Shown piece after piece: positions 1 through 64,000 of a DNA stretch of 64,000 bases. Under the pieces are notes generated by a model. The model was not told the origin of the DNA. It saw only the letters and a list, made by a program, of their open reading frames with translations, and did not search any database. Numbering within the stretch: position 1 is the stretch's first letter; every line of letters starts with the position of its first letter. Location: positions 1 through 64,000 of the forward strand of contig JAIOPN010000005.1 of NCBI GenBank assembly GCA_021413865.1, written 5' to 3'. Source of the DNA: Planctomycetota bacterium. Its GTDB lineage: Bacteria > Planctomycetota > Phycisphaerae > Phycisphaerales > Phycisphaeraceae. A program made the translations under genes and the position numbers.

Positions 1-18
1 CTCACGCGAGGGACACCC

Positions 19-1278
19 ATGATGACCCGCACCGCGATCCTCCCGCTGGCCGCCGCGCTTTCGCTCTTGGTCGGCGTCGCCGAGGCACAACAGACGCAGC
101 CCAACCCCACCGCGACCACCGCGCCGGGAGCTCAGGCCACCGCGATGACCGCCACCGCGATGACCGCCACCGTGACGGGCGTCGAGGGCAAGGTGCAGGT
201 GCGTGACGCCGAGGATCAGCCGTGGAGAGCCGTCGCCGTCGGCATGGTGGTTTCGCAGGGCGTCGAGTTCCGCACCGGGCCGCGCAGCGCCGTCCGCCTG
301 GTCATCCTCCCCGATCAGACCATCACGCTCGACCGCCTGGGCAACATGAAGCTGATCGAGGCGATGCAGACCGGCAACAAGGTGAAGACCGACCTGGGCA
401 TGAAATACGGCCGGACGCGGTACGAGATCGAGGCCGCCGGCCTGGAGCACGAGTCGAAGATCGCCAGCCCCAATTCGACGCTGGCCGTGCGCGGCACGCA
501 GGCCAACGTGTACGACCAGCCGCCGTTCGCGCCCGAGGCCGTCGTGCTCACGGGCCACGTGGACTACAAGCGTGCGGGCAAGGCGGCGGTGGCGTTCGGC
601 GCCAAGGGCCGGCGCTCCTCCGTGGGCGGCGACGCCAACGACCCGGGCGAGCAATCATTGCTGAACACGTTCGTGGACGCCGGCATCGCCAACGCGCGCA
701 CCGAGGCCGAGCGCGAGGTCTTGCTGATCCAGTCACGCAGCCCATACACGGTGCACGACCAACTCGAGGCCACCAGTGCGCTGCTCGACTTCATCGCCAC
801 CGCCGACTTCACCAACCCGATCACCGCCCAGGAAAACCGCACACGCCAGACACCCGGCGCGCTCGCGTTCGATCTGGTGTGGCAGGGCGCGGCCGACCTA
901 GACCTGTCACTCGTTACCCCCAGGGGCGAGCGGCTTAGCGCATTCCCCTTCCTGCCCTCGCCCGACGGTCTGATCGCCAATTCCTCGACGAACGTCGTCC
1001 CCAGTGGCGGCCGGATCGACTTTGACGATCAGGGCCCCAACGAGCCGGGGGCCCCGTCCAACAGCGGGCGCGAGACGGCCTACTGGACCGGTTCATATCC
1101 CACCGGCAAATACGTCGTGAAGGTGAGCTACGCCGAGGGGGCGATCGGGCAGGCGCCCAGTTCCGCGAGCTACACCCTCACCGTCGCCGGGGGTAACGAG
1201 AGCAACTCACGCGTGATCAACGGCGTGGCCCGGCCGGGGACGTCGCCGCAGAGCTACACGATCACGATCAAGAAGTGA
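19..1278 (+). CDS. Secreted FecR-domain protein
   Basis: A 419-residue protein with an N-terminal signal peptide (hydrophobic stretch over residues 6-22, AEA-type cleavage site near 23). Residues about 50-115 match a FecR domain: a VTGVEGKVQVR strand, then a VGMVVSQGVEFRTGPRSAVRL segment. The C-terminal third (about 280-400) looks like a beta-sandwich, with a DLDLSLVTPRGE strand and a GKYVVKVSYAEG strand resembling YfaP/DUF2135 domains. FecR domains outside iron-uptake anti-sigma factors are common in planctomycete exported proteins, so a role in iron signalling is not implied. Two ATGs are adjacent (19 and 22) behind a GAGGGA ribosome-binding site. The gene stands alone and converges on the Sua5 gene. 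The precise function is unknown. Confidence 0.85.
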   Translation: MMTRTAILPLAAALSLLVGVAEAQQTQPNPTATTAPGAQATAMTATAMTATVTGVEGKVQVRDAEDQPWRAVAVGMVVSQGVEFRTGPRSAVRLVILPDQTITLDRLGNMKLIEAMQTGNKVKTDLGMKYGRTRYEIEAAGLEHESKIASPNSTLAVRGTQANVYDQPPFAPEAVVLTGHVDYKRAGKAAVAFGAKGRRSSVGGDANDPGEQSLLNTFVDAGIANARTEAEREVLLIQSRSPYTVHDQLEATSALLDFIATADFTNPITAQENRTRQTPGALAFDLVWQGAADLDLSLVTPRGERLSAFPFLPSPDGLIANSSTNVVPSGGRIDFDDQGPNEPGAPSNSGRETAYWTGSYPTGKYVVKVSYAEGAIGQAPSSASYTLTVAGGNESNSRVINGVARPGTSPQSYTITIKK

Positions 1279-1317
1279 TGGAGTTCTCCTTCTCCCGCCC
1301 TGGAGGTAGAAGCGAAC

Positions 1318-2253
1318 TCACGCGCCGGCGCGTTTCAGACGGTCGTTGATCGCTCTTCCTAAGCCCTCGTCGGGGACGCGCTGGGCGATGATGAGATCGA
1401 GGCCCGCGGCGTCGAGGCGGCGGACGGCGGCAAAGAGATTGGCGGCGGCCTCACGCAGGTCGCCGGTTGGCGAGAGCACCTCGGTCGCGGTGAAGCGGGC
1501 GGCAAGATCGGATTTCTTCAGCGTGAGCAGACCGGCGCACAGGCCGGCGGCGGGGGGCTCCACGCGATCGACCAAAACCAGTTTCGTGCCCGGGGCGTAG
1601 TGGCGTTCCAGCATGCCCGGCGCGACGGGGCGATCGGTAACGGCACGCTCCATGCGGTGCACCGGGCCGATGAACGCTTCGATTTCCTCCACCGTGAGGC
1701 CGCCGTATCTCAGCACCGTCGGAGCGTCGTCGATGAAGGAGACGACCGTGGACTCCACGCCCGTCGAGCACGGGCCGCCATCGAGCACCATGTCCACTGC
1801 GTCGCCGAGTTCCTGCCGCACGTGTTCGACGATGGTCGGGCTGACGGAGCCGAAGCGATTCGCGCTGGGTGCGGCGATCGGCGTGCCTGATTGGCGGATG
1901 AGTTCCAAGGCGATCGGGTGCGACGGCACGCGGACGGCCACGCTGGGCAACCCCGCCGTCACGATGTCGGGGACGTGGTCACGCTTGGGCAGCACGAGCG
2001 TCAACGGCCCGGGCCAGAACCGCTCCGCCAGTTTCCGCGCGGCGTCGGGCATCGAGAGGATGAGGGACTCGGCATCAGCGAGGGAGGCGACGTGGAGGAT
2101 GAGCGGGTCGAAGCGCGGCCGGCCCTTGGCCTCGAAGATGCGTGCGACGGCGGTGGGCTGGAGCGCGTCGGCGCCCAGGCCGTAAACAGTCTCGGTGGGG
2201 AAGGCGACGAGCCCGCCGCGCCGGATCAGTTGTGCGGCACGTTCGATGCTCAT
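1318..2253 (-). CDS. tsaC: L-threonylcarbamoyladenylate synthase (Sua5/YciO/YrdC family)
   Basis: Makes threonylcarbamoyl-AMP from threonine, bicarbonate and ATP, the first step of t6A37 modification of ANN-decoding tRNAs. The 311-residue protein carries the YrdC core: an AFPTETVYGLGADA segment near residue 16, the KGRPRFDPLILHV substrate motif near 43, and AAPSANRFGSVSPT near 127. Its length and C-terminal domain (from about residue 200) make it the two-domain Sua5 form rather than the short TsaC form. It lies downstream of aspS on the same strand, about 65 bp away, so the two tRNA-related genes may be cotranscribed. The ATG at 2253 begins MSIERAAQLI as expected for the family. Confidence 0.93.
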   Translation of the reverse strand: MSIERAAQLIRRGGLVAFPTETVYGLGADALQPTAVARIFEAKGRPRFDPLILHVASLADAESLILSMPDAARKLAERFWPGPLTLVLPKRDHVPDIVTAGLPSVAVRVPSHPIALELIRQSGTPIAAPSANRFGSVSPTIVEHVRQELGDAVDMVLDGGPCSTGVESTVVSFIDDAPTVLRYGGLTVEEIEAFIGPVHRMERAVTDRPVAPGMLERHYAPGTKLVLVDRVEPPAAGLCAGLLTLKKSDLAARFTATEVLSPTGDLREAAANLFAAVRRLDAAGLDLIIAQRVPDEGLGRAINDRLKRAGA

Positions 2254-2298
2254 GCGGGATTCCGTTTCTGGCCCCTCTCCCGGGGGGAGAGGGGAGCA

Positions 2299-2318
2299 GA
2301 CGCTAAGCCGCGAGCGGC
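2299..2318 (+). repeat. Palindromic repeat GACGCTAAGCCGCGAGCGGC
   Basis: Immediately follows the aspS stop codon. It is identical over 20 bp to the reverse complement of 17451-17470 at the end of hisA. The GCCGC-GA-GCGGC hairpin could act in termination or mRNA stability. Confidence 0.6.
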
Positions 2319-4130
2319 TCAGACGGTCGCCGGGGTTCCGGGGGCCGGCTTGTCCTTCTGCGGCAGTTGCAGGCGGATGTGCAGATCGCGGAGCTGCTTC
2401 TCGTCCACCTCGGAGGGTGCGTCGAGCATGAGGTCGGCCCCGTTCTGCGTCTTGGGGAAGGCGATCACGTCGCGGATGTTGGTGGTGCCGACCAGGTGCA
2501 TGATGATGCGGTCCAGGCCCAGCGCCAGGCCGCCGTGGGGCGGAGCGCCGAACTTGAGCGCGTCGAGGAGGAAGCCGAACTTTTTCTTCTGTGACTCCTC
2601 GTCGATGCCCAGGAGCTTGAAGATGAGCTGCTGCGTGTCGGGCCGGTGGATACGCACCGAGCCGCCGCCGAGCTCCGAGCCGTTGCAGACGATGTCGTAC
2701 GCCTTGGAGCGGACGGAGCTAATCGCCGCCTGGTCGCCGGAGGAGAGCTTGTGCAGGTCCTCGTCGTTGGGGGCGGTGAAGGGGTGGTGGAGCGAGTCCC
2801 AGCGTTTCTCGTCGGTGTTCCATTCGAGGGCGGGGAAATCGACGACCCAGAGCCACTGCCAGTCGCCCTCCTTGAGCATGCCGCGCTCCTTGGCGAGCTT
2901 GACGCGCAGCTCGCCGAGCACGCGGTGGACGACCTTGTGGTTGTCGGCGGCGAAGCAGATGAGGTCGCCCTCCTTCGCGTTCATGCGTGCAATGAGGTCG
3001 CCGGCGATGGCGGTGAGGAACTTGGCGACACCCGTGTCGAGCGCGCCGCCGGCACCGACCTTGGTCACCGCCATGCCCTTGGCGCCGAACGTCTTGGCCC
3101 ACTCGGCCAGGGCGTCGGTTTCTTTGCGCGTCATCGCGCCGCCGCCGGGCACGGTGATCGCCTTGACCATACCGCCGGGCGCGGCCAGCACCGACTTGAA
3201 CACGCCGAAATCCGTCTTGCCCGCCAGGTCGCCGATGTTCACCAGTTCCATGCCGAAGCGCAGGTCCGGCCGGTCGCTGCCGTAGCGGTCCACCGCCTCC
3301 GCGTAGGTCATGCGCCGGATCGGCGGGACGTCAATGTTCAACACTTCCTTCCACACACGGCGGATGCAGCCCTCGACCACCGTCATGATCTCGTCCTGAT
3401 CGATGAAGCTCATCTCCAGATCGATCTGCGTGAACTCCGCCTGCCGGTCGGCACGTGGGTCCTCGTCGCGGAAGCAGCGGACGATCTGCAGATATTTTTC
3501 GTAGCCGGCGACCATCAGGATCTGCTTGAAGAGCTGCGGGCTCTGCGGCAGGGCGTAGAAACAGCCCGGCTGCAACCGGCTGGGCACGAGGAAGTCGCGC
3601 GCCCCCTCGGGCGTGCTCTTGCAGAGGAAGGGGGTCTCGATCTCGAGGAAGCCCTGCTGGTCGAAGTAGTCGCGCATGATCTTGGTCACGCGGTGGCGCG
3701 TGCGGAGGATCTGCTGCATGCGCGGGCGGCGCAGGTCGATGTAGCGGTAGGTCAGGCGGGTGTCCTCGCCGACCTTCTCCGCCTCGTCGGGGGTGAAGGG
3801 GGGCGTGACGGCCTTGTTGAGGATCTCGAGCTTGTGCGCCTGCACCTCGATCTGCCCGGTGGCCAGGCGCGGGTTGGCCATGCCGCCCTCACGCGCCACG
3901 CAGTTGCCTTCGATGGCGATGACGTCCTCGTTGCGCAGCTTGTCCGCCAGGCCGTGCGCCTCTTTGTTCTCGGGGTGGAAGACGATCTGGGTGACGCCCT
4001 CGCGGTCGCGCAGGTCGATGAAGATGACGCCGCCGTGGTCACGGTAGGAGTTGACCCAGCCGGCGAGGCTGACGGTCTTTCCGACGTGTTCCGAACGCAG
4101 GGCGCCGCAGTTGTGTGTCCGCTTGAGCAT
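2319..4130 (-). CDS. aspS: Aspartyl-tRNA synthetase
   Basis: A class II aminoacyl-tRNA synthetase that charges tRNA-Asp. The 603-residue length and architecture are of the bacterial type: an N-terminal OB-fold anticodon-binding domain (VGKTVSLAGWVNSYRDHGG), class II motif 2 (RCFRDEDPRADRQAEFTQID) with its ATP-binding arginine, a bacterial GAD insertion domain in the middle, and motif 3 (LGLDRIIMHLVG) near the C-terminus. The frame is open to 4172, but the ATG at 4130 (MLKRTHNCG) is preceded by a GAGGA ribosome-binding site and matches the usual start of the family. A shared AspRS/AsnRS (non-discriminating) role cannot be excluded from sequence alone. Confidence 0.95.
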   Translation of the reverse strand: MLKRTHNCGALRSEHVGKTVSLAGWVNSYRDHGGVIFIDLRDREGVTQIVFHPENKEAHGLADKLRNEDVIAIEGNCVAREGGMANPRLATGQIEVQAHKLEILNKAVTPPFTPDEAEKVGEDTRLTYRYIDLRRPRMQQILRTRHRVTKIMRDYFDQQGFLEIETPFLCKSTPEGARDFLVPSRLQPGCFYALPQSPQLFKQILMVAGYEKYLQIVRCFRDEDPRADRQAEFTQIDLEMSFIDQDEIMTVVEGCIRRVWKEVLNIDVPPIRRMTYAEAVDRYGSDRPDLRFGMELVNIGDLAGKTDFGVFKSVLAAPGGMVKAITVPGGGAMTRKETDALAEWAKTFGAKGMAVTKVGAGGALDTGVAKFLTAIAGDLIARMNAKEGDLICFAADNHKVVHRVLGELRVKLAKERGMLKEGDWQWLWVVDFPALEWNTDEKRWDSLHHPFTAPNDEDLHKLSSGDQAAISSVRSKAYDIVCNGSELGGGSVRIHRPDTQQLIFKLLGIDEESQKKKFGFLLDALKFGAPPHGGLALGLDRIIMHLVGTTNIRDVIAFPKTQNGADLMLDAPSEVDEKQLRDLHIRLQLPQKDKPAPGTPATV

Positions 4131-4187
4131 GAAAATCCTCGGGATCGGGGGAAAGAGAGGAAATGATACCATAGCGGCATTGCGCGG

Positions 4188-4210
4188 GTTAGCCGCCGGG
4201 CTCGCCCGGG
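4188..4210. repeat. Palindromic GTTAGCCG repeat
   Basis: The segment GTTAGCCGCCGGGCTCGCCCGGG contains a CCGGGC/GCCCGG stem. Related copies occur at 21953-21975 and, inverted, at 21998-22020. It lies in the divergent gap between aspS and the next gene. Confidence 0.5.
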
Positions 4211-4239
4211 CAGCCGGGTAATGACAGGAAAATGTTGTA

Positions 4240-4920
4240 ATGGCCGAATCACCGAATCAACCCGCTGGTCTATCGACGCCGTCATTGTGGACGGGTTTGT
4301 TCCGTCACCCGCTAGCGGCGGTGGTGGTAAGTTTTGCATTGACCGGGCTGATCGGGACCTCACTGTCGAATCACATGGCCGATCTGCGCCAGAAGGAGTC
4401 CGACGCGGCACGTCTGCGGGACTTGCGGCGGAACGCGGTGCTCGATTTGTCCCGGCGGATGTCGGAACGCCTGACACGGATGGAGATGCTCATCGCGGCC
4501 ATCGACCGGCACGCGACGCCCCAGGTCGTGGCCGACTTCAAGAAGCTCCACGACGAGGCGGAGGCGAAGTGGCTTCTGGGCCGGGCGGAGACGCTGCTGC
4601 TGGCCCGCGAGATCCTCGGCGAAAGCGATTACGAAGCGTTCCGTGTCGATCTGGAGAACCGGCTGGCCAAGAAGCGCGTGCATCCCCTCCGCGACTGCCT
4701 GGAACGGGCCAGCATCCAGGTGGCGGCGGGCGGCGACGGCGCGGCAGTGCTGCGGGAGTCCCGAGCGGCCGAGTTGCTCAATGAGTTGAGGGCTGGTTCC
4801 GAGGCGCTGGTGGACGGCCTGTATGACCTGGCGTCCGTGTCGCAGCTTGAGGCATCCGATCCACAAGCGATCAAGATGCGCCAGCGCGTCCGGCAACAGA
4901 TCGAGAAGGCCTGTCCGTGA
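4240..4920 (+). CDS. Membrane-anchored helical protein of unknown function
   Basis: A 226-residue protein with one predicted membrane helix (about residues 24-44, PLAAVVVSFALTGLIGTSLS) followed by a long charged, alpha-helical region starting ADLRQKESDAARLRDLRR. This suggests a bitopic protein with a mostly helical, perhaps coiled-coil, soluble part. No known domain was recognised. The ATG at 4240 follows an AGGAAA ribosome-binding site. The next gene converges on it, leaving only 16 bp between them. Codon use resembles the neighbours and the reading frame is intact, so it is probably a real gene, but no function can be assigned. Confidence 0.7.
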   Translation: MAESPNQPAGLSTPSLWTGLFRHPLAAVVVSFALTGLIGTSLSNHMADLRQKESDAARLRDLRRNAVLDLSRRMSERLTRMEMLIAAIDRHATPQVVADFKKLHDEAEAKWLLGRAETLLLAREILGESDYEAFRVDLENRLAKKRVHPLRDCLERASIQVAAGGDGAAVLRESRAAELLNELRAGSEALVDGLYDLASVSQLEASDPQAIKMRQRVRQQIEKACP

Positions 4921-4936
4921 ACAGCCCGCTTGGCCC

Positions 4937-5530
4937 TCATCCCTGCTCTTTCTTGGAAAGAGAGGGGGTGGAGTTGCCGGCATCCTTGGATTTCATCGGA
5001 ATCGCCGCGCCGCACTCCGGGCAGTTGCCGGTGCTGGCGCGGAGGTCGTAGCCGCAGGAGTTGCATAGACCGGGGCCGCGCCGGCGGCGGTGTTTGGCCC
5101 AAAACCAAATGAACGCCGGAAGGAGAGACAGGATGGCGACAAACCAATGGGGAGCGCCGAAGTACAAAGTACGCTGGTTGTAACTGCGAAAATCGTCAAC
5201 AAAGTGGAACCCAATGCAATCCCAGTACACCTTGCGAAAGGACATGCCTCGCGTCATCGAATCGCCTAAATGCGGCCAACCGCATACCCAAGCCGCATAA
5301 TGGACCCGATTGTTCGGCACCACCATGCCAGAGTGATCCCGTTGAACAACGAACATCATCCTGCCGGTCTCGCTGGCTATTCCAATCTTGTCGCTGCCCA
5401 TACCTACACTTTGCTCGCCATACCAGAGGGCATCTACGACCCAGTAACTCCGCACCCATAATGTCATCATCAGAACCGCGACCAGCAGTGAGGCGATTGC
5501 GAAACACAAAAACCAACACCGGTCTTTCAT
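4937..5530 (-). CDS. Membrane protein with C-terminal CGYDLR zinc ribbon
   Basis: A 197-residue protein with a hydrophobic N-terminal helix (residues 7-27), a soluble middle part, a second membrane helix (about 128-145), and then a C-terminal zinc ribbon with Cys156, Cys159, Cys170 and Cys173 in CNSCGYDLRASTGNCPECG. The CxxCGYDLRAS...CPECG ribbon is, from experience, recurrent in planctomycete membrane proteins of unknown function. GC content looks lower than in neighbouring genes. The two helices would place the ribbon on the same side as the N-terminus, probably the cytoplasm. The function is unknown. Confidence 0.75.
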   Translation of the reverse strand: MKDRCWFLCFAIASLLVAVLMMTLWVRSYWVVDALWYGEQSVGMGSDKIGIASETGRMMFVVQRDHSGMVVPNNRVHYAAWVCGWPHLGDSMTRGMSFRKVYWDCIGFHFVDDFRSYNQRTLYFGAPHWFVAILSLLPAFIWFWAKHRRRRGPGLCNSCGYDLRASTGNCPECGAAIPMKSKDAGNSTPSLSKKEQG

Positions 5531-5651
5531 CGGATTTCATCATAACCGGCACGATCCTGTGGCATACGACGTTCGTCCCGCGAGACATAGAGTGCGTCGC
5601 GTTGCGACAGCCGCTTAGCGCGGACGGTTCAATTGGTATAAACTCGCCGCC

Positions 5652-6257
5652 ATGTTCACCGGTATCGTGCAGGCCACGGGAAAAATCGCCTCACTCGACA
5701 AGACGCCCGCAGGGGTGCGGCTGGTTGTCGATCGCTCCGCGTGGAGGCCGCGCAGCGAGCCGGCGATCGGCGACTCGATCTGCGTCTCGGGCGTCTGCCT
5801 CACGCTCGTGAAGCACGGGCCGGGCACGCTCCAGTTCGACGTCATCGCCGAGACGCTCGCCAAGACCTCGCTCGGGCGGCGCTCCGCCGGCGATGCGGTG
5901 AACCTCGAACCCTCGCTCACCGCCGACACGCCGATCGGCGGGCACTTCATGCAGGGGCACGTCGATGCGACCGGCGTCGTGACGTGCATCCAGACGGGGA
6001 GCGACTACCGCATCACCATCCGCCCGCCCGCCGACCTGATGGATTACATCGTCCCCAAAGGCTCGATCGCCATCGACGGCGTGAGCCTCACGCTCGCGGC
6101 GGTGCACGACGACACGTTTGAAGTGGCCTTGATCCCCACCACGCTCGACATGACCACGCTGGGCGCGTTGAAAACCGGTGACGAGGTGAATCTCGAAACC
6201 GACATCATCAGCAAGACGGTGGTGAACTACCTCAGGCGGCGGCAGACCCGTCCGTGA
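5652..6257 (+). CDS. ribE: Riboflavin synthase, alpha subunit
   Basis: Catalyses dismutation of two 6,7-dimethyl-8-ribityllumazine molecules into riboflavin and the pyrimidinedione precursor, the last step of vitamin B2 synthesis. The 201-residue protein begins with the hallmark MFTGIVQ and contains two tandem lumazine-binding domains (about 1-97 and 98-195). Each has a G-D-S-I-x-V-x-G-V-C/S-L-T core: GDSICVSGVCLTL in the first and GSIAIDGVSLTL in the second. GGHFMQGHVDATG marks the end of the first domain. No other rib gene is nearby. Its 3' end overlaps the convergent phosphatase gene by 26 bp. Confidence 0.95.
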   Translation: MFTGIVQATGKIASLDKTPAGVRLVVDRSAWRPRSEPAIGDSICVSGVCLTLVKHGPGTLQFDVIAETLAKTSLGRRSAGDAVNLEPSLTADTPIGGHFMQGHVDATGVVTCIQTGSDYRITIRPPADLMDYIVPKGSIAIDGVSLTLAAVHDDTFEVALIPTTLDMTTLGALKTGDEVNLETDIISKTVVNYLRRRQTRP

Positions 6258-7521
6258 GGTTTTCACCGGTGTGCGCGCCGCCGTTTTTGCCCATGCGGCT
6301 GTGCGCCTTCACGCCGATGCAGACCACGGTCAGGTCGTCGCGCTGGTTGAGCGAGCCGGCTTGGTGGTTGAGGCAGGTGATGAGCTCGTCGAGCCCGTCG
6401 TCGAGCGGGCCATTGGCGAGCCGCTTGAACTCGTGGGCGTACTGCATGTTCGCCAGGCGGGCCTTGCCCTCGAGCGGGTGGGCCTCGGCAAAGGCGACCT
6501 CGAAGCCGTCGGAATAGAGCAGCAGGCGGTCGCCGGAGTGGAGGGCGACGGTCTGCAACTCGTATTTTTCGTCGGGGAAAATGCCAAGCATGCCGCCGTC
6601 GGGTGAGAGTGTTTCGGTGGTGCCGTCGGTGTGGAGGAGCAGGGGGAAGGGGTGGCCGGCGCGGGCGACGGAGAGTTGGAGGGTGTCGCAGTTGAGCACG
6701 CCGTAGCAGGCGGTGGCGAAGCGGACCTTCCCGTTGCCGTGCTGCTGGACCATGTCGCGGTTGAGGCGTTCGAGGGCCTCGTCGGGCGGGACGATGCGGT
6801 AGCCGCCGGGCTGGGAGGGGTCGAACTCCTTGGTGTGGAGGCAGCGCTTGATGTACATGGTCATGAGCGCCGCGGGCACGCCGTGGCCGACCGCGTCGGC
6901 CACGAAGAAGCCGACGTGGTGCTCGTCGAGGCGGATGACGTCGTAGATGTCGCCGCTCACATAACCGGCGGGGCGGAAGAAAACCTTGAACTCGACCTTG
7001 CCGACCTCGGGCAGCGAGGGGGGGAGGTACTCGCGCTGGATCTGGGCGGCGAGACGGAGCTCCTCGTCGATCTTACCGATCTGTTCGCAGAGCCCGCCGT
7101 GGTGTGCCTGCAGCATGTGCAACTCGGCGCGGAGGGAGGTGAGCACGCCCGCCTGCGCCCACTGCGTGCGCAAAATCGCGGCGAGAGCGGCGGGGGGCGT
7201 GTCGAGCGGCGCGGCGACCACACCCTCGTCGAAGAGCGCGCCGGCGGGGCGGTCGAGCGTCGGGTGCGTGATCATGGCGGGGACGTGGCGCTCCTGCAGC
7301 ATGGCGAGCAGCGCGAACAGGCCCGGCGTCTGCTCCTGTTCGAGGATGACCCAGACGACGCCGCTGCCCAGGAGCAGCGACTCATCGTTGATGATGTCGT
7401 CCAGCGAAAGCTGGACGCACTCGGGGCGCTTGGCGCCCCAGAGCGCGAGGGCCTGCTCGACGAGCGACGACGAGGTCGCGGCGGCGGGGGAGCCGACGAT
7501 GGTAATGGTTTTTTTGTGCAT
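6232..7521 (-). CDS. PP2C/SpoIIE-family (RsbU-type) serine phosphatase
   Basis: A 429-residue protein with an N-terminal receiver-like region (residues 1-120) that lacks an obvious phospho-acceptor signature, a coiled-coil linker (about 125-165, ending in the AAQIQREYLPPSLP motif seen before RsbU catalytic domains), and a C-terminal SpoIIE phosphatase domain. Metal-binding signatures are SGDIYD (189-194), DAVGHGVPAALM (from 209), LLLYSDGFEVA and RDDLTVV. Such proteins dephosphorylate anti-sigma-factor antagonists in partner-switching cascades. No antagonist (STAS) or anti-sigma kinase gene is adjacent, so the partner is unknown. The 3' end overlaps ribE tail to tail. Confidence 0.88.
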   Translation of the reverse strand: MHKKTITIVGSPAAATSSSLVEQALALWGAKRPECVQLSLDDIINDESLLLGSGVVWVILEQEQTPGLFALLAMLQERHVPAMITHPTLDRPAGALFDEGVVAAPLDTPPAALAAILRTQWAQAGVLTSLRAELHMLQAHHGGLCEQIGKIDEELRLAAQIQREYLPPSLPEVGKVEFKVFFRPAGYVSGDIYDVIRLDEHHVGFFVADAVGHGVPAALMTMYIKRCLHTKEFDPSQPGGYRIVPPDEALERLNRDMVQQHGNGKVRFATACYGVLNCDTLQLSVARAGHPFPLLLHTDGTTETLSPDGGMLGIFPDEKYELQTVALHSGDRLLLYSDGFEVAFAEAHPLEGKARLANMQYAHEFKRLANGPLDDGLDELITCLNHQAGSLNQRDDLTVVCIGVKAHSRMGKNGGAHTGENLTDGSAAA

Positions 7522-7572
7522 AGACCCGTGACAGCAAAAGGGGATCGGTTATCCGGCCCTCTTGTCATCGGG

Positions 7573-8064
7573 CTATCTGGCGCGGTGCTTAAGGTCTTCC
7601 AGCGGCAGTTCGACCTTATCGCCCTCGTTGATTTTGAGGCGGTCGAGTGTGCCGCCGCGGAGCTCGATGGCGAACTGGCCGGCCCACTTGCTGGAGTACT
7701 TTTTCAGGCCGGATTCGGGCGTGCCCGGCGGTTCGAGCGTCATGCGGTGGGTGTTCACGACCCGGCCGGTTGGGTCCACGAAAATGATGTCGATGGGCAC
7801 GTAGCAGTCGCGCATCACGAACGCCAGCGGGATCGGCTCGGGGAAGACGAAGAGCATGCCGCCGTCGGGGGCGATCTCTTTCCGGCCGGACAACCCCTGA
7901 AACCGCGCCGCATCGTCGAGCGCGAGCTCCAGGTTGAACGGCTCGCCAGCGATCACGACCAGCGCGTGATCTGGTCCGGTGCCGCCGGCGTTCGACGAAC
8001 AGCCGTTCAGCAGCCCGGCGAAGAGCAGGGCGAGCGTGATCAGTGTGATCCGGCGTGCAGCCAA
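7573..8064 (-). CDS. DUF192 lipoprotein
   Basis: A 163-residue protein with a lipoprotein signal peptide (lipobox LLNGC, Cys22). The DUF192 core follows: GGMLFVFPEPIPLAFVMRD and then VPIDIIFVDPTGRVV, the most conserved part of this family. DUF192 proteins are small beta-rich envelope or exported proteins of unknown biochemical role. The start at 8064 lies inside the 3' end of gluQ (25-bp overlap), so the two genes are probably translationally coupled. Confidence 0.88.
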   Translation of the reverse strand: MAARRITLITLALLFAGLLNGCSSNAGGTGPDHALVVIAGEPFNLELALDDAARFQGLSGRKEIAPDGGMLFVFPEPIPLAFVMRDCYVPIDIIFVDPTGRVVNTHRMTLEPPGTPESGLKKYSSKWAGQFAIELRGGTLDRLKINEGDKVELPLEDLKHRAR

Positions 8065-8978
8065 GCGTGATCCTCCTGGCGGAAGGTGGCGGGGGTGCGG
8101 GGCAGTTTTTCGGCGTCGAACGCCGCGGCGAACTCACGTGCAGACATCGGCGTGGGCCATTCACAGAGGCCGGACCACGCCGCGATCAGGCCGATGATAC
8201 GCTCGGGCGTGACGCCCTGCGCCCGGTAGGTGGCGACGCGTGAATCGCCGTGCCGCTTGGCGAGCCGTCGGCCGTCCGTGCCCAGCACGAGCGGCAGGTG
8301 CCAGTAGCGCGGCGGGGGGGTGAGGTCCAACATGCGGTACAGCCACAACTGCCTCGCCGCCGAGGAGAGCAGGTCGTCCCCGCGCACCACGTCGGTCACA
8401 CCCCGCCGCGCGTCGTCCACCACCACCGCCAACTGGTATGCGGGCAGGCCCGCCTTGGTGGCGACGACGAAATCGCCCACGGTCGCCTGGACGTTCTCCG
8501 CGTAGTCACCGGCAATCATGTCGGAGAAGGAAATGGTTTCGTCGGGGACGATCACCCGCCACGCGGAATCCGCGGTGACGGCTGTTTTCCCGCGGCAGGT
8601 GCCGGGGTAGCGCAGGTCGTGCTCGTCGCCGTGCGGCGCGGACTGCGCGGCCTCGAGTTCCTTCCGCGTGCAGGTGCAGGGATATATCAGCCGCTTGCGG
8701 CTTAGCGCGTCCAGAGCCTCACGGTAGGGCGTCAAATCCGCGCGCTGATAAACCGGTCCAAGGTCCCAGTCCAACCCGAGCCACGCCAGATCCTCGATCG
8801 CCTGCGTGTCCGCGCCGGGCTTCACACGCGGGCCGTCCAGGTCCTCGATGCGGAGCACGATCCGCCAGCCGTTGCGCCGCGCCAGCGCCCAATTAATAAG
8901 GAACGTGCGTGCGTTGCCCAGGTGGAGCGCCCCGGTGGGCGATGGGGCGAGGCGCGTGGTGCGTTGGTGGGCGGTCAT
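8040..8978 (-). CDS. gluQ: Glutamyl-Q tRNA(Asp) synthetase
   Basis: Attaches glutamate to the queuosine at position 34 of tRNA-Asp without needing tRNA for activation. The 312-residue length is that of GluQ-RS, which is a GltX catalytic core without the anticodon-binding domain (GltX is about 470-500). Visible features are a HIGH-like site in RLAPSPTGALHLGNART (from residue 8), a zinc-binding cysteine group in YPCTCTRKELEAA...YPGTCRG, and a KMSKS-like RLAKRHGD. The frame is open to 9008 but the ATG at 8978 (MTAHQRTTRLAPSPTG) fits the family start. It is divergent from purN with only 21 bp between start codons. Confidence 0.9.
   Translation of the reverse strand: MTAHQRTTRLAPSPTGALHLGNARTFLINWALARRNGWRIVLRIEDLDGPRVKPGADTQAIEDLAWLGLDWDLGPVYQRADLTPYREALDALSRKRLIYPCTCTRKELEAAQSAPHGDEHDLRYPGTCRGKTAVTADSAWRVIVPDETISFSDMIAGDYAENVQATVGDFVVATKAGLPAYQLAVVVDDARRGVTDVVRGDDLLSSAARQLWLYRMLDLTPPPRYWHLPLVLGTDGRRLAKRHGDSRVATYRAQGVTPERIIGLIAAWSGLCEWPTPMSAREFAAAFDAEKLPRTPATFRQEDHAWLHAGSH
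8689..8708 (-). repeat. Near-copy of the GCTAAGCCGC palindrome inside gluQ
   Basis: AGCCGCTTGCGGCTTAGCGC differs from the 2299 and 17451 copies by one base within the 18-bp core. It lies in the gluQ coding frame, where it encodes ALSRKRL, so it is tolerated as coding sequence. Confidence 0.45.
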
Positions 8979-8999
8979 GGCGTGGAGTATCGTAGCGGC

Positions 9000-9686
9000 A
9001 TGCCCCACGGCGACCCGAGCCCGGACGAGCCTCCCGCGAAATCAGCCGCCAAGCGCGAACAGCCATTGCGGCTCGGCGTGCTCATCAGCGGCGGCGGGAC
9101 AACGATGACAAACCTCGCCGGCGTGATCGCGCGGGGCGAGCTTGACGCGAAAATCGCGGTCGTGATCAGTTCGAGCGCGGAGGCCGGCGGCGTCGAGAAG
9201 GCCCGCAAGCTGGGGCTGCCCGTCGAAGTGGTGGCGAGGAAAGGGCACGACTCCCCTGCCCGATTCTCGGACGTTATTTTCGCCCGGCTGCGCGACGCCG
9301 GCGTCGAGCTCGTCTGCCTCGCCGGATTCCTCTGCCTGCTGACCATCCCCGACGACTTCGCCGGCCGCATCATCAACATCCACCCGGCGCTGCTGCCGAG
9401 CTTCGGCGGCAAAGGGATGCACGGGCACCACGTGCACGCGGCCGTCATCGCCGCCGGCTGCAAGGTCTCGGGCTGCACCGTTCATTACGCGGACCAGACC
9501 TACGACACGGGGCCGATCATCGTGCAGCGCACCTGCCCGGTGCTGGAGGGCGACACACCCGACGCCCTGGCCGCCCGCGTGTTCGAGCAGGAGTGCCTGG
9601 CTTATCCGGAGGCGATTCGCCTGATCGCCGCGGGACGGATAAAGGTCGACGGCCGGCGGGCGAGGATCGCGCCGGTTGGCGAGTGA
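9000..9686 (+). CDS. purN: Phosphoribosylglycinamide formyltransferase
   Basis: Transfers the formyl group of 10-formyl-THF to GAR in purine biosynthesis. The 228-residue protein shows LGVLISGGGTTMTNL at the phosphate-binding loop, NIHPALLPSFGGKGMHG with catalytic Asn126 and His128, and YDTGPIIVQ with the catalytic Asp169. The frame is open from 8922, but the ATG at 9000 with a GGAG about 12 bp upstream is preferred, because the upstream part would overlap gluQ and has no family match. The N-terminal 23 residues (polar, Pro/Ala/Lys-rich) are an extension relative to the usual family. No other pur gene is present here. Confidence 0.93.
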   Translation: MPHGDPSPDEPPAKSAAKREQPLRLGVLISGGGTTMTNLAGVIARGELDAKIAVVISSSAEAGGVEKARKLGLPVEVVARKGHDSPARFSDVIFARLRDAGVELVCLAGFLCLLTIPDDFAGRIINIHPALLPSFGGKGMHGHHVHAAVIAAGCKVSGCTVHYADQTYDTGPIIVQRTCPVLEGDTPDALAARVFEQECLAYPEAIRLIAAGRIKVDGRRARIAPVGE

Positions 9687-10117
9687 ACATCGTCAGGCAT
9701 ATCTGAATGCGTATTTGCCGCATGGCAGTTCCTGAAACAAACCCTGAAATCCGGGGCCGCGGACGCCGATTCAACCCGATTCTTAACGTCCTATAATGCA
9801 CGTTATGTTCAAGAATAGGGTTTGAGCTCGGGTGGGGTGGATTGGGCTTGATTTCCAGGGCTTTCTGGGCTTACGCGAGGCGCACACAGGTGCTCGTATT
9901 GCCTCTTCAGGCACCGGCACGGTGGTCATGTGGGGTCGATGTGTGACAAAGCCGCACGCAAACTGCGAGCGCGTCTTTGCGTTCGCAGACGGCGTATGTC
10001 CCATGCACGAGGAGATCAACAGCGGGTGCGCTACCAAAGATGCGCGTGCAGGTTTGCACGCGGCTTGGCGGAGGTCGTTACCCAGTGATGGCACACCCCG
10101 GCGGGGCGCGGCGGTCA
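9687..10117. other. Gene-free gap with hairpin and TATAAT box
   Basis: A 431-bp gap between the convergent purN and cytochrome b genes. No convincing gene is seen: the open frames on both strands have no family resemblance and no ribosome-binding site. It holds a perfect TATAAT hexamer (9792-9797) with only a poor upstream -35, and a perfect 8-bp inverted repeat with a GGTT loop at 10043-10062. Confidence 0.5.
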
Positions 10118-11281
10118 TCAGAGGTTCAGGTTGAACTCCGGCAGGTACACGAAATACTTCAGCGTGAAGACCCACCGCAGGACCATCTTGAGCGGGAGCA
10201 TGCCCATGAAGACGAACAGCACGGCCATGGTGTAGAACCGGGCGCTGCCCATCTCGATGAAGAGTTTGCGGAGGACCGTGCGGGCCAGGAGCACGGGGAG
10301 GATGAAGACCCAGAAGATGGTGAAGACGATGCCGGCGATCTCGCGGAGGAACGGATTGGTCGGCAGCGGCTTGTTGAGGCCGAAGCCCAGCAGGTTTTTG
10401 CCGTTCCAGAAGAAGTCGCTGAGGTTGACGTTGGTGAGCGGGACCTGGCGGTGCGAGTCCCAGTACTCGTAGGGGCCGAAGAAGTTCCAGTTCGGTCCGC
10501 GGAGGAAGGTTCCGAAGACGATCAGGACGACCCAGAGGATGAGGAACCCGAAGAGCCAGACGGCGATGGCGAAGGGGCGCTGCTTGAGGGTGTAGTAGCC
10601 GTTGCCCTTGGGGTTGGTATCGATGAAAGGCATGGCGATGAGGCCGACGACGATGAGGCCGGGCAGGAGCACGCCGGCCATCCAGGGGTCGAAATAGACG
10701 AGCATTTCCTGGAGGCCAAGGAAGTACCAGGGCGCCTTTGAGGGATTGGGCGGGCCGGCGGGGTTGGCGGGGCTTTCGAGCGGGGCGCGCAGGCCGTAGG
10801 ACCAGAGGATAAGGATCGACGTGGCGAGCAGGAGGCAGATGAGTTCGGTGTAAACCAGGTCGGGCCAGCAGAGGACCTTGTCGTCGCGGGTCTCTTCGAT
10901 GAGGGGCTTGCCCTGGGCGATGCGTTCATCGTTGACGGCCGCCTGGCGGAAGGCCATCCAGAGGCAGACGAGCAGCCCGATGAGCATGATGGTGATGGGG
11001 ACGTTGTCGGGTTTCTGGATGATGCTCAGATAATCGGTGCTGATAGCCATGGAGCCGAAGTAGCCGAGGCAGAAGAGGACGAACAGGAGCGTGGAGACGG
11101 CGGGCCTGGTCCACTGCTTGTAGAGGACGAGCATGAGGATGAAGAGCGGGAGGAAGAAGAACGGGAGGCTGATCTGCGGCTGGGAGACGTAGTTCACGAC
11201 GTGCATGAACTTATCGATGGCGGGGCTGGAGACGAGCGCGTGCCCCGCTTCGGAGGCCAGTGTGGTGATGCTTGTGGGCAT
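10118..11281 (-). CDS. Cytochrome b C-terminal (subunit IV-like) protein of a Rieske/cytochrome b complex
   Basis: A 387-residue integral membrane protein. Its C-terminal part (about 135-290) resembles subunit IV or the C-terminal half of cytochrome b: a soluble loop, the Qo-site motif region SKAPWYFLGLQEML (APWY at 183-186 where PEWY is usual), and GVLLPGLIVVGLIAMPFID. The N-terminal 130 residues add about three membrane helices absent from plant subunit IV, which is about 160 residues long. No CxxCH heme-c motif is seen. It is the last gene of the minus-strand Rieske, cytochrome b (N), cytochrome b (C) operon. It should sit in the inner membrane and form part of the quinol oxidation site. 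Confidence 0.88.
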   Translation of the reverse strand: MPTSITTLASEAGHALVSSPAIDKFMHVVNYVSQPQISLPFFFLPLFILMLVLYKQWTRPAVSTLLFVLFCLGYFGSMAISTDYLSIIQKPDNVPITIMLIGLLVCLWMAFRQAAVNDERIAQGKPLIEETRDDKVLCWPDLVYTELICLLLATSILILWSYGLRAPLESPANPAGPPNPSKAPWYFLGLQEMLVYFDPWMAGVLLPGLIVVGLIAMPFIDTNPKGNGYYTLKQRPFAIAVWLFGFLILWVVLIVFGTFLRGPNWNFFGPYEYWDSHRQVPLTNVNLSDFFWNGKNLLGFGLNKPLPTNPFLREIAGIVFTIFWVFILPVLLARTVLRKLFIEMGSARFYTMAVLFVFMGMLPLKMVLRWVFTLKYFVYLPEFNLNL

Positions 11282-11335
11282 GGGGTGGTGTATCGGGTGA
11301 AGGTGCGGGTCCGGGCTAAATCATCACTTCGTGCT

Positions 11336-12118
11336 TCACATCGGTCCGCTGATGCCGCCGTCCTTGCGGATGCGCCAGAAGTGGATGGCGATGAGCACGG
11401 CCGCGGCGAGCGGCAGCGCGATGCAGTGCAGGACGTAGAAGCGCATCAGCGCGTTCTCGCCGACGCTGGTGCCCGCCAACAGAAGGAAGGCCGCGTCGGA
11501 CTTTGTCGTGACCATGGGCACCCCGCCGGGGAACTTGAGCACGTCGCTGAACGGGCCGCCCATGCCCAGGATCGGCGTGGCCTTGCCCATGTTGGAGCCG
11601 ACGGTGATGGCCCAGATGGCGAGCTGGTCCCAGGGCAGGAGGTAGCCGGTGAAGGAGAGCAGCATGGTGACGACGAGCAGGATGACGCCGACGCCCCAGT
11701 TGAACTCGCGCGGCGGCTTATAAGAGCCGGTGAGGAAGACGCGCATCATGTGGAGCCAGATGGCGATGATCATGGCGTGGGCGCCCCAGCGGTGGATCTC
11801 GCGTAGCAGGCCGAGCGTGACGTGGGCGCGGAGGGCGATGATGTCGGAGAAGGCGTACTCCGGCACGGGCCGGTAGTAGAACATGAGGAGCACGCCGGAG
11901 ATGGTCTCGGCAAGGAAGAGGAAGAACGTGAGCCCGCCCATGCACCAGGTGAAGGAGAGGCGGATGCCGCTCTTGCGGACGGCGACGGGGTGCAGGTGGA
12001 GGAAGACGTTGGACATGATCGCCATCACGCGGGTGCGGCGGTCGCGCGGGATGCCGTGCCGGAAGATGGAGTTCCAGACCTGCGAGGAGCGGACGTAATT
12101 GAGTGCTTTACCGATCAT
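11336..12118 (-). CDS. Cytochrome b6-like subunit (diheme cytochrome b N-terminal)
   Basis: A 260-residue membrane protein matching the cytochrome b6 half of split cytochrome b. Four heme-ligating histidines have b6-like spacing: His109 and His123 (REIHRWGAHAMIIAIWLHMMRVF) and His231 and His246 (FYVLHCIALPLAAAVLIAIH). Cys59 in FTWCMGGLTFF aligns with the b6 cysteine that binds the extra c-type heme (c_n) in b6f complexes. The C-terminus IRKDGGISGPM is also b6-like. The frame is open to 12214, but the ATG at 12118 (MIGKALNYV) with GGAAG upstream is the natural start. It lies between the Rieske fusion and the subunit-IV-like gene. Confidence 0.92.
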   Translation of the reverse strand: MIGKALNYVRSSQVWNSIFRHGIPRDRRTRVMAIMSNVFLHLHPVAVRKSGIRLSFTWCMGGLTFFLFLAETISGVLLMFYYRPVPEYAFSDIIALRAHVTLGLLREIHRWGAHAMIIAIWLHMMRVFLTGSYKPPREFNWGVGVILLVVTMLLSFTGYLLPWDQLAIWAITVGSNMGKATPILGMGGPFSDVLKFPGGVPMVTTKSDAAFLLLAGTSVGENALMRFYVLHCIALPLAAAVLIAIHFWRIRKDGGISGPM

Positions 12119-12247
12119 GCTTGTGGACTTCCTGTCCGGCCGGGCTTGCGGTTGCAGAGGTCGCCGACCGATGGGTCGGGGAGGAGAATAGCCGAATCCT
12201 GATCGGGGTTCCAACCTGTGATGGTGTTCTTCCGCGGGTGGAAAACA

Positions 12248-13321
12248 TCAGACGGCGATGAAGGCGCCGGGCAGGTTCCACTGCTGGAGTTCCTGGCGGT
12301 ACTTGATGGACTTGTCCACGACGAGGAACTCGCCGTCGAGCGAGACCTTGAAGCGTTCCAGCGGGCGGGGCGCGGGGCCCTCGAAGTTGACGCCGTTCAT
12401 GTGGTAGCCCGAGCCGTGGCAGGGGCACTTGAATTTCTGGTCGGCCTGGAGCCAGTTGGGGATGCAGCCCAGGTGGGTGCAGATGTCGCTGATGGCGACG
12501 AGCTGGCTGCCCGGGAGGCGGACGATCCAGACGCCGTTGGTGCCCTTGAACTGTTCGTACACGCCGACGTCGGGGAAGTCGGTGACCTTACCCGCACGGA
12601 AGGTGCTGGGCGGTTCCTTGGTGACCTTGGGGACGAAGAAGGTCTGGAAGGCCGCGCCGAAGAGCCCGACGAAGGCGGCGACGCAGCTCCAGCCGATGGC
12701 CAGCGCGATGCTGAACTCGCGGCGGGTCATGTCGGCGGCGCCGGCGAGTGACGCCCCCTTGGAACGGATGCGGTCGGCGATGCTGGGGCGCGGGCGTGCG
12801 TAGCCCGAGCCGACCATGGCGGCGCCGATGGCGTCGGGCGGTGCGCCGTGCGGCAGCGCGGTGGCGATCGCCTCGGCCGGGGCCTTGGCGGGGAGGATGA
12901 CGGTGGCCGCGTTGGGCGTGGCCGCGTGGGGTCTGGTCGCGGCGGTGCGCAGGAGGCCGGCCCACTTGGGATCGGGCGGGCCGTCGTAAACCGGCGCGGC
13001 CTTCTTGGCCGCCGCTCCCCCACCGCCACCGGCCGGTGCGCCGGCGGCCGCGGGTTCTTTGGATTCTTTCCACGCCGCGGGCTCGGGGCCCTCGACGTCG
13101 ATCGTCTCAAACTTGATCACTTCGACCGGGCAGCCCTCGGCGGCGACGATGATGCTGGGCGTCAACGGTTTGGTGAAATCAGCCTTGAGCGCCGGCGGGC
13201 GGATGATGCAGGTCTCTTCCTGCACCTCGAACACCTCGGGGCAGTCGGTCTCGCACGCATCGCAGACGATGCAGCCGGGCGCGATCCAGACCTTGACGAT
13301 TTCCTTGTGAGTCTCGGCCAT
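12248..13321 (-). CDS. Ferredoxin-Rieske fusion iron-sulfur protein
   Basis: A 357-residue protein with two iron-sulfur modules. Residues 1-75 resemble a monocluster 4Fe-4S ferredoxin of the Bacillus/Desulfovibrio type: Cys17, Cys20 and Cys23 (CIVCDAC) plus Cys64 in EGCPVEVIKFETI, with an extra Cys27. An Ala/Pro/Gly-rich linker follows (about 85-200), then one membrane helix (about 203-226) and a Rieske domain with both 2Fe-2S motifs, CTHLGC (281-286) and CPCHGSGY (299-306). It is the first gene of the cytochrome bc-type operon. A typical Rieske subunit has no ferredoxin domain. The likely role is quinol-linked electron transfer, with the ferredoxin perhaps handling a cytoplasmic partner; that part is inference. 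Confidence 0.9.
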   Translation of the reverse strand: MAETHKEIVKVWIAPGCIVCDACETDCPEVFEVQEETCIIRPPALKADFTKPLTPSIIVAAEGCPVEVIKFETIDVEGPEPAAWKESKEPAAAGAPAGGGGGAAAKKAAPVYDGPPDPKWAGLLRTAATRPHAATPNAATVILPAKAPAEAIATALPHGAPPDAIGAAMVGSGYARPRPSIADRIRSKGASLAGAADMTRREFSIALAIGWSCVAAFVGLFGAAFQTFFVPKVTKEPPSTFRAGKVTDFPDVGVYEQFKGTNGVWIVRLPGSQLVAISDICTHLGCIPNWLQADQKFKCPCHGSGYHMNGVNFEGPAPRPLERFKVSLDGEFLVVDKSIKYRQELQQWNLPGAFIAV

Positions 13322-13393
13322 TATTCCGTCACCTTGAATCGTTGCCGTTCCCCATCCCGGGGACGGGCGTTGTCAATAAGCCCGACAGTGTAC

Positions 13394-14557
13394 CTATTGG
13401 CCGGGATTTTTCGCGGTCGGTGGGTTTTCCACGCCCCGCCCGTTTTTCCAGTTCACCAGGCTGACCGCGGCGTTCCGGATCGCCAGATTTTTGTCACTAT
13501 CGGCAATCAACCTGATTCTATTCCACACGAGTTCGCTCTTCATGCCATCAACACGCGCGTCGCCCGCCACGCTCTCGCTGCCGGGAACGGAGGCGAGGGT
13601 CTGGAGTATAACGTGATCCTGATCGGCGGAATCCATGGATTGCCGCGTCTCGCCGCCCAGGTCCGACGAGGGCAGTTTCGCCAGCGCCTCGCGGTTGAGA
13701 AGCACCTCCGCCACCACCCTGCCGCCGTCCTCTTCGCCCAGCCGCGCCAGCGCGATGGCGGCGTTCCACTGCACCACCCTGCCCCCCTGCCCCATCCGTG
13801 TCAGCCCCTCACGCAGGGCCGTCAGCGCGACCGGGTCGCCGGCCTCGCAGAGCACGCCGATCACGCGCGCCGCCTCGGCGGCGACGCTCGGCTCGCGGTC
13901 CTGCACGAGTTTCACGAGCACCGGCATCGCCGCCTGCCGCGCGGCGGCGCGGTTGGGCCACTGCGTCGGCGTCCGGCCGGCGTCAGACCAGGCCGACATC
14001 GCGCGGGGCACCGCCATCCGCACCATGCCCGATGGCGACTGGGCGTATTTCAGGATCGTCCCCTGCGCGTCGGGCTGGCCCAGTTCGCCGACCGCCAGCA
14101 GCAGGAAAGATTGCAGCTCGTACTCCTGCTCGCCGACCGAGGTCTTGAGCACCTCAACCAGTTGCCGGCTCAGGTCCGCCCGCGCCGCCGGGGCTGTGAT
14201 GGTCGGCAGCATCTGCGCGATGTTGGCGGCGGCGTAGCAGCGGTCCTTATAGCGGGGGTCCTGGACGTTGAACGCCATACGGCCCGCACCGCTGGTCTGT
14301 TTGAGCCGCATAAGGTGGTTTTCGATGCTGTCGGGCGCGCCGGCCAGGACGCCGAACAACACCGCGATGCCCACCGCGATGATCACGATTACCGCGGGGA
14401 TGATGACGAGCTGCGCCATCTGCCGTCCGAACGGGGTCGGCGGAGGGGGCACGGGCGGCGCTGCGGGAGTGCCGGGCGCGTCCGAGGCGGGCATCGCCAT
14501 GTCGTCGCCGTCGGGTTCGGTTCCCGGCGTGGGTGCGGGCGGGTTCATGTTTGACAC
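13394..14557 (-). CDS. Membrane-anchored HEAT-repeat protein
   Basis: A 387-residue protein with a Pro/Ala-rich N-terminus (1-42), one membrane helix (about 48-72, QLVIIPAVIVIIAVGIAVLF), and a soluble region of HEAT-like helical repeats (for example EPSVAAEAARVIGVLCEAGD and VVQWNAAIALARLGEEDGGR). HEAT arrays are protein-interaction scaffolds. It lies 72 bp upstream of the ferredoxin-Rieske gene on the same strand, so it may be cotranscribed with the electron-transfer operon and act in its assembly; this is inferred from position only. The start is a GTG at 14557 with GGAAGG 10 bp upstream; an ATG three codons in (14548) is the alternative. Confidence 0.8.
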   Translation of the reverse strand: MSNMNPPAPTPGTEPDGDDMAMPASDAPGTPAAPPVPPPPTPFGRQMAQLVIIPAVIVIIAVGIAVLFGVLAGAPDSIENHLMRLKQTSGAGRMAFNVQDPRYKDRCYAAANIAQMLPTITAPAARADLSRQLVEVLKTSVGEQEYELQSFLLLAVGELGQPDAQGTILKYAQSPSGMVRMAVPRAMSAWSDAGRTPTQWPNRAAARQAAMPVLVKLVQDREPSVAAEAARVIGVLCEAGDPVALTALREGLTRMGQGGRVVQWNAAIALARLGEEDGGRVVAEVLLNREALAKLPSSDLGGETRQSMDSADQDHVILQTLASVPGSESVAGDARVDGMKSELVWNRIRLIADSDKNLAIRNAAVSLVNWKNGRGVENPPTAKNPGQ

Positions 14558-14598
14558 TCTTGCTTGGCCTTCCTTGACCGGTCGGATGGTAGCAAAAC

Positions 14599-14687
14599 GG
14601 AGTGCGTGGTGTGAGGCGCGTGGTACATGCTGGAGTTAGAAGATGGTTTTCTCGTCCATGCACGACGAACCGCGCACCACGCACTCC
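14599..14687. repeat. 13-bp perfect inverted repeat
   Basis: The arms GGAGTGCGTGGTG (14599-14611) and CACCACGCACTCC (14675-14687) are exact reverse complements separated by 63 bp. The spacer is not coding. It could be a small dispersed repeat element or a foldback structure. Confidence 0.6.
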
Positions 14688-14698
14688 CCCGCCGTCTG

Positions 14699-14727
14699 TT
14701 GAAGAGGGTCGATGCTTGTGCTAATGT
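14699..14727 (+). promoter_or_regulatory. Candidate sigma70-type promoter for squalene-hopene cyclase
   Basis: TTGAAG (14699-14704) and TAATGT (14722-14727) are separated by 17 bp, with a TG one base before the -10 (extended -10). This would give a leader of about 110 nt to the ATG at 14843. It is based on consensus only. Confidence 0.35.
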
Positions 14728-14842
14728 CTTCGTAATACAAGTGGTGTTCCACCCGCTTGTTTTGATCAGGAAGTCTTTGACGCGCCCGCACGCCTGAACC
14801 CCCGGGCCGAACTGAGTCGGGGCCAGGTTCGGATGGAGTGGC

Positions 14843-16870
14843 ATGAATCGTACTTCGACGTCCGATGTGAGCCTGCCGCCGGCGTCACGAGCCTTGTCGG
14901 GCTCCGCCGTGGCATCACCCACCCCCCTCCCACCAGCCGAGCCGGTCCCCCAGGGGCTGATCGACCGGGCGATCTCTCATCTTTCCTCCGCCGTCACCAA
15001 CCTCCTGTCGCAACAGGACGCCGACGGCTACTGGTGCGCGGAGCTCGAGGGTGACTCGATCCTGGAGAGCGAATACATCCTCCTGAAATGGATTCTCTCC
15101 CAGGAGGACGACCCCCGTATCCCGTTGATCGCCAACTACCTCCGCAGCCTCCAGACCCCCTCGGGCGCGTGGGTGCAGTACCCCGGCGCCAAGCCCGACC
15201 TGGCCGCCACCGTCAAGGGTTACTTCGCCCTCAAGCTGGTCGGCGACGACATCAACGCCCCACACATGACTCGGGCCCGCGACCTCATCCGCCAGCTCGG
15301 CGGCGCGGAGCACTGCAACAGCTTCACCAAGTTCTACCTCGCGGCACTCCGCCAAATCTCCTACGACGCGGTCCCCTCCATCCCGCCGGAGATCGTCTTC
15401 CTCCCCAAATGGTTCTACTTCAACCTCGACAACGTCTCGGCGTGGACACGGACGATGATCACGCCGCTCTCGATCGTCGCCTCCCACCGCCACACGCGCA
15501 GCACACCCCTGCCGGTGCACCTCTGCATCGACGAGTTGTACGTCGACCCCAAGCTCCGCAACAAGCTCCTGCCCAACAGCGACGCGCACCGCACCTGGTC
15601 CAAGGTTTTCCTCTCCCTGGACCGCATCCTCAAGCTTGTCGAGCGCGCGGGCATGACCCCGCTGCGCAGCAACGCCCTCAAGCGCATCGAAGACTGGCTC
15701 ATCGACCACACCGACCGCTCCGAGGGCCTGGGCGCGATTTTCCCGCCGATGGTTTACATCCTCATCGCCCTGCGCTGCCTGGGCTATAAGGAAGACCACC
15801 CCACCGTCTCCAGTGCACGCAAGCACCTGGACGACCTGATGATCTACGACAACGAGGCGGGGCACATCCGCATCCAGCCCTGCCACAGCCCGATCTGGGA
15901 CACGGGGATCGCGGCGTTCGCCCTGACCGAGGCCGGGTACCACCAGGAATTCGAGCCGACCAAGCGGTGCGCGGACTGGCTGGTCGCCAAGGAGTGCCGC
16001 AAGGCGGGTGACTGGGTCGCTAACGTCCGGCATAAGGTCGAGCCCAGCGGCTGGTACTTCGAGTTCGAGAACGGCTTCTACCCCGACGTGGATGACACGG
16101 CCATGGTCGCCATGGCGCTCAAACGCATCGGCGGCAAAGAGGCGGTCGCGGCGGCGCGTCGCGGCGTGAACTGGCTCCTCGCTTTGCAGAACGACGACGG
16201 CGGCTGGGCGGCCTTCGACCGCACCGTCGAGCGCCCCCTGCTCGAGCACGTCCCCTTTGCCGACCACAACGCGATCCAGGACCCCTCCTGTCCCGACATC
16301 ACCGGCCGGACGCTCGAGTGCCTGGGCTATCACGGCTTCCTGCCCGATCACCCCGCCGTCCAGCGCGCGATCCTCTTCGTCCGCTCCAAGCAGGAACCGG
16401 ACGGCTGCTGGTTCGGCCGCTGGGGCGTCAACTACATCTACGGCACGTGGCAGGTGCTCTGCGGCCTCAAGACCATCGGTCAGGACATGAAGGCCGACTG
16501 GGTGCAGCTCGCGGGCAAGTGGCTCCGCTCCGTGCAGAAGCCCGACGGCTCGTTCGGCGAGTCGGCCGACACCTACGAAAACCCCGGCCTCCGCGGCCAG
16601 GGCCCCTCCACCGCCAGCCAGACCGCCTGGGGCGTCATGGGCCTCATGGCCGTCTATGGCCCGCAGGACCCCGCCGTCCGCAAGGGCGTCCAGTGGCTCC
16701 TCGACAATCAACTGCCCTCGGGCACGTGGGACGAGCCCTGGTTCACCGGCACCGGCTTCCCGCGCGTCTTCTACCTCCGCTACCACCTCTACCGTTTGTA
16801 CTTCCCCGTCATGTGCATCGGCCGCTGGCTCAAGCTCCAGGGCAAGATCGATCAGCAGAACCCGGTCTGA
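14843..16870 (+). CDS. shc: Squalene-hopene cyclase
   Basis: Cyclises squalene to hopene/hopanol, the committed step of hopanoid synthesis, as a monotopic membrane enzyme. The 675-residue protein has the catalytic DVDDTA motif (415-420), which protonates the terminal double bond, and multiple QW repeats such as QQDADGYWCAEL (57-68), LQTPSGAWVQYP, LQNDDGGWAAFD, KQEPDGCWFGRW and VQKPDGSFGES. The first 36 residues are a variable Ser/Pro/Ala-rich leader. It stands alone; no hpn desaturase, hydroxylase or squalene synthase gene is in the window, so the squalene supply is encoded elsewhere. Reported roles of hopanoids are membrane ordering and permeability control. Confidence 0.96.
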   Translation: MNRTSTSDVSLPPASRALSGSAVASPTPLPPAEPVPQGLIDRAISHLSSAVTNLLSQQDADGYWCAELEGDSILESEYILLKWILSQEDDPRIPLIANYLRSLQTPSGAWVQYPGAKPDLAATVKGYFALKLVGDDINAPHMTRARDLIRQLGGAEHCNSFTKFYLAALRQISYDAVPSIPPEIVFLPKWFYFNLDNVSAWTRTMITPLSIVASHRHTRSTPLPVHLCIDELYVDPKLRNKLLPNSDAHRTWSKVFLSLDRILKLVERAGMTPLRSNALKRIEDWLIDHTDRSEGLGAIFPPMVYILIALRCLGYKEDHPTVSSARKHLDDLMIYDNEAGHIRIQPCHSPIWDTGIAAFALTEAGYHQEFEPTKRCADWLVAKECRKAGDWVANVRHKVEPSGWYFEFENGFYPDVDDTAMVAMALKRIGGKEAVAAARRGVNWLLALQNDDGGWAAFDRTVERPLLEHVPFADHNAIQDPSCPDITGRTLECLGYHGFLPDHPAVQRAILFVRSKQEPDGCWFGRWGVNYIYGTWQVLCGLKTIGQDMKADWVQLAGKWLRSVQKPDGSFGESADTYENPGLRGQGPSTASQTAWGVMGLMAVYGPQDPAVRKGVQWLLDNQLPSGTWDEPWFTGTGFPRVFYLRYHLYRLYFPVMCIGRWLKLQGKIDQQNPV

Positions 16871-16886
16871 TTAATCGGGTCTTGTT

Positions 16887-16918
16887 GTAGGGTGGTGCTG
16901 AGTCCGCGAAGCCCACCG
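16887..16918 (+). repeat. 32-bp terminal inverted repeat, left copy
   Basis: Starts GTAGGGTGGTGCTGAGTCCG and ends GAAGCCCACCG. Its reverse complement recurs at 17416-17447 with 30 of 32 positions identical. The copy also contains a weak internal hairpin (GGTGG...CCACC). Confidence 0.75.
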
Positions 16919-16938
16919 CGTCATAACCAGGGGGCACG

Positions 16939-17400
16939 ATGGAGCCGCACGCGCTTGAATCTGTGACACCCCAGCCGGTCGCTGTCAGTTGGCGATCACT
17001 GCTCCGGTGGCTCGTGCTCGGCCCGATTACTGGCGCCTGTGTTGGTTATGTCCAAGCTACAACCGCCATGCTGTGCTGGATGTGGCACGGCCAACCAGAT
17101 TTCTATTACCGCGGCGGCTGGGACGGAGTTGATCTGCATTTCGTCTTCGCGATACTGGGTGGCGGGGTCATCGGTATCTATTACGGAGTCGCATTGTTGA
17201 TATTCGAGCGACGCAGTCGGAGGCGTGTGCGGGTCTTGCTCGCATCCGCCGGCACTGTTCTATTTGCTTTCGTCGTGGCTGCGCTGATTGTGGAGCACGA
17301 ATTTCAGCAACACAGGATTGGATTTGTGCTCATGCCGCAACTAATCGCCGTCATCTTCGGCGCGCTGATATCCACCGCCACGGCTCGGCGAACGCCGTAA
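16939..17400 (+). CDS. Small polytopic membrane protein inside an inverted-repeat cassette
   Basis: A 153-residue protein with four predicted membrane helices: about 23-46, 67-87 (LHFVFAILGGGVIGIYYGVAL), 97-115 and 125-145. No family was recognised. The gene fits exactly between two 32-bp inverted repeats (16887-16918 and 17416-17447), and no other gene lies in the 561-bp unit. GC content appears lower than in the flanking shc and hisA genes. The frame is intact and starts with an ATG at 16939 after GGGGGC. It could be cargo of a small mobile cassette or a resident gene flanked by bidirectional hairpin repeats. Confidence 0.7.
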   Translation: MEPHALESVTPQPVAVSWRSLLRWLVLGPITGACVGYVQATTAMLCWMWHGQPDFYYRGGWDGVDLHFVFAILGGGVIGIYYGVALLIFERRSRRRVRVLLASAGTVLFAFVVAALIVEHEFQQHRIGFVLMPQLIAVIFGALISTATARRTP

Positions 17401-17415
17401 CCGATTGCCCAAGAA

Positions 17416-17447
17416 CGGTGGGCTTCGAAGACTCAGCACCACCCTAC
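17416..17447 (-). repeat. 32-bp terminal inverted repeat, right copy
   Basis: Reads CGGTGGGCTTCGAAGACTCA then GCACCACCCTAC. It is the inverted partner of 16887-16918, with two adjacent mismatches (AA for CG). No target-site duplication is visible outside the repeats. Confidence 0.75.
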
Positions 17448-17450
17448 GCG

Positions 17451-17470
17451 GCCGCTCGCGGCTTAGCGTC
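17451..17470 (-). repeat. Palindromic repeat GACGCTAAGCCGCGAGCGGC
   Basis: Contains a GCCGC/GCGGC stem with a two-base loop and includes the hisA stop codon. An identical 20-bp copy in the other orientation lies at 2299-2318, at the end of aspS, and a near-identical copy lies within gluQ at 8689-8708. Confidence 0.6.
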
Positions 17471-18191
17471 CGCCCTCGATCTCCCTGATCCCTTCCTCCA
17501 CCGTAAACGCCCCCTCGTAGATCGCCCGCCCCACGATCGCCCCCTGGATCGGCAGCGCCCGCAGCGCACGCAGGTGCTCCAGCGTCCCCACCCCGCCGGA
17601 GGCGATCACCGGCACGCGCGTCGCCTCGGCCATCGCCTTCGTCGCGGGCACGTTCGGCCCCTGCATCGTGCCGTCCGTCGAAATATCCGTGTAAACGATC
17701 GCCCCCAGCGGCCAATCGCTCACCTTCTTCGCCACCTCGATCGGCGTCGCGCTGGTCTGCCGTTCCCACCCGCTAACCGCGAGCTTGCCCTGCTTCGCGT
17801 CCAGCCCCAGAACGATCTTCTGGTGGTACGCGGGGCGCTGAACCAGGTCGGCAAACCAATCCCATTTCTCCAGCGCGGCCGTGCCCAAGATTACGCGCGT
17901 CACACCTGCGCTGAGCAGGAGATCAATCGTCTCCTGCGACCTCACCCCCCCGCCGACCTCGACCTTCAGCTTCGTGTTCGTGCAGATGGAGCGGATCGCG
18001 TCGAGCTGCGTCATCACGCCGCTGCGCGCGCCGTCGAGGTCCACGACGTGCAGCCACGTCGCGCCGGCGCGCTCGAAGAGGCGTGCCTGCTCGAGCGGGT
18101 CGTGGCCGTAGGTTTTCTGCTTGCCGTAATCGCCCTGGTGGAGGCGGACGACCTGGCCGGCCCGTAGATCGATCGCGGGAAAAAGATACAT
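17463..18191 (-). CDS. hisA: ProFAR isomerase (HisA)
   Basis: Isomerises ProFAR to PRFAR in the fourth step of histidine biosynthesis. The 242-residue (beta-alpha)8 barrel has the catalytic Asp in FPAIDLRAGQVVRL (residue 8) and the second catalytic Asp in YTDISTDGTMQGPN, plus the phosphate-binding repeats VEVGGGVRS and VIASGGVGTLEHL. The length is typical. It is the last of three minus-strand genes (Gfo/Idh oxidoreductase, alpha/beta hydrolase, hisA) with short gaps (10 and 30 bp), but no other his gene is present, so the grouping looks incidental. The start ATG at 18191 is unambiguous. Confidence 0.95.
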   Translation of the reverse strand: MYLFPAIDLRAGQVVRLHQGDYGKQKTYGHDPLEQARLFERAGATWLHVVDLDGARSGVMTQLDAIRSICTNTKLKVEVGGGVRSQETIDLLLSAGVTRVILGTAALEKWDWFADLVQRPAYHQKIVLGLDAKQGKLAVSGWERQTSATPIEVAKKVSDWPLGAIVYTDISTDGTMQGPNVPATKAMAEATRVPVIASGGVGTLEHLRALRALPIQGAIVGRAIYEGAFTVEEGIREIEGGR

Positions 18192-18221
18192 GCCGTGCTC
18201 CGTGCGTGCGGGCCGGGCAGA

Positions 18222-19511
18222 TTACACCCATTGATTGAGCCACGCGAGGGCGGCGGCATTATCGACCTTGTGCGCCCCGCCGTGGAAGTGGAGCGAGACG
18301 CCGTCGGGCTTGTTCATCACGTTCCACGCCCGCTTCACCTCGGCGAACGCGGTGTCGAACTCGCGCCGCGGGAGGATGCCGGTGTTCCAGCCGAGCTGCA
18401 GGTCCGCCGGGTCGGCGTCGGGGGTGAAGCAGGCGTCCTTTTTGCCGTACTGGAACTGCACCGGCTTGGGCGAGGCCAGCGCCGCCCAGTCGCACTCCTC
18501 AATCTTGTCGCCGAGTTGGGAGGAGATGCCGCAATCGCAGTGCGGCGGGAGACGCAGACGGGTGCGGACGTGGTGCCAGGTCGAGAAGACGCAGCCGACG
18601 ACGCCCGCCTTCACATGATTATCCAATGCCATCACGTTCATCGCCAGGTGCGCCCCGGTGGAGAGCCCACAGACCGCGACACGCGACGGGTCGATGCGCG
18701 GGTCGCCGATCACATGGTCGAGTGAGGAAAGAACGTCGTGCGTCCACTCACCCTGGAGCGTCCAGCCCGGCGTCTGCAGTTTGTGGTCCATCGTCGCCGG
18801 CTGCAGCACCGCCCAGCCCCGCGCGGCGAAGTGTTCGCAGAAATCGTCGTTGTGGCCGGCAGTGAAGGCCCCCAGGTCGGCCGCGCCCCATGTCGCCTCG
18901 TGCCCGTGCAGGGCGATCAGCAGCGGCGCGCGGCCTGTTGATTTCGTCGGCGTGGCGAGCAGCATTTCAGACTCACGCCCCGGCCGCGAGGTGAAACGCA
19001 ACCGCTCGACGCGGAATGCTCCCATGTCGTGCGTTTCGGTGAGTTTCGCATTGCCAGTGACCCGCGCGGGGGTGGAGCCGCCCATCAGCCACGCCGCGAG
19101 CTTTTGCCGGTGCTCGTCCTGCCAATCGCGGAATTGTTTTTCGCTATCCGGGAAGCGTGACGGCCGCGCCATATATGTTCGCTCGAATGCCTCGATCTGC
19201 GCGTCACTGGTGGGTACTGCCGACGCCGGTGCCGGTTCCAGATGGAACTCGATGCGCACCTCCCCCGTGCCGCCCGCGGCGATTTCGAGTCCGAACCGGC
19301 TATAGCCCAGTGTGCCGTCCCAACCGATGTGCAGCCGGGCATCGCCGCCGCTCACGCTACTGATCGTGGTGGGTTGGTCGGACTGGATCACGAGGACCCC
19401 GCGCCCCGACCGGTCGGCGTGGAGCGTGAGTGTTGCGCCGTCGAGCTTGATGTCACGGAATCCGTCGTTGCGCACGGCGGGGTGATCGGCAAGAAGTTGA
19501 AATGTGGGCAT
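18222..19511 (-). CDS. Alpha/beta-hydrolase family esterase
   Basis: A 429-residue protein. Residues 1-95 form a beta-rich region without a recognised family. Residues about 165-429 form an alpha/beta hydrolase with an oxyanion LHGHEATWG (from 201), nucleophile Ser284 in CGLSTGAH, a candidate acidic residue in KKDACFTPDADP, and a catalytic His in HFHGGAHKVD near the end. The layout resembles planctomycete acetylxylan-esterase/dienelactone-hydrolase-like proteins, but the substrate cannot be read from the sequence. No signal peptide is visible, so it is probably cytoplasmic. It follows the Gfo/Idh gene by 10 bp, suggesting a shared transcript and perhaps a role in sugar catabolism. Confidence 0.82.
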   Translation of the reverse strand: MPTFQLLADHPAVRNDGFRDIKLDGATLTLHADRSGRGVLVIQSDQPTTISSVSGGDARLHIGWDGTLGYSRFGLEIAAGGTGEVRIEFHLEPAPASAVPTSDAQIEAFERTYMARPSRFPDSEKQFRDWQDEHRQKLAAWLMGGSTPARVTGNAKLTETHDMGAFRVERLRFTSRPGRESEMLLATPTKSTGRAPLLIALHGHEATWGAADLGAFTAGHNDDFCEHFAARGWAVLQPATMDHKLQTPGWTLQGEWTHDVLSSLDHVIGDPRIDPSRVAVCGLSTGAHLAMNVMALDNHVKAGVVGCVFSTWHHVRTRLRLPPHCDCGISSQLGDKIEECDWAALASPKPVQFQYGKKDACFTPDADPADLQLGWNTGILPRREFDTAFAEVKRAWNVMNKPDGVSLHFHGGAHKVDNAAALAWLNQWV

Positions 19512-19521
19512 GGCGGCGACC

Positions 19522-20517
19522 TCAGATCTTCACCCGCCGGCCTTCCTTCGAGCTCTTGATCGCCCCGAACACCATCGCCAGCGACTTGAGGTTGTCCTCG
19601 CCGCTGCACTCCGGCTGCCGCTTCTCTTTAATGGCGGCGAAAAACTCCGCGAGGATGCCCGCGCCGCCGGAGGGCGCCGCCTCGGGGAAGATTTCCTGCC
19701 GCACCGGCTTGGTCGCGCCGTGGAAATGGCCGTGGCTCAGCCGCCCGAGTGAATAGCTCAGCGTCCCCTTGGGTCCCTCGATGCGCCAATCGCCGTTGTA
19801 ATCGGTGCGTTCGCCCACGGCACAGCCGACCGAGACGTGTGTCCCCCACAGCCCGCCGGGGAACTCGAAGACGATCGAGTGCGCCGCGTCCCCCTTGTGC
19901 CAGCCCCAGGGGTGGTTCCAAGTCACGGCCGTCACCGCGACCGGGTCCGCCCCCAGCACGTAACGCATCAGGTCGAAGTGGTGCACCATCATGTCGTTGA
20001 TCAGCATGAACGGCTGAGTCACGTAGTGCGACCCGGGGATGTCGGCCCAGTCCATATAGAAGCGCAGGTCGCACTGGCCCGGCTTGCCGATCAGGCCCGC
20101 GGCGAGCTGCTTGTGCATGGTGCGGATCACCGGGTTGAAGCGGTAGTTCTGCGTGATCATGTGCCTGAGCTTGGCCTTGCGGGCGGCGGCGACGACGCGT
20201 TTGGCGTTGGCGGGGTTGTCGCTGAGCGGCTTCTCGCCCAGCACGTGCAGCCCGGCCTTGAACGCCTTGAGGGCGATTTCGTGGTGCACCGCCGGCGGCG
20301 TGACGTCCAGCACGAAGTCGGCCTTCACGGCTTTCACCGCCGCGTCGAGCGTCGGGAAGATCGTCTCGGCCGGGACCTTGTGCTTGGCGATGGCGCGCTC
20401 GCGGTTCGCCTCGACGGGCTCGACGCAGGCGACGATCTCGCACTCGGGGTGCGCCCGCGCGTCGTTCAACCAATACAGGCCACGACCGCCCAAGCCGGTG
20501 AGGATGCCGCGATACAT
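19522..20517 (-). CDS. Gfo/Idh/MocA-family oxidoreductase
   Basis: A 331-residue NAD(P)-dependent dehydrogenase of the Gfo/Idh/MocA superfamily. The N-terminal Rossmann fold starts ILTGLGGRG; the family EKP motif lies in GLHVLGEKPLSDNP, with the conserved lysine that contacts cofactor and substrate. The C-terminal alpha/beta domain contains the MMVHHFDLMRYVLGADP helix that carries a catalytic histidine in relatives. Substrates of the family are sugars, inositols and their derivatives; this one cannot be assigned. It is divergent from a second, distinct member at 20653 and upstream of the esterase gene, a grouping suggestive of carbohydrate catabolism. Confidence 0.9.
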   Translation of the reverse strand: MYRGILTGLGGRGLYWLNDARAHPECEIVACVEPVEANRERAIAKHKVPAETIFPTLDAAVKAVKADFVLDVTPPAVHHEIALKAFKAGLHVLGEKPLSDNPANAKRVVAAARKAKLRHMITQNYRFNPVIRTMHKQLAAGLIGKPGQCDLRFYMDWADIPGSHYVTQPFMLINDMMVHHFDLMRYVLGADPVAVTAVTWNHPWGWHKGDAAHSIVFEFPGGLWGTHVSVGCAVGERTDYNGDWRIEGPKGTLSYSLGRLSHGHFHGATKPVRQEIFPEAAPSGGAGILAEFFAAIKEKRQPECSGEDNLKSLAMVFGAIKSSKEGRRVKI

Positions 20518-20652
20518 AGGTGTGCTCCCTTGAGGTGAACGGCCGTGCGGGGCATGGCCTTGCGATCGGGGCTATTATGGCGCGCTTTGCGGCCCGGGAG
20601 AAGCTAACTCCCCAACGATCTGCCCCGGTAATTTTGCACCACGGAAAACCCC

Positions 20653-21957
20653 ATGGCCCTCACCCCATCACTCCGCGTCGCCATCGTCGGCGGCGGCATG
20701 TTCTTCGACGACATCATCGGCCAGACTTTCAAGGACTTCATGCGTGGCGGCATCGCGCCGGGCCTGTCGAGCATCGGCATGAGCCACATGGCCCCGCACG
20801 TCGCGCAGGTGAAGATCGAGCCCGTCGCCATCGGGACCAACAGCCCCAAGTCCGGCACCGCGGGCAAGATCGCCGCGTGGTTCGCCCACGACTTCCCCGA
20901 GCAGCCCGTCAAGGCGCACTACGGCCCGACGGTGTGGCGCGACATCCTCCGCGAGCACAAGCCAGACGTGCTCTTCGTCGCCACGCCCGACCACCTACAC
21001 GCCCAGCCGATCCTCGACGCGCTGGAGGCGGGGTGCGACGTGATCACGGAGAAGCCGCTCTGCCTGACGACGGGCGAGGTCGATGCGATCATCGCCGCGT
21101 CGGAGCGTACGCAGCGCGTCGTGGCGGTGGACATGCACAAGCGCTACGACCCCTTCGTGCGCGAGATGATGGGCAAGGCGAGGCAGAAATACGGCCCGAT
21201 CAACCGCGTGCGCGCCGTGCTCGAGGAGCCTCTGGAGGTCAGCACGGAAATTTTTGCGTGGGCGGAGCAGAGCAACCCGTTCGCCTACGTCGGCTGTCAC
21301 TGGCTCGACGTCGTGCATCATTATCTTCAGGTCAAGCCCACGGCCGTCTTCGCGACGGGGCAGAAAAGCCTGCTGCTGAACTGGGACAAGCACCACGTGG
21401 AGATCGCACGCCGCAAGGGCAGGGACCCGGCGACGTTCAAACGCCGCGGGCCGATCGACACGTGGGACAGCCTCGATGTGGCGGTGACGTACCACGACGG
21501 CATGCGCGGCGATTACAACAACAACTGGATCAACCCCGCCGAGTTCGAGGGGGCGGTGAACCAAGAGATCGAGATCTACGGCATCTACGGCCGGGGGTTC
21601 GTCGATCAGCAGGACCGTGGATTCCGCGAGACCGTCACCGGCGACGGCACGCGCACGCGCAACCCGACCTTCGGCGGCCGCATCCACCACAAGGGGGGCA
21701 ACCTCGAGGTGTTCGGCTACGGTAAGGCGTCGGTCGTCTCGGGCGCCTTGGCGATCATCCGCCGGCGTATCCTCGGCGAATCGCTCGCCTCCCTCGACGG
21801 CACCTACCCCACCGCCGCCAGCCAGCGCGACGTGGTGCGTGTGATCGAGGCGGCCGGCCTGGTGGCGCAGAAGAATTACGAGGCGTGGAAGGCGGGCAAA
21901 GGCACGCCGGTCTCGGCGCGGCTGCACGACAATGGGATTGAGGTTGTGGGCGGTTAG
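20653..21957 (+). CDS. Gfo/Idh/MocA-family oxidoreductase (second, longer member)
   Basis: A 434-residue dehydrogenase with a Rossmann start VAIVGGGMFFDD, the DVLFVATPDHLHAQPILDAL nucleotide-binding edge, and the EKP motif in CDVITEKPLCLTTGEVD. The C-terminal half carries VGCHWLDVVHHYLQ, with candidate catalytic histidines. It is about 100 residues longer than the neighbour at 19522 and not a recent duplicate of it. The ATG at 20653 is preceded by GGAAAACCCC. The TAG stop lies inside a palindromic GTTAGCCG repeat. The substrate is unknown. Confidence 0.9.
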   Translation: MALTPSLRVAIVGGGMFFDDIIGQTFKDFMRGGIAPGLSSIGMSHMAPHVAQVKIEPVAIGTNSPKSGTAGKIAAWFAHDFPEQPVKAHYGPTVWRDILREHKPDVLFVATPDHLHAQPILDALEAGCDVITEKPLCLTTGEVDAIIAASERTQRVVAVDMHKRYDPFVREMMGKARQKYGPINRVRAVLEEPLEVSTEIFAWAEQSNPFAYVGCHWLDVVHHYLQVKPTAVFATGQKSLLLNWDKHHVEIARRKGRDPATFKRRGPIDTWDSLDVAVTYHDGMRGDYNNNWINPAEFEGAVNQEIEIYGIYGRGFVDQQDRGFRETVTGDGTRTRNPTFGGRIHHKGGNLEVFGYGKASVVSGALAIIRRRILGESLASLDGTYPTAASQRDVVRVIEAAGLVAQKNYEAWKAGKGTPVSARLHDNGIEVVGG

Positions 21958-22020
21958 CCGCCGGGTTCACCCGGCCCTCTCTGCATCGACCGAAACCGTC
22001 GGGCGAGCCCGACGGCTAAC
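21953..22020. repeat. Paired inverted GTTAGCCG repeats between convergent genes
   Basis: GTTAGCCGCCGGGTTCACCCGG (from 21953) faces CGTCGGGCGAGCCCGACGGC followed by TAAC (to 22020). The second copy contains a perfect GTCGGGC/GCCCGAC stem. The pair fills the gap between the convergent oxidoreductase and carbonic anhydrase genes and may act as a bidirectional terminator. Confidence 0.6.
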
Positions 22021-22021
22021 G

Positions 22022-22543
22022 TCACGCGCCGTCCCACGGCTTGATGCGTGGATCGGTTTTCCCGCTCGCGTGCAGCGCCGCCATCTCGACGTAGCGCGGC
22101 GGGATGGTGACGAGGTATTCCTTTTCCTTCTCGTTCACCGGGCGGACGATCTTGCCGGGCACGCCCATCACGAGCATGCCGTCGGGCACCTCCATCCCGG
22201 GCGGGACGACCGCACCGGCGGCGACCATGCACCCTGCGCCGATGCGTGACCGGCCCAGGAGGATCGCCCCCATACCGATAAGGCAGCCGTCGCCGATGCG
22301 CTCGCCGTGGCAGAGCGCGCCGTGGCCGATGGAGACGTTTCTGCCGATGAGGTTGGGCTGGCCGTAGTCGCAGTGGATGACGGCGTTGTCCTGGACGTTG
22401 CTGCCCTCGCCGATGGCGATCTTCGCCACGTCCCCGCGGATGGCGACGCCGTACCAGATGTTCACGCCCGCCCCGAGTTCGACCTCGCCGATGACGCGGG
22501 CGGTGTCGGCGATGAAGGCGTGACCCACGCGGCGGATGCTCAT
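22022..22543 (-). CDS. Gamma-class carbonic anhydrase family protein
   Basis: A 173-residue left-handed beta-helix protein with hexapeptide repeats. NIWYGVAIRGDVAKIAIG, then DNAVIHCDYGQPNLIGRNVSIGHGALCHG, show three metal-ligand-type histidines in the family pattern, followed by GCLIGMGAILLG and GCMVAAGAVVPPG. Relatives (YrdA/CaiE/PaaY/Cam) form trimers with metal at subunit interfaces; many lack measured carbonic anhydrase activity. The frame is open to 22576 but MSIRRVGHAFIADTARVIG at 22543 fits the family start, although no good ribosome-binding site precedes it. Confidence 0.9.
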   Translation of the reverse strand: MSIRRVGHAFIADTARVIGEVELGAGVNIWYGVAIRGDVAKIAIGEGSNVQDNAVIHCDYGQPNLIGRNVSIGHGALCHGERIGDGCLIGMGAILLGRSRIGAGCMVAAGAVVPPGMEVPDGMLVMGVPGKIVRPVNEKEKEYLVTIPPRYVEMAALHASGKTDPRIKPWDGA

Positions 22544-22610
22544 GCGGGGATTGTAGTCACAGGGCGGCGGGCGCACTTGACGCTCAACGCCGGCCCCTTA
22601 GACTCCCCTC

Positions 22611-23003
22611 ATGCGTTCGCACCCGCTGCGCATCCTCGTCATCGCCTGGCTGGCGGCCTGGTTCATCGGCATCGTACCGCTGCACCAGCGCGGCGCGATC
22701 GCCCTGCCGGGAACGGCGGTTTCGTCGGCGGATTCGTGCTGCGCCAAGCCGGTCAAGGCGGTGGCGGCCCCCTCCTGCCACGACGAAAAGACTAAAGAGT
22801 CGAAGCAGCGCGGCGGCGACCCGGTAAAACGCTGCGCCATCTGCTACATCGTCGCCACGCTCGCCTTCCCCGTCGCGATCGACCTGACCGTGCCGGAGAT
22901 GCGGGTGCTCGACGAGATCGATCTCCTGCCCCCCGCGCAGCGCATCGCCGCTGCCGAGGTCTGGCCCGTCACGCTCGGCCGCGCCCCGCCCTCTCTCGCC
23001 TGA
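22611..23003 (+). CDS. Small exported cysteine-rich protein
   Basis: A 130-residue protein with an N-terminal signal or anchor helix (residues 7-27, LRILVIAWLAAWFIGIVPL). The mature part has grouped cysteines: SCCAKP, SCHD and CAICY, the last followed by a hydrophobic stretch. The pattern is reminiscent of small DUF2946-like proteins linked to metal handling, but the match is weak. It is followed 98 bp downstream by the pseudopilin gene and then by the PEP-CTERM gene on the same strand. The cysteines suggest metal binding; that is inference. Confidence 0.65.
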   Translation: MRSHPLRILVIAWLAAWFIGIVPLHQRGAIALPGTAVSSADSCCAKPVKAVAAPSCHDEKTKESKQRGGDPVKRCAICYIVATLAFPVAIDLTVPEMRVLDEIDLLPPAQRIAAAEVWPVTLGRAPPSLA

Positions 23004-23101
23004 ACCCTTCTCCCCGCTGTTCGGCTCCCGGCAGCGCGTCCCCCCCCGGGTGATGCGCATTGTTGATCGATCCATCCGTCCGCCATCCCAAGGGTACTTC
23101 C

Positions 23102-23818
23102 ATGCCGCTCCGGCGCTGCGCCGGGGTCCGTCGTGGTTTCACACTCCTCGAACTCCTCGTCGTGATCAGCATCATCGCGCTGCTGACGGGGATTCTGCTG
23201 CCCGCTCTTGGCCGTGCGCGGGCGGCGGGAAGGCGGACGCAGTGCCTGATGAACCTGCGCGGGCTCGAGCAGGCGCACTGGTCTTACATGATGGACAACA
23301 AAGGGCTGTTTATCGATTCGAGCCACAGCGGGTCGCTGCAGTGGCTCAAGACGCTCAGGGAGTACAACCACGACAACATCAGCGTTCATTCCCCTGTTGA
23401 CGATAGCCCGCACTGGCCGACCAACCAGGGCGGGCAGGGGCTGACGCCGGTGCGCCAGACGAGCTACGGGATCAATGACTATCTCACGCCCACGACGGCG
23501 TCATCGACGCCGTATGTGCGGCTGGAACTGGTCAACCGCCCCAGCTCGGTGGTTCACTTCGTGATGATCGCACGGACGGGTTCGGCCGCCAACGCCGAGC
23601 ACGTCCACGCCGACAGTTGGTGGGTCTCCGGTTTCCCGCAGTTGGCTCCGGCCCAGGCGGCAACCGAGATGTTCATCAACGCCCACGGGGGGCGCGACGC
23701 CTCGCCCGATGCGATCTCCAATTACGGGTTTCTCGACGGGCACGCCGCGTCCTTGATGTTCAGGGACGTTTACGAATCCAATGTTCTGAACCGTTTCGAT
23801 CCGGCCGTGGCGCCCTGA
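23102..23818 (+). CDS. Pseudopilin-like protein (type II/IV N-terminal methylation motif)
   Basis: A 238-residue protein. The N-terminus has a short basic leader ending RRG, followed by the prepilin cleavage/methylation site [16 protein letters not shown] with the conserved Glu at position +5. The C-terminal part contains [13 protein letters not shown], like the FxDGH motif of planctomycete DUF1559-type pseudopilins. Planctomycetes encode many such proteins and most have no known role. A TTG-started extension to 23060 is possible but the ATG at 23102 puts the cleavage site about 14 residues in, which is normal. It is cotranscribed with its neighbours by position. Confidence 0.88.
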
Positions 23819-23853
23819 GGGGGTCAAGCCGGACTGTTGAAGGAATGATTGTT

Positions 23854-24669
23854 ATGAAATCCGCTCTGAAATACCTTGCTTCGGGTCTGATTCTGTTCAC
23901 GGCCGTGGAGGCCTTCGCCCACCCCGGCCCTCGCGTCCATCTCTATCTGGACGGCGGCCGGTTGTACACGGGTTTTGAAGTCGAGAACGCGGACAGCACG
24001 ATCACGGTGACGCCCGGCGTGACGCGTGTGTTCCACGGCGACCTGGCGAGCATCGCCACCTTCGGCTGGACGACGCAGTTCCCAGGCTTCGCCTCGACCC
24101 CCGGCTCCGTGGCCACCCCCGTCGTCAGCGACGGCACCGCGACGCCGCTGCCCGAGGGCACGGTTTACTATTTCAATTTCCTCGGCCCGCTGCGCTACTT
24201 CAGCAGCACGATCGACCCCGCGGATTCCCTTGCCTCGTTCGGCGTCGCGCCCGACTCCTCCGCCCTGCTGGTCACGGGCACCGACGGCGGCCCGGCCGAG
24301 TCCGGCGCAGGCCCCACCGCGGGATTCCAGATCGGCACCGCGGGGGCGATCGGCTCCAAGTGGCACAAGCATTTGCGTTACCAGATCGACCAGAACCACA
24401 ACAGCCTGCCCGACGGCACGCTCGACAGCGGCTTCCTCACGCCGGCGGATGGCCAGTACCTGATCGAGCTTGAGGTTTACTTCCACCCGACTCCCGAGAC
24501 GACGCTCAGGACCGCCCCGTTCTACATCCTCTTTGCGAAGAACGTGCCCGATGCTGTCACCGATCTCTCCATCGAGGCGATCAACAACTCGCTGATCCCC
24601 GAGCCGGCGTCGCTGATGCTGCTGGGCGGCGGCGCGGCGGTGCTGCTGTGGCGTCGCCGCCGGAGCTGA
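23854..24669 (+). CDS. PEP-CTERM sorting-domain exported protein
   Basis: A 271-residue protein with a signal peptide (LASGLILFTAVEAFA, cleaved before HPGPRVHL) and a C-terminal PEP-CTERM sorting signal, IPEPASLMLLGGGAAVLLWRRRR: the PEP motif, a hydrophobic helix and an Arg cluster. The sorting signal is normally cut by an exosortase, which is not encoded in this window. The mature part is beta-rich and has His residues near its start and in SKWHKHLRYQ, so metal binding is possible. The ATG at 23854 is 9 bp after GAAGGA; an ATG at 23845 abuts that site and is unlikely. A strong terminator follows. Confidence 0.88.
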   Translation: MKSALKYLASGLILFTAVEAFAHPGPRVHLYLDGGRLYTGFEVENADSTITVTPGVTRVFHGDLASIATFGWTTQFPGFASTPGSVATPVVSDGTATPLPEGTVYYFNFLGPLRYFSSTIDPADSLASFGVAPDSSALLVTGTDGGPAESGAGPTAGFQIGTAGAIGSKWHKHLRYQIDQNHNSLPDGTLDSGFLTPADGQYLIELEVYFHPTPETTLRTAPFYILFAKNVPDAVTDLSIEAINNSLIPEPASLMLLGGGAAVLLWRRRRS

Positions 24670-24728
24670 TGAATCCACTCACGGTCTGTTCCCCCGGTTG
24701 ACAACAGGGCGGAGCGGGAAAGAGGAAG

Positions 24729-24759
24729 CGGCCCCGTGAGAGCGGGGCCGTTTTCGTTT
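24729..24759 (+). terminator. Rho-independent terminator
   Basis: A perfect 8-bp stem CGGCCCCG/CGGGGCCG with a TGAGAG loop is followed by TTTTCGTTT. It ends the Cys-rich protein, pseudopilin and PEP-CTERM transcription unit. Confidence 0.85.
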
Positions 24760-24814
24760 AGATCGACGCCGTGGCAGAACGCGGCGTCGATGGATAAGAT
24801 CACCCGGCTTCTCC

Positions 24815-24887
24815 GGGGCCATAGCTCAATTGGAAGAGCGCCGCTTTTGCAAGGCGGAGGTTACCGGTTCGAGCCCGGTTGGCTCCA
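24815..24887 (+). tRNA. tRNA-Ala (anticodon UGC)
   Basis: A 73-nt cloverleaf: acceptor GGGGCCA/TGGCTCC (one G-U pair), D arm GCTC...GAGC, anticodon arm CCGCT-TTTGCAA-GGCGG with anticodon TGC at 24848-24850, and T arm CCGG-TTCGAGC-CCGG. The discriminator is A. The 3' CCA is not encoded. It lies just after a terminator and ahead of a convergent gene. Confidence 0.95.
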
Positions 24888-24915
24888 TTCCCCTCGCAGG
24901 TCCCCCCTCCCGCAG

Positions 24916-26019
24916 TTACTTCGGAGGCTTGCCCGCGGGTTGCTCAAACTTCTCCGTCTCCCCGCCGGTGTAGGTCACGTTCTCCACGGAAAACTTGAGC
25001 ACGGCGGTTCCGTCGTTGAGACGCTTCATCACCTCGTCCTCGAGTATCCACTGGTCGGCTACCGCGGCCGAGGCGCCGGGGATCAGACGGCGCTTGAAGG
25101 TCACCTGCGCCTCGTCGATGTGTTTCCTGGCGGGGTTGAAGAACTCGATGTGGCCGACGAACGAATCGATGCCGCGCCCGCTGACGTTCGTGAGCTTGAA
25201 CGTGAGCTTGTCGCCGAAGAGGACGCTCCTGGAGCCGACGTATTCCACGTTGATCAGGCGCTGGCTGGGGTCCTTGGGGGTCGGAGGCGGGGGTGGTGGC
25301 GGCGGTGTGGGCTCGGGCGTGACTTCTTCGGCAGGCGGGGTCTGCGCCGGGGCAACGGGTTCGGGCTGCATCTCCGGGGTCGGCGTTTCGTGCGGCGGGG
25401 GCTCATGCGGCGTCACATCAGGCGGCGGGGCCTGGGCGTGTGCCGTGCTCGAGGGAGCCTCGTACGGCGGGGCCGGGCTCTCGTGGTGTTCTTCTTGCTT
25501 ACGCTCGACGGACTCTCGGGCGGTCTTGATCACGTGGGCGATCGACCCCTGCACGTAGAACGTGAGGGCAAGGCCCAGGGCGGCGAGCACCAGCCCCGCC
25601 AGATTCAGGCCGATGCCCGCGCCGCGCTGCGAGAGCGCGAGAAACACGCCTATGACGCCGCAGACGATCGCGATGGTTACGAAGATGTAGCCGATGCCGC
25701 CGATGTGCGGGACCCAGCCCGTGAGGAGCGAGAGGGAGGCGAGCACCATCGCGACAAAACCCAGGGCGGTCTGCCCGCGTGAAACCGGGGCGGCCGGTGC
25801 CGGGGCGTTGACCTTCGCACCCGCGGGGGGTACGTGGCTCGCGATGGTCAGCAGCGCCTCCGAGACGTCGGGGATTTCTTCCGCATCGGTGCTTTCTTTT
25901 TCCCGCACGCCCGGCACCTTGAAGGGTGTGCCGCACTTGGGGCACTTGCCCCTGCGGCCGGCGTGCCGGTCGTCCATCTGGATCAGTTCGTCACAGAAGT
26001 GACATTCAAAGGAGATCAT
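24916..26019 (-). CDS. Zinc-ribbon membrane protein with proline-rich linker
   Basis: A 367-residue protein. The N-terminus is a zinc ribbon (Cys6, Cys9, Cys26, Cys29: FECHFCD ... GKCPKCGTPFKVP). Three membrane helices follow (about 85-165), then a Pro/Glu-rich low-complexity linker (about 190-250, including a run of nine prolines), and a C-terminal beta-rich domain (about 260-350). The ribbon-plus-helices layout recurs in planctomycete proteins of unknown function. The helices would put the proline linker and C-terminal domain outside the cytoplasm if the ribbon is inside. The ATG at 26019 follows GAGGA closely; a GTG one codon earlier is possible. No partner gene is evident. Confidence 0.8.
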   Translation of the reverse strand: MISFECHFCDELIQMDDRHAGRRGKCPKCGTPFKVPGVREKESTDAEEIPDVSEALLTIASHVPPAGAKVNAPAPAAPVSRGQTALGFVAMVLASLSLLTGWVPHIGGIGYIFVTIAIVCGVIGVFLALSQRGAGIGLNLAGLVLAALGLALTFYVQGSIAHVIKTARESVERKQEEHHESPAPPYEAPSSTAHAQAPPPDVTPHEPPPHETPTPEMQPEPVAPAQTPPAEEVTPEPTPPPPPPPPTPKDPSQRLINVEYVGSRSVLFGDKLTFKLTNVSGRGIDSFVGHIEFFNPARKHIDEAQVTFKRRLIPGASAAVADQWILEDEVMKRLNDGTAVLKFSVENVTYTGGETEKFEQPAGKPPK

Positions 26020-26386
26020 CACGTCCTCGTGGTAGGGTACACGCCATGATCGTACCTCCCGAAATCCCGGCGTTCATGGCGACCGATCATAGAGAAATCC
26101 AGACCCCTGACACTACACAACACCTCGACCTCAGGATCGCGATAATATTTGTCGCATGGAGCTTCTAATCGCCCCACGATCATCCCCATGGTCAGACGCA
26201 CCCGGCGGTATGAAGTTCACTTGTCTTTGGCGAGATTCGTTGGATGTCCGCTCGGCGCGAGGGAGTTCTGGTATCATTAGGGGGCGAAATCAGACGGGAA
26301 ATATTGGCTCAAGACCACAGTGAACGGCCAAGTCTGCGCGGTGTCGGTGCCTGCCGGTCTAATCCATCCAACGCGGCAGGAAGTAC
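26020..26386. other. Intergenic region, lower GC
   Basis: A 367-bp divergent gap with visibly lower GC than the flanking DNA on its left side. No gene, tRNA or repeat is recognised. A TATCAT at 26271-26276 could be a -10 box for the hydrolase gene but has no good -35. Confidence 0.4.
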
Positions 26387-27616
26387 ATGCCAGCAAGTAG
26401 AGCCAGCCGGCCCCAAAAACTCCGAAAGCTCTTGGTCTGGAAATTACTCTTGTCCGCGGGGGGGCTCCTCGCAGGCTTATTTTTGAGCGAACTTGGACTG
26501 CGGCTTCTGGTCTGCAAGAACGCCTCGTCGTGGAAGCCGCTGTTGGCCGTTACCGTCACTGCAAACAACATCGAACGGCCCGATTCGATAAGAAATCACG
26601 CTTTGCGGGAGAGCGTGCACTTCGTCGCGACCGGCCATCCGCCGGGGATAGAGTTCTGCAACTACGGTGAAATAAGCCCCCAGGGGATGAACGACAGCTT
26701 GATTCCCACGACAAAGCCGCCCGGGGAATACCGCATCCTCGTCCTGGGCGATTCATTTGTCGAAGCCCGGCAAGTGAGACGTGAAGAAAATTTCTGCAAA
26801 TTGCTTGAACGGCAACTCGCGACATCGCAACGTCGCGCGGTTCGCGTCATCAACGCCGGCGTTTCCTCATATTCCCCGCTGTTGTGCTTTCTTTACTTCA
26901 GTCGTGATCTTGTCAAATACCAGCCGGACCTGGTCGTGCTGGCCTTTTTTTCGAATGACGTTTTCGATGACATGCGTTACACGCTGGCGGCGACATTTGG
27001 CCCAGATGGCGTGCCGACGGCCGTGCAAGCGGGCGTGCCGTGGATTAACGTCGATCGGGGTCATGCGACCGAACAGGGACTTAGGGACCAACAAGCGCTG
27101 CGAATGAGCCTGGACATGGAGGATTCATGGATGAGCCGGCACTTTTACGTGGCGGCACTCGCCAGGCACTTCCTCGCCGTCCGACGCATGAAAAACCGAT
27201 TCGACCAACTCCCTCACAACGATGAGTTCTTTATCCTTGAAAACGACCCGGACCTGGCCGAGTTACAACGAGTAGGATGGCAGCTAAGCCAGCGCTATGT
27301 TGGATTGCTCAAATCGGCGTGCGACAAAGCGCAAGCCCGGTTCGTTCTAACGAGCGTCCCGATTGCTTCACAGATCACCGGGGGCAGTTCCTACGACCAC
27401 TTTTTCTTCCGCGACAAACCCAGCGATGCCGACCACGTCAATGTTCGACGAATCGCGCAGGAGCTTGGCACACCCTATGTAGACCTCGTAACACCCTTGA
27501 AAAACGCCGGGAGCGGCCTCTATTTTCCAAGCGACGGCCATTGGACCCCCAAAGGGCATCGCGTTGCGGCAGATGCGATGCAGCAAACAATCGCTCCCAT
27601 AATGACTGGCCGGTGA
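26387..27616 (+). CDS. SGNH/GDSL-family hydrolase
   Basis: A 409-residue protein with an N-terminal membrane anchor (about residues 17-42) and an SGNH hydrolase domain. Block I is ILVLGDSFVEA with nucleophile Ser123, block II Gly lies in VINAGVSSYSP, block III is FFSNDVFDD with the conserved Asn-Asp, and block V is SDGHWTPKGH with the catalytic Asp and His near residue 388. Such proteins are esterases or O-acyl-transferases; membrane-anchored forms often modify exported polysaccharide. GC is clearly lower than in surrounding genes, which may reflect transfer. The ribosome-binding site AGGAAG is close to the ATG. Substrate unknown. Confidence 0.85.
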   Translation: MPASRASRPQKLRKLLVWKLLLSAGGLLAGLFLSELGLRLLVCKNASSWKPLLAVTVTANNIERPDSIRNHALRESVHFVATGHPPGIEFCNYGEISPQGMNDSLIPTTKPPGEYRILVLGDSFVEARQVRREENFCKLLERQLATSQRRAVRVINAGVSSYSPLLCFLYFSRDLVKYQPDLVVLAFFSNDVFDDMRYTLAATFGPDGVPTAVQAGVPWINVDRGHATEQGLRDQQALRMSLDMEDSWMSRHFYVAALARHFLAVRRMKNRFDQLPHNDEFFILENDPDLAELQRVGWQLSQRYVGLLKSACDKAQARFVLTSVPIASQITGGSSYDHFFFRDKPSDADHVNVRRIAQELGTPYVDLVTPLKNAGSGLYFPSDGHWTPKGHRVAADAMQQTIAPIMTGR

Positions 27617-27788
27617 GTCTGCCATCGAAATGCACGGCTGCGGATGCTGAACTTTCCCACAGCAATGTTGCCTGCTTGTAGCGATCTGCAAAACCGGCGG
27701 AGGGCTTGCGGTCCACGAGCGCGTTCAGCGGCGGTTGAAGCACACCGTTCGACGCGCAGGCTGCGGCCGAGCGTGGCACAATGACCGC

Positions 27789-29477
27789 ATGCCAAGCACG
27801 AACAAATGGGACGGGCTGCCCTACTACGACCGGCCGCTGGGCGAGGGGACAGGCGTTGATCCCCGGCCGGTGGTAATGCTGACGGATTTCTCAAAATGCA
27901 CGCCGGCGGAGGCGATCGGTACGGGCGGAGCGCTCGGGAAGTGGTCGGTGATCGACTACCGGACGGAGAGATTTTGCGGACGGCTGCTGCACGCCCCGCG
28001 GAATGCGCCGGCGCCGGACGTAACGCTGCCGTTGAACGTCACGGGCTGGCATGCGGTGTACGTCTGGTTGATGGGCGGGGACGTGGATACGGAGAAACAG
28101 TTCCCCGCGGATTTCGACAGTGTCTATTCGCAATCACCCGGGCCCGCGCTCGCGCTGACGGGGGACGGGAAGTTCTCGGGGATGTTCCGGACGCTCTCGC
28201 ACGACCGGATGATGTGGCCGGGGCTGGAGGCCTGTTTCTGGCGGTACGCGGACCTGACGGGCAAGTCGATGACGGTTCGCCACCAGGGCGGGACGGTTTA
28301 TCTGGGGGCGGTGCAACTGGTGCCGCTGTCGCCGGCGGAGGTGGAGGCGGTGGAGCGCGACCGGGCGGATAAGTCCAACCGCCGGCTGATCCTTAAAGGA
28401 GACATGTACTCGACGCGCGAGATCGAGATGCGCGTGGAGCATTACCGCCACCAGGACGTGGCGGCGTGGATCGCGGGGTGCGAGGAGAGCGCGGACCTGT
28501 TCGCCGCGGGCGGGTCGGTGAAGCTGAAGGCGTTCCGCGAGGCGTGCGAGGCGATCGACGCGGAGTGTTACGTCTGCGATCGGCCGAGCCTCTGGAGCCT
28601 GCACGTGCATTGGCCCGATGCGCGGTCGCGGTGGTTTGAGCAACACCCGGAGTTCCACTGCAAGGACCGTGATGGCACGGACACCCACCAGTGCAGCTAC
28701 GCCATTCCGCAGGTGCAGGAGTACATGCTCGAACGGTTGCGTGCGGCGGCGCGGGTCGGCATCGATGGCTTTGGGTATTTCTTCAACCGCGATCCGGGGC
28801 TTGTGCTCTTTGAGCCGGTGGCGATGGAGGGGTTTGAAAAGAAGCACGGCGTCGATCCGCTCACGCTCGACGACCGGGACGAAAGGCTGCTCGCGTGGCG
28901 TGCGGAGATCATCACCGGTTTCATGCGGCAAGTGCGGGCGGCGATGGACGAGTTCCGCACACCGGGCGGTGGGCGGCTCAAGAGTGTGATGACGGTGCTG
29001 GGCGACCCGGCGGCGAACAAGTTCTTCAGCTTTGATGTGGAGACGTGGGTGCGCGAGGGATTGGTGGACGTGCTGCTGGTGTACCCGTGGGCGGACTACC
29101 CGGACCGCTGGCTCGCGCAGGGGTTCGTGGAGCCGGACGTGAAATACTTCACGGCGCTGGCGAAGGGGACGAACTGCAAGGTCTATCCGATGTGGCTGGC
29201 GGGCATCTGGCGGACGCACTGGACGCCCGAGCACGTGCGGATGAACGAGTATTTCACGAAGGCGATGCGCGACTACGCAGACGGCGCGGACGGTCTCTCG
29301 GCGTGGGACGAGGTGGGTCTGGACACCGCTTTCCGCGCCGATCGCTGGCTAAGACTTGGTCATAGGGAACGGCTGGCGGAGTGGGCGAAACACGACTTCC
29401 CGCTGCCGCCGAAGGTGCGGTTCACGAGCCTGGGGGGTGTGACGCCGGATCGGTACCCGGTCGGATCGGGCGGGTAA
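27789..29477 (+). CDS. Putative glycoside hydrolase-like protein, unknown specificity
   Basis: A 562-residue cytoplasmic-looking protein without signal peptide. The first 190 residues look beta-rich (a carbohydrate-binding-like GWHAVYVWLMGG strand and a TVYLGAVQLVPL strand). Residues about 200-530 look like a TIM barrel: IDGFGYFFNRDPGL, VDVLLVYPWADYPDRW and GLSAWDEVGLDTAF carry acidic residues at strand ends, as in glycoside hydrolases. It resembles uncharacterised planctomycete proteins grouped near GHL10-like hydrolases, but I cannot name a family. The ATG at 27789 is chosen; the frame is open to 27735. It lies 137 bp upstream of the SecA-like gene on the same strand. Confidence 0.7.
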   Translation: MPSTNKWDGLPYYDRPLGEGTGVDPRPVVMLTDFSKCTPAEAIGTGGALGKWSVIDYRTERFCGRLLHAPRNAPAPDVTLPLNVTGWHAVYVWLMGGDVDTEKQFPADFDSVYSQSPGPALALTGDGKFSGMFRTLSHDRMMWPGLEACFWRYADLTGKSMTVRHQGGTVYLGAVQLVPLSPAEVEAVERDRADKSNRRLILKGDMYSTREIEMRVEHYRHQDVAAWIAGCEESADLFAAGGSVKLKAFREACEAIDAECYVCDRPSLWSLHVHWPDARSRWFEQHPEFHCKDRDGTDTHQCSYAIPQVQEYMLERLRAAARVGIDGFGYFFNRDPGLVLFEPVAMEGFEKKHGVDPLTLDDRDERLLAWRAEIITGFMRQVRAAMDEFRTPGGGRLKSVMTVLGDPAANKFFSFDVETWVREGLVDVLLVYPWADYPDRWLAQGFVEPDVKYFTALAKGTNCKVYPMWLAGIWRTHWTPEHVRMNEYFTKAMRDYADGADGLSAWDEVGLDTAFRADRWLRLGHRERLAEWAKHDFPLPPKVRFTSLGGVTPDRYPVGSGG

Positions 29478-29614
29478 GCACAATGAGGCCTCTTTAGGGT
29501 CGGCAGACCCCGACGACTCGCGGACTCGTCATCGGGCTTGGAGGCGGAGGCGGCATACTATTGGAGGCCGGGGGTGAAGCTGCGTCGATATGATCTGGGC
29601 CGGGTCCTCAACCA

Positions 29615-31603
29615 ATGTCACGCGTATCTCCTATCCAATCAGACCTCTCGCTCTGGAGCACGCTGCGGACGCGGCGTCGGCGGGTGGACCCGTTGATGGG
29701 GATGGACGCGATGGCCGGGCGGTGGCTGTCGCGGCTCAAGCACTCGAAGATCGGCCTCAAGCACCTGCGGCGTGACGCGGAGGCTGTGGTGGCGATGACC
29801 CCGCAATGGCACGCGCTGAGCGACGAGGCGCTGGACGCAAAGGTGCTGGAGCTGCGCGAAATCTTCGCCCGGCGGACGCACGCCAACGAGCACATCCGCG
29901 ACGCCGCGGCTGCGGTGCGTGAGATCGCCAGGCGCGAGACCGGCGAAGAGCCTTACATGGTCCAGGTGATGGGCGCGCTGGGGCTGTTCCACGGGCAGAT
30001 CGTGGAGATGGTGACCGGCGAGGGCAAGACGCTGACGGCGGCCCTGGCGGCGACGCTGCTGGGCTGGCTGCGCCGGCCGGTGCACGTCATCACGGTGAAC
30101 GATTATCTCGCCCAGCGTGACGCGGACGGGCGATCGCCGATCTTCCGCCGCGCGGGGCTGCGTGCCGGCGCGGTGATCAACGACACCGCCGAGCAGGACC
30201 GGGCGGCGATCTACCGCTTGCCGATCGTTTACATCACGCAGAAGGAGCTGGTCGCGGACTGGCTGCGGGATCAACTCAAGCTGGGGCGGATCATGGACCC
30301 GGTTTCGACGCGCTGGCTGATGGAGGGGCGGTCCGCGTCGCGGTCACAGGCGGGCGTTCTGGTGCCGGGCCTGTTCGCCGCGGTGGTTGACGAGGCCGAC
30401 GCCGTGCTGATCGACGAGGCGGTGACGCCGCTGATCATCGCCCAGCCGCGCGAGGAAGACGCACAGTCGGCGATGTACACCCGGGCCCGCGACTTGGCGG
30501 CGGACCTGAAGGAGAAGGAGCATTTCGTCGTTGATTTGCAGCGGAAGCAGGTGCAGCTCACCAACGAGGGGCGGGAGAAGCTGCTTTCCATGCTGCGGCC
30601 CGATGAGCACGAGATATGGCACGCCGCGCGTCGCCGCGAGGAACTCGTCGCGCAGGCGCTGTCGGCGTTGCACTGCTACTTCAACCGGCAGCACTACCAG
30701 ATCGTCGAAGAGAAGATCGTCATCGTGGATGAATACACGGGGCGGTTCATGCAGGACCGGCAGTGGCAGCACGGCCTGCACCAGGCGGTCGAGGCCAAGC
30801 ACAGCCTGGAGATCACAGCCGACCGCGACACGCTGGCGAGCCTGAGCTTCCAGAGGTTCTTCAAGCTGTATCCCCACCTTTGCGGGATGACCGGCACCGC
30901 CGCCGACGCCAAGCCGGAGATCGAGACGACCTACGGCCTGCCGGTGCGCATCATCCCGACCAACCGCCCGATCCGCCGCACGCGCTACCCCGATCTGATC
31001 TTCGCCACCTCGCGGCGGCGTTGGGAGGCGGTGCTGGAGGAGATTGAAACGATGCACAAGCTGGGCCGGCCCGTGCTGGTGGGCACGCGGTCGGTGGAGG
31101 CGTCGGAGTTGCTCTCATGGCTGCTGACCGAGCGGGGTCTCAAGCACCAGGTGCTCAACGCGATCCACCATAAGATCGAGGCGCAGATCATCGCCGAGGC
31201 GGGCCATGCCGGCGCGATCACGGTGGCGACCAACATGGCCGGCCGCGGCACGGACATCAAGCTGGGCGAAGGCGTGGCGGAAAACGGCGGGCTGCACGTG
31301 ATCCTCACCGAGCGTCACTCCGCGCGGCGGGTGGACCGGCAGTTGTTCGGCCGTGCCGGGCGACAGGGCGACCCGGGCTCGGCACGGGTGATCATCTCGC
31401 TCGAAGACGACCTGGTCATTAAGTATGCCCCGTGGCTCGCCGCGACGCTGCGCCGGCGGTTCAAGGGCAGAACCACCCCCCTTCCGTTATGGACACGCAG
31501 GGTGTTCGACTACGCCCAGGGGGGCGCCCAGAACCAGGCATTCCGGAGCCGGGCCATGGTCCTGCGGCACGACGAGGAACTGGACCGCGCCCTGCCGCGA
31601 TAG
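29615..31603 (+). CDS. Truncated SecA-family translocation ATPase
   Basis: A 662-residue SecA paralogue. The motor is complete: MVTGEGKTLTAAL (Walker A, 132-144), VNDYLAQRDADG (161-172), VVDEADAVLIDEAVTPLI (Walker B, 257-274), ATNMAGRGTDIKLGEGV and the arginine-finger QLFGRAGRQGDPGSARVIISLEDD. The preprotein cross-linking region is recognisable from IVIVDEYTGRFMQDRQW and GLHQAVEAKH. It stops about 85 residues after the arginine finger, so most of the helical scaffold, the helical wing and the zinc-binding C-terminus of housekeeping SecA (about 850-950 residues) are absent. This is a SecA2-like accessory form. It lies upstream of a DUF3467 gene and the giant surface-protein gene. Confidence 0.92.
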   Translation: MSRVSPIQSDLSLWSTLRTRRRRVDPLMGMDAMAGRWLSRLKHSKIGLKHLRRDAEAVVAMTPQWHALSDEALDAKVLELREIFARRTHANEHIRDAAAAVREIARRETGEEPYMVQVMGALGLFHGQIVEMVTGEGKTLTAALAATLLGWLRRPVHVITVNDYLAQRDADGRSPIFRRAGLRAGAVINDTAEQDRAAIYRLPIVYITQKELVADWLRDQLKLGRIMDPVSTRWLMEGRSASRSQAGVLVPGLFAAVVDEADAVLIDEAVTPLIIAQPREEDAQSAMYTRARDLAADLKEKEHFVVDLQRKQVQLTNEGREKLLSMLRPDEHEIWHAARRREELVAQALSALHCYFNRQHYQIVEEKIVIVDEYTGRFMQDRQWQHGLHQAVEAKHSLEITADRDTLASLSFQRFFKLYPHLCGMTGTAADAKPEIETTYGLPVRIIPTNRPIRRTRYPDLIFATSRRRWEAVLEEIETMHKLGRPVLVGTRSVEASELLSWLLTERGLKHQVLNAIHHKIEAQIIAEAGHAGAITVATNMAGRGTDIKLGEGVAENGGLHVILTERHSARRVDRQLFGRAGRQGDPGSARVIISLEDDLVIKYAPWLAATLRRRFKGRTTPLPLWTRRVFDYAQGGAQNQAFRSRAMVLRHDEELDRALPR

Positions 31604-31920
31604 CCCTCGATAAGGACATGTTCCGGGCCAAACAGCGGCGACGGTGGGTCGGCGGGCGGTGGTTTTGTCTCTTGCTCGCATTTCGGTGGTGCGTGACGGA
31701 CGGGATGGGGTGGGGTCGCGCGGTTGGGGCAAGATTGAGAAACTCTGTTGGTTGGGAGGGTTGCAAAGCCTGTAACCTGTTGTAAACTTCGTCACGCACC
31801 CCGCCCCCCACGTGCTTACGCGGGGGTCTTATGGGGCCAAACCGGGGCTAACCGGGGGCGACTCGGGGGCGAAGCCGACGGCTCCCGCCGGACCCCAAGC
31901 TTTTATAAAGGGCTAGGAAC
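31604..31920. other. Intergenic region before the DUF3467 gene
   Basis: A 317-bp gap. It contains TTGCAA (31761-31766) and TAAACT (31783-31788) separated by 16 bp, a possible promoter, and a CCCCC/CGGGGG foldback near 31801-31830. No open frame with a ribosome-binding site is seen. Confidence 0.4.
31761..31788 (+). promoter_or_regulatory. Candidate promoter for DUF3467/giant-protein genes
   Basis: TTGCAA and TAAACT with a 16-bp spacer, facing the downstream genes. It matches the consensus only partly and is offered as a possibility. Confidence 0.25.
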
Positions 31921-32280
31921 GTGGAACAGCAGAACGCCGGGTCTCAGTCCATCGAAACCATCAGCGCCTCAGCGGACCAGCAGCAACAGCAGTTTCAACT
32001 CACCATCGACGACGCCACCACGCCCGTGACCTACAGCACGACGGTGCGTGTGTGGGGTTCGGCGGAAGAGATCAACCTCGATTTCGCCGGCCCGCTCCGC
32101 CCGACGGGCCCGAGCGCCGGGCGGCTTAAGATCGACCAGCGTCTGATCCTCAACCCTTGGGCCGCCAAGCGCCTGGCGCTGGCGTTGAACCAGGCCGTGG
32201 CGCGGTATGAGCAGGCCTACGGCGTGCTGGAACTCGACGCCCGCAAACGGATGATCAACCCGCCCAGCGGCAATCGCTGA
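31921..32280 (+). CDS. DUF3467 family protein
   Basis: A 119-residue soluble protein. The pattern EEINLDFAGPLRP, then IDQRLILNPWAAKRLALALNQAVARYEQAYGVLELDARKRM matches DUF3467: a LDF strand, a conserved basic I/V-D-Q-R-L/I-V/I-L/M-N-P segment and a helix ending in Y/FG. The first 25 residues are Gln/Ser-rich. DUF3467 proteins are small and of unknown function. The start is a GTG at 31921 right after AGGAAC, because the frame has a stop at 31906 and no upstream alternative. It lies between the SecA-like gene and the giant gene, 221 bp before the latter. Confidence 0.85.
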   Translation: MEQQNAGSQSIETISASADQQQQQFQLTIDDATTPVTYSTTVRVWGSAEEINLDFAGPLRPTGPSAGRLKIDQRLILNPWAAKRLALALNQAVARYEQAYGVLELDARKRMINPPSGNR

Positions 32281-32501
32281 AGCGGTGAAAATCGGGCCGC
32301 GACGCGGCGCGTGGGGATATGGCGCAGCGGAACGGCCGGGACCGGTGAACGTCACCGGCGATATCGTGAGGGGGAGAGGACGAGGCGGCGGAGGGTGGCC
32401 GCGGACGCATGGTGCTGTATCCCGCAATAGCCCGCAAGACAGGTGAAGGTCCGCCGGGTGCGACCCGGTCGGTGTGATAGTCTGACGAAGGGAGCCATCT
32501 A
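32281..32501. other. Structured leader upstream of the giant gene
   Basis: A 221-bp gap with two perfect hairpins: CCGGTGA/TCACCGG with an ACG loop (32342-32358) and CCGGGT/ACCCGG with a GCG loop (32454-32468). The second lies about 33 bp ahead of the giant gene's start codon. No known riboswitch class was recognised. Confidence 0.4.
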
Positions 32502-35500
32502 ATGGCCAAACGCAAGCGTAAGCGCGTATCGAAGACCTCTGCCCGTCGTCCCATCCACCGCCCGGTGGATTTCCAACCCCTCGAACCGCGCACGCTGCTG
32601 ACCACGATCTTCGGCGGCGAGACGTTTTGGTATCTCGATGCCGACCAGCACACGATCCAGATCACCGTCAGCGGCGACGCCGTCGTCGAACTGATCGCGG
32701 GCGACGTGGACACATCGACGGGCGGCGGCGCGGGCTCACTGATCATTGGCGACATTCCGGGCTTGATTACCTCGAGCCCCTTCCCGGGACGGACCAACGC
32801 AAAGCTGTTCGGCGGCCTGGGTGGTGCCGATGGCATCCGCGTCCTGGGTACCACTCCGATCTCCGACCCGGAATTCGCTCCGGGTTCCATCCCCCGCCCC
32901 AACGGCGGCAGCGCCCAGATCAATCTCGACTCTCTGGCGACCTCCACCGTTTCAGGCCAGAGCTACTCCCTTAACGTCGCGGACCTCGCCCTGACCCAAG
33001 GAACGCGCCGCTACGTCCAGCTCGTCAGCGTTAATAACAACCCGGACTCGGTCAACGCGGGCCACGCCACCGTTGTGGCCAACCTCCAGCAAGCCACGCT
33101 CTCGGAGGACTCTGTCGCGCAGCTGGACTTGTCGCTCAATAATGTCCAGGACGTCTCCATCGACCCGACCGACGGGCTGATGTATGTCATCAACAGTGAA
33201 GCGGGCGGCTCCAGGCTCTATACCGTGGACCGGGAGAGCGGCACCGTGGTGTCGCGCGGCGTCATCACCAATACGAGCACGGGCAAGGCGCTGACCGACG
33301 TTCAGGCGATCGCCTTCAACAACGCGGGCCAACTCTACATCATGACGGGCGACTACGACGGCGATCCTGCCGCCGACGCCAGCGGCGGCACCCTGACCCC
33401 CGCGAGTGGCCAAAGCCCCAACACCGATCCCGCAATCGTCATCGTCAACAAGAATAACGGGCAATTCGCCAACTCTGACGCCCAGCCGATCGTCATTGAT
33501 AACAACAAGACCGCGCTAGCCTACACGGCCATGGCGTTCCACCCCACTCAGCAGACCTTCTACGCGGTCGCCACCGATACGGTTGAAGCAACCGGCGTCC
33601 GCAGGTCCACCCTGCACGTCTTCACGCCGACCACCCCCGGCAACACAATCAGCCCCGAGGTGCGCGGCCAGATATTCTCTGCGGACCTCCCGGTCGCCGT
33701 GGACGGCATCGCCTTTACCCGGAGCGTGGACAACACGGTGGCGCTGATCGGCATGGACAACAGCCAGTCCAGCGACACGGGCGTCCTCAATTCCCGCCTG
33801 ATCGCCATCCCGCTGGGGTCGGTTGCGGGCGGCAACATCAGCGTCGCGGCGCTCAGCGAGGCCGGCTCGGTCGTAACTTCACGCGGCCTGGCGTCCTACA
33901 CGGTACCGGGTGATACCCGCCCGCTGCTGTTCACTGTTGCCCCGAACCAGACCGACATCGTCTCCGTCATTCGCGGCTCGGCGGTCACCCTTCCCACCGA
34001 CAAGGTTGTAGGCACGTCGAACGTCACGCGTTCGGGTGCGGCGGCTTTCAAACCGGTGGTCGGATCGGCCTCGGACGACATGCTCTATTTCGTCGCCGAA
34101 TCCAAGAATGGCGTGAACAACATCGATCAGTTGTATTACGTCGATGTCAATGCCGGCAACCGTTCGCAGATACAGAACAGCCTCACGAGCATCCCCGGAA
34201 CATTAGGCGAATCCGGCGGGACGCCGCGTAACATCACCGCCCTGGCGTGGGACAAGATCGGCAATGATGCCACTCTGTACGCCTACGACGCCGAGTCCGG
34301 AAAAATCGGATCGGCGACCCAGGCAGCGCTCGACGTGAGCAGCAACAACATTAACTTCGTCAACGCGGTGACGATCCGCGGCACCACGGTGACAAACATC
34401 ACCGGGCTGGCATTTGTCGATGAGAACCCCATCGCCGCCGAGACGCAGATCTGGGCGACCCAGGCCGGCGACAGCGCCCCCGCCGGCACCACCGGAGACA
34501 CGGGCGGTCCACCCCAACTGCTTCGGGTCAATCTCTCCACCGGTGCGGCACTCCAACTCGGTTCGTTGCCGGAACCGCTCAACACCGGTCCCGCGGGGGG
34601 AACGGCCGGTGCCGACCTGCAGGGTCTGACCTGGAACCCGACGGTGATCAACCCGTTCACGGGTAAACCCGGCGCCCTCATGGCGGTGGATGCCACGAGC
34701 GACCACCTGGTGCTGCTCGACGCCCGCTTCCGGTTCCCCGCCTCGGACCTGTTCAATATCTATGTTTCCCAGTCCAGTTCCGACACCGACATCCAGATCG
34801 CTGAGAAGCTCGTCAACGCCCAGGGGCAGCCGCTGGTCCCCTTCACCGGTTCGATCGGCGCGGTGAATCAAACGGTTATCGCGGTTCCTCGCCTGGTTCC
34901 CGAGCCCATCCAGCCGGTCTCCGCAGCCCTCAACACGGGTACCGTGTTGATCGGCGCCAGGACCGACACCGGCGATCCAAAAACTTCTGATATCCCCGTG
35001 ACCGTGACGGGCAGCAGCCAGAGCATCGGCACCCGGCCCTCGAACCTGACAGGCGGGAGCATTTACGCCGGGCTTACTATCGGGAAGAGCATCCTCGAAT
35101 ACGCGTCAAGCGCTGCGAGTTTGAGCAGCCGTACGCTTGACGGCACCGGTAACACCATCACCAATGTGCGACACTTGGCGATCTCACGCCAAGACACGAT
35201 GGTCGCTCTGGACGAGGATGGCCTGGGCACCAACAGGCAAACCCTGCCGGGCAACGCCAGCCAGATCGTTACCATCGACCCCGACAGCGGTGAATCAACC
35301 CACGTCGTCACAACGTCATACAACAGCAACCCGCTCTCGGGCGGCGGCGGCATGGCCTACGGCGACGCCAATTTCGATGGCACACAGGAGTTGTACGCTG
35401 TTTTCTCGATCGGCGGCCAGCTATCGCTCGGAACGCTCGACTCGGACACCGGTGTCTTTACCCCGGTCCCGGGCGTTGATCTCTCTGCCTTCCTTGGCAA

Positions 35501-38500
35501 CACCAACGCGGTCTCGTCTATGGCGTTCTCGCCGGGCGCGGGCAGCGTTGCAGGCACGCAGGGGCTCTACCTCCTGGTCAACGACGGCTTCGGCGATCAG
35601 CGCCTTTACGAGGTGACGTATACCGTTGACGGCGACGGCGTGATCAACTCCGTCCTGGGCGCCGCCGCTCTGCCCTCTTTCACCAGCGCCGGAAGCATTG
35701 TCCTGGGGTCGATTGCGTTTGATGCCGCGGGCAACCTGTTTGGGCAGGACACGCGCGGCGGTCGGCTCGTCAGCATCAACAAGGCCACGGGCGATCTGGC
35801 TGCAACGCTTATTACGGAGGCCGGTTCGCTGCGGGCAACCGTCGGAGCCATCGCGTACGACTCGACGACCGACCGGTTCTACGCCGTGGACAACGCTCTG
35901 GGCGCGGCGTCGAGCCAGGTCCGCGGAAGCGGCTCGGGCGTTCTGATGAAATTCGTTGGCACGACCAGCGACTCGGCGCGGGGCCAGAACATCGGGGAGT
36001 TCGCCGTCGGCGGCACGATCATGGGCAAGGTGGACGCCTCGGGGTCCGTTGGTCTGTTTTATGCGGGCTGGATCCTGACGGGCAATGGCCAGGGGCAGTT
36101 GCTGAGTGCCACGTCACCCACCGTGCCGCAGAACTTCAAGGTCGCGGGCGACCTGGATCAACTCGTCACCCAGGGCACGATCGGCTCCGACAATGTGATG
36201 GACGACGCCCGCTTCATCCTGGACTATTACACCGGTTTCGACATGCAGATCGGCGGCCGGCTGGGCGGGATGATCACCAACGGCGGGTTCATCGGCCGCG
36301 TTAGCGTCGCCAACGCCCCGTTGCCCGCCTATGTTCCCGAGAGAACCGTCCCGTATCGCGAGTACGAGTCGCACACGTTCACCATCTTCGCCGACAGTCC
36401 CAATGCGGTGTTTGAGCGGTCGGGGCTGTTCGCGCAGGACGAGTTCCTCAACGACACGTTCGACGGCGCGCAGCGGGTGGGCTCGATCCGCCCCTCGACC
36501 CCCGGCGGTTCAAGCACCGTGGTGATCCAGGGCACGCTGCAGGACCAGTCGCGGACAGGGGAGATGTCCGACTATTACGCCGTCGCGCTCCAAGCCGGGC
36601 AGAAGATCACCGCTCACATCGAGAGCTTCAACCCGTTCGTCTCGCTCTCCCTGGGCGTGTTCGACCCGGAAGGGCGTCTGGTTGCCACCGACCAGAACTT
36701 CGGCGACGGCGGGGACGGCACAACGTTCTCCTTCGTCGCGGATCGCCCCGGCGAATACCGATTCGCGACCGGTGCCTATATCTACGACCTGACCAACGAC
36801 CCCCCCGATGAGCCCTTCACGCCCACGACCAGCGACGCCCCCTACGAGATCACGATCCAGAACGTCGGCGACATCGCGCTGGGCGGCATCGTGGTGCACG
36901 AGAACATGCTCGGCGTGTTCTCCTCCTCGATGGTCAACGTCGAGCGCGGCGATCTGGGCGGCATCACGGTGAGCAAGAAACTGTTCGCCATGGGGAGCGT
37001 GGGGGGCCTCTCCGACGGCGACCTGAGCCTCAACCCGCGGATCAGGACGCAGCAGGGCTCGATCCGTTCGGTGGTTGCCGGTCAGATCGCCACCGAGAAC
37101 GACAACTATCGTGGCCGCAACGACATCGTGGTCATCGATGCCGGGTGGGACATCGGCCTGGTGAGCACCCGCACCGACCTGGGGGGGAGCGGAACCGGCG
37201 TCGTGGGCACGTCGGGCGACGCTGGCGTCGTGCTCCGCAGCGGCCACAACGTGCAGACGATCGACATCGCCGGACAGTTGCTGACCGACCTCCAGGCCAA
37301 GGGTGCTCTCGGTGTGCTCCGTGCCAAATCGATGGACTCGGAACTGGTCCCCAGCACCATCGCGGTCAATAGCGACTCGATCGGCAACGATGGCAAGATC
37401 GACCTGATCAGCGTGGACGGGGATTTCGGAGTAATTGGCGTCGGCGGGCCCCAGATCACGACGGGCCCCGGCGGCAATGTCCGCTATATCGAGGTGGGGG
37501 GCGAACTTTACCAGGACTCTTTCTTCAACTCCTCCCAGAATTCGACGATCCAGGTTCCCGCGGGCCAGTCCTTCAATTTCCGCGATGACTCGGGCGGCAC
37601 CATCGCCATCTCACCGACCGGCCAGACCCCCAACCCGGATTACGATTCCACCGTCACCGGATCGAGTCCGACGATCCCCGCCAGCCTGCTCATCCAGCCC
37701 TACAACATCCGCGGCAGCGGCGGTAGCGTCCTGGTCAGCATCGTCGCTACCGGCAGCGTGAGCATTCGCGGTAATACCCTGGGCAACGGCGGCCCCGTCG
37801 AGATCGCCAAGATCCAGATCGACAATGCCAATGGGGCTCCCGTTACCCTCGACACCAATGGCGTGCCGGTGCAAACCGCCGCCGCCAATGGGGCGACAAC
37901 GGATGTCAGCGTGAACATCGGCGGCGACGGGATTGGCGCCGTGGACGTCCTGAACGTGATCGGCGCCAACTTCAGCAACATCAACAACGCCTCGGGCGGC
38001 GAACTTGCCGGTGTCCGTGCGACGAGCATCGGTTCACTGATCTCCGCGGGCACACTCGGCTTGGTCAAGAGTTCAACCGGGGCCGTCGTCGGCGGCTTCA
38101 ACGTCCTGGATACCGGCGACATCTTCCCCTTCCGCAAGCAGCGCACCGGCATCGTGGCCGGCAACATTATTTCCGCCCGCGCCGGCATGGGCCTGGGCAA
38201 CTTCCTGCTCACGGGGGTTCTCGGAAGCCTCACCGCCAACAGCGACCTCGTGGATGTCCCCGGCGTGTTCGAGGGCATCAATGCCCCGGTTTACACCTCA
38301 TGGAACATCCTTTCTGTGCAGATCGGCGAGGGCATAGCCGATTCGGGCACGGGCGACCCCTCGCTCGCGGGTCTCTACGCGGTGGGCAACATCGGTCCGA
38401 TCACCAACCAGGGGTTGGGTTCGGATATCTACGGCAACGTCGTTGCAGAAGGCGACCTGACCGTACAAAACGTGCCCTTCGGCAATGGCCCGAACGACAA

Positions 38501-41500
38501 GTTCGGCGTCCTGGGCATCACCCTCAACGACGGCGCGATCATCAACGCCGAAATCTTATCGATCAATCTGGTCGATTCGCGTGCCTTCATCGGCAACCGC
38601 ACTATCAAAGGCAACATCGGGAACATCACCCTCAACGGCCGCGGCGGCATCATCGGTTCCTTTTTCGACGCGTCGAATATCGGCAACGTCTCCAACCCCA
38701 GCGGTTTTGGGATACTCAACTCGGCGTTCAGCGGCCCCGCCAATGCCACTTTCGGCAACTTCACCGCCGGCGGCTATGGTTTCCGCTTCGACGTCATCCA
38801 TGGCGGCTCATTCGTCGGCAACATCACAGCCACCGGCGACGGCTCGGTACTGTCTAACACCGCCTTCACGCCATCGGTCCGCACCAGCGAAATCGACCCC
38901 GCGAACGGCACCGTGGCGACGGACTTGGCCAAGGTTCTCGACGGCCAGCCCAAGATCGCCGGTCTCATCCGTGACGTCGCGTTTGTAGCGGTCGGCAACA
39001 TGGGCCAGATCACCGCCTACCGCATCGATTCGACAATCCCCGACGATCCGGCCCTCCGCTCCTACTTCAACGTCGGCAACCAGATCGCGGGCATTAAGAC
39101 GACCTCCACCATCGACGGACTGAACGTCACCACCGGCAACCTCGCCTTGTTTATGACCGGCGGCGACGTTTCTAACATGGACCTCGTGGTCGCCGGCCAG
39201 ATCAAGACGATCTCCATCAACGGCAGCCTTCTCAACTCATCCAGCATCACGGCCGCGGGCCCCAACGGCAACATCGGCACCGCGACCATCACCGGCGATT
39301 TCGCCGGCGTTCTCTCCGCGGACGGCCGCATCGGCAGCCTCACCGTTGGCGGGAATCTCTCGGGGAACATCACGGTCCGCGCCACCAACCTGGGCATTTA
39401 CGGGCTTGAATCACTGGTTGTCGGCGGTTCGTTCACCAACGGCGGGCTGGTCATCAACGGCAGTGTCGGGACCATCCAGACCGCCGGCAGCCTCGGCCAA
39501 CTGGGCGACCGACTGGTCATCGACGGCGACCTGGGCAACCTCATCGTCGGCACCGACCTTTCCATCTCCAACACCATCATGGGCCTGAGCCTTCTGGTCA
39601 ACGGCGACGTGCTCAACGCCAACATCCGCGGCTCCATCACGGGCGACATCGCGATCCACGGCCGGCTCACCAAACTCACCATCAACGCCAACAGCACCTC
39701 CCCCTCGCCCGATCTCATCGCCGGCGACATGCAGGTTGGCCGCGGCATCGGCCAGGCCGTCATCAACAACGGAGACATCGGCGGCGACATCACCTCGGGC
39801 CAGGGGATCGACAAGTTCACCCTCACCAACGGCTCGCTCCTCGACACCTCCACCATCACCAGCTCTTTCGCCGACATCACCGCCTTCACCATCGTCAACG
39901 GCGACCTCCTGGGCGACCTGCGGGCCCCGAACGGCGACATCGTCAAGCTCGCCATCACCGGCTCCGACATCGGTGGCAACTCGCTCATCTCCGCGCGGAA
40001 CATCAAGTCCATCACCATCGAGGGCTCGATCCTCTCGGGGGCGACGATCGTTGCCACCAATCTGCTCGACGTGCTGAAAATTGGCGGATCGATCGCCGCG
40101 GGCGCTTCGGTCTCCGCCGGGCACGGCACCTCGGTCACGGTGGGCGGAGACATGCTCGGCGCCCTGTCCTACGGCCACGCCGCGGCGGGCACCAAGGTCA
40201 GCGTCACGGGCGACCTGGGCGGCTCGACCTCCATCAACGCCAACACCACCCTCGCCGTGGGCGGCAACGTTGCCGACGGCTCGACGGTCCTGATCGGCCG
40301 CAACCTCGACCAGTTCACCGTGGGCGGCACGGTGATGGGCAACGTGCTGGTCAACGGCACGGGCGGCAAGTGGACCCTGGGCGCCGCGGACGGCGCGGTC
40401 GTCACGACGGGATCGGACCTCAAGAGCCTGGAGGTCAAGGGCGCGTTCAACAGCTCTGTCCTGCAGGTCGGCTCCGCCCCGGGCGACGACGGCGCCTTCT
40501 CAAGCACCACCGGCGGCAAGGATCTCAACGAGTCCAGCCGCATGGCCATCCTCTCTTCTTTCAAGGCCGCCTCGATGGACACCTCCATCGTCGCTTCCGG
40601 CGGCGACATCGGCACGGCGGCGGTCAGCGGCGCGATGAACAACAGCTCGATCTCCAGCGGCCTGAGCCTGGGCAGCGGCGCACTGGCCGCGGTAATCGCC
40701 AACGGCTCGCTGGCCTCCCCGGACAGCGCCCGCTTCGGCAACGACCGTGAATTGTTCCGCGGCGACATCAAGAGCGCCACCATCGGCGGCGGCATGACCG
40801 GCAGCTTCATCACCGCGGGCGTCGATGCCGGCGAGGGCGGCGACTTCTCGAACCCCACGGTCCTGCTGAGCCAGTCCGGCCAGCGTCCACTGGGCGGCGG
40901 CCGCAGCGCCATCGCCAAGGTCAGCGCCCTGCTCGACAGCAACTCGGCCGTCCTGGCCGACAGCGGCATCAAGAGCAACGGCGCCACCGGCACCGGAACG
41001 GTCAACGCGAACATCACCTACGACGTCGCCACCAACGGCAGCCTGCTGGGCGGCGTGGCGCTGCAGACGCTCGTCGGTTCGGCCGCCAAATCGTCCCCGC
41101 TGAGCTACGTGCTCAACAACGGCTCGACGGTCACCATCACGGTCACGGGCAACGGCTCTGTAGCCCTGTACGATGAGGCCGGCGCCGACACCGACAACAT
41201 CATCGACACCCTGCTGCTCACCGGCACCGACGCCAAGACCACGGTCAAGATCGTGACCAGCACGCCCAACACGGCGAGCATCGCCCGCATCCTCACCGGC
41301 GACGACGCGGGCATCAACAACCTCACCTTCGACGGCGCCATCTCCGGCGTCAGTGGCGGGACCGGCCCGTCGCTCTGGAACGACGGGGCGATGACTTCGC
41401 TGGTCTTCAACGAGCTGGGCGCCGATTTCAACGGCGTCGTCGGCGGCGACGTCAAGACGCTCACCCTTGGAACGCAAGGCCCGGGCAATCTGCGCATCCT

Positions 41501-44500
41501 GGGCCAGGTGGCCAAGATGACCATCGGCTCGGGCTCGGGTAATTCCCTGCTCGACGCGCTCGGGTCGTATGTAGGCAAGGGCTTCAACGCGATCACCGCG
41601 AACTCCGTCGGCGCGGTTTATGCCCACGCCAACGGCAAGGTTTACTTGCTCGACCCGGCGGTCACGAACGGGGTCATCTCCACCACCGACGTGATCGACG
41701 GGTTCTCCGGCGACAACCTGAACCTCCTGGCGATGGATTTCGGCCCGTCCGACACGCTCTACGGCGTTGCGGCCGTCTTCAACCAAAGCCCCACCGTCCG
41801 AGTCGGTGCGATGGCTTCCGCGCTCAGCGACCTGCACCTGAGCGGCATGGCCGTCAGCCCCAGCGGCGACGTCTACGCGATCCAGCACTTCGATTCCGAT
41901 GGCGACAACACCCCCGATTTCGACCGCCTCGTCCGAATCGAACGCACCACCGGCGGCGTCATCAATGTCGGCCGCGTCCTGGGCTTCTTCGGCGAGACCT
42001 ACCTCAACAACCTCACCCAGCTCGCCTTCGACGACAGCGGCAACCTTTTCGCGCTGACCAACGACATCGACGGCACCGGCCCGACCACCGGCACCGGCGT
42101 GGCGATCGGCCGGCTGGCGATCACCCCGGACAGCAACGGCTTCGTCCGGCTCTCCGGCCCCACCAGCACGAACCTGCCCCCCCGTCTGCTCGACGCCGGC
42201 GGGGTTCTCAACGACTTCCGCGGCCTGGCCGTGAACTCCTCCGGCACCATCTACGCGATCCGCCGCAACCTCCTGGATACGGGCGACCAGCTGGTCACCA
42301 TCTCCACCAGCGGCACGGTTACCGCTGTCGGCGCCAACAGCGGCGCCATCCTGCTCGACGTGGACGGCGACGGCACCGGCGAGACAGCCACCGATATCCA
42401 CGGCATCGGCTTCGATGAAGCGGGCGACATCGTTGTCCTCAATCACCGTAACGGCCAGAGCGAGCTCGTCGGCCTGCGTTCCGCCGACCTGAACACCCCC
42501 ACCAAGTTCCTGCTCCTGCTGGGCGGTTCGGAACTCTCCAACGGGCTGGACTCTTTCGCCATCGGCCGCAACGGCGACTTCTCCACCTTCGCCTACGACC
42601 AGACCACCCCCGGCGGGCTGTTCTTCACCAACAGCGACGAGGCGGTGGTCACGCTCGGCACGATCGACATCTCGGGTGGGCCGAGCAACGGCCGATTCTC
42701 CACCCTCCTGCCCCTGGCGCAGGACGCCAACGGCACCAGCCTCGGCGGCAACATCCAGGGCATGGCCATCGGCGCCGCGGGCCCCGGAAACGTCTTCATC
42801 GCCACCACCGACGGACGCCTCATCCGGTTCAATTCCGACGGCTCGTTCCACAGCGCCCCGGGCGCCTTTACCGACAGCGTCTCCGGCGCCCCGGTCGAGA
42901 TTTCGACCATCGTCTATAACGACGCCACCGGCCTGCTCCTGGGCGTGGACCCGATCCTCAACCGCATCGTCACCATCAACCCGGACACCGCCTCGATCAG
43001 TTCCAATACCTCCGCGGGCGCGCTGGCGGTCGATGCAACCAACCTGGCCTTTGTGCCAACCACCGGCCAGGTCATCACCTTCGACACCGACACGGAGCAG
43101 TTCATCGCGCTCCGCGGCACGAGCGAATCCGCGTTGAGCGGCATTACCGCCAACATGATCAGCACCCTCAACATCACCGGCGCATCTTCGGCACGAGTGG
43201 TGGGGACCAACGGCCTGGGCAAGGTCGCCGTCGGCAACAATTTCACCGGCACCCTTTCCACACCCTACGCCGTCGCCTCCTTCACCACGGGCAACAACTT
43301 CAACGGCTCGCTGGCCGCGGGCGACGACGTCAAGTCTGTCAAGTTCGGCAACGACGTCGGGGGCAACGGCATCGTCACGACCCGCCGCTCGATGGGCTCC
43401 GTCAGCCAGAGTGGCGGCACCTTCTCGGGCAAGCTCGAAGCCATCACCTCAAACGCGATCACCGTCAAGGGCGAGATGACCAACGCCGCGCTGCTCCGCA
43501 TCGTCCAGGCCGCCTCGGGGCTGACCGTCAACGGCGATCTCGAGGGCCGCGTCCTCATCGGCAGCATGGCGGGCAAGGGCCTGAGCTTCAAGGGTGACAT
43601 CGGCTCTAATGCTCAACTCGTCATCGGCGACGACCTCAAGAGCCTGGCGATCAAGGGCAGCGTCGAACAAGGCTCCCTCATCTCCATCGACGGCCTGCTC
43701 ACCAAGCTCACCATCAAGGGCACGGACTCGGGCCTGATCTACGCCCGCCTCGGGATGGGCACGGCAGACATGGGCGCCGCCGACAGCGCCGCGTTTATCG
43801 CGGGCCTGGACATCCAGTCCCTCACCGTCCGCGGCAACGCCACCGACACCGTCTTCGCCTCGGGCCTCTGGCTGGGCGACGACCTGCGTTTCAACACCAG
43901 CGACGACCTCATCACCGGCGGCTCGATCGTCAAGACGCTGGTCAAGGGCAACTTCCAGGACAGCGTGCTGGCCGCGGGCGTGCTGCCCTCGGCATCCGCC
44001 GGTGAGTTCACGCCGGGCGTCTCGGACAACCGCTTCTTCACCGGCAACGCCAACGCCGACCGGATCGACCAGGTCGATTCCGCCGACGCGGGCGGCTTTA
44101 TCTCCAGCAAACTGACCTCGCTGACGATCCAGGGTGCGGCGATCGGCACCGACGTGACCAACGGACGCATTGCCGCCGCGGTCGCCGCGGATGGGCTTGG
44201 CGCGCCGCCCAAGGTCGGCGAGTTCCTCGGCGCTCTCCGCCTCCGCCCGACCGATTCCCCCTACGCCGACCCGGCGGGCCCGCCCCGTTTCCTGGAGGCC
44301 ACCCGCACCAACGACCGCGAGGTCCGGCTTGTCTTCTCCGAGCAGCTCAACACGGGGTCGCTCGTCGCTTCCGCCGACGGCAACAACGACGGCCTGTTCG
44401 ACTCGCCGGGAGACGTCATCGGCTCCATCGCCCTCTCCAGCAACGGCGTCAACATCAGCGACGTCACACTCTTCTACTCCACGGAGAAGACCCCGGAGGG

Positions 44501-44738
44501 CAAGATCCAGAGCATCGTGGTCATCCGCAGGAACTCGGGCGACTTCCCCGCCGACATGGACGTCACGCTCGGCGGCACCGACCCGGTTCACTCGATCTAC
44601 GACCGCTCGGGCCTCCGCTCCACGCTCCGCAACCCGGCCCTGCTCGACAGCGCCCCGGCGAACGGAGACGCCTTCGGCACGGTGCTCGACGGCGACAACG
44701 ACGGCGTCGAGGGCGGCAACGCCACGTTCACCGTCTGA
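32502..44738 (+). CDS. Giant LEPR-XLL surface protein with propeller and beta-solenoid repeats
   Basis: A 4078-residue protein. The N-terminus is very basic (MAKRKRKRVSKTSARR), then LEPRTLL at 27-33, the LEPR-XLL motif of large planctomycete surface proteins; no hydrophobic signal helix is seen. Residues about 165-1200 contain propeller-like repeats (AIAFNNAGQLYIM, IAFDAAGNLFGQD). About 1312-1450 is a pre-peptidase C-terminal-like beta-sandwich (DTFDGAQRVG ... GEYRFATGAYIYD). About 1450-3020 and 3545-3920 are beta-solenoid-like repeats rich in G, N, I, T (SLTVGGNLSGNITV). About 3020-3545 is again propeller-like. The end (3923-4078) has an Ig-like fold with VRLVFSEQLN and a Ca-type DGDNDG. The start has GGGAG 8 bp upstream. 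Probably an extracellular adhesin or envelope protein. Confidence 0.9.
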   Translation: MAKRKRKRVSKTSARRPIHRPVDFQPLEPRTLLTTIFGGETFWYLDADQHTIQITVSGDAVVELIAGDVDTSTGGGAGSLIIGDIPGLITSSPFPGRTNAKLFGGLGGADGIRVLGTTPISDPEFAPGSIPRPNGGSAQINLDSLATSTVSGQSYSLNVADLALTQGTRRYVQLVSVNNNPDSVNAGHATVVANLQQATLSEDSVAQLDLSLNNVQDVSIDPTDGLMYVINSEAGGSRLYTVDRESGTVVSRGVITNTSTGKALTDVQAIAFNNAGQLYIMTGDYDGDPAADASGGTLTPASGQSPNTDPAIVIVNKNNGQFANSDAQPIVIDNNKTALAYTAMAFHPTQQTFYAVATDTVEATGVRRSTLHVFTPTTPGNTISPEVRGQIFSADLPVAVDGIAFTRSVDNTVALIGMDNSQSSDTGVLNSRLIAIPLGSVAGGNISVAALSEAGSVVTSRGLASYTVPGDTRPLLFTVAPNQTDIVSVIRGSAVTLPTDKVVGTSNVTRSGAAAFKPVVGSASDDMLYFVAESKNGVNNIDQLYYVDVNAGNRSQIQNSLTSIPGTLGESGGTPRNITALAWDKIGNDATLYAYDAESGKIGSATQAALDVSSNNINFVNAVTIRGTTVTNITGLAFVDENPIAAETQIWATQAGDSAPAGTTGDTGGPPQLLRVNLSTGAALQLGSLPEPLNTGPAGGTAGADLQGLTWNPTVINPFTGKPGALMAVDATSDHLVLLDARFRFPASDLFNIYVSQSSSDTDIQIAEKLVNAQGQPLVPFTGSIGAVNQTVIAVPRLVPEPIQPVSAALNTGTVLIGARTDTGDPKTSDIPVTVTGSSQSIGTRPSNLTGGSIYAGLTIGKSILEYASSAASLSSRTLDGTGNTITNVRHLAISRQDTMVALDEDGLGTNRQTLPGNASQIVTIDPDSGESTHVVTTSYNSNPLSGGGGMAYGDANFDGTQELYAVFSIGGQLSLGTLDSDTGVFTPVPGVDLSAFLGNTNAVSSMAFSPGAGSVAGTQGLYLLVNDGFGDQRLYEVTYTVDGDGVINSVLGAAALPSFTSAGSIVLGSIAFDAAGNLFGQDTRGGRLVSINKATGDLAATLITEAGSLRATVGAIAYDSTTDRFYAVDNALGAASSQVRGSGSGVLMKFVGTTSDSARGQNIGEFAVGGTIMGKVDASGSVGLFYAGWILTGNGQGQLLSATSPTVPQNFKVAGDLDQLVTQGTIGSDNVMDDARFILDYYTGFDMQIGGRLGGMITNGGFIGRVSVANAPLPAYVPERTVPYREYESHTFTIFADSPNAVFERSGLFAQDEFLNDTFDGAQRVGSIRPSTPGGSSTVVIQGTLQDQSRTGEMSDYYAVALQAGQKITAHIESFNPFVSLSLGVFDPEGRLVATDQNFGDGGDGTTFSFVADRPGEYRFATGAYIYDLTNDPPDEPFTPTTSDAPYEITIQNVGDIALGGIVVHENMLGVFSSSMVNVERGDLGGITVSKKLFAMGSVGGLSDGDLSLNPRIRTQQGSIRSVVAGQIATENDNYRGRNDIVVIDAGWDIGLVSTRTDLGGSGTGVVGTSGDAGVVLRSGHNVQTIDIAGQLLTDLQAKGALGVLRAKSMDSELVPSTIAVNSDSIGNDGKIDLISVDGDFGVIGVGGPQITTGPGGNVRYIEVGGELYQDSFFNSSQNSTIQVPAGQSFNFRDDSGGTIAISPTGQTPNPDYDSTVTGSSPTIPASLLIQPYNIRGSGGSVLVSIVATGSVSIRGNTLGNGGPVEIAKIQIDNANGAPVTLDTNGVPVQTAAANGATTDVSVNIGGDGIGAVDVLNVIGANFSNINNASGGELAGVRATSIGSLISAGTLGLVKSSTGAVVGGFNVLDTGDIFPFRKQRTGIVAGNIISARAGMGLGNFLLTGVLGSLTANSDLVDVPGVFEGINAPVYTSWNILSVQIGEGIADSGTGDPSLAGLYAVGNIGPITNQGLGSDIYGNVVAEGDLTVQNVPFGNGPNDKFGVLGITLNDGAIINAEILSINLVDSRAFIGNRTIKGNIGNITLNGRGGIIGSFFDASNIGNVSNPSGFGILNSAFSGPANATFGNFTAGGYGFRFDVIHGGSFVGNITATGDGSVLSNTAFTPSVRTSEIDPANGTVATDLAKVLDGQPKIAGLIRDVAFVAVGNMGQITAYRIDSTIPDDPALRSYFNVGNQIAGIKTTSTIDGLNVTTGNLALFMTGGDVSNMDLVVAGQIKTISINGSLLNSSSITAAGPNGNIGTATITGDFAGVLSADGRIGSLTVGGNLSGNITVRATNLGIYGLESLVVGGSFTNGGLVINGSVGTIQTAGSLGQLGDRLVIDGDLGNLIVGTDLSISNTIMGLSLLVNGDVLNANIRGSITGDIAIHGRLTKLTINANSTSPSPDLIAGDMQVGRGIGQAVINNGDIGGDITSGQGIDKFTLTNGSLLDTSTITSSFADITAFTIVNGDLLGDLRAPNGDIVKLAITGSDIGGNSLISARNIKSITIEGSILSGATIVATNLLDVLKIGGSIAAGASVSAGHGTSVTVGGDMLGALSYGHAAAGTKVSVTGDLGGSTSINANTTLAVGGNVADGSTVLIGRNLDQFTVGGTVMGNVLVNGTGGKWTLGAADGAVVTTGSDLKSLEVKGAFNSSVLQVGSAPGDDGAFSSTTGGKDLNESSRMAILSSFKAASMDTSIVASGGDIGTAAVSGAMNNSSISSGLSLGSGALAAVIANGSLASPDSARFGNDRELFRGDIKSATIGGGMTGSFITAGVDAGEGGDFSNPTVLLSQSGQRPLGGGRSAIAKVSALLDSNSAVLADSGIKSNGATGTGTVNANITYDVATNGSLLGGVALQTLVGSAAKSSPLSYVLNNGSTVTITVTGNGSVALYDEAGADTDNIIDTLLLTGTDAKTTVKIVTSTPNTASIARILTGDDAGINNLTFDGAISGVSGGTGPSLWNDGAMTSLVFNELGADFNGVVGGDVKTLTLGTQGPGNLRILGQVAKMTIGSGSGNSLLDALGSYVGKGFNAITANSVGAVYAHANGKVYLLDPAVTNGVISTTDVIDGFSGDNLNLLAMDFGPSDTLYGVAAVFNQSPTVRVGAMASALSDLHLSGMAVSPSGDVYAIQHFDSDGDNTPDFDRLVRIERTTGGVINVGRVLGFFGETYLNNLTQLAFDDSGNLFALTNDIDGTGPTTGTGVAIGRLAITPDSNGFVRLSGPTSTNLPPRLLDAGGVLNDFRGLAVNSSGTIYAIRRNLLDTGDQLVTISTSGTVTAVGANSGAILLDVDGDGTGETATDIHGIGFDEAGDIVVLNHRNGQSELVGLRSADLNTPTKFLLLLGGSELSNGLDSFAIGRNGDFSTFAYDQTTPGGLFFTNSDEAVVTLGTIDISGGPSNGRFSTLLPLAQDANGTSLGGNIQGMAIGAAGPGNVFIATTDGRLIRFNSDGSFHSAPGAFTDSVSGAPVEISTIVYNDATGLLLGVDPILNRIVTINPDTASISSNTSAGALAVDATNLAFVPTTGQVITFDTDTEQFIALRGTSESALSGITANMISTLNITGASSARVVGTNGLGKVAVGNNFTGTLSTPYAVASFTTGNNFNGSLAAGDDVKSVKFGNDVGGNGIVTTRRSMGSVSQSGGTFSGKLEAITSNAITVKGEMTNAALLRIVQAASGLTVNGDLEGRVLIGSMAGKGLSFKGDIGSNAQLVIGDDLKSLAIKGSVEQGSLISIDGLLTKLTIKGTDSGLIYARLGMGTADMGAADSAAFIAGLDIQSLTVRGNATDTVFASGLWLGDDLRFNTSDDLITGGSIVKTLVKGNFQDSVLAAGVLPSASAGEFTPGVSDNRFFTGNANADRIDQVDSADAGGFISSKLTSLTIQGAAIGTDVTNGRIAAAVAADGLGAPPKVGEFLGALRLRPTDSPYADPAGPPRFLEATRTNDREVRLVFSEQLNTGSLVASADGNNDGLFDSPGDVIGSIALSSNGVNISDVTLFYSTEKTPEGKIQSIVVIRRNSGDFPADMDVTLGGTDPVHSIYDRSGLRSTLRNPALLDSAPANGDAFGTVLDGDNDGVEGGNATFTV

Positions 44739-44778
44739 CCACGCGTCTCGCCGTATCGAAAACCCATCCGCCCACTCA

Positions 44779-44812
44779 CCCGCGCGGCACGAGCCGCGCG
44801 GGTTTTTCTTTT
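44779..44812 (+). terminator. Strong rho-independent terminator after the giant gene
   Basis: A perfect 10-bp stem CCCGCGCGGC/GCCGCGCGGG with an ACGA loop is followed by TTTTTCTTTT. It lies 41 bp after the giant gene's stop codon. Confidence 0.9.
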
Positions 44813-44842
44813 CGCACTTCCCGTAAGGCGCATGCACCCTTC

Positions 44843-46450
44843 TCAATCCGCCGCGTTGAGAATGCTCATCGCCACCGCCTCGGCGACCCTAATGCCGTCA
44901 ATCCCCGCCGAGAGGATGCCCCCGGCGTAGCCCGCCCCCTCGCCGGCGGGATAAAGCCCCCGCGTGTTGCGGCTCTGGAAATGTTCGTCGCGCGTGATGC
45001 TGATCGGTGACGAGGTCCGCGTCTCCACGCCGGTCAACACCGCGTCGTGCATCGCGAACCCCTTGATCTGCCGGTCGAATACCGGCAGGGCCTCGCGGAT
45101 CGCCTCGATGGCGTAATCCGGCAGGCAGGAACTCAGGTCGCCCAGGCGGACGCCCGGCGCGTACGACGGCCGCACCGCCCCCAGCGCCGTTGAAGGCCGG
45201 CCCGCGAGAAAATCACCCACGAGCTGCGCCGGCGCGTCGTATGTCCCGCCGCCCGCCTCGAACGCTCTGCCTTCCCACTGCCGCTGGAACGCCACACCCG
45301 CCAGCGGGTGGCCCGGGTAGTCGGCGGGCGTGACGCCCACGACGATCCCGCCGTTGGCGTTGCGCTCGTTGCGGGAGTACTGGCTCATGCCGTTGGTCAC
45401 GACCCGGCCCGGCTCCGACGCGGCGGCCACCACCGTGCCGCCCGGGCACATGCAGAAGCTGTAAACGGACCGGCCGTTGCGGCAGTGGTGGACCAGCTTG
45501 TAGTCGGCCGCGCCCAGCAGCGGGTTGCCCGCGTCGCGCCCCAGCCGGCAGCGGTCGATCATCGCCTGCGGGTGCTCGATGCGGAAGCCCACGGAGAACG
45601 GCTTGGGCTCCATGTAAACACCGCGGGCGTGGAGCATCTCGAACGTGTCCCGCGCGCTGTGGCCCACCGCCAACACGACGTGGGCCGCCGCGATCTTCTC
45701 GCCGCCCGCGAGCACCACGCCGCGCACCCGCCCGTCGTGGATGTCGATGTCTTCCACCCTGCACCCGAACCGCACCTCGCCGCCCAGAGCCGTGAGCGTG
45801 GCCCGCATCGTCTCGACGATGCCGACCAGACGGAACGTGCCGATGTGCGGCTTGCTCACGTAGAGGATTTCCGGCGGGGCGCCGGCCTTCACAAACTCAT
45901 CGAGGACCTTACGCCCCAGGTGGCGCGGGTCCTTGACCTGGCTGTAGAGCTTGCCGTCGGAGAACGTGCCCGCGCCCCCCTCGCCAAACTGTACGTTCGA
46001 CTCCGGGTGCAGTTTGTGGTTCCGCCAGAGGTCCCACGTGTCCTGTGTGCGTTCGCGGACCGCCTTGCCGCGCTCCAGCAGGATCGGCCGGAAGCCCATC
46101 TGCGCCAGGAGCAGGCCCGCGAAGATGCCGCACGGCCCGGTGCCGATCACGACAGGCCTCTGAAACGGCCCGGTCGGCGCGTGAGCCACGGGGTGGTAAG
46201 ACATGTCCGGCGTCGGGGTGATGTTGCGCGGGTTCTTCAGCCCCTTGAGCGTCGCGGCCTCGTCAAGCAGTTCCACGTCCAGCGTGTAGATGAACCAGGT
46301 CGGTCCGGGCCTGCGAGCGTCCACGCCGCGGCGGTGGATCGTGTAGCGCACCAGTTGGTCCGCCTTGATCCCAAGCCGTTTTAGGATCGCGCTCGCGATC
46401 TCCTCCTGGCGGTGGTCGAGCGGGAGCTTGATTTCGGTCAATCGCAGCAA
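44843..46450 (-). CDS. FAD-dependent dehydrogenase (COG2509-like)
   Basis: A 535-residue flavoprotein. A small N-terminal domain (1-95) precedes a Rossmann FAD site VVIGTGPCGIFAGLLLAQMG (GxGxxG at 103-108) and FGEGGAGTFSDGKLYSQV, a strong signature of this family. A C-terminal GLYPAGEGAGYAGGILSAGIDGIRVAEA closes the FAD domain. Members are uncharacterised dehydrogenases resembling HI0933/GidA-type flavoproteins; the substrate is unknown. The long N-terminal domain with KRLGIKADQLVRYTIHRRGVDAR is typical of the family. It is convergent with the giant gene's terminator and 15 bp downstream of the next minus-strand gene. Confidence 0.9.
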   Translation of the reverse strand: MLRLTEIKLPLDHRQEEIASAILKRLGIKADQLVRYTIHRRGVDARRPGPTWFIYTLDVELLDEAATLKGLKNPRNITPTPDMSYHPVAHAPTGPFQRPVVIGTGPCGIFAGLLLAQMGFRPILLERGKAVRERTQDTWDLWRNHKLHPESNVQFGEGGAGTFSDGKLYSQVKDPRHLGRKVLDEFVKAGAPPEILYVSKPHIGTFRLVGIVETMRATLTALGGEVRFGCRVEDIDIHDGRVRGVVLAGGEKIAAAHVVLAVGHSARDTFEMLHARGVYMEPKPFSVGFRIEHPQAMIDRCRLGRDAGNPLLGAADYKLVHHCRNGRSVYSFCMCPGGTVVAAASEPGRVVTNGMSQYSRNERNANGGIVVGVTPADYPGHPLAGVAFQRQWEGRAFEAGGGTYDAPAQLVGDFLAGRPSTALGAVRPSYAPGVRLGDLSSCLPDYAIEAIREALPVFDRQIKGFAMHDAVLTGVETRTSSPISITRDEHFQSRNTRGLYPAGEGAGYAGGILSAGIDGIRVAEAVAMSILNAAD

Positions 46451-46465
46451 GCGCGTCGTCCTGGA

Positions 46466-47104
46466 TCAGCCGTTGTCGATGAGCTGATAAAACCCCCGGC
46501 CCGCGGGCTTGAGCTTGCCCTGCCGGACGAGCTCTTCCCAGATCGCAGCGGGGTATTGGTTGGGCGGGGTGATGGCGAAGATGCCCGAGCCCTTGCCCGA
46601 GGAGAGCGGGTTGCGGCCCAGCTTGGATTCCTCATCGAGCTTGGTGAGCTTGATGCGTTTCTTGAAAGACTTGAGCGCCGACTTGAGCTCGTCGGGCGTG
46701 AAGGTCCTGGGAGCGCCGGGCGTGGCCGTGGGCGATGCGGCTGATGCGGCCGGTGCGGGAGCCGGCGCCGGCGCGGCCGTTGGAGCGGGGGCCGGCGATG
46801 CAGCGGGCGTCGGTTTGCTGGCGGCGGGCGGTGTCGTACCGGGCTTGCGGGCCGTCATCTCGGCCACGAGACGCGCCAGTTGCTTCACGTCCTGGTCCGC
46901 GAGCACACGCTCCATCTGTGCGGCCGGCGGGTTGAGTTTCTTGAGGTGAAGCTCGACGGTGCGCCAGAGCTTGTCTTTCTTGGGCCCCGGCTCGGCGAGA
47001 TAGATCTCGGTCACCAGTTCCTGCACGCGCTGCAGGGCGGTGCTGTCGAGGTTGTCGTAGTACCGGCCGACGATCTTCTGCTGCTGGTCTGAGAGGTTGG
47101 CCAT
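46466..47104 (-). CDS. Small basic protein with Ala/Pro-rich linker, unknown function
   Basis: A 212-residue soluble protein in three parts: a helical N-terminus (MANLSDQQQKIVGRYYDNLD..., 1-85), an Ala/Pro low-complexity linker (about 86-130, PAPAPTAAPAPAPAP) and a C-terminal domain (about 133-212) with FTPDELKSALKSFKKRIKLTKLDEES and NQYPAAIWEELVRQGKLKPAGRGFYQLI, the latter like a winged-helix-type strand-helix ending. No database family was recognised. The frame is open to 47182 but MANLSDQQQ at 47104 follows GCGGAGCG-type sequence and is preferred. It lies between the lyase and dehydrogenase genes on the same strand. Confidence 0.75.
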   Translation of the reverse strand: MANLSDQQQKIVGRYYDNLDSTALQRVQELVTEIYLAEPGPKKDKLWRTVELHLKKLNPPAAQMERVLADQDVKQLARLVAEMTARKPGTTPPAASKPTPAASPAPAPTAAPAPAPAPAASAASPTATPGAPRTFTPDELKSALKSFKKRIKLTKLDEESKLGRNPLSSGKGSGIFAITPPNQYPAAIWEELVRQGKLKPAGRGFYQLIDNG

Positions 47105-47181
47105 GTCGGCGCTCCTGCGGGTCGTGGTGAACGGGCGTCCGTGCAGTCTAACCCACGTCACGGCGATTGGCTGTGCCGCCA

Positions 47182-49353
47182 TCAGCCCCGCTTCACCACC
47201 CCGCGCATCGGGAGCGTCCAGCGGTGTGCCTGCCCCGCGAGACGTACTTCAACCATAGCATCGGTCCCCGCCGAGCCCGTCACCGCCCCGCCTTCCACCG
47301 CCGTGCCGAAACCCCAGATCGACACGAACAGCGCCGAAGCGGTTGTGCTGCGCACGATCAGGCTCGTGCGTGGCTGGGGCGGAGCGATGTCGCCGATGGG
47401 CGTACGGCCGTCAACCTCCGGGTCGGCGGCGATGATCAGCCGTGCGTCCGGCGCGCCGCCAAGCCAGATCACCCCGCGCGCCGGCGAAGAGCCGAGCGTG
47501 AACGGCACGGTGACCCAGCCCGTCTTCTGCGGGTGCATTCTTGCATCCGTGAGGTGGCGATACCCCAGGTTCTGCCCCAGGTCGATCGGCTCTGAACCCG
47601 CCACTTCTGTGAACGTGCCGTGGCAGTGCATCGCCCAGTCCAGGAGGCGCGGCTTCTCCGCCGTCACGCGGTACACGTCCAGCACGTAGTCGCGCGTCAG
47701 CACGGCGGTGCGGTCGAGCTTCACGCCGGGGTACACGTTGTCGTTGCTCGCCCTCGCCGCTTTGAAGTCGGCCCCGGGCTGGAAGAGTTCAAGCACGCCG
47801 TCTGAGATCGTGTCACGCCAGTGGTCGCACTCCCAGAGCGACTCGGTCTTGAAATCGAAGGGGAACATCGGCTGCTGATCGACGGTAACGGTGTTGTGCG
47901 CGATGGTGGAGCGGACCCACGTGAGGTGTCGCGGCTCGTCGTAGCCGCGGCTGTAGATGTGCGGCGCGTTGGTGGCGCGAAGCCCCAGGGCGTGGATGTC
48001 CAGGTGCAGCGCGGCGGGCGAGCGGTGCCCCGCCCAGTGCGGGCCCCAGTAGAGATAGGCACCGAGCGAGTTCACATCGAGGGGGTCGCTGCGCAGCACC
48101 GCCGACCCGTGGACGGGAAACAGCGAACAGCCCCCTTTATGTTTCCCGACCAGCGAAAAGTCGCGGTCCTTGTCGAACGGATTTTCTCCGGCCGGGAAAT
48201 CACGCCCCTCGAAGCGGACGAACTCCACGTCGGCGTGTCCGTCGGTGAACCAGACCGGAACCGGCCCGTCGGCGGTCGCGGGTTTGCCGCCGTTGATGTG
48301 GTTCAGCGTCCAGGCGTAGCGCGGCTCGCCGTACACCTCGAACGCCTTGTTGAAGATGCGCCACCACGCGAAGGTGCCGCGCAGGTTGCCCAGCACCTGG
48401 TCGTGGAGCAGCGTGTAGTCGCCATTGGGGAACGCCTGGTAGATGAGCGCGTCGAAGGCGGCGGGCAGCGTCTTGTTCCCCTTGGGCCCCCACCCGCGGT
48501 GCTCGTCGAAGCCGTCGTCCTGCATCAGCGAGGGCCATTCGCGCCGCCAGAGATCAACGCCCATGTTCTCCATGATGGTGAAGCACTCGGCGACCATCAT
48601 CAGCACGAGCATGTGATAGCCCGGCGTGCCCTCCCACTGCATGCCGTCGGCCAGGAAGTCGTGGCGGAGCAGGTGGATCAGGCCATACCGCCACGCGCCG
48701 CCGCGCTTGTAGCCGTAGAAGACGTCGTGGATCAGTTGGCGATTGCTCAGCGCCGAGGCGATGGACAACTGCCCGACCATGCCCATGGAGTTGTGGTTGT
48801 TGCAGGTTCGGTGATCACCGATCTCGAGGGCCCCGTTGAGTGTCCAGAGCATGTCGCGGAAGGCGTTGTCGTCGGCGGGCTCGAGGCCGGACGCGGCAAG
48901 CAGGTCGTAGGCGCAGGCGGCGTACCCCGCCTCGTGGTGCTCGTGCCCGGTCCACTTGGCCGTGATCGAGGCGACCTGCGCGGCGAGGCGCAGGGCCTGG
49001 GTGGCGCGGAGGCTGTGGCGCGTGTCGTCGGTGAGCGTCCACGCCAGCGCGTTGCGGAACGCGGTGCGTAGCCATGGCATGAGCGACCCGCCGCCCCAGT
49101 CCGGCGGGCCGTCGGGCGGACGGAGCGGCGGGAGCTCTTCTTCGAGCTTGCACGAGACAATGAGCCGATCGAAGCAGTGTTTGTCCACCTTGCCGCCTGC
49201 GGCGACCCGCTTGCGGGCGCGCTGGATGTGCGCCGCGGTGGTGAAGACGCGGGGCGCCGGCGGCAGGTTCACGGGCATGACTTTGAACGGGTCGTAGTCC
49301 ACGCGTGCCAGCAGGTCCGGGTGGGCGCGCGGCGTAATCGGGTCGGGGTACAT
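47182..49353 (-). CDS. Heparinase II/III-like polysaccharide lyase
   Basis: A 723-residue protein. An alpha/alpha-toroid region (about 60-400) carries CNNHNSMGMVG and EGTPGYHMLVL, which supply the Asn and Tyr of the lyase site. It is followed by a beta-sandwich with WVRSTIAHNTVTVDQQ, the conserved His motif of heparinase II/III domains. Such enzymes cleave uronic acid-containing polysaccharides by beta-elimination; alginate, heparin-like or other uronates are possible. No signal peptide is visible at the N-terminus, which is unusual for a lyase acting on polymers and would fit cytoplasmic oligosaccharide cleavage. No SusC/D, sulfatase or sugar-transport gene is adjacent. Start ATG at 49353. 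Confidence 0.85.
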   Translation of the reverse strand: MYPDPITPRAHPDLLARVDYDPFKVMPVNLPPAPRVFTTAAHIQRARKRVAAGGKVDKHCFDRLIVSCKLEEELPPLRPPDGPPDWGGGSLMPWLRTAFRNALAWTLTDDTRHSLRATQALRLAAQVASITAKWTGHEHHEAGYAACAYDLLAASGLEPADDNAFRDMLWTLNGALEIGDHRTCNNHNSMGMVGQLSIASALSNRQLIHDVFYGYKRGGAWRYGLIHLLRHDFLADGMQWEGTPGYHMLVLMMVAECFTIMENMGVDLWRREWPSLMQDDGFDEHRGWGPKGNKTLPAAFDALIYQAFPNGDYTLLHDQVLGNLRGTFAWWRIFNKAFEVYGEPRYAWTLNHINGGKPATADGPVPVWFTDGHADVEFVRFEGRDFPAGENPFDKDRDFSLVGKHKGGCSLFPVHGSAVLRSDPLDVNSLGAYLYWGPHWAGHRSPAALHLDIHALGLRATNAPHIYSRGYDEPRHLTWVRSTIAHNTVTVDQQPMFPFDFKTESLWECDHWRDTISDGVLELFQPGADFKAARASNDNVYPGVKLDRTAVLTRDYVLDVYRVTAEKPRLLDWAMHCHGTFTEVAGSEPIDLGQNLGYRHLTDARMHPQKTGWVTVPFTLGSSPARGVIWLGGAPDARLIIAADPEVDGRTPIGDIAPPQPRTSLIVRSTTASALFVSIWGFGTAVEGGAVTGSAGTDAMVEVRLAGQAHRWTLPMRGVVKRG

Positions 49354-49385
49354 GGCGGTCTCGTGTGGGAAGAAGAATGAGGGAA

Positions 49386-49459
49386 TGCACCCGGGAGGAG
49401 TCGAACCTCCAACATTCAGATCCGAAGTCTGACGCTCTATCCAATTGAGCTACGGGTGC
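49386..49459 (-). tRNA. tRNA-Arg (anticodon UCG)
   Basis: A 74-nt cloverleaf on the minus strand: acceptor GCACCCG/CGGGTGC, D arm GCTC...GAGC, anticodon arm TCAGA-CTTCGGA-TCTGA with anticodon TCG (49423-49425), and T arm GGAGG-TTCGACT-CCTCC. The discriminator is A. CCA is not encoded. It decodes CGN-type arginine codons (CGA by standard pairing). Confidence 0.95.
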
Positions 49460-49753
49460 GTCTGCCGCGCGGGGCAGGGCGGAACGGGATTGTCGAACTA
49501 TCCCCCTCCCGGGTCAACAGGCGGGATCGGCGTTATGCGGACCCGGCTTGCGGGTTATTGAGCCTCTCGCTCCCACCGCCCAGGCCGCGGCAATGGTCCC
49601 CACCGCGTTACACGGCACGGGCGTCACACCACGCACCGGCGTCGGATACCGCAAGGTGAACCCAACCGTTACCACCCGCTTAAGTGGAACCTCCGCGCCG
49701 TCGATACTCACCATGCAATAGAACCGCATGCCGGATGCTTGCGGTGGAGAAAC
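49460..49753. other. Upstream region of the exopolysaccharide operon
   Basis: A 294-bp gap between tRNA-Arg and the first exopolysaccharide gene. No open frame with a ribosome-binding site and no clear promoter consensus was recognised; a promoter must lie here or within it if the operon is independently transcribed. Confidence 0.35.
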
Positions 49754-50422
49754 ATGGCCTTGAACGCACGAATCGCACGACAATCCGAGACGCACCCGCC
49801 CCGCCGCGAGGCGTTTGCGCGGCCAGCCCAGGGCACGTGGTACGCCCTGAGCAAGCGGGCGATCGACCTGCCCGCGGGGTTGGTCGGCCTGGTGATTGTC
49901 TCGCCGCTTCTGCTCATCTGCGCGGCGTGGATCAAGCTCGCCGACGGCGGCCCGGTGGTTTACACGCAGTGGCGTGTCGGCCGCGACGGCTGGCTTTTCC
50001 GCCTGTACAAGCTGCGCACGATGCGGCTCGACGCCGAGCGTGACGGCGGGGCCCGGTTCGCCAGTGAAAAAGACCCACGGCTGCTGCCCTGCGGCGGCTG
50101 GATGCGGCGCTGCCACGTCGATGAACTGCCGCAACTGTGGAACATCGTGCGTGGGCAGATGAGCCTGGTCGGCCCGCGCCCCGAGCGGCCGGAGATTTTC
50201 GAGCGCATGCGCGGCGCGCTGCCGGGGATGGAACGCCGCCTCGCCGCCACACCCGGCCTCACCGGGCTGGCGCAGGTGCGGCACGGCTACACGAACGACC
50301 TGGCGGGCATGCGCCGCAAGCTCGCCTATGACCTGCGTTACCTGCGTATCCGCGGCGTGTGGACGGACCTGCGCCTGATCCTGCAGACGCTCCCGTGCGT
50401 GTGGGACCGATCCGCTCTCTAA
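49754..50422 (+). CDS. Undecaprenyl-phosphate sugar phosphotransferase (bacterial sugar transferase)
   Basis: A 222-residue protein of the bacterial sugar transferase family (PF02397), which moves a sugar-1-phosphate from a nucleotide sugar to undecaprenyl phosphate at the start of polysaccharide assembly. It has one hydrophobic segment (about 38-62, DLPAGLVGLVIVSPLLLICAAW), then RLYKLRTMRLDAE, HVDELPQLWNIVRGQMSLVGPRPERPE and PGLTGLAQV, the signature blocks. It is the short form without the N-terminal multi-helix domain of WbaP. ATG 49754 follows GGTGGAG; a TTG at 49739 is a weaker alternative. It opens the exopolysaccharide operon, with the export gene starting 12 bp after its stop. Confidence 0.92.
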   Translation: MALNARIARQSETHPPRREAFARPAQGTWYALSKRAIDLPAGLVGLVIVSPLLLICAAWIKLADGGPVVYTQWRVGRDGWLFRLYKLRTMRLDAERDGGARFASEKDPRLLPCGGWMRRCHVDELPQLWNIVRGQMSLVGPRPERPEIFERMRGALPGMERRLAATPGLTGLAQVRHGYTNDLAGMRRKLAYDLRYLRIRGVWTDLRLILQTLPCVWDRSAL

Positions 50423-50434
50423 AGGAGACGACCC

Positions 50435-51256
50435 GTGTCAGCCTTGCACACAACCTCCCCGATCCACGAGCGACGCCCGCGCCGCCCGCAGCCCATCAAG
50501 GCCGCCGCGTCGGCCCTGTTGGCCATGCTGATCGTCCTGTGCGCCAGCGGGTGCCAGACGCAGTACCACGACTACGCCGCCTTCGTGAAAGAGCCCCGGC
50601 CGCTGGTGACCTCGACCGAATACCGCATGGCGCCGCCCGACGTGGTGCTGATCGCCTCCAAGCGCGTGCGTGAGATCAACGGGCACGAGGAGCAGATCCG
50701 CTCCGACGGCAGGATGACGCTGCCGCTGCTGGGCTCGGTCTATGTAGCGGGCAAGACGCCCGAGCAGTTGGCGGCGGAGCTCGAGAAGATGGCCCGTGAT
50801 TATTACGACGACGCCGACGTGAGCGTGCGCGTCACCGGCTACAACAGCAAACGCCTCTTTATCTTCGGGCAGGTCGCGCTCCCGGGCCCCTACCCCTACG
50901 ACGGGGCCAACACCGTGCTGGGCACGCTCGCGCGGGCGCAGCCGACGCCGCTGGCGGACCCGCAGCGCATCCTCGTCCTGCGCCCCAACACCAAGGGTGA
51001 ACTGGTGCGCCGCATGACCATCGACCTCAACCAGATGATCCGCGAGGGCGATCTCGCGCTGAATGTTGTGCTCGAGGAGGGTGACATCATCTACATCCCG
51101 CCCAACCCGCTGGCGGCCGTCGGCATGGCGTTCCAGCAGGTGCTTCTGCCGATCCAGCCCGCGGCCTCCACCGTGCGCGGCCCGGCGAGCATCTACGACA
51201 CCGGCAGCGGCTCGGCCGTGTACGGCGGGAACTCATCGCAAAAGGGCGTCCACTAA
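50435..51256 (+). CDS. Polysaccharide export lipoprotein (Wza/GumB-like)
   Basis: A 273-residue outer-membrane export lipoprotein. It has a signal peptide with lipobox CASGC (Cys40), followed by the Poly_export domain (about 62-150, YRMAPPDVVLIAS...IRSDGRMTLPLLGSVYVAGKTPEQL, then VSVRVTGYNSKRLFIFGQVALPGPYPY) and an SLBB-like region (about 150-230, EEGDIIYIPPNPLA). Wza-type proteins form the outer-membrane channel for polymer. The start is a GTG at 50435, with AAAGGAG 7 bp upstream, just 12 bp after the sugar transferase stop. The C-terminal tail is Ser/Gly-rich rather than an amphipathic helix. Confidence 0.92.
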   Translation: MSALHTTSPIHERRPRRPQPIKAAASALLAMLIVLCASGCQTQYHDYAAFVKEPRPLVTSTEYRMAPPDVVLIASKRVREINGHEEQIRSDGRMTLPLLGSVYVAGKTPEQLAAELEKMARDYYDDADVSVRVTGYNSKRLFIFGQVALPGPYPYDGANTVLGTLARAQPTPLADPQRILVLRPNTKGELVRRMTIDLNQMIREGDLALNVVLEEGDIIYIPPNPLAAVGMAFQQVLLPIQPAASTVRGPASIYDTGSGSAVYGGNSSQKGVH

Positions 51257-51293
51257 CCACGATCACAGGCACCGCCCACGCGAGACATCGAAT

Positions 51294-52964
51294 ATGTGCA
51301 CCGAGACCAACCACCACAACAACATCCGCGAGGCGTTCGCGGTGCTGCTCCGCTACCGCTGGCGGTTCGCCCTGCCGGCGTTCCTGGCGATGGCGGGCGT
51401 GCTGATCGTCTCGCTGCTCCTGCCCCGCAAGTACCAGGCGGAGGCGATCTTCGAGCGCCGCACCGACCTGGTCCTCTCCGAGATGAACAGCAAGGGCGCG
51501 CCGCAGCTCCAGAGCCCGCGCGGCTCGATCACGCAGGAGCTCACCGGCGAGACCGCCGTCGAGCAGCTCGTCAAACAGCTCAGGGCCGAGCACATCGAGG
51601 GCAAGGCCCCCCGCCTCATCGACCAGACGGTCAACGACCTGCGCCACGACCTGCCCAAGAGCGTCATGGTGCGCTACGACGTGTCGAACAACGAGTTGGA
51701 CCGCGCCACGGTGAGCTACGTCTCGACCGATCCCGAGATGGCCCGGCTGATCGTCAACAAGCTCGTCGAGAACTACATCCTGCGGGCACGTTCCGTGATG
51801 GAGAAGCGGCTGGCACAGTCCGCCACGTTCTTCGAAGACGAGGTCGTGCGGGAGCGCAAGCAGATCGAGGAGCTGGAGAACAAGCTCCTGAAGTTCGAGA
51901 TCGCCCACTCCGAGCTTCTGCCCGACAGCGCGACGAGCCTGCAGGCCACGCTGACGGAATCGCAGAACCGGCTCAGCGCGGAGGACCAGGCGCTCAAGGC
52001 CGCGGTGCTGAACGAAGAATCGCTCCGCAAGTCGCTGGAGCAGACGCCCAAGGTCACGCCGATGATCGTCAAGGGGCCCAACCCCGAGCTGACACGGCTG
52101 GATACCGAGCTCCGCAAGGCGGAGGCATCGCTCACCGAGGCGGTGACGGTGCTGAAGATGAAGGAGAGGCACCCCGACCTGGTGGCGATGCGTCAGCGGA
52201 TCAAGTCCCTCAAAGCCGAGATCACCCACGCCGAGCCGGAGGTCGTGCTGCAGCGTCACCTGTCGGAGAACCCCCACTATGCGGAGCTGCAGACAGCGCT
52301 GCTGCACGCCGCGTCGGAGCGGGAGGCGCTCGAGGCCCAGGTCACCGCGACGCGCAAGCGTGCCGATGAGTTGAACGCGCAGGCCGCCGGCCTGTTCCCC
52401 GTCCGCAGCGATTACCGCCGTATCACCCGCGAGGTGGACCAGCACCAGCGCCAACTGGCCTTCTGGGAGGACAACCTGCGGCGCGTCCGGCTCGCTGTCA
52501 CCGCCGAGAACGGCAACCGCGGCATCCAGCTCGATTTCATCAAGCCCTGCCCCGTGCTGGACCGGCCGGTGTCGCCGAACCTCTCGCAGGTGCTCCTGGC
52601 CGCGGTCGGCATCGGGCTGCTGTCCGGCATCGCCTCCGTCTTCTTCGCCCACCGCGCCGACGAGACCTTCACCAGCGGCGAGGAACTGGCCAAGGCGTTC
52701 CAGGTCCCGCTCATGGGCTCGGTCAGCGAGATCATCTCCGCCCACCAGCGGCGGCTGCGTTCTATAAGGAACTTCGTGCTCTACCCGCTCAACGCCGCCG
52801 CCATGCTCGCCGTGCTGGCGATCCTGTCGGGCGTCCTTTACATGGAGCTGGAGCACCCCTCGCGGCAGGGCAAGACCGCAGCCGGTTCACCTCAACCCCT
52901 TAACAACGGCCAGGCCATGAACACCGTCAGCGGGACGGCGATGGCGGCGAAACCTCAGGACTAA
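51294..52964 (+). CDS. Wzz/GumC-like chain-length determinant protein
   Basis: A 556-residue inner-membrane protein of the Wzz/GumC class. It has an N-terminal membrane helix (about 25-42, PAFLAMAGVLIVSLLLPRK), a large periplasmic coiled-coil region (about 130-370), a helix pair (about 420-445 and 490-510) and a Thr/Ala-rich end. The Wzz entry motif RKYQAEAIFERR follows the first helix. It sets polymer length and contacts the tyrosine kinase and Wza, and lacks the fused kinase of Wzc, which is supplied by 53849. The frame is open from 51063; ATG 51294 is the sensible start, since the upstream part is a shadow of the export gene. The next gene starts 3 bp after its stop. Confidence 0.9.
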   Translation: MCTETNHHNNIREAFAVLLRYRWRFALPAFLAMAGVLIVSLLLPRKYQAEAIFERRTDLVLSEMNSKGAPQLQSPRGSITQELTGETAVEQLVKQLRAEHIEGKAPRLIDQTVNDLRHDLPKSVMVRYDVSNNELDRATVSYVSTDPEMARLIVNKLVENYILRARSVMEKRLAQSATFFEDEVVRERKQIEELENKLLKFEIAHSELLPDSATSLQATLTESQNRLSAEDQALKAAVLNEESLRKSLEQTPKVTPMIVKGPNPELTRLDTELRKAEASLTEAVTVLKMKERHPDLVAMRQRIKSLKAEITHAEPEVVLQRHLSENPHYAELQTALLHAASEREALEAQVTATRKRADELNAQAAGLFPVRSDYRRITREVDQHQRQLAFWEDNLRRVRLAVTAENGNRGIQLDFIKPCPVLDRPVSPNLSQVLLAAVGIGLLSGIASVFFAHRADETFTSGEELAKAFQVPLMGSVSEIISAHQRRLRSIRNFVLYPLNAAAMLAVLAILSGVLYMELEHPSRQGKTAAGSPQPLNNGQAMNTVSGTAMAAKPQD

Positions 52965-52967
52965 AAC

Positions 52968-53849
52968 ATGTACCTGGATTTCTACAACCTGAACATGGCG
53001 CCCTTCGAGACGACGCCCGACCCTCGCTTCTTCTACGCCAGCGAGCAGCACAAGGAAGCCCTCGCCGCGATCGAGTACACGATCCGCATGCGCAAGGGCT
53101 ACGTCCTGATCACCGGGGACATCGGCTCGGGCAAGACCACGGTCGGCCGGACCATGTGCGAGCGTTGCACCGACTCGGCGCACATCATCCCGATCCTGCA
53201 CGGCCACGGCGACCCCTGCGAGATGCTCCGCCAGATCCTCCGCTCCATGAGCGTCAGGTTCCGCTCCACCGACGGGCATGCACGCCTGATCGAGCGGCTG
53301 CACGAGCGGCTCTTCGCCTACCTCACGGACAACCGGCCCGTCGTCTTCTTCGTCGACGAGGCGCAGACGCTCTCCGACGCCGCGCTGGAAGAACTCCGGC
53401 TGCTGAGCAACCTCGACACCGCGACGCAGAAGCTCGTCCAGATCATCCTCGTCGGCCAGCCGGAGCTGCGCATGCGTCTCCGCGCCCGCCACTTCGACGC
53501 CCTGCGCCAGCGGATCGTCATGGCCAAGCAGCTCCTGCCGATGAGCCCGCAGGACACCCGCAGCTACATCGAGCACCGCATCCGCGCGGCGAGCGTGAAT
53601 CCCGATGCCGTCGGCGTCGTGTTCGACGAATCGGCGATGTGCGAGATGCACAACTTCAGCGGCGGCACCCCGCGCATGATCAACTTCGCGGCGGACAACT
53701 GCCTGCTCATGGGCTCCGTCCGACAGGTCAGGAAGATCGACGCCGCCATCGTGCGCCGCGTGGTCGCCGACATGCTCCCGACGTTCGACGAGACCCCGAT
53801 CATCACGATCCGCGACGCATTACACTTCAGCCCGGCGGGGAAACACTGA
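52968..53849 (+). CDS. ExeA/XrtA-associated-type AAA ATPase
   Basis: A 293-residue P-loop ATPase of the ExeA/GspA-like AAA family. The N-terminus MYLDFYNLNMAPFETTPDP is the family start; Walker A is GDIGSGKTT (50-58), Walker B VVFFVDEAQTLSD (125-137), and the sensor region KLVQIILVGQPELRMRLR is conserved. In exosortase-type exopolysaccharide clusters this protein sits beside the kinase; its exact role is unknown. Here it lies between the Wzz-like and kinase genes. The last base of its stop (TGA, 53847-53849) is the first base of the kinase ATG, showing coupling. Confidence 0.9.
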   Translation: MYLDFYNLNMAPFETTPDPRFFYASEQHKEALAAIEYTIRMRKGYVLITGDIGSGKTTVGRTMCERCTDSAHIIPILHGHGDPCEMLRQILRSMSVRFRSTDGHARLIERLHERLFAYLTDNRPVVFFVDEAQTLSDAALEELRLLSNLDTATQKLVQIILVGQPELRMRLRARHFDALRQRIVMAKQLLPMSPQDTRSYIEHRIRAASVNPDAVGVVFDESAMCEMHNFSGGTPRMINFAADNCLLMGSVRQVRKIDAAIVRRVVADMLPTFDETPIITIRDALHFSPAGKH

Positions 53850-54730
53850 TGGGTTACATCTTCGATGCCATGAATAGTTCGGACGCCGGCCGCGGGGGCG
53901 CCAAGCCCCCCGCCGCGTCGTCCACCCAGAACCCGCAGGAGCCACGGGGTTTTTCCCCGCTCCTGCCGGAGTCCGGCCCGATCCGCATCAACCCCGGTCC
54001 GCTCAGCGAAGAGCAGAAGTCGGTGATCGACGATCGCGTTGTCGCCCTGCGCGACCCGTCGAGCATCATGGCCGAGGAGTATCGCTCGATCCGCACCGGC
54101 ATCCTCGCCCGCTGGCAGCAGAAACGCCGGCTGGTGCACACCATCACCAGCGCCACGCCCCAGGAGGGCAAGACGATCACCAGCGTGAACCTCGGGTTCA
54201 CGTTCGCCGAGCTGCGAGGCCGGCGCTCCATCGTGATCGAGGCCGACCTCCGGTTGCCGCAGTTCTCCCGCCTGCTTTCGCTGCCCGAGTCGCCGGGCCT
54301 GGTCGGCGTGCTGGACGAGACGTCCGACCTCAACGACGCGATCCGCACTGTCGAGGGCAGCCGGTTGCACATCCTCCCCGCCGGCACCCGTGCGGGGAAC
54401 CAGGCGGTGGAGCTCTTGGGCGGCAGCACGATGACGACGCTGCTGCGCCGCCTGCGCGAGAATTACGACCACGTGATCATCGACACCCCGCCGGTCATCG
54501 AGCTGGCCGACGCCGGGATCATCGGCGGGCAGAGCGACGACGTGTTCCTGATCGCACGCCTGCAGAGGACGCCCAGGCCGCTCATCGAGCAGGCGATCCG
54601 GACGCTCGCCAGCTACAACGCGCCGGTCGCGGGCATCATCGCCACCGACCAGCAGCGCGGCATCGGGCATTACTACTACTACCGCTACGGGTATCGCTAC
54701 GGCAACCGCTACACCGCGGCCGCCGCGTAA
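53849..54730 (+). CDS. Bacterial tyrosine kinase (CpsD/CapB/Wzc-C-like)
   Basis: A 293-residue BY-kinase. It has Walker A TPQEGKTI (103-110), Walker A' SIVIEADLRLP (127-137) and Walker B VIIDTPPV (209-216), with a Tyr-rich C-terminus, GHYYYYRYGYRYGNRYTAAAA, that is the autophosphorylation cluster. It phosphorylates itself and controls polymer length with the Wzz-like protein. The first 75 residues (MGYIFDAMNSS, then a Pro-rich stretch) are of the planctomycete exopolysaccharide kinase kind. The frame is open upstream to 53156 in the shadow of the ATPase gene; the ATG at 53849 is correct because it overlaps the ATPase stop by one base. Confidence 0.92.
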   Translation: MGYIFDAMNSSDAGRGGAKPPAASSTQNPQEPRGFSPLLPESGPIRINPGPLSEEQKSVIDDRVVALRDPSSIMAEEYRSIRTGILARWQQKRRLVHTITSATPQEGKTITSVNLGFTFAELRGRRSIVIEADLRLPQFSRLLSLPESPGLVGVLDETSDLNDAIRTVEGSRLHILPAGTRAGNQAVELLGGSTMTTLLRRLRENYDHVIIDTPPVIELADAGIIGGQSDDVFLIARLQRTPRPLIEQAIRTLASYNAPVAGIIATDQQRGIGHYYYYRYGYRYGNRYTAAAA

Positions 54731-54756
54731 AGACAAAGACACAAGGAGTCCACGCC

Positions 54757-54852
54757 ATGATCCACAAGTTTGAAAAGACCGGTCCACCACCCAAGGGTGG
54801 GCGGCACGGCAACGGGGCGGATGGGGAGAACTTCCGCAGCCACGTGAGGTAA
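54757..54852 (+). CDS. Predicted 31-residue small protein in the exopolysaccharide operon
   Basis: A 31-codon frame (ATG 54757, TAA 54850-54852) encoding a polar, basic peptide beginning MIHKFEKTGPPPKGGRHGNG and ending SHVR. An AAGGAG ribosome-binding site lies 8 bp upstream (54743-54748), better than that of most genes here. It is 26 bp after the kinase stop and 17 bp before the glycosyltransferase start. No hydrophobic segment exists. It could be a real small protein or a leader whose translation affects the next gene. No similarity is known to me. Confidence 0.5.
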   Translation: MIHKFEKTGPPPKGGRHGNGADGENFRSHVR

Positions 54853-54869
54853 GAGGCGTTCGCGGTTCG

Positions 54870-56075
54870 ATGAGTGTCCCTTTAGTTTCCGGGGCGGAGG
54901 GGGTCGCGGTGCTGTTCAACGAGGGTCGAAGGAGTCCGCGGGGTGTTGCAAAGCCCTCGCTGCTGCTGCTGAGCCACTGCATGCCCAGTGCCGTGGGCGA
55001 CACGCGGCGGGCCAGGGCGTGGCAGTTGCTCAGGCTGGCCGCGCGGTCACACCGTGTATCGCTGGTCTGCGCGGCCGACGGCGCGGTGCGTCTCGATCAG
55101 TGGCGTGCGGTCCACGGCTTTACCGACCACGTCATCCTGGAAACGCCCGGCGCGATGCGGTCGTGGGGTAACGGCTCACGACGCGCCGCCGTGCATCACA
55201 CCCCGACACAATGGCTCTGGCGCCAGTCATTCGACACCGTCATGGTGACGAACCCGTTGCTCTGGGACATCGCCGCGGCGGTGGATGCCCGGCTCCGGGT
55301 GTGCGACCTGGACCGCCCCCCTGCTTCCCATGAGAACCATCGCGGCGACTTGGCCGGTGCGCTGAGCGGGTGGTCGCGCCGCAACCGGGACCATTACCAC
55401 GCCCTGATGGCACGACGCGTTGCGGAGGAAGCGGACATCGTGACGCTCTCCGATCCTGCTTACGCCCTCCTGCATTCAGGGGCAAGACACAAGGCCGTCC
55501 TCCTGCCGCACGGCATCGACGCCGACTATTTCGTGCCCGACGAGCGCACGCCCTCGCACGCCGACCACCACCGCCCGCAACTGGTCGTCCACGCCGACTG
55601 GTCGCAATCGACGAACCGGCGGCGGATCGAGGACATGTACCGCCGCGTCTGGCCGGCGATCCGGCGTGCCGTGCCCGACGCACAGTTGACATTGACCCAG
55701 CCGACCGCGGCAACGCCCGACGCCCTGCTTGCGCTGCGTCGGGCCTCCGTGGTGGTGTCGCCCGATCCCGATCCCTCACACGCCCGTTGGCCGATCCTCC
55801 AGGCGATGGCGATGCGCCGCGCGGTCGTCGCGCCGCAGGAGGTCGCCCGCTCGCTGGGCGTGCGCCACGGGGAGCACCTGTTCGCCCCCTCCCGCGACAC
55901 CGAGTGGGCGGATCAGTGCATCCACTCCCTGCGTGACGCCTCGGTGCGCCTGCGTCTGGCGAACTCCGGCCGTGACTTTGTCGAGCGGTACTGCATGCTT
56001 GACCGGGTCGGATCGGAATTGTGCTCCGCCCTCCTCGGCGGCGCAGCCACGGATAGGCTCCGCCTCGCGGCGTGA
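54870..56075 (+). CDS. Glycosyltransferase family 1/4-like
   Basis: A 401-residue protein of GT-B type. The N-terminal part has SLLLLSHCMPSAVGDTRRARAWQLLRLAARSHRVSLVC, like the donor-side start of exopolysaccharide GTs. The middle has VLLPHGIDADYFVPDE (the hinge to the C-terminal domain), and the C-terminal part has ILQAMAMRRAVVAPQEVARSLGVRHGEHLF. It resembles the glycosyltransferases found in exosortase-linked exopolysaccharide loci (TIGR03087-like). In such clusters they add sugars to the lipid-linked repeat unit in the cytoplasm. The ATG at 54870 has no strong ribosome-binding site. Donor and acceptor are unknown. Confidence 0.85.
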   Translation: MSVPLVSGAEGVAVLFNEGRRSPRGVAKPSLLLLSHCMPSAVGDTRRARAWQLLRLAARSHRVSLVCAADGAVRLDQWRAVHGFTDHVILETPGAMRSWGNGSRRAAVHHTPTQWLWRQSFDTVMVTNPLLWDIAAAVDARLRVCDLDRPPASHENHRGDLAGALSGWSRRNRDHYHALMARRVAEEADIVTLSDPAYALLHSGARHKAVLLPHGIDADYFVPDERTPSHADHHRPQLVVHADWSQSTNRRRIEDMYRRVWPAIRRAVPDAQLTLTQPTAATPDALLALRRASVVVSPDPDPSHARWPILQAMAMRRAVVAPQEVARSLGVRHGEHLFAPSRDTEWADQCIHSLRDASVRLRLANSGRDFVERYCMLDRVGSELCSALLGGAATDRLRLAA

Positions 56076-56126
56076 GAGTCCACCCGATTCGTTGCGACGG
56101 GCACGGCCGCTGCCTACGATGCCCTC

Positions 56127-58142
56127 ATGCCTCCATCCCCCCGTTTCCGGTCGCAGAAGGCGCGTGAGCGGGTCGTCGCCCTTCTCATGGTGCTTCTCTT
56201 TTGTGCCTGCGTGGGTGCCGCCTACGCGTGGACGCAGATCAGCGGGCGGGCGCTCGCCATCCCCGAGTTGGGATCCAACCCCGAACAGATCGACGGGCTA
56301 GCGTTGAAAATCCCATCGACGTGGCGCGCCGACGCCAAGCCGCCGGACGACGATAAAATCGAGCATGTCCGCACGTACTCGGACCCGAATGCCAAGGGGC
56401 CGCGTCTGGAGGTCACCACCGTGATGCGGCCGGTGCCCTCGCTCCCCGTATCGGCGATGGAGCCGGTGATCCACGCCGCGCTGGGCGGCGAGCCGCGAAG
56501 GCAGATCAGCCAGATGAGGCCGATGACGCCCTTCCGAGCCGGCGCACTGGTCGGCACGACGTACGGGCAGCTCATCGCCACCACCACCAACGAGGTGCGG
56601 TATCACCTGTGGGCCGCGCTGACCCGGGACGGGCGGCGGTACTGGGTCCTCCACCTGATCAGCACCATGCCGGCGCCCAACGCGCGCCAGGAGCGGCTCG
56701 TGGTGCTGGACAAGGTATTCCGCGACATCTGCAACTCGGCGTCCAGCGCCACGGGTACCGCTGCCACCCCCGACGACTACACGCGTCTGGGGTTGAGCAT
56801 CGCGGACCGGAACGTGGTGCTGCCGCCCAACATGGAGGCCTCTGTGTCGTGGGACGACCCCGGCACGATCGCGATATCGCCGATCGACGGCCCGGGCGAC
56901 GTCGAACTGTACCGGGCCAGGGGCACAATCGACGCAGGCGTGGATGAGCCGCGTCACGTGCTCTCGCCCGATGCGCTCTTGATGCAGTGGTTTGTCTCCG
57001 TGATGGGCCGCACTCCGGACCCGACCGAGCTGCGGCAGCGCGACGTGAACGGGCACCGTGCCTGGGTGGTGACGCTCAAGCCCGAGGAGGAAGAGGACGG
57101 CCCGTCGCTCGCCCTGCTGCGGCAGGTCTGGTACGTCAGGACAACCCCCGGCCACGCCCTTTTGCTGGAAGTCGTCACACAGTCGCCGCGCTTGCGTGCC
57201 GCCGGCGCGCGAGCCGCGGCTTTGGCCGGGACATTCATCACCGCGATGGGCGCACCGCCGGCAAGCGCCACCCAGCCCACCGCGACGGCGCCCGCGGCAA
57301 CGCAGCCGGCCGTCCCGGGTGCCGCCCTGCTCGCCGCGGTCGAGCAGGGCGCGAAACTCGCCAAAAGCCTGCGCGACCTCGCGGCGGAAAACGGCTCCGG
57401 CTGGACCTATAAGGTCTGGGAGCAGCAGGACCGTGCGATCGGGCTCACCATCGAGCGCCGGTGGCGGGACGAAACCGCCGGCTCCAACCCGTTGCGCGGC
57501 GAGACGCGCGAGGTTCAAGCCATGGAGCGTGGCCGCACCCAGGCCCGCTGGATCGCAAGCCCTGATTTCTCGACCTTCACCATGCAGACCCTCCAGGCGG
57601 TCAACGCGGGCGGCATCACCGTGCCCCGGGCCGAGCAGGTCGAGTTGCAACGCGACCGCATCGTTGCCTCCCAGCGCGTGAGGGGGAAAATGACCGAGAC
57701 GTGGTCCTCCAGCGTACCGCCGGCGTACCTGCCCCCCCTGCCCATGGCTGGAGAGTATTGGCCGCTCCGGTCGATGAAGGATTGGCTCGCGACCCCGACG
57801 CTGATCTGGATTTCCCGTGGTGTTGACCTCCCCCAGCTCTGCCTGATCGAGCCCTCGGCACCGCCCTCCCCGGGTCTTGACGCCCAGGAGTCGGTCGCGG
57901 GGGGAACAACGGCGGGCGTGAGCTTCTCGGTCAGGCCGCTGGCGAGCCTGGATGGAGACCAATTTCTGCTCGACGACCACGGCAGGGTTCTGACGGAGAA
58001 CCGAACCCTCTCGCACCTGGCGATCAGCGGCCCCGTGCGGCTGGTGCTCAGGCGGGTGGAACGCGACGAACTGGTGCAACGCTTCCCGCGCATGGGCCCC
58101 GAGCTGGATGCGTGGGAAGGCAAGAAAGATGAGAAGCCATGA
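56127..58142 (+). CDS. Membrane-anchored protein of unknown function in the exopolysaccharide operon
   Basis: A 671-residue protein with one N-terminal signal/anchor helix (about residues 16-35, VVALLMVLLFCACVGAAYAW) and a large exported part. That part contains repeated beta-rich segments (LALKIPSTWRAD near 58; YRARGTIDAG near 255) and an Ala/Thr/Pro linker near residue 380. No family is recognised. Its last codon overlaps the start of the next gene by 4 bp (ATGA), so the two exported proteins are coexpressed. The start at 56127 is chosen because the anchor follows directly. Its position ties it to polymer export or assembly, but the function is unknown. Confidence 0.75.
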   Translation: MPPSPRFRSQKARERVVALLMVLLFCACVGAAYAWTQISGRALAIPELGSNPEQIDGLALKIPSTWRADAKPPDDDKIEHVRTYSDPNAKGPRLEVTTVMRPVPSLPVSAMEPVIHAALGGEPRRQISQMRPMTPFRAGALVGTTYGQLIATTTNEVRYHLWAALTRDGRRYWVLHLISTMPAPNARQERLVVLDKVFRDICNSASSATGTAATPDDYTRLGLSIADRNVVLPPNMEASVSWDDPGTIAISPIDGPGDVELYRARGTIDAGVDEPRHVLSPDALLMQWFVSVMGRTPDPTELRQRDVNGHRAWVVTLKPEEEEDGPSLALLRQVWYVRTTPGHALLLEVVTQSPRLRAAGARAAALAGTFITAMGAPPASATQPTATAPAATQPAVPGAALLAAVEQGAKLAKSLRDLAAENGSGWTYKVWEQQDRAIGLTIERRWRDETAGSNPLRGETREVQAMERGRTQARWIASPDFSTFTMQTLQAVNAGGITVPRAEQVELQRDRIVASQRVRGKMTETWSSSVPPAYLPPLPMAGEYWPLRSMKDWLATPTLIWISRGVDLPQLCLIEPSAPPSPGLDAQESVAGGTTAGVSFSVRPLASLDGDQFLLDDHGRVLTENRTLSHLAISGPVRLVLRRVERDELVQRFPRMGPELDAWEGKKDEKP

Positions 58143-59590
58143 ACGTTCGACAACGACTGTATGCGATATCGACCGCCCTGCTCCTGACGGCCTTGATCCC
58201 GCCATCGCTGACGGCCCCCGCAGCGGCCGCAGAGGCACCCAAGACGCCGCCCGCCGCGGCCACCCCTTCAACCCTCGCTGCTGAGCGGTGGCGCGAGCAC
58301 TCATACGGCCTATCGCTGTTGCCCCCGCTGGGCTCCCACCTCTTCGAGATCAGCGCCGACCAGGCCGTGCTGCGCATCGTCGGCAGCGCGGGCGGCGGGG
58401 AATACTCCATCAAGGTGTTCATCAAGAAGCGCAAGCCCGCGCACTTCATCCGCGGCAGTATCCCCGGCCGTGTCCAACAGACCGGCAACGGGGACACCAC
58501 CGAGACCGGCGAGGCGGACCCGAAAAACCTTCTCACCCTCGACCAGATCGTCCAGACGGCGATCCAACAGGTCGCCGACTCACAGCCCACCGCGGTGCTG
58601 CTCGATCAGAAACCGCTCAAGCCCAAGACGGCGCCGGCGTCGGTGGTCTATTTCAAGCTCAAGAACATGAAGCAGCAGCCGTGGGTCCTGGGCCAGGCGT
58701 TCATGCAGATGACGCCGCTGGCGACGGTGATGCTGCAACTGGACGTGGACGAGGCGCAGTACGCGCAGGCCAGGCCGATCTTTGAAGCCGTCTGTTCCAG
58801 CATCGAGGTGCAAAACCCCAAGGAGCTCGAGGAGCAGCGCGTCGCCCAGGTCGCCCGTGGCGCGGAGTGGCGCAAAGGCCTGGGCACGACAACGCTCCAC
58901 GCCGCCCTGGTCCCCGAGCAGTGGTTCCGGATCACCGAGGGCGATCACGACAAGGGCTACATGTGCGTCACGCAGAAGAGCGACAAGCAGGGGGAACTCA
59001 CGGGCATCCGCATCGACGTGCAGACGCACATCGAGATGGGTCAGCAGGTCGTGGACAGCCTCGCCAATTTCTTCCAGGCGGACAACGGGGAGAGCGAGAT
59101 ATGGTCGATCCGCACGACGCTGCGGCCGCTCATCTCCAAGCCGGCGGGCGGGGCCGCGGGCAAGCAAAATGACCCCGACGCGACCACTTGGGCCGAGACG
59201 GGGGTCCGTGACAAGCTGAAGATCACCGTCACGCACGAGGGGCCGACTGAAAAGAAAGACTCCCATTGGGAGGTCCCGCCCAACAGCTATGTGTCACAGG
59301 CGGAACTCTGGATGTTCGATGCGCTGCTCCCGCACAAGAAGCCGACCGAGATGGGCTTCTACGCCTACACCCCGAACGCCGGCCGGGTCTCGTTCCGCAC
59401 CGAGCGCGTGGTGGTGCAGAGTGACGGGACGGTCCTGGTGTACTCACGCCCGATCCTGGAGCAGCCCGAGCAGGTCTCGTACTTCAAGGCGACCGGCGGA
59501 CTGATCAAACGCATGCTGCCCAGCGGTCAGGTCGTATTCCCCGCGACACGGCAGGAACTCGCGGCGCGATGGTCGCTGAAGCCGAGGTAG
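58139..59590 (+). CDS. Exported protein of unknown function following 56127
   Basis: A 483-residue exported protein with a signal peptide (LYAISTALLLTALIPPSLTAPAA). The mature part has two beta-rich blocks, RWREHSYGLSLLPPLGSHLFEI and EAVCSSIEVQNPKELEEQ, that resemble the PsbP-like domains of small exported proteins, but this is only a pattern likeness. The second half has SQAELWMFDALL and GFYAYTPNAGRVSFRTERVV. It starts at the ATGA overlap with 56127, so the pair is translationally coupled. No function is assigned. Confidence 0.75.
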   Translation: MNVRQRLYAISTALLLTALIPPSLTAPAAAAEAPKTPPAAATPSTLAAERWREHSYGLSLLPPLGSHLFEISADQAVLRIVGSAGGGEYSIKVFIKKRKPAHFIRGSIPGRVQQTGNGDTTETGEADPKNLLTLDQIVQTAIQQVADSQPTAVLLDQKPLKPKTAPASVVYFKLKNMKQQPWVLGQAFMQMTPLATVMLQLDVDEAQYAQARPIFEAVCSSIEVQNPKELEEQRVAQVARGAEWRKGLGTTTLHAALVPEQWFRITEGDHDKGYMCVTQKSDKQGELTGIRIDVQTHIEMGQQVVDSLANFFQADNGESEIWSIRTTLRPLISKPAGGAAGKQNDPDATTWAETGVRDKLKITVTHEGPTEKKDSHWEVPPNSYVSQAELWMFDALLPHKKPTEMGFYAYTPNAGRVSFRTERVVVQSDGTVLVYSRPILEQPEQVSYFKATGGLIKRMLPSGQVVFPATRQELAARWSLKPR

Positions 59591-59608
59591 AAGCAGCCGC
59601 GCAAATCT

Positions 59609-60160
59609 TCAACGGTGATCCGCACCTGATGGCCGCGTCGTCGCGGGCTCGGGCCAGTTTTCGGGGAGCGTGAACTTCGAGTCCCGCACCGGCTTGGGTT
59701 TACCGCGCAGCGTGTCGGCGAGCGTTTGAAGGAATGCCCGCTCTTCATTGGCGTCGCCAAATTGGCCGACGCGCACCGCCACGGTGTTCTCCCCGCCGGC
59801 GCTGCCGGGCGTGACCAGGATGGTGGCGTGCCGTCCGTCGGGCAGCAGCGCCGCGGCGCTCATGGGGGCGTCCGTTCCTTTGGGCGCGTCCATAAGCCGC
59901 AGGAGGCCCCAGTGTGACCGTTTGACCGCTCGCTTCACGTCGTCGCTCAGGCGTGCCGGATCGCCCTTGATTTTGGCCACGGACGCGCGTGACAGGGCCT
60001 GCGCCCACGCCGGCGACCGCTCAAACGCAATCGGCTTCACGACGCCCCGCTGCGCGCACCCGCCCAGGAAGAGTGCCACGGCAAGCAGGCATGCCGCCGT
60101 GGTGGCCCGCGACGGGATGCGGTGTAAAATGAGATGGACGGGGTTGGGACGCAAGATCAC
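59609..60160 (-). CDS. Predicted lipoprotein of unknown function
   Basis: A 183-residue protein with a signal peptide and lipobox LFLGGC (Cys35), then a small soluble domain. Conserved-looking elements are KRSHWGLLRLMDAPKG and EERAFLQTLADTLRGKP, without a known family. The start is a GTG at 60160 without a clear ribosome-binding site; a TTG at 60154 is an alternative. It is divergent from phoH, 15 bp from that gene's preferred start, so both promoters must lie within the opposite coding sequence or close to it. Confidence 0.65.
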   Translation of the reverse strand: MILRPNPVHLILHRIPSRATTAACLLAVALFLGGCAQRGVVKPIAFERSPAWAQALSRASVAKIKGDPARLSDDVKRAVKRSHWGLLRLMDAPKGTDAPMSAAALLPDGRHATILVTPGSAGGENTVAVRVGQFGDANEERAFLQTLADTLRGKPKPVRDSKFTLPENWPEPATTRPSGADHR

Positions 60161-60175
60161 AGGAGTGTAACGGAC

Positions 60176-61252
60176 TTGGAACTAACCATCAGCCTGCCGC
60201 ACGGACAGGAGCGGCTGACGATGATCGGGGCCGCGGAGCGGAACCTCAAGATTATCCGGGAAACGCTGGGCGTCACGCTCGTGGCCCGCGACGGATCGCT
60301 GCGCATCAGCGGGGACAGCAAGGCGGTGGGACGGGCGGCGCACGTGCTCGAACACCTCTCCCTCGCCGCCAAGCGCAGCCGGTCGCTCACGCGGCAGGAG
60401 TTGATCGAGACGATCGCCAGCGAGGGGCACGACCCGCGCGGGTCGGCCTGGGAGGCGAGCGGCGACGCGGACAGCGACGACGAGAAAACAGGAACCACCG
60501 ACGTGTCGCCGACGCATTTCACCCCCGGGCACCGGCAGAGCGGCAGGCACGCAGCCGAGGGTGTGGACGTCTATCTGCGCGGCAAGCAGGTGCGTGCCAT
60601 GACCGCCGGGCAGAAGCGTTACCTCCAGGCGATCCACGACCACGACATGACCTTCTGCATCGGCCCGGCCGGCACCGGTAAAACCTACCTCGCCGTCGCC
60701 GCCGCCACCGGCATGCTCAAACGCGGCGAGGTGCGGAAGCTCGTGCTCGTCCGCCCCGCCGTCGAGGCCGGCGAAAAACTCGGCTTCCTCCCCGGCGATC
60801 TCCAGGAAAAGGTCAACCCCTACATCCGCCCCCTGCTCGACGCGCTGCACGACATGATGGACTACGAGCAGATCCAGCGCTTCCTCACCTGCGACCTCAT
60901 CGAGATCTGCCCGCTGGCGTTCATGCGCGGCCGGACGCTCAACGACGCCCTGATCATCCTCGACGAGGCGCAGAACACCACGCGCTCGCAGATGCTCATG
61001 TTCCTCACCCGGCTGGGGCAGCGCAGCAAGATGATCATCAACGGCGACACGACGCAGATAGACCTGGCCGAGCCCTTCGACTCGGGCCTGATCGACGCGA
61101 CCCAGCGGCTCGCCCGCGTGCCGGGCGTCGCCTTCGTCACGCTCGAGCCCACCGATATCGTCCGCCACAACCTCGTGCAGCGGATCGTCGAGGTTTACGG
61201 CTCCGAGGCCAAAAAAAAGACCGCCGCCCGCAACGCCGATTCCCGCCTGTAG
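60176..61252 (+). CDS. phoH: PhoH-family ATPase
   Basis: A 358-residue (from the TTG) P-loop NTPase of the PhoH family, often linked to RNA metabolism and ribosome maturation. The N-terminal KH-like region (LTMIGAAERNLKIIRETLGVTLVARDG) is followed by a linker of low conservation and the ATPase core: Walker A FCIGPAGTGKTYLAV, Walker B LIILDEAQNTT, and KMIINGDTTQIDL. The TTG at 60176 has AGGAG 10 bp upstream. An ATG at 60134 in the same frame lacks a ribosome-binding site and would add 14 residues inside the divergent lipoprotein gene. It precedes the PgpH-like gene by 124 bp, the usual phoH-pgpH order of many bacteria. Confidence 0.88.
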   Translation: MELTISLPHGQERLTMIGAAERNLKIIRETLGVTLVARDGSLRISGDSKAVGRAAHVLEHLSLAAKRSRSLTRQELIETIASEGHDPRGSAWEASGDADSDDEKTGTTDVSPTHFTPGHRQSGRHAAEGVDVYLRGKQVRAMTAGQKRYLQAIHDHDMTFCIGPAGTGKTYLAVAAATGMLKRGEVRKLVLVRPAVEAGEKLGFLPGDLQEKVNPYIRPLLDALHDMMDYEQIQRFLTCDLIEICPLAFMRGRTLNDALIILDEAQNTTRSQMLMFLTRLGQRSKMIINGDTTQIDLAEPFDSGLIDATQRLARVPGVAFVTLEPTDIVRHNLVQRIVEVYGSEAKKKTAARNADSRL

Positions 61253-61376
61253 GCCCGCATATTATCGCCGCCTGTGCAATTGCCCCGCGTGTGGTTAGAC
61301 GCCCCCCGCCGACCGGGCCGATAGAGGCGTACAATGCCCCTGTGGCCGTTGGATCGGCCGGCGAGCACCCCTGCAT

Positions 61377-63710
61377 ATGGCTTGGTTCCGCAACATCTCG
61401 GCACGCCGCCGTGACGTGCGACGCACGCTGCACAAACCCACGCTCGCCCACGCCCTGTCGGTCAACCCGCGCGAATTATTCTGGGCGGTCCTCTTCGCGG
61501 TGACGCTCGTCGTCGTCGCAGGGTCGATCACGATCGGCGGCAGCACCCGGGCGCAGTTCGCCGTGGGGCAGTCCCTCGTCTCGCCGGTGGTGGCGCGGGT
61601 GAACTTCCGCGCCGTGGACGTCGCCGCGACGAACGCCAAAAAGAAGGCCGCCGCCGAGCGCGAACCGGCGGTCTATTCCCCCAACCCCGCGTTCACAACT
61701 TACGCCAACGAGCAGTTCGCCATGCTCCAGCGTCTGGCCGGCGATGAATCCGCCAAGACGATCGACCAGGTCCCGGAAAAGCTCCGCGTCTCGCTCGAAC
61801 TGACGCAGCCCGGGCTCGACGTGCTGCGCGAATGGATCGTCAAGGGGCAGCCGACGCCCGCGTGGACCGCCGTGGTCGAGAGCTTTATGGACGGCATGGC
61901 GAACCTCGCCATCCTCCCGCCCGACCGTGCCAAAGAGGAGATCGACGAGCGCAGGCCCGCCCTGAAGATCCGCATCCAGCACCCGCGCGCCGGCGAGCAG
62001 GACCGCTACCGCAATGAAATCCTCAACCCCAGCGCCGACGCCGAACCCATCCGTGAACGCCTCAACGAGCTGACCCGCGACAAGTTCCCCAAGCCGCTGC
62101 CGCGCACCGTGGTCGCCCTGATGATGCAGGACATTCAACGTGTGCCCGTCTATGTGCCCAATGACGACCTCACCAAGCAGCGCCGCGCCGAGCGGTACGC
62201 CCGCGAGCCGGACGTCGAGAAAATCTTCGAGGCCGACGACGTCTTCATCCCCGCCGGGAAACAACTCGAACCCGCCGACGTGGAGCTTCTGGCGCGCGAG
62301 CGCGAGACCTACGAGGAGAATCTCTCCAAGGACCACCCGTTCTACCCCTGGCTGACCCGGCTCGGCCAGCTCGGGATGGTCGCCGTGGTCGCTGTCAGCC
62401 TCTGGGGCTACATCCTCGCCTACAACCCACGCGTGGCGCAGAACCCCATCCGTGGCCTCGCTTTGACCGGCCTGCTCTTGCTGGCGCTGCTCGTGGCCGT
62501 CTCGGCGACCGCGGCCTACCCGCGCCTGACCGTCATGACCGCCGCCTTTCCCACGATGATCGCCGGCATGGTGCTCGCCATCGCCTACGACCGCCGCTTC
62601 GCCCTCGCCGTCGCGTCGTTATTGGCGGTGCTGGTCGTCTTCGCCCTCGGGCTTGGCGTCGATTTCGGCATGGTGCTCCTGGTCGGCTGCGGCGTCGCCA
62701 TCGGTCAGCTCGACGAGTTGCGCACGCGCTCCAAGCTCCTGCTTACCGGCGTCTGGGCGGGGCTTGCCATGGCGATCACCGTGGCCGTCGTCGGCCTAGC
62801 CACGCGCCCGCTCCACCTCCCCCACCAGCTCGACCAGATATTCCTTGACTCCCGCACCGCCCTGGGCACCGCCGTCGCCGCGGGGCTCCTCGTGCAGGGC
62901 CTCCTGCCCGCCATCGAGCGCGTCTTCCGCGTCACGACGGCCATGTCGCTCAAGGAACTCAACGACGCCTCGAACCCGCTGCTCCGCCGGCTCGCACAGG
63001 AAGCGCCGGGGACCTATCAGCACTCGCTCCGCATGGCGGACATGGCCGAGGCCGCCGCCGACGCCGTCCACGGCAATGCCCCGCTCTGCAAGGTCGGCGC
63101 GATGTACCACGACATCGGCAAGATCAACAAGCCCCAGTATTTCGTCGAGAACCAGGGCGGCGGGCCCAACAGGCACGAAAAACTCTCGCCCGCCATGAGC
63201 CTGCTCATCATCGTCGGCCACGTCAAGGACGGAATCGAGCTGGCACGCGAGTACCACCTGCCCGCCTCCGTGCGGCAGTTCATCGAGACGCACCACGGCA
63301 CCACGCTCGTCGAGTACTTCTACCACGCCGCGCGCCAGCAGAGCGACGCACAGGATGCGCCCCTCCCCAGCGAGTACGAGTACCGCTACCCCGGCCCCAA
63401 GCCCCAGACGCGCGAAGCGGCCATCCTCATGATCTGCGATGGCGTCGAGGGCGCGGCACGCACTCTTCCGGACCCCACGCCGCAGCGCCTCGAATCCCTC
63501 GTCCAGCGCCTCGCGCAGAAACGTCTGATGGACGGCCAGTTCGACGAGTGCGGCATCACGCTCCAGGAACTGCACACCATCGAGCAGTCCATCAGCAAGA
63601 CGCTCACCGCGATGTACCACGGCCGGATCAAGTACCCGACCGACGAACCCCTCCCGGGCGAGCCCCGCCCCACGCCCCAGCCCGCCGCGGCTCCGGGCAC
63701 GACCCACTGA
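61377..63710 (+). CDS. 7TM-HD phosphohydrolase (PgpH-like)
   Basis: A 777-residue membrane protein. An N-terminal helix (about 32-53) is followed by an extracellular 7TMR-HDED-like domain (about 60-315), seven membrane helices (about 320-500) and a C-terminal HD domain. The HD domain begins APGTYQHSLRMADMA and has MYHDIGK with metal-binding His578 and Asp579, PNRHEKLSP and ETHHGTT. The closest characterised relatives (Listeria PgpH) hydrolyse cyclic di-AMP. It follows phoH, as in many bacteria where pgpH and ybeY are neighbours, but the expected ybeY is not next; an asparagine synthase-type gene is. The ATG at 61377 lies 124 bp after phoH. Confidence 0.9.
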   Translation: MAWFRNISARRRDVRRTLHKPTLAHALSVNPRELFWAVLFAVTLVVVAGSITIGGSTRAQFAVGQSLVSPVVARVNFRAVDVAATNAKKKAAAEREPAVYSPNPAFTTYANEQFAMLQRLAGDESAKTIDQVPEKLRVSLELTQPGLDVLREWIVKGQPTPAWTAVVESFMDGMANLAILPPDRAKEEIDERRPALKIRIQHPRAGEQDRYRNEILNPSADAEPIRERLNELTRDKFPKPLPRTVVALMMQDIQRVPVYVPNDDLTKQRRAERYAREPDVEKIFEADDVFIPAGKQLEPADVELLARERETYEENLSKDHPFYPWLTRLGQLGMVAVVAVSLWGYILAYNPRVAQNPIRGLALTGLLLLALLVAVSATAAYPRLTVMTAAFPTMIAGMVLAIAYDRRFALAVASLLAVLVVFALGLGVDFGMVLLVGCGVAIGQLDELRTRSKLLLTGVWAGLAMAITVAVVGLATRPLHLPHQLDQIFLDSRTALGTAVAAGLLVQGLLPAIERVFRVTTAMSLKELNDASNPLLRRLAQEAPGTYQHSLRMADMAEAAADAVHGNAPLCKVGAMYHDIGKINKPQYFVENQGGGPNRHEKLSPAMSLLIIVGHVKDGIELAREYHLPASVRQFIETHHGTTLVEYFYHAARQQSDAQDAPLPSEYEYRYPGPKPQTREAAILMICDGVEGAARTLPDPTPQRLESLVQRLAQKRLMDGQFDECGITLQELHTIEQSISKTLTAMYHGRIKYPTDEPLPGEPRPTPQPAAAPGTTH

Positions 63711-63752
63711 CGACGCCATCGCCCCGCCGCGCCGTCGGCTATCCTCTCCATC

Positions 63753-64000
63753 ATGTGCGGCATTGCCGGCGTTATCCGCTTCGACGACACCCCCATCGAC
63801 CCCAGCCGCGCCCGGGCGGCGATGGCGTCCCTCGGGCATCGCGGCCCGGACGGCCGGCACATCCTTGAAATGCCTCGCTGCACGCTTGTTCACACACGGC
63901 TGAGCGTGCTGGACGCCCCGGGCGGCGGGCAGCCCATGACGCTCGGCGGCGACGGGACCGCCCCCGAATCAGCCGTCGTTTTCAACGGCGAGATATATAA
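63753..64000 (+). CDS. Asparagine synthase (glutamine-hydrolysing)-like, partial
   Basis: The 5' part of a gene cut by the window end (82 codons seen). It starts MCGIAGVIRF with catalytic Cys2 of a class II glutamine amidotransferase and continues with SLGHRGPDG, HTRLSVLDAPGGGQPM and VVFNGEIYN, the conserved blocks of the glutaminase domain of AsnB-type enzymes. The synthetase domain is outside the window. AsnB-like amidotransferases also occur in exopolysaccharide clusters of the exosortase type, so either asparagine synthesis or glycan amidation is possible. Confidence 0.85.
   Translation, partial: MCGIAGVIRFDDTPIDPSRARAAMASLGHRGPDGRHILEMPRCTLVHTRLSVLDAPGGGQPMTLGGDGTAPESAVVFNGEIY

Follow-up and report, generated by a model that had tools for sequence, protein, structure and literature searches.

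The window analyzed here, a 64,000-nucleotide stretch of DNA from a planctomycete of the class Phycisphaerae, encodes on its reverse strand a protein that joins a ferredoxin domain to a Rieske domain. The ferredoxin-Rieske gene (positions 12248..13321) is a single open reading frame of 357 amino acids plus a stop codon: the frame runs uninterrupted from an ATG at 13321, and a Shine-Dalgarno-like stretch, AAGGTG, is located 8 nt upstream of this start (13330-13335). From its N-terminus the protein comprises a monocluster [4Fe-4S] ferredoxin (residues 1-78), a flexible linker of ~117 residues, a twin-arginine motif with a membrane helix (residues ~198-226) and a full Rieske domain. Identical two-domain architecture is displayed by all 49 aligned full-length homologues, with the Fer4_13 and Rieske families matched in each of them. 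No NCBIfam equivalog scores above cut-off for the protein.

The gene belongs to an operon in which the HEAT-repeat protein, the ferredoxin-Rieske protein, cytochrome b6 and subunit IV follow one another on one strand with short gaps, an order conserved in most related loci. The first operon gene (13394..14557, reverse strand) encodes a HEAT-repeat protein with an N-terminal membrane anchor (PF13646, E 1.3e-11). Its homologue lies directly upstream of the ferredoxin-Rieske gene in most related loci, and it is possible that the protein serves as an assembly factor or a subunit. Directly downstream of the ferredoxin-Rieske gene, cytochrome b is split between two genes, b6 (PF00033) and subunit IV (PF00032). 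The former, with its start set at the ATG at 12118, encodes a b6-type four-helix cytochrome b (11336..12118, reverse strand; PF00033 E 2e-38; NCBIfam cytochrome b6 / ExtP) with conserved histidine ligands. Its Cys59 corresponds to Cys35 of b6, the heme cN position, and 61 of 64 b6 sequences have this heme-cN cysteine. The latter encodes a subunit IV-like cytochrome b C-terminal protein (10118..11281, reverse strand; PF00032 above cut-off) with extra N-terminal helices, a KAPWYFLGLQE motif and about 8 helices by hydrophobicity. In three related loci from a single genus (g37 of family f5), the ferredoxin-Rieske gene stands apart from the b6 and subunit IV genes, which sit on another contig. Elsewhere in the window, positions 32502-44738 hold an ORF of 4078 aa for which Pfam returns nothing at E <= 1e-4.

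Iron-sulfur domains, linker and membrane anchor

The N-terminal domain (residues 1-78; 13088..13321, reverse strand) is a monocluster [4Fe-4S] ferredoxin; cluster binding itself is inferred from the sequence and the predicted fold. On the window protein, PF13370 (Fer4_13) scores slightly under its 24.5-bit cut-off (21.2 bits, E 5e-4), and the family is matched in 49/49 homologues, each at E <= 0.01, with a best E of 4.2e-8. Searched against the PDB, a profile of just the N-terminal domain finds the monocluster ferredoxins 1iqz and 1vjw. The AF2 model of residues 1-80 has a mean pLDDT of 87, and its top Foldseek matches are 1fxr, 1iqz, 2z8q and 1vjw, with a probability of 1.00 and E-values of only about 0.006-0.03; the same search run on the full-length protein returns mainly Rieske-domain matches and is uninformative on the ferredoxin. 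Four cysteines, C17, C20, C23 and C64, form a C-x2-C-x2-C...CP pattern kept in every one of the 49 homologues. Invariance, profile matches and fold matches together rule out a chance CxxC motif. The position of C27 is occupied by Cys, Ala or Ser (21, 21 and 7 of the 49 sequences, respectively), and since it is replaced in 28 of them, Cys27 is rejected as a cluster ligand. A fifth cysteine of the domain, Cys38 (13208-13210), is likewise found in 49/49 homologues; it is not a canonical ligand and is also present in related standalone ferredoxins.

The fused domain shares its ligand pattern and fold with the ferredoxins of Bacillus thermoproteolyticus (1iqz), Thermotoga maritima (1vjw) and Pyrococcus furiosus (2z8q), although 1iqz has Ala-Pro where the window ferredoxin has Cys27-Pro. 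These three proteins are free and soluble, whereas the window ferredoxin is tethered to a Rieske protein and contains the extra invariant Cys38. It is the sole Fer4_13 match in the window's genome, other ferredoxin types being outside the search. The ferredoxin charge ranges from -3 to -14 among the members and equals -9 in the window protein. Codon comparison of close pairs gives a dN/dS of 0.02-0.09 for the ferredoxin domain, and mean pairwise identity reaches 0.67 in the ferredoxin and 0.61 in the Rieske domain, with 0.33 in the linker. Both domains are under purifying selection.

The C-terminal portion of the protein (residues 233-357; 12251..12625, reverse strand) is a Rieske [2Fe-2S] domain with a planctomycetal C-terminal tail. 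It matches PF00355 above cut-off (E 2.5e-9). In the PDB it matches 9rk3 (E 6.7e-35; 51% identical over the structural match), which is the soluble domain of the Kuenenia (anammox) protein kustd1480. The two Cys and two His ligands, located at C281, H283, C286 and in the C299, C301/H302 region (CTHLGC / CPCHGSGY), are invariant in 49/49 homologues. Two potential-raising residues, Ser304 and Tyr306, are both present in the window Rieske domain; among the homologues the serine is universal (49/49), and the tyrosine (20/49) alternates with phenylalanine (29/49).

The two domains are separated by a low-complexity linker (residues 79-195; 12737..13087, reverse strand) of low sequence identity, in which only short PDPKW..LL and PPDA motifs are conserved. 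Its predicted structure is of low confidence, with pLDDT mostly 38-61 in residues 89-150 and rising up to about 80 from residue 151. The linker is followed by a twin-arginine motif and a single transmembrane helix (residues 196-226; 12644..12736, reverse strand). The motif residues R200 and R201 are kept in 48 and 49 of the 49 homologues, respectively, and the sole hydrophobic helix (hydrophobicity peak at residues 203-221) comes directly after them. There is no N-terminal signal, as the ferredoxin fold begins at the very start of the protein. Tat-dependent Rieske proteins keep the parts before the signal in the cytoplasm and export the parts after it. The ferredoxin is very likely to reside on the cytoplasmic N side of the membrane and the Rieske centre on the P side, because an N-terminal signal is missing and the export signal and anchor come after the ferredoxin and linker; this topology is inferred from sequence alone, and the orientation is unmeasured.

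An earlier, sequence-only reading of the gene had claimed that one protein carries a ferredoxin and a Rieske domain, that Cys17, 20, 23 and Cys64 bind the 4Fe-4S cluster, that the Rieske signature is full, and that a low-complexity linker and one membrane helix lie in between. These claims held, given the intact ORF, the profile matches and the recurrence of the protein in relatives, the invariance of both ligand sets against the variable C27, and the single helix; Cys38 was absent from that reading. The further claim of iron-sulfur centres on both sides of the membrane is supported by inference only, from the internal RR/TM helix and the missing N-terminal signal. That the operon has no cytochrome c1 or f gene also held for the operon: no CXXCH motif occurs in any ORF of the picked gene set over the whole window.

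Distribution of the fusion and its relation to known complexes

The ferredoxin-Rieske fusion is present in about 50 of the 396 sampled Phycisphaerae genomes, representing at least seven families. Among 60 relatives searched, both parts have homologues in a further 17 genomes; in 16 the protein is full-length, at 60-74% identity, and in one the frame is broken. Named genomes contributed 51 full-length fusion ORFs on MAG contigs, nearly all labelled Phycisphaerae/Phycisphaeraceae or Planctomycetota. The sequence-only reading had called for a search of the architecture across Planctomycetota, and this search found the fusion in Phycisphaerae and not in the other planctomycete classes examined. 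Listed matches with an alignable ferredoxin part from 391 genomes across the phylum all come from Phycisphaerae, and 25 planctomycete loci outside the class display N-terminal extensions, often of low complexity, with no ferredoxin motif upstream of the Rieske domain, which rules out a phylum-wide fusion. Six Phycisphaerae genomes (one genus of family f97, and G576) have this Rieske type without the ferredoxin domain, and in two operons of this kind (L095 and L096) no ferredoxin was found in the operon. Three genomes contain a soluble ferredoxin of this family and no b6 of this type; therefore, the ferredoxin fold has other uses. We also considered ORFs of ~280 aa from Bacteriovoracaceae as further fusions and rejected them: they have an N-terminal hydrophobic segment, a C-terminal ferredoxin and no Rieske motif. 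Such proteins occur at 13 of the collected loci from Bacteriovoracaceae/Bdellovibrionota, where the C-terminal ferredoxin shows 50-65% identity to the fused one and neither Rieske nor cytochrome b genes are found nearby.

Fusion is not the only arrangement in which a ferredoxin accompanies the complex. Four loci of family f11 encode a plain Rieske protein and a separate monocluster ferredoxin, the gene for which is located shortly downstream of subunit IV on the same strand. The separate ferredoxins represent a different ferredoxin subgroup without Cys38, and in the ferredoxin tree—small, of low resolution, based on a short alignment and without support values—they group away from the fused ferredoxins. 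They are likely to be an independent recruitment, as far as a tree of such resolution can tell. G717, the fifth genome of this family, has a fusion in which ~25 aa are all that separate the ferredoxin from the RR motif; with so short a linker, its ferredoxin has to act near the membrane anchor. After subunit IV in this genome (L088:10910-11095) there is also a ferredoxin-like ORF, N-masked after its first residues.

The closest relatives of the complex outside the class come from anammox bacteria. Kuenenia stuttgartiensis has two Rieske/cytochrome b complexes, Kustd1480-1485 and Kuste4569-4574, for which NAD(P) chemistry at the N side has been proposed (PMC12954380). They share with the window complex a homologous Rieske protein, a b6-type cytochrome b, an enlarged subunit IV, a multiheme cytochrome c in place of c1/f and an N-side module. 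The module itself differs: in Kuenenia a separate gene encodes it as a GltD-like NAD(P) oxidoreductase, whereas in the window the Rieske protein carries it as a fused monocluster ferredoxin. The related anammox-type Rieske proteins examined are about 168 aa long and have no ferredoxin domain, in contrast to the 357-aa window protein. An anammox-type locus in our set (L202) reads Rieske, b6, NAD(P) oxidoreductase (GltD-like, with Fer4 domains), subunit IV, octaheme cytochrome, and three loci from other planctomycete families read Rieske, b6, subunit IV, octaheme cytochrome with no N-side module. Neither the window nor the Phycisphaerae loci with listed ORFs have an ORF for a GltD-like NAD(P) oxidoreductase next to the complex. 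In most Phycisphaerae with the complex, the ferredoxin is part of the Rieske protein. It is likely that the complex acquired a low-potential redox module on its N side on at least two, possibly three, occasions.

The components on the P side include a candidate for the missing cytochrome. In most other Phycisphaerae families, a gene for an octaheme cytochrome c (~1400-1580 aa) adjoins the subunit IV gene. It is not adjacent in the clade of the window; the window's own genome encodes a homologue of about 1800 aa with 8 CXXCH motifs on contig 55, where the CoxB and CoxA genes of an aa3-type oxidase come immediately after it. Across 61 relatives, the octaheme cytochrome is present in 18 of 18 genomes with the ferredoxin-Rieske protein and in 2 of 43 without it (Fisher p about 1e-13, shared ancestry uncorrected). 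Since the octaheme gene follows subunit IV in most other families and occurs in the window's genome, an octaheme cytochrome encoded elsewhere is likely the best explanation for the missing c1/f; its physical association with the complex is inferred.

The gene thus encodes the Rieske subunit of a planctomycetal b6f-type Rieske/cytochrome b complex, composed of Rieske protein, b6, subunit IV and octaheme cytochrome c in place of c1/f, and bearing an N-terminal ferredoxin. With the cytochrome b6f of cyanobacteria and chloroplasts it shares b6, subunit IV, a single-helix Rieske protein and the heme-cN cysteine, and in b6f, too, ferredoxin is a proposed N-side donor, in cyclic flow. Unlike b6f, the window complex has an octaheme cytochrome c for cytochrome f, no cytochrome f or small Pet subunits having been found, and its ferredoxin is covalently attached and placed in a respiratory menaquinone setting. 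Cytochrome bc1 (complex III) resembles it in the Tat-type anchor of the Rieske protein and in electrons ending at an aa3-type oxidase, but differs in that the window complex has a split cytochrome b (b6 + IV), no cytochrome c1 and an N-terminal ferredoxin. In the open-access literature searched (subscription papers were outside its scope), we came across no account of a quinol-oxidising complex with a ferredoxin-Rieske fusion. The parts are each of a known kind; it is the combination of ferredoxin and Rieske that is new.

Possible roles of the tethered ferredoxin

That the tethered ferredoxin exchanges electrons with N-side cofactors, most likely donating them into menaquinone, is the reading we favour, with a confidence that does not tip clearly to either side; both the direction and the partner are inferred. 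In this scheme the ferredoxin would act as an electron-exchange module of the complex, docking near the N-side surface of b6/IV, and would give electrons to, or take them from, one of three hemes: cN, bN or the additional N-side heme that was predicted in the anammox complexes. The 2-oxoacid:ferredoxin oxidoreductases would reduce the ferredoxin and the complex would oxidise it, the electrons entering menaquinone at the Qn site with proton uptake from the cytoplasm. The Rieske arm would carry menaquinol electrons to the octaheme cytochrome c and on to the aa3 oxidase. Such a route would resemble the ferredoxin-dependent cyclic route proposed for photosynthetic b6f.

The scheme is favoured because the residues of an N-side path are kept, the charges of the presumed partners are opposite, 2-oxoacid oxidoreductases are present and the domain is the sole Fer4_13 match in the genome. 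An extra N-side heme was predicted by AlphaFold3 in Kustd1481 at H62, R266 and K267 (PMC12954380); the b6 of the anammox-type locus L202 has these residues at the same numbers, and they correspond to H41, R251 and K252 of the window b6, the positions of the latter two being read off the C-terminus of the sequence. The same site is found in the examined planctomycete b6 sequences without an N-side module, and it is therefore not specific to complexes with ferredoxin. The N-terminal segment of b6 has a charge of +8 against the acidic ferredoxin (-9). POR-family 2-oxoacid:ferredoxin oxidoreductases, futalosine-type menaquinone genes and complex I are all present in the window's genome. Further support comes from selection on both domains, the second ferredoxin link in family f11, the short linker of G717, the N-side module of the anammox complexes and the octaheme partner. 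The model of the whole protein has a pTM of 0.44 with low inter-domain confidence, and there is no experimental or structural docking evidence for the ferredoxin. Of the three b6 sequences without the heme-cN cysteine, two belong to complexes with a ferredoxin, fused in L088 and separate in L093, which rules out a strict requirement of heme cN for having the ferredoxin. Against the favoured mechanism stand the six Phycisphaerae genomes in which the Rieske protein has no ferredoxin domain, and the existence of soluble ferredoxins without b6. Complex I is an alternative outlet for the same electrons, and their direct entry into menaquinone would waste energy.

A Rieske protein with a cytoplasmic ferredoxin in Phycisphaerae suggests that soluble metabolism is wired to the membrane electron-transport chain within the complex itself. 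Photosynthesis research has long asked whether ferredoxin hands electrons straight to b6f-type complexes on the negative side, and a family with the ferredoxin tied to the complex makes this testable in one polypeptide. Planctomycetal Rieske/cytochrome b complexes appear to have gained their N-side modules by more than one route: anammox bacteria have an NAD(P) oxidoreductase, most Phycisphaerae with the complex a fused ferredoxin, and one family a separate ferredoxin gene. This fits the idea that these complexes go beyond a plain Q cycle.

Electron bifurcation is a rival with some support, although we regard it as unlikely. Here the two electrons of menaquinol would take separate paths: one through the high-potential Rieske centre towards the octaheme cytochrome c and the aa3 oxidase, the other through hemes bP and bN onto the tethered ferredoxin, which would thereby be reduced. 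In kustd1480 and kuste4569, the closest characterised Rieske proteins, the potentials are +335 and +303 mV; on this basis it was argued that the potential of heme bP could be as low as -475 mV, and bifurcation to NAD(P) was proposed (PMC12954380). Ser304 and Tyr306, both potential-raising, are retained in the window protein, and the high-potential branch terminates at an oxygen-reducing oxidase. If true, a complex III would make a low-potential reductant under aerobic respiration. However, menaquinone reduction at Qn would need suppressing, which the anammox authors also call the larger problem (PMC12954380), and a cytoplasmic ferredoxin consumer was not found in the operon. Monocluster ferredoxins usually have potentials below -300 mV, a further point against this reading.

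A role in docking or regulation is also improbable. The ferredoxin would then sense redox state or oxygen, or serve as a docking site for a cytoplasmic enzyme, for instance 2-oxoglutarate:ferredoxin oxidoreductase or complex I, and would not itself pass electrons directly to the b hemes. The long flexible linker of most members, with a reach of several tens of angstroms, and the soluble ferredoxin relatives in genomes without the complex speak for it. By contrast, the separately encoded ferredoxin of f11 cannot tether, the short linker of G717 limits reach, and all four cluster cysteines are kept without exception. Still less credible is a role in biogenesis alone, where the fusion would only aid assembly or stabilise the protein, perhaps by promoting Fe-S insertion ahead of Tat export, and ferredoxin electron transfer would be incidental. 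A Rieske domain has to fold around its cluster in the cytoplasm prior to Tat export, and an Fe-S domain on the same polypeptide might couple the two, for which there is no direct support here; against it, Rieske proteins elsewhere in the phylum have N-terminal extensions without a cluster motif and evidently mature, and the f11 ferredoxin is a separate protein.

The last alternative, an error of sequencing or assembly joining two neighbouring genes, finds some support in two related MAG loci (G052 and G537) with the ferredoxin and Rieske parts in different frames and a break in or after the linker, but is all but excluded because the same single ORF recurs in independent assemblies from at least seven families, with the broken copies as exceptions. 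The sequence-only reading had stated that a frameshift fusing two genes, or the absence of the fusion from close relatives, would refute it, and neither was borne out, as close relatives carry the fusion. For the out-of-frame parts in G052 (L024 / L122) and G537 (L097), a real split and an assembly error both remain possible.
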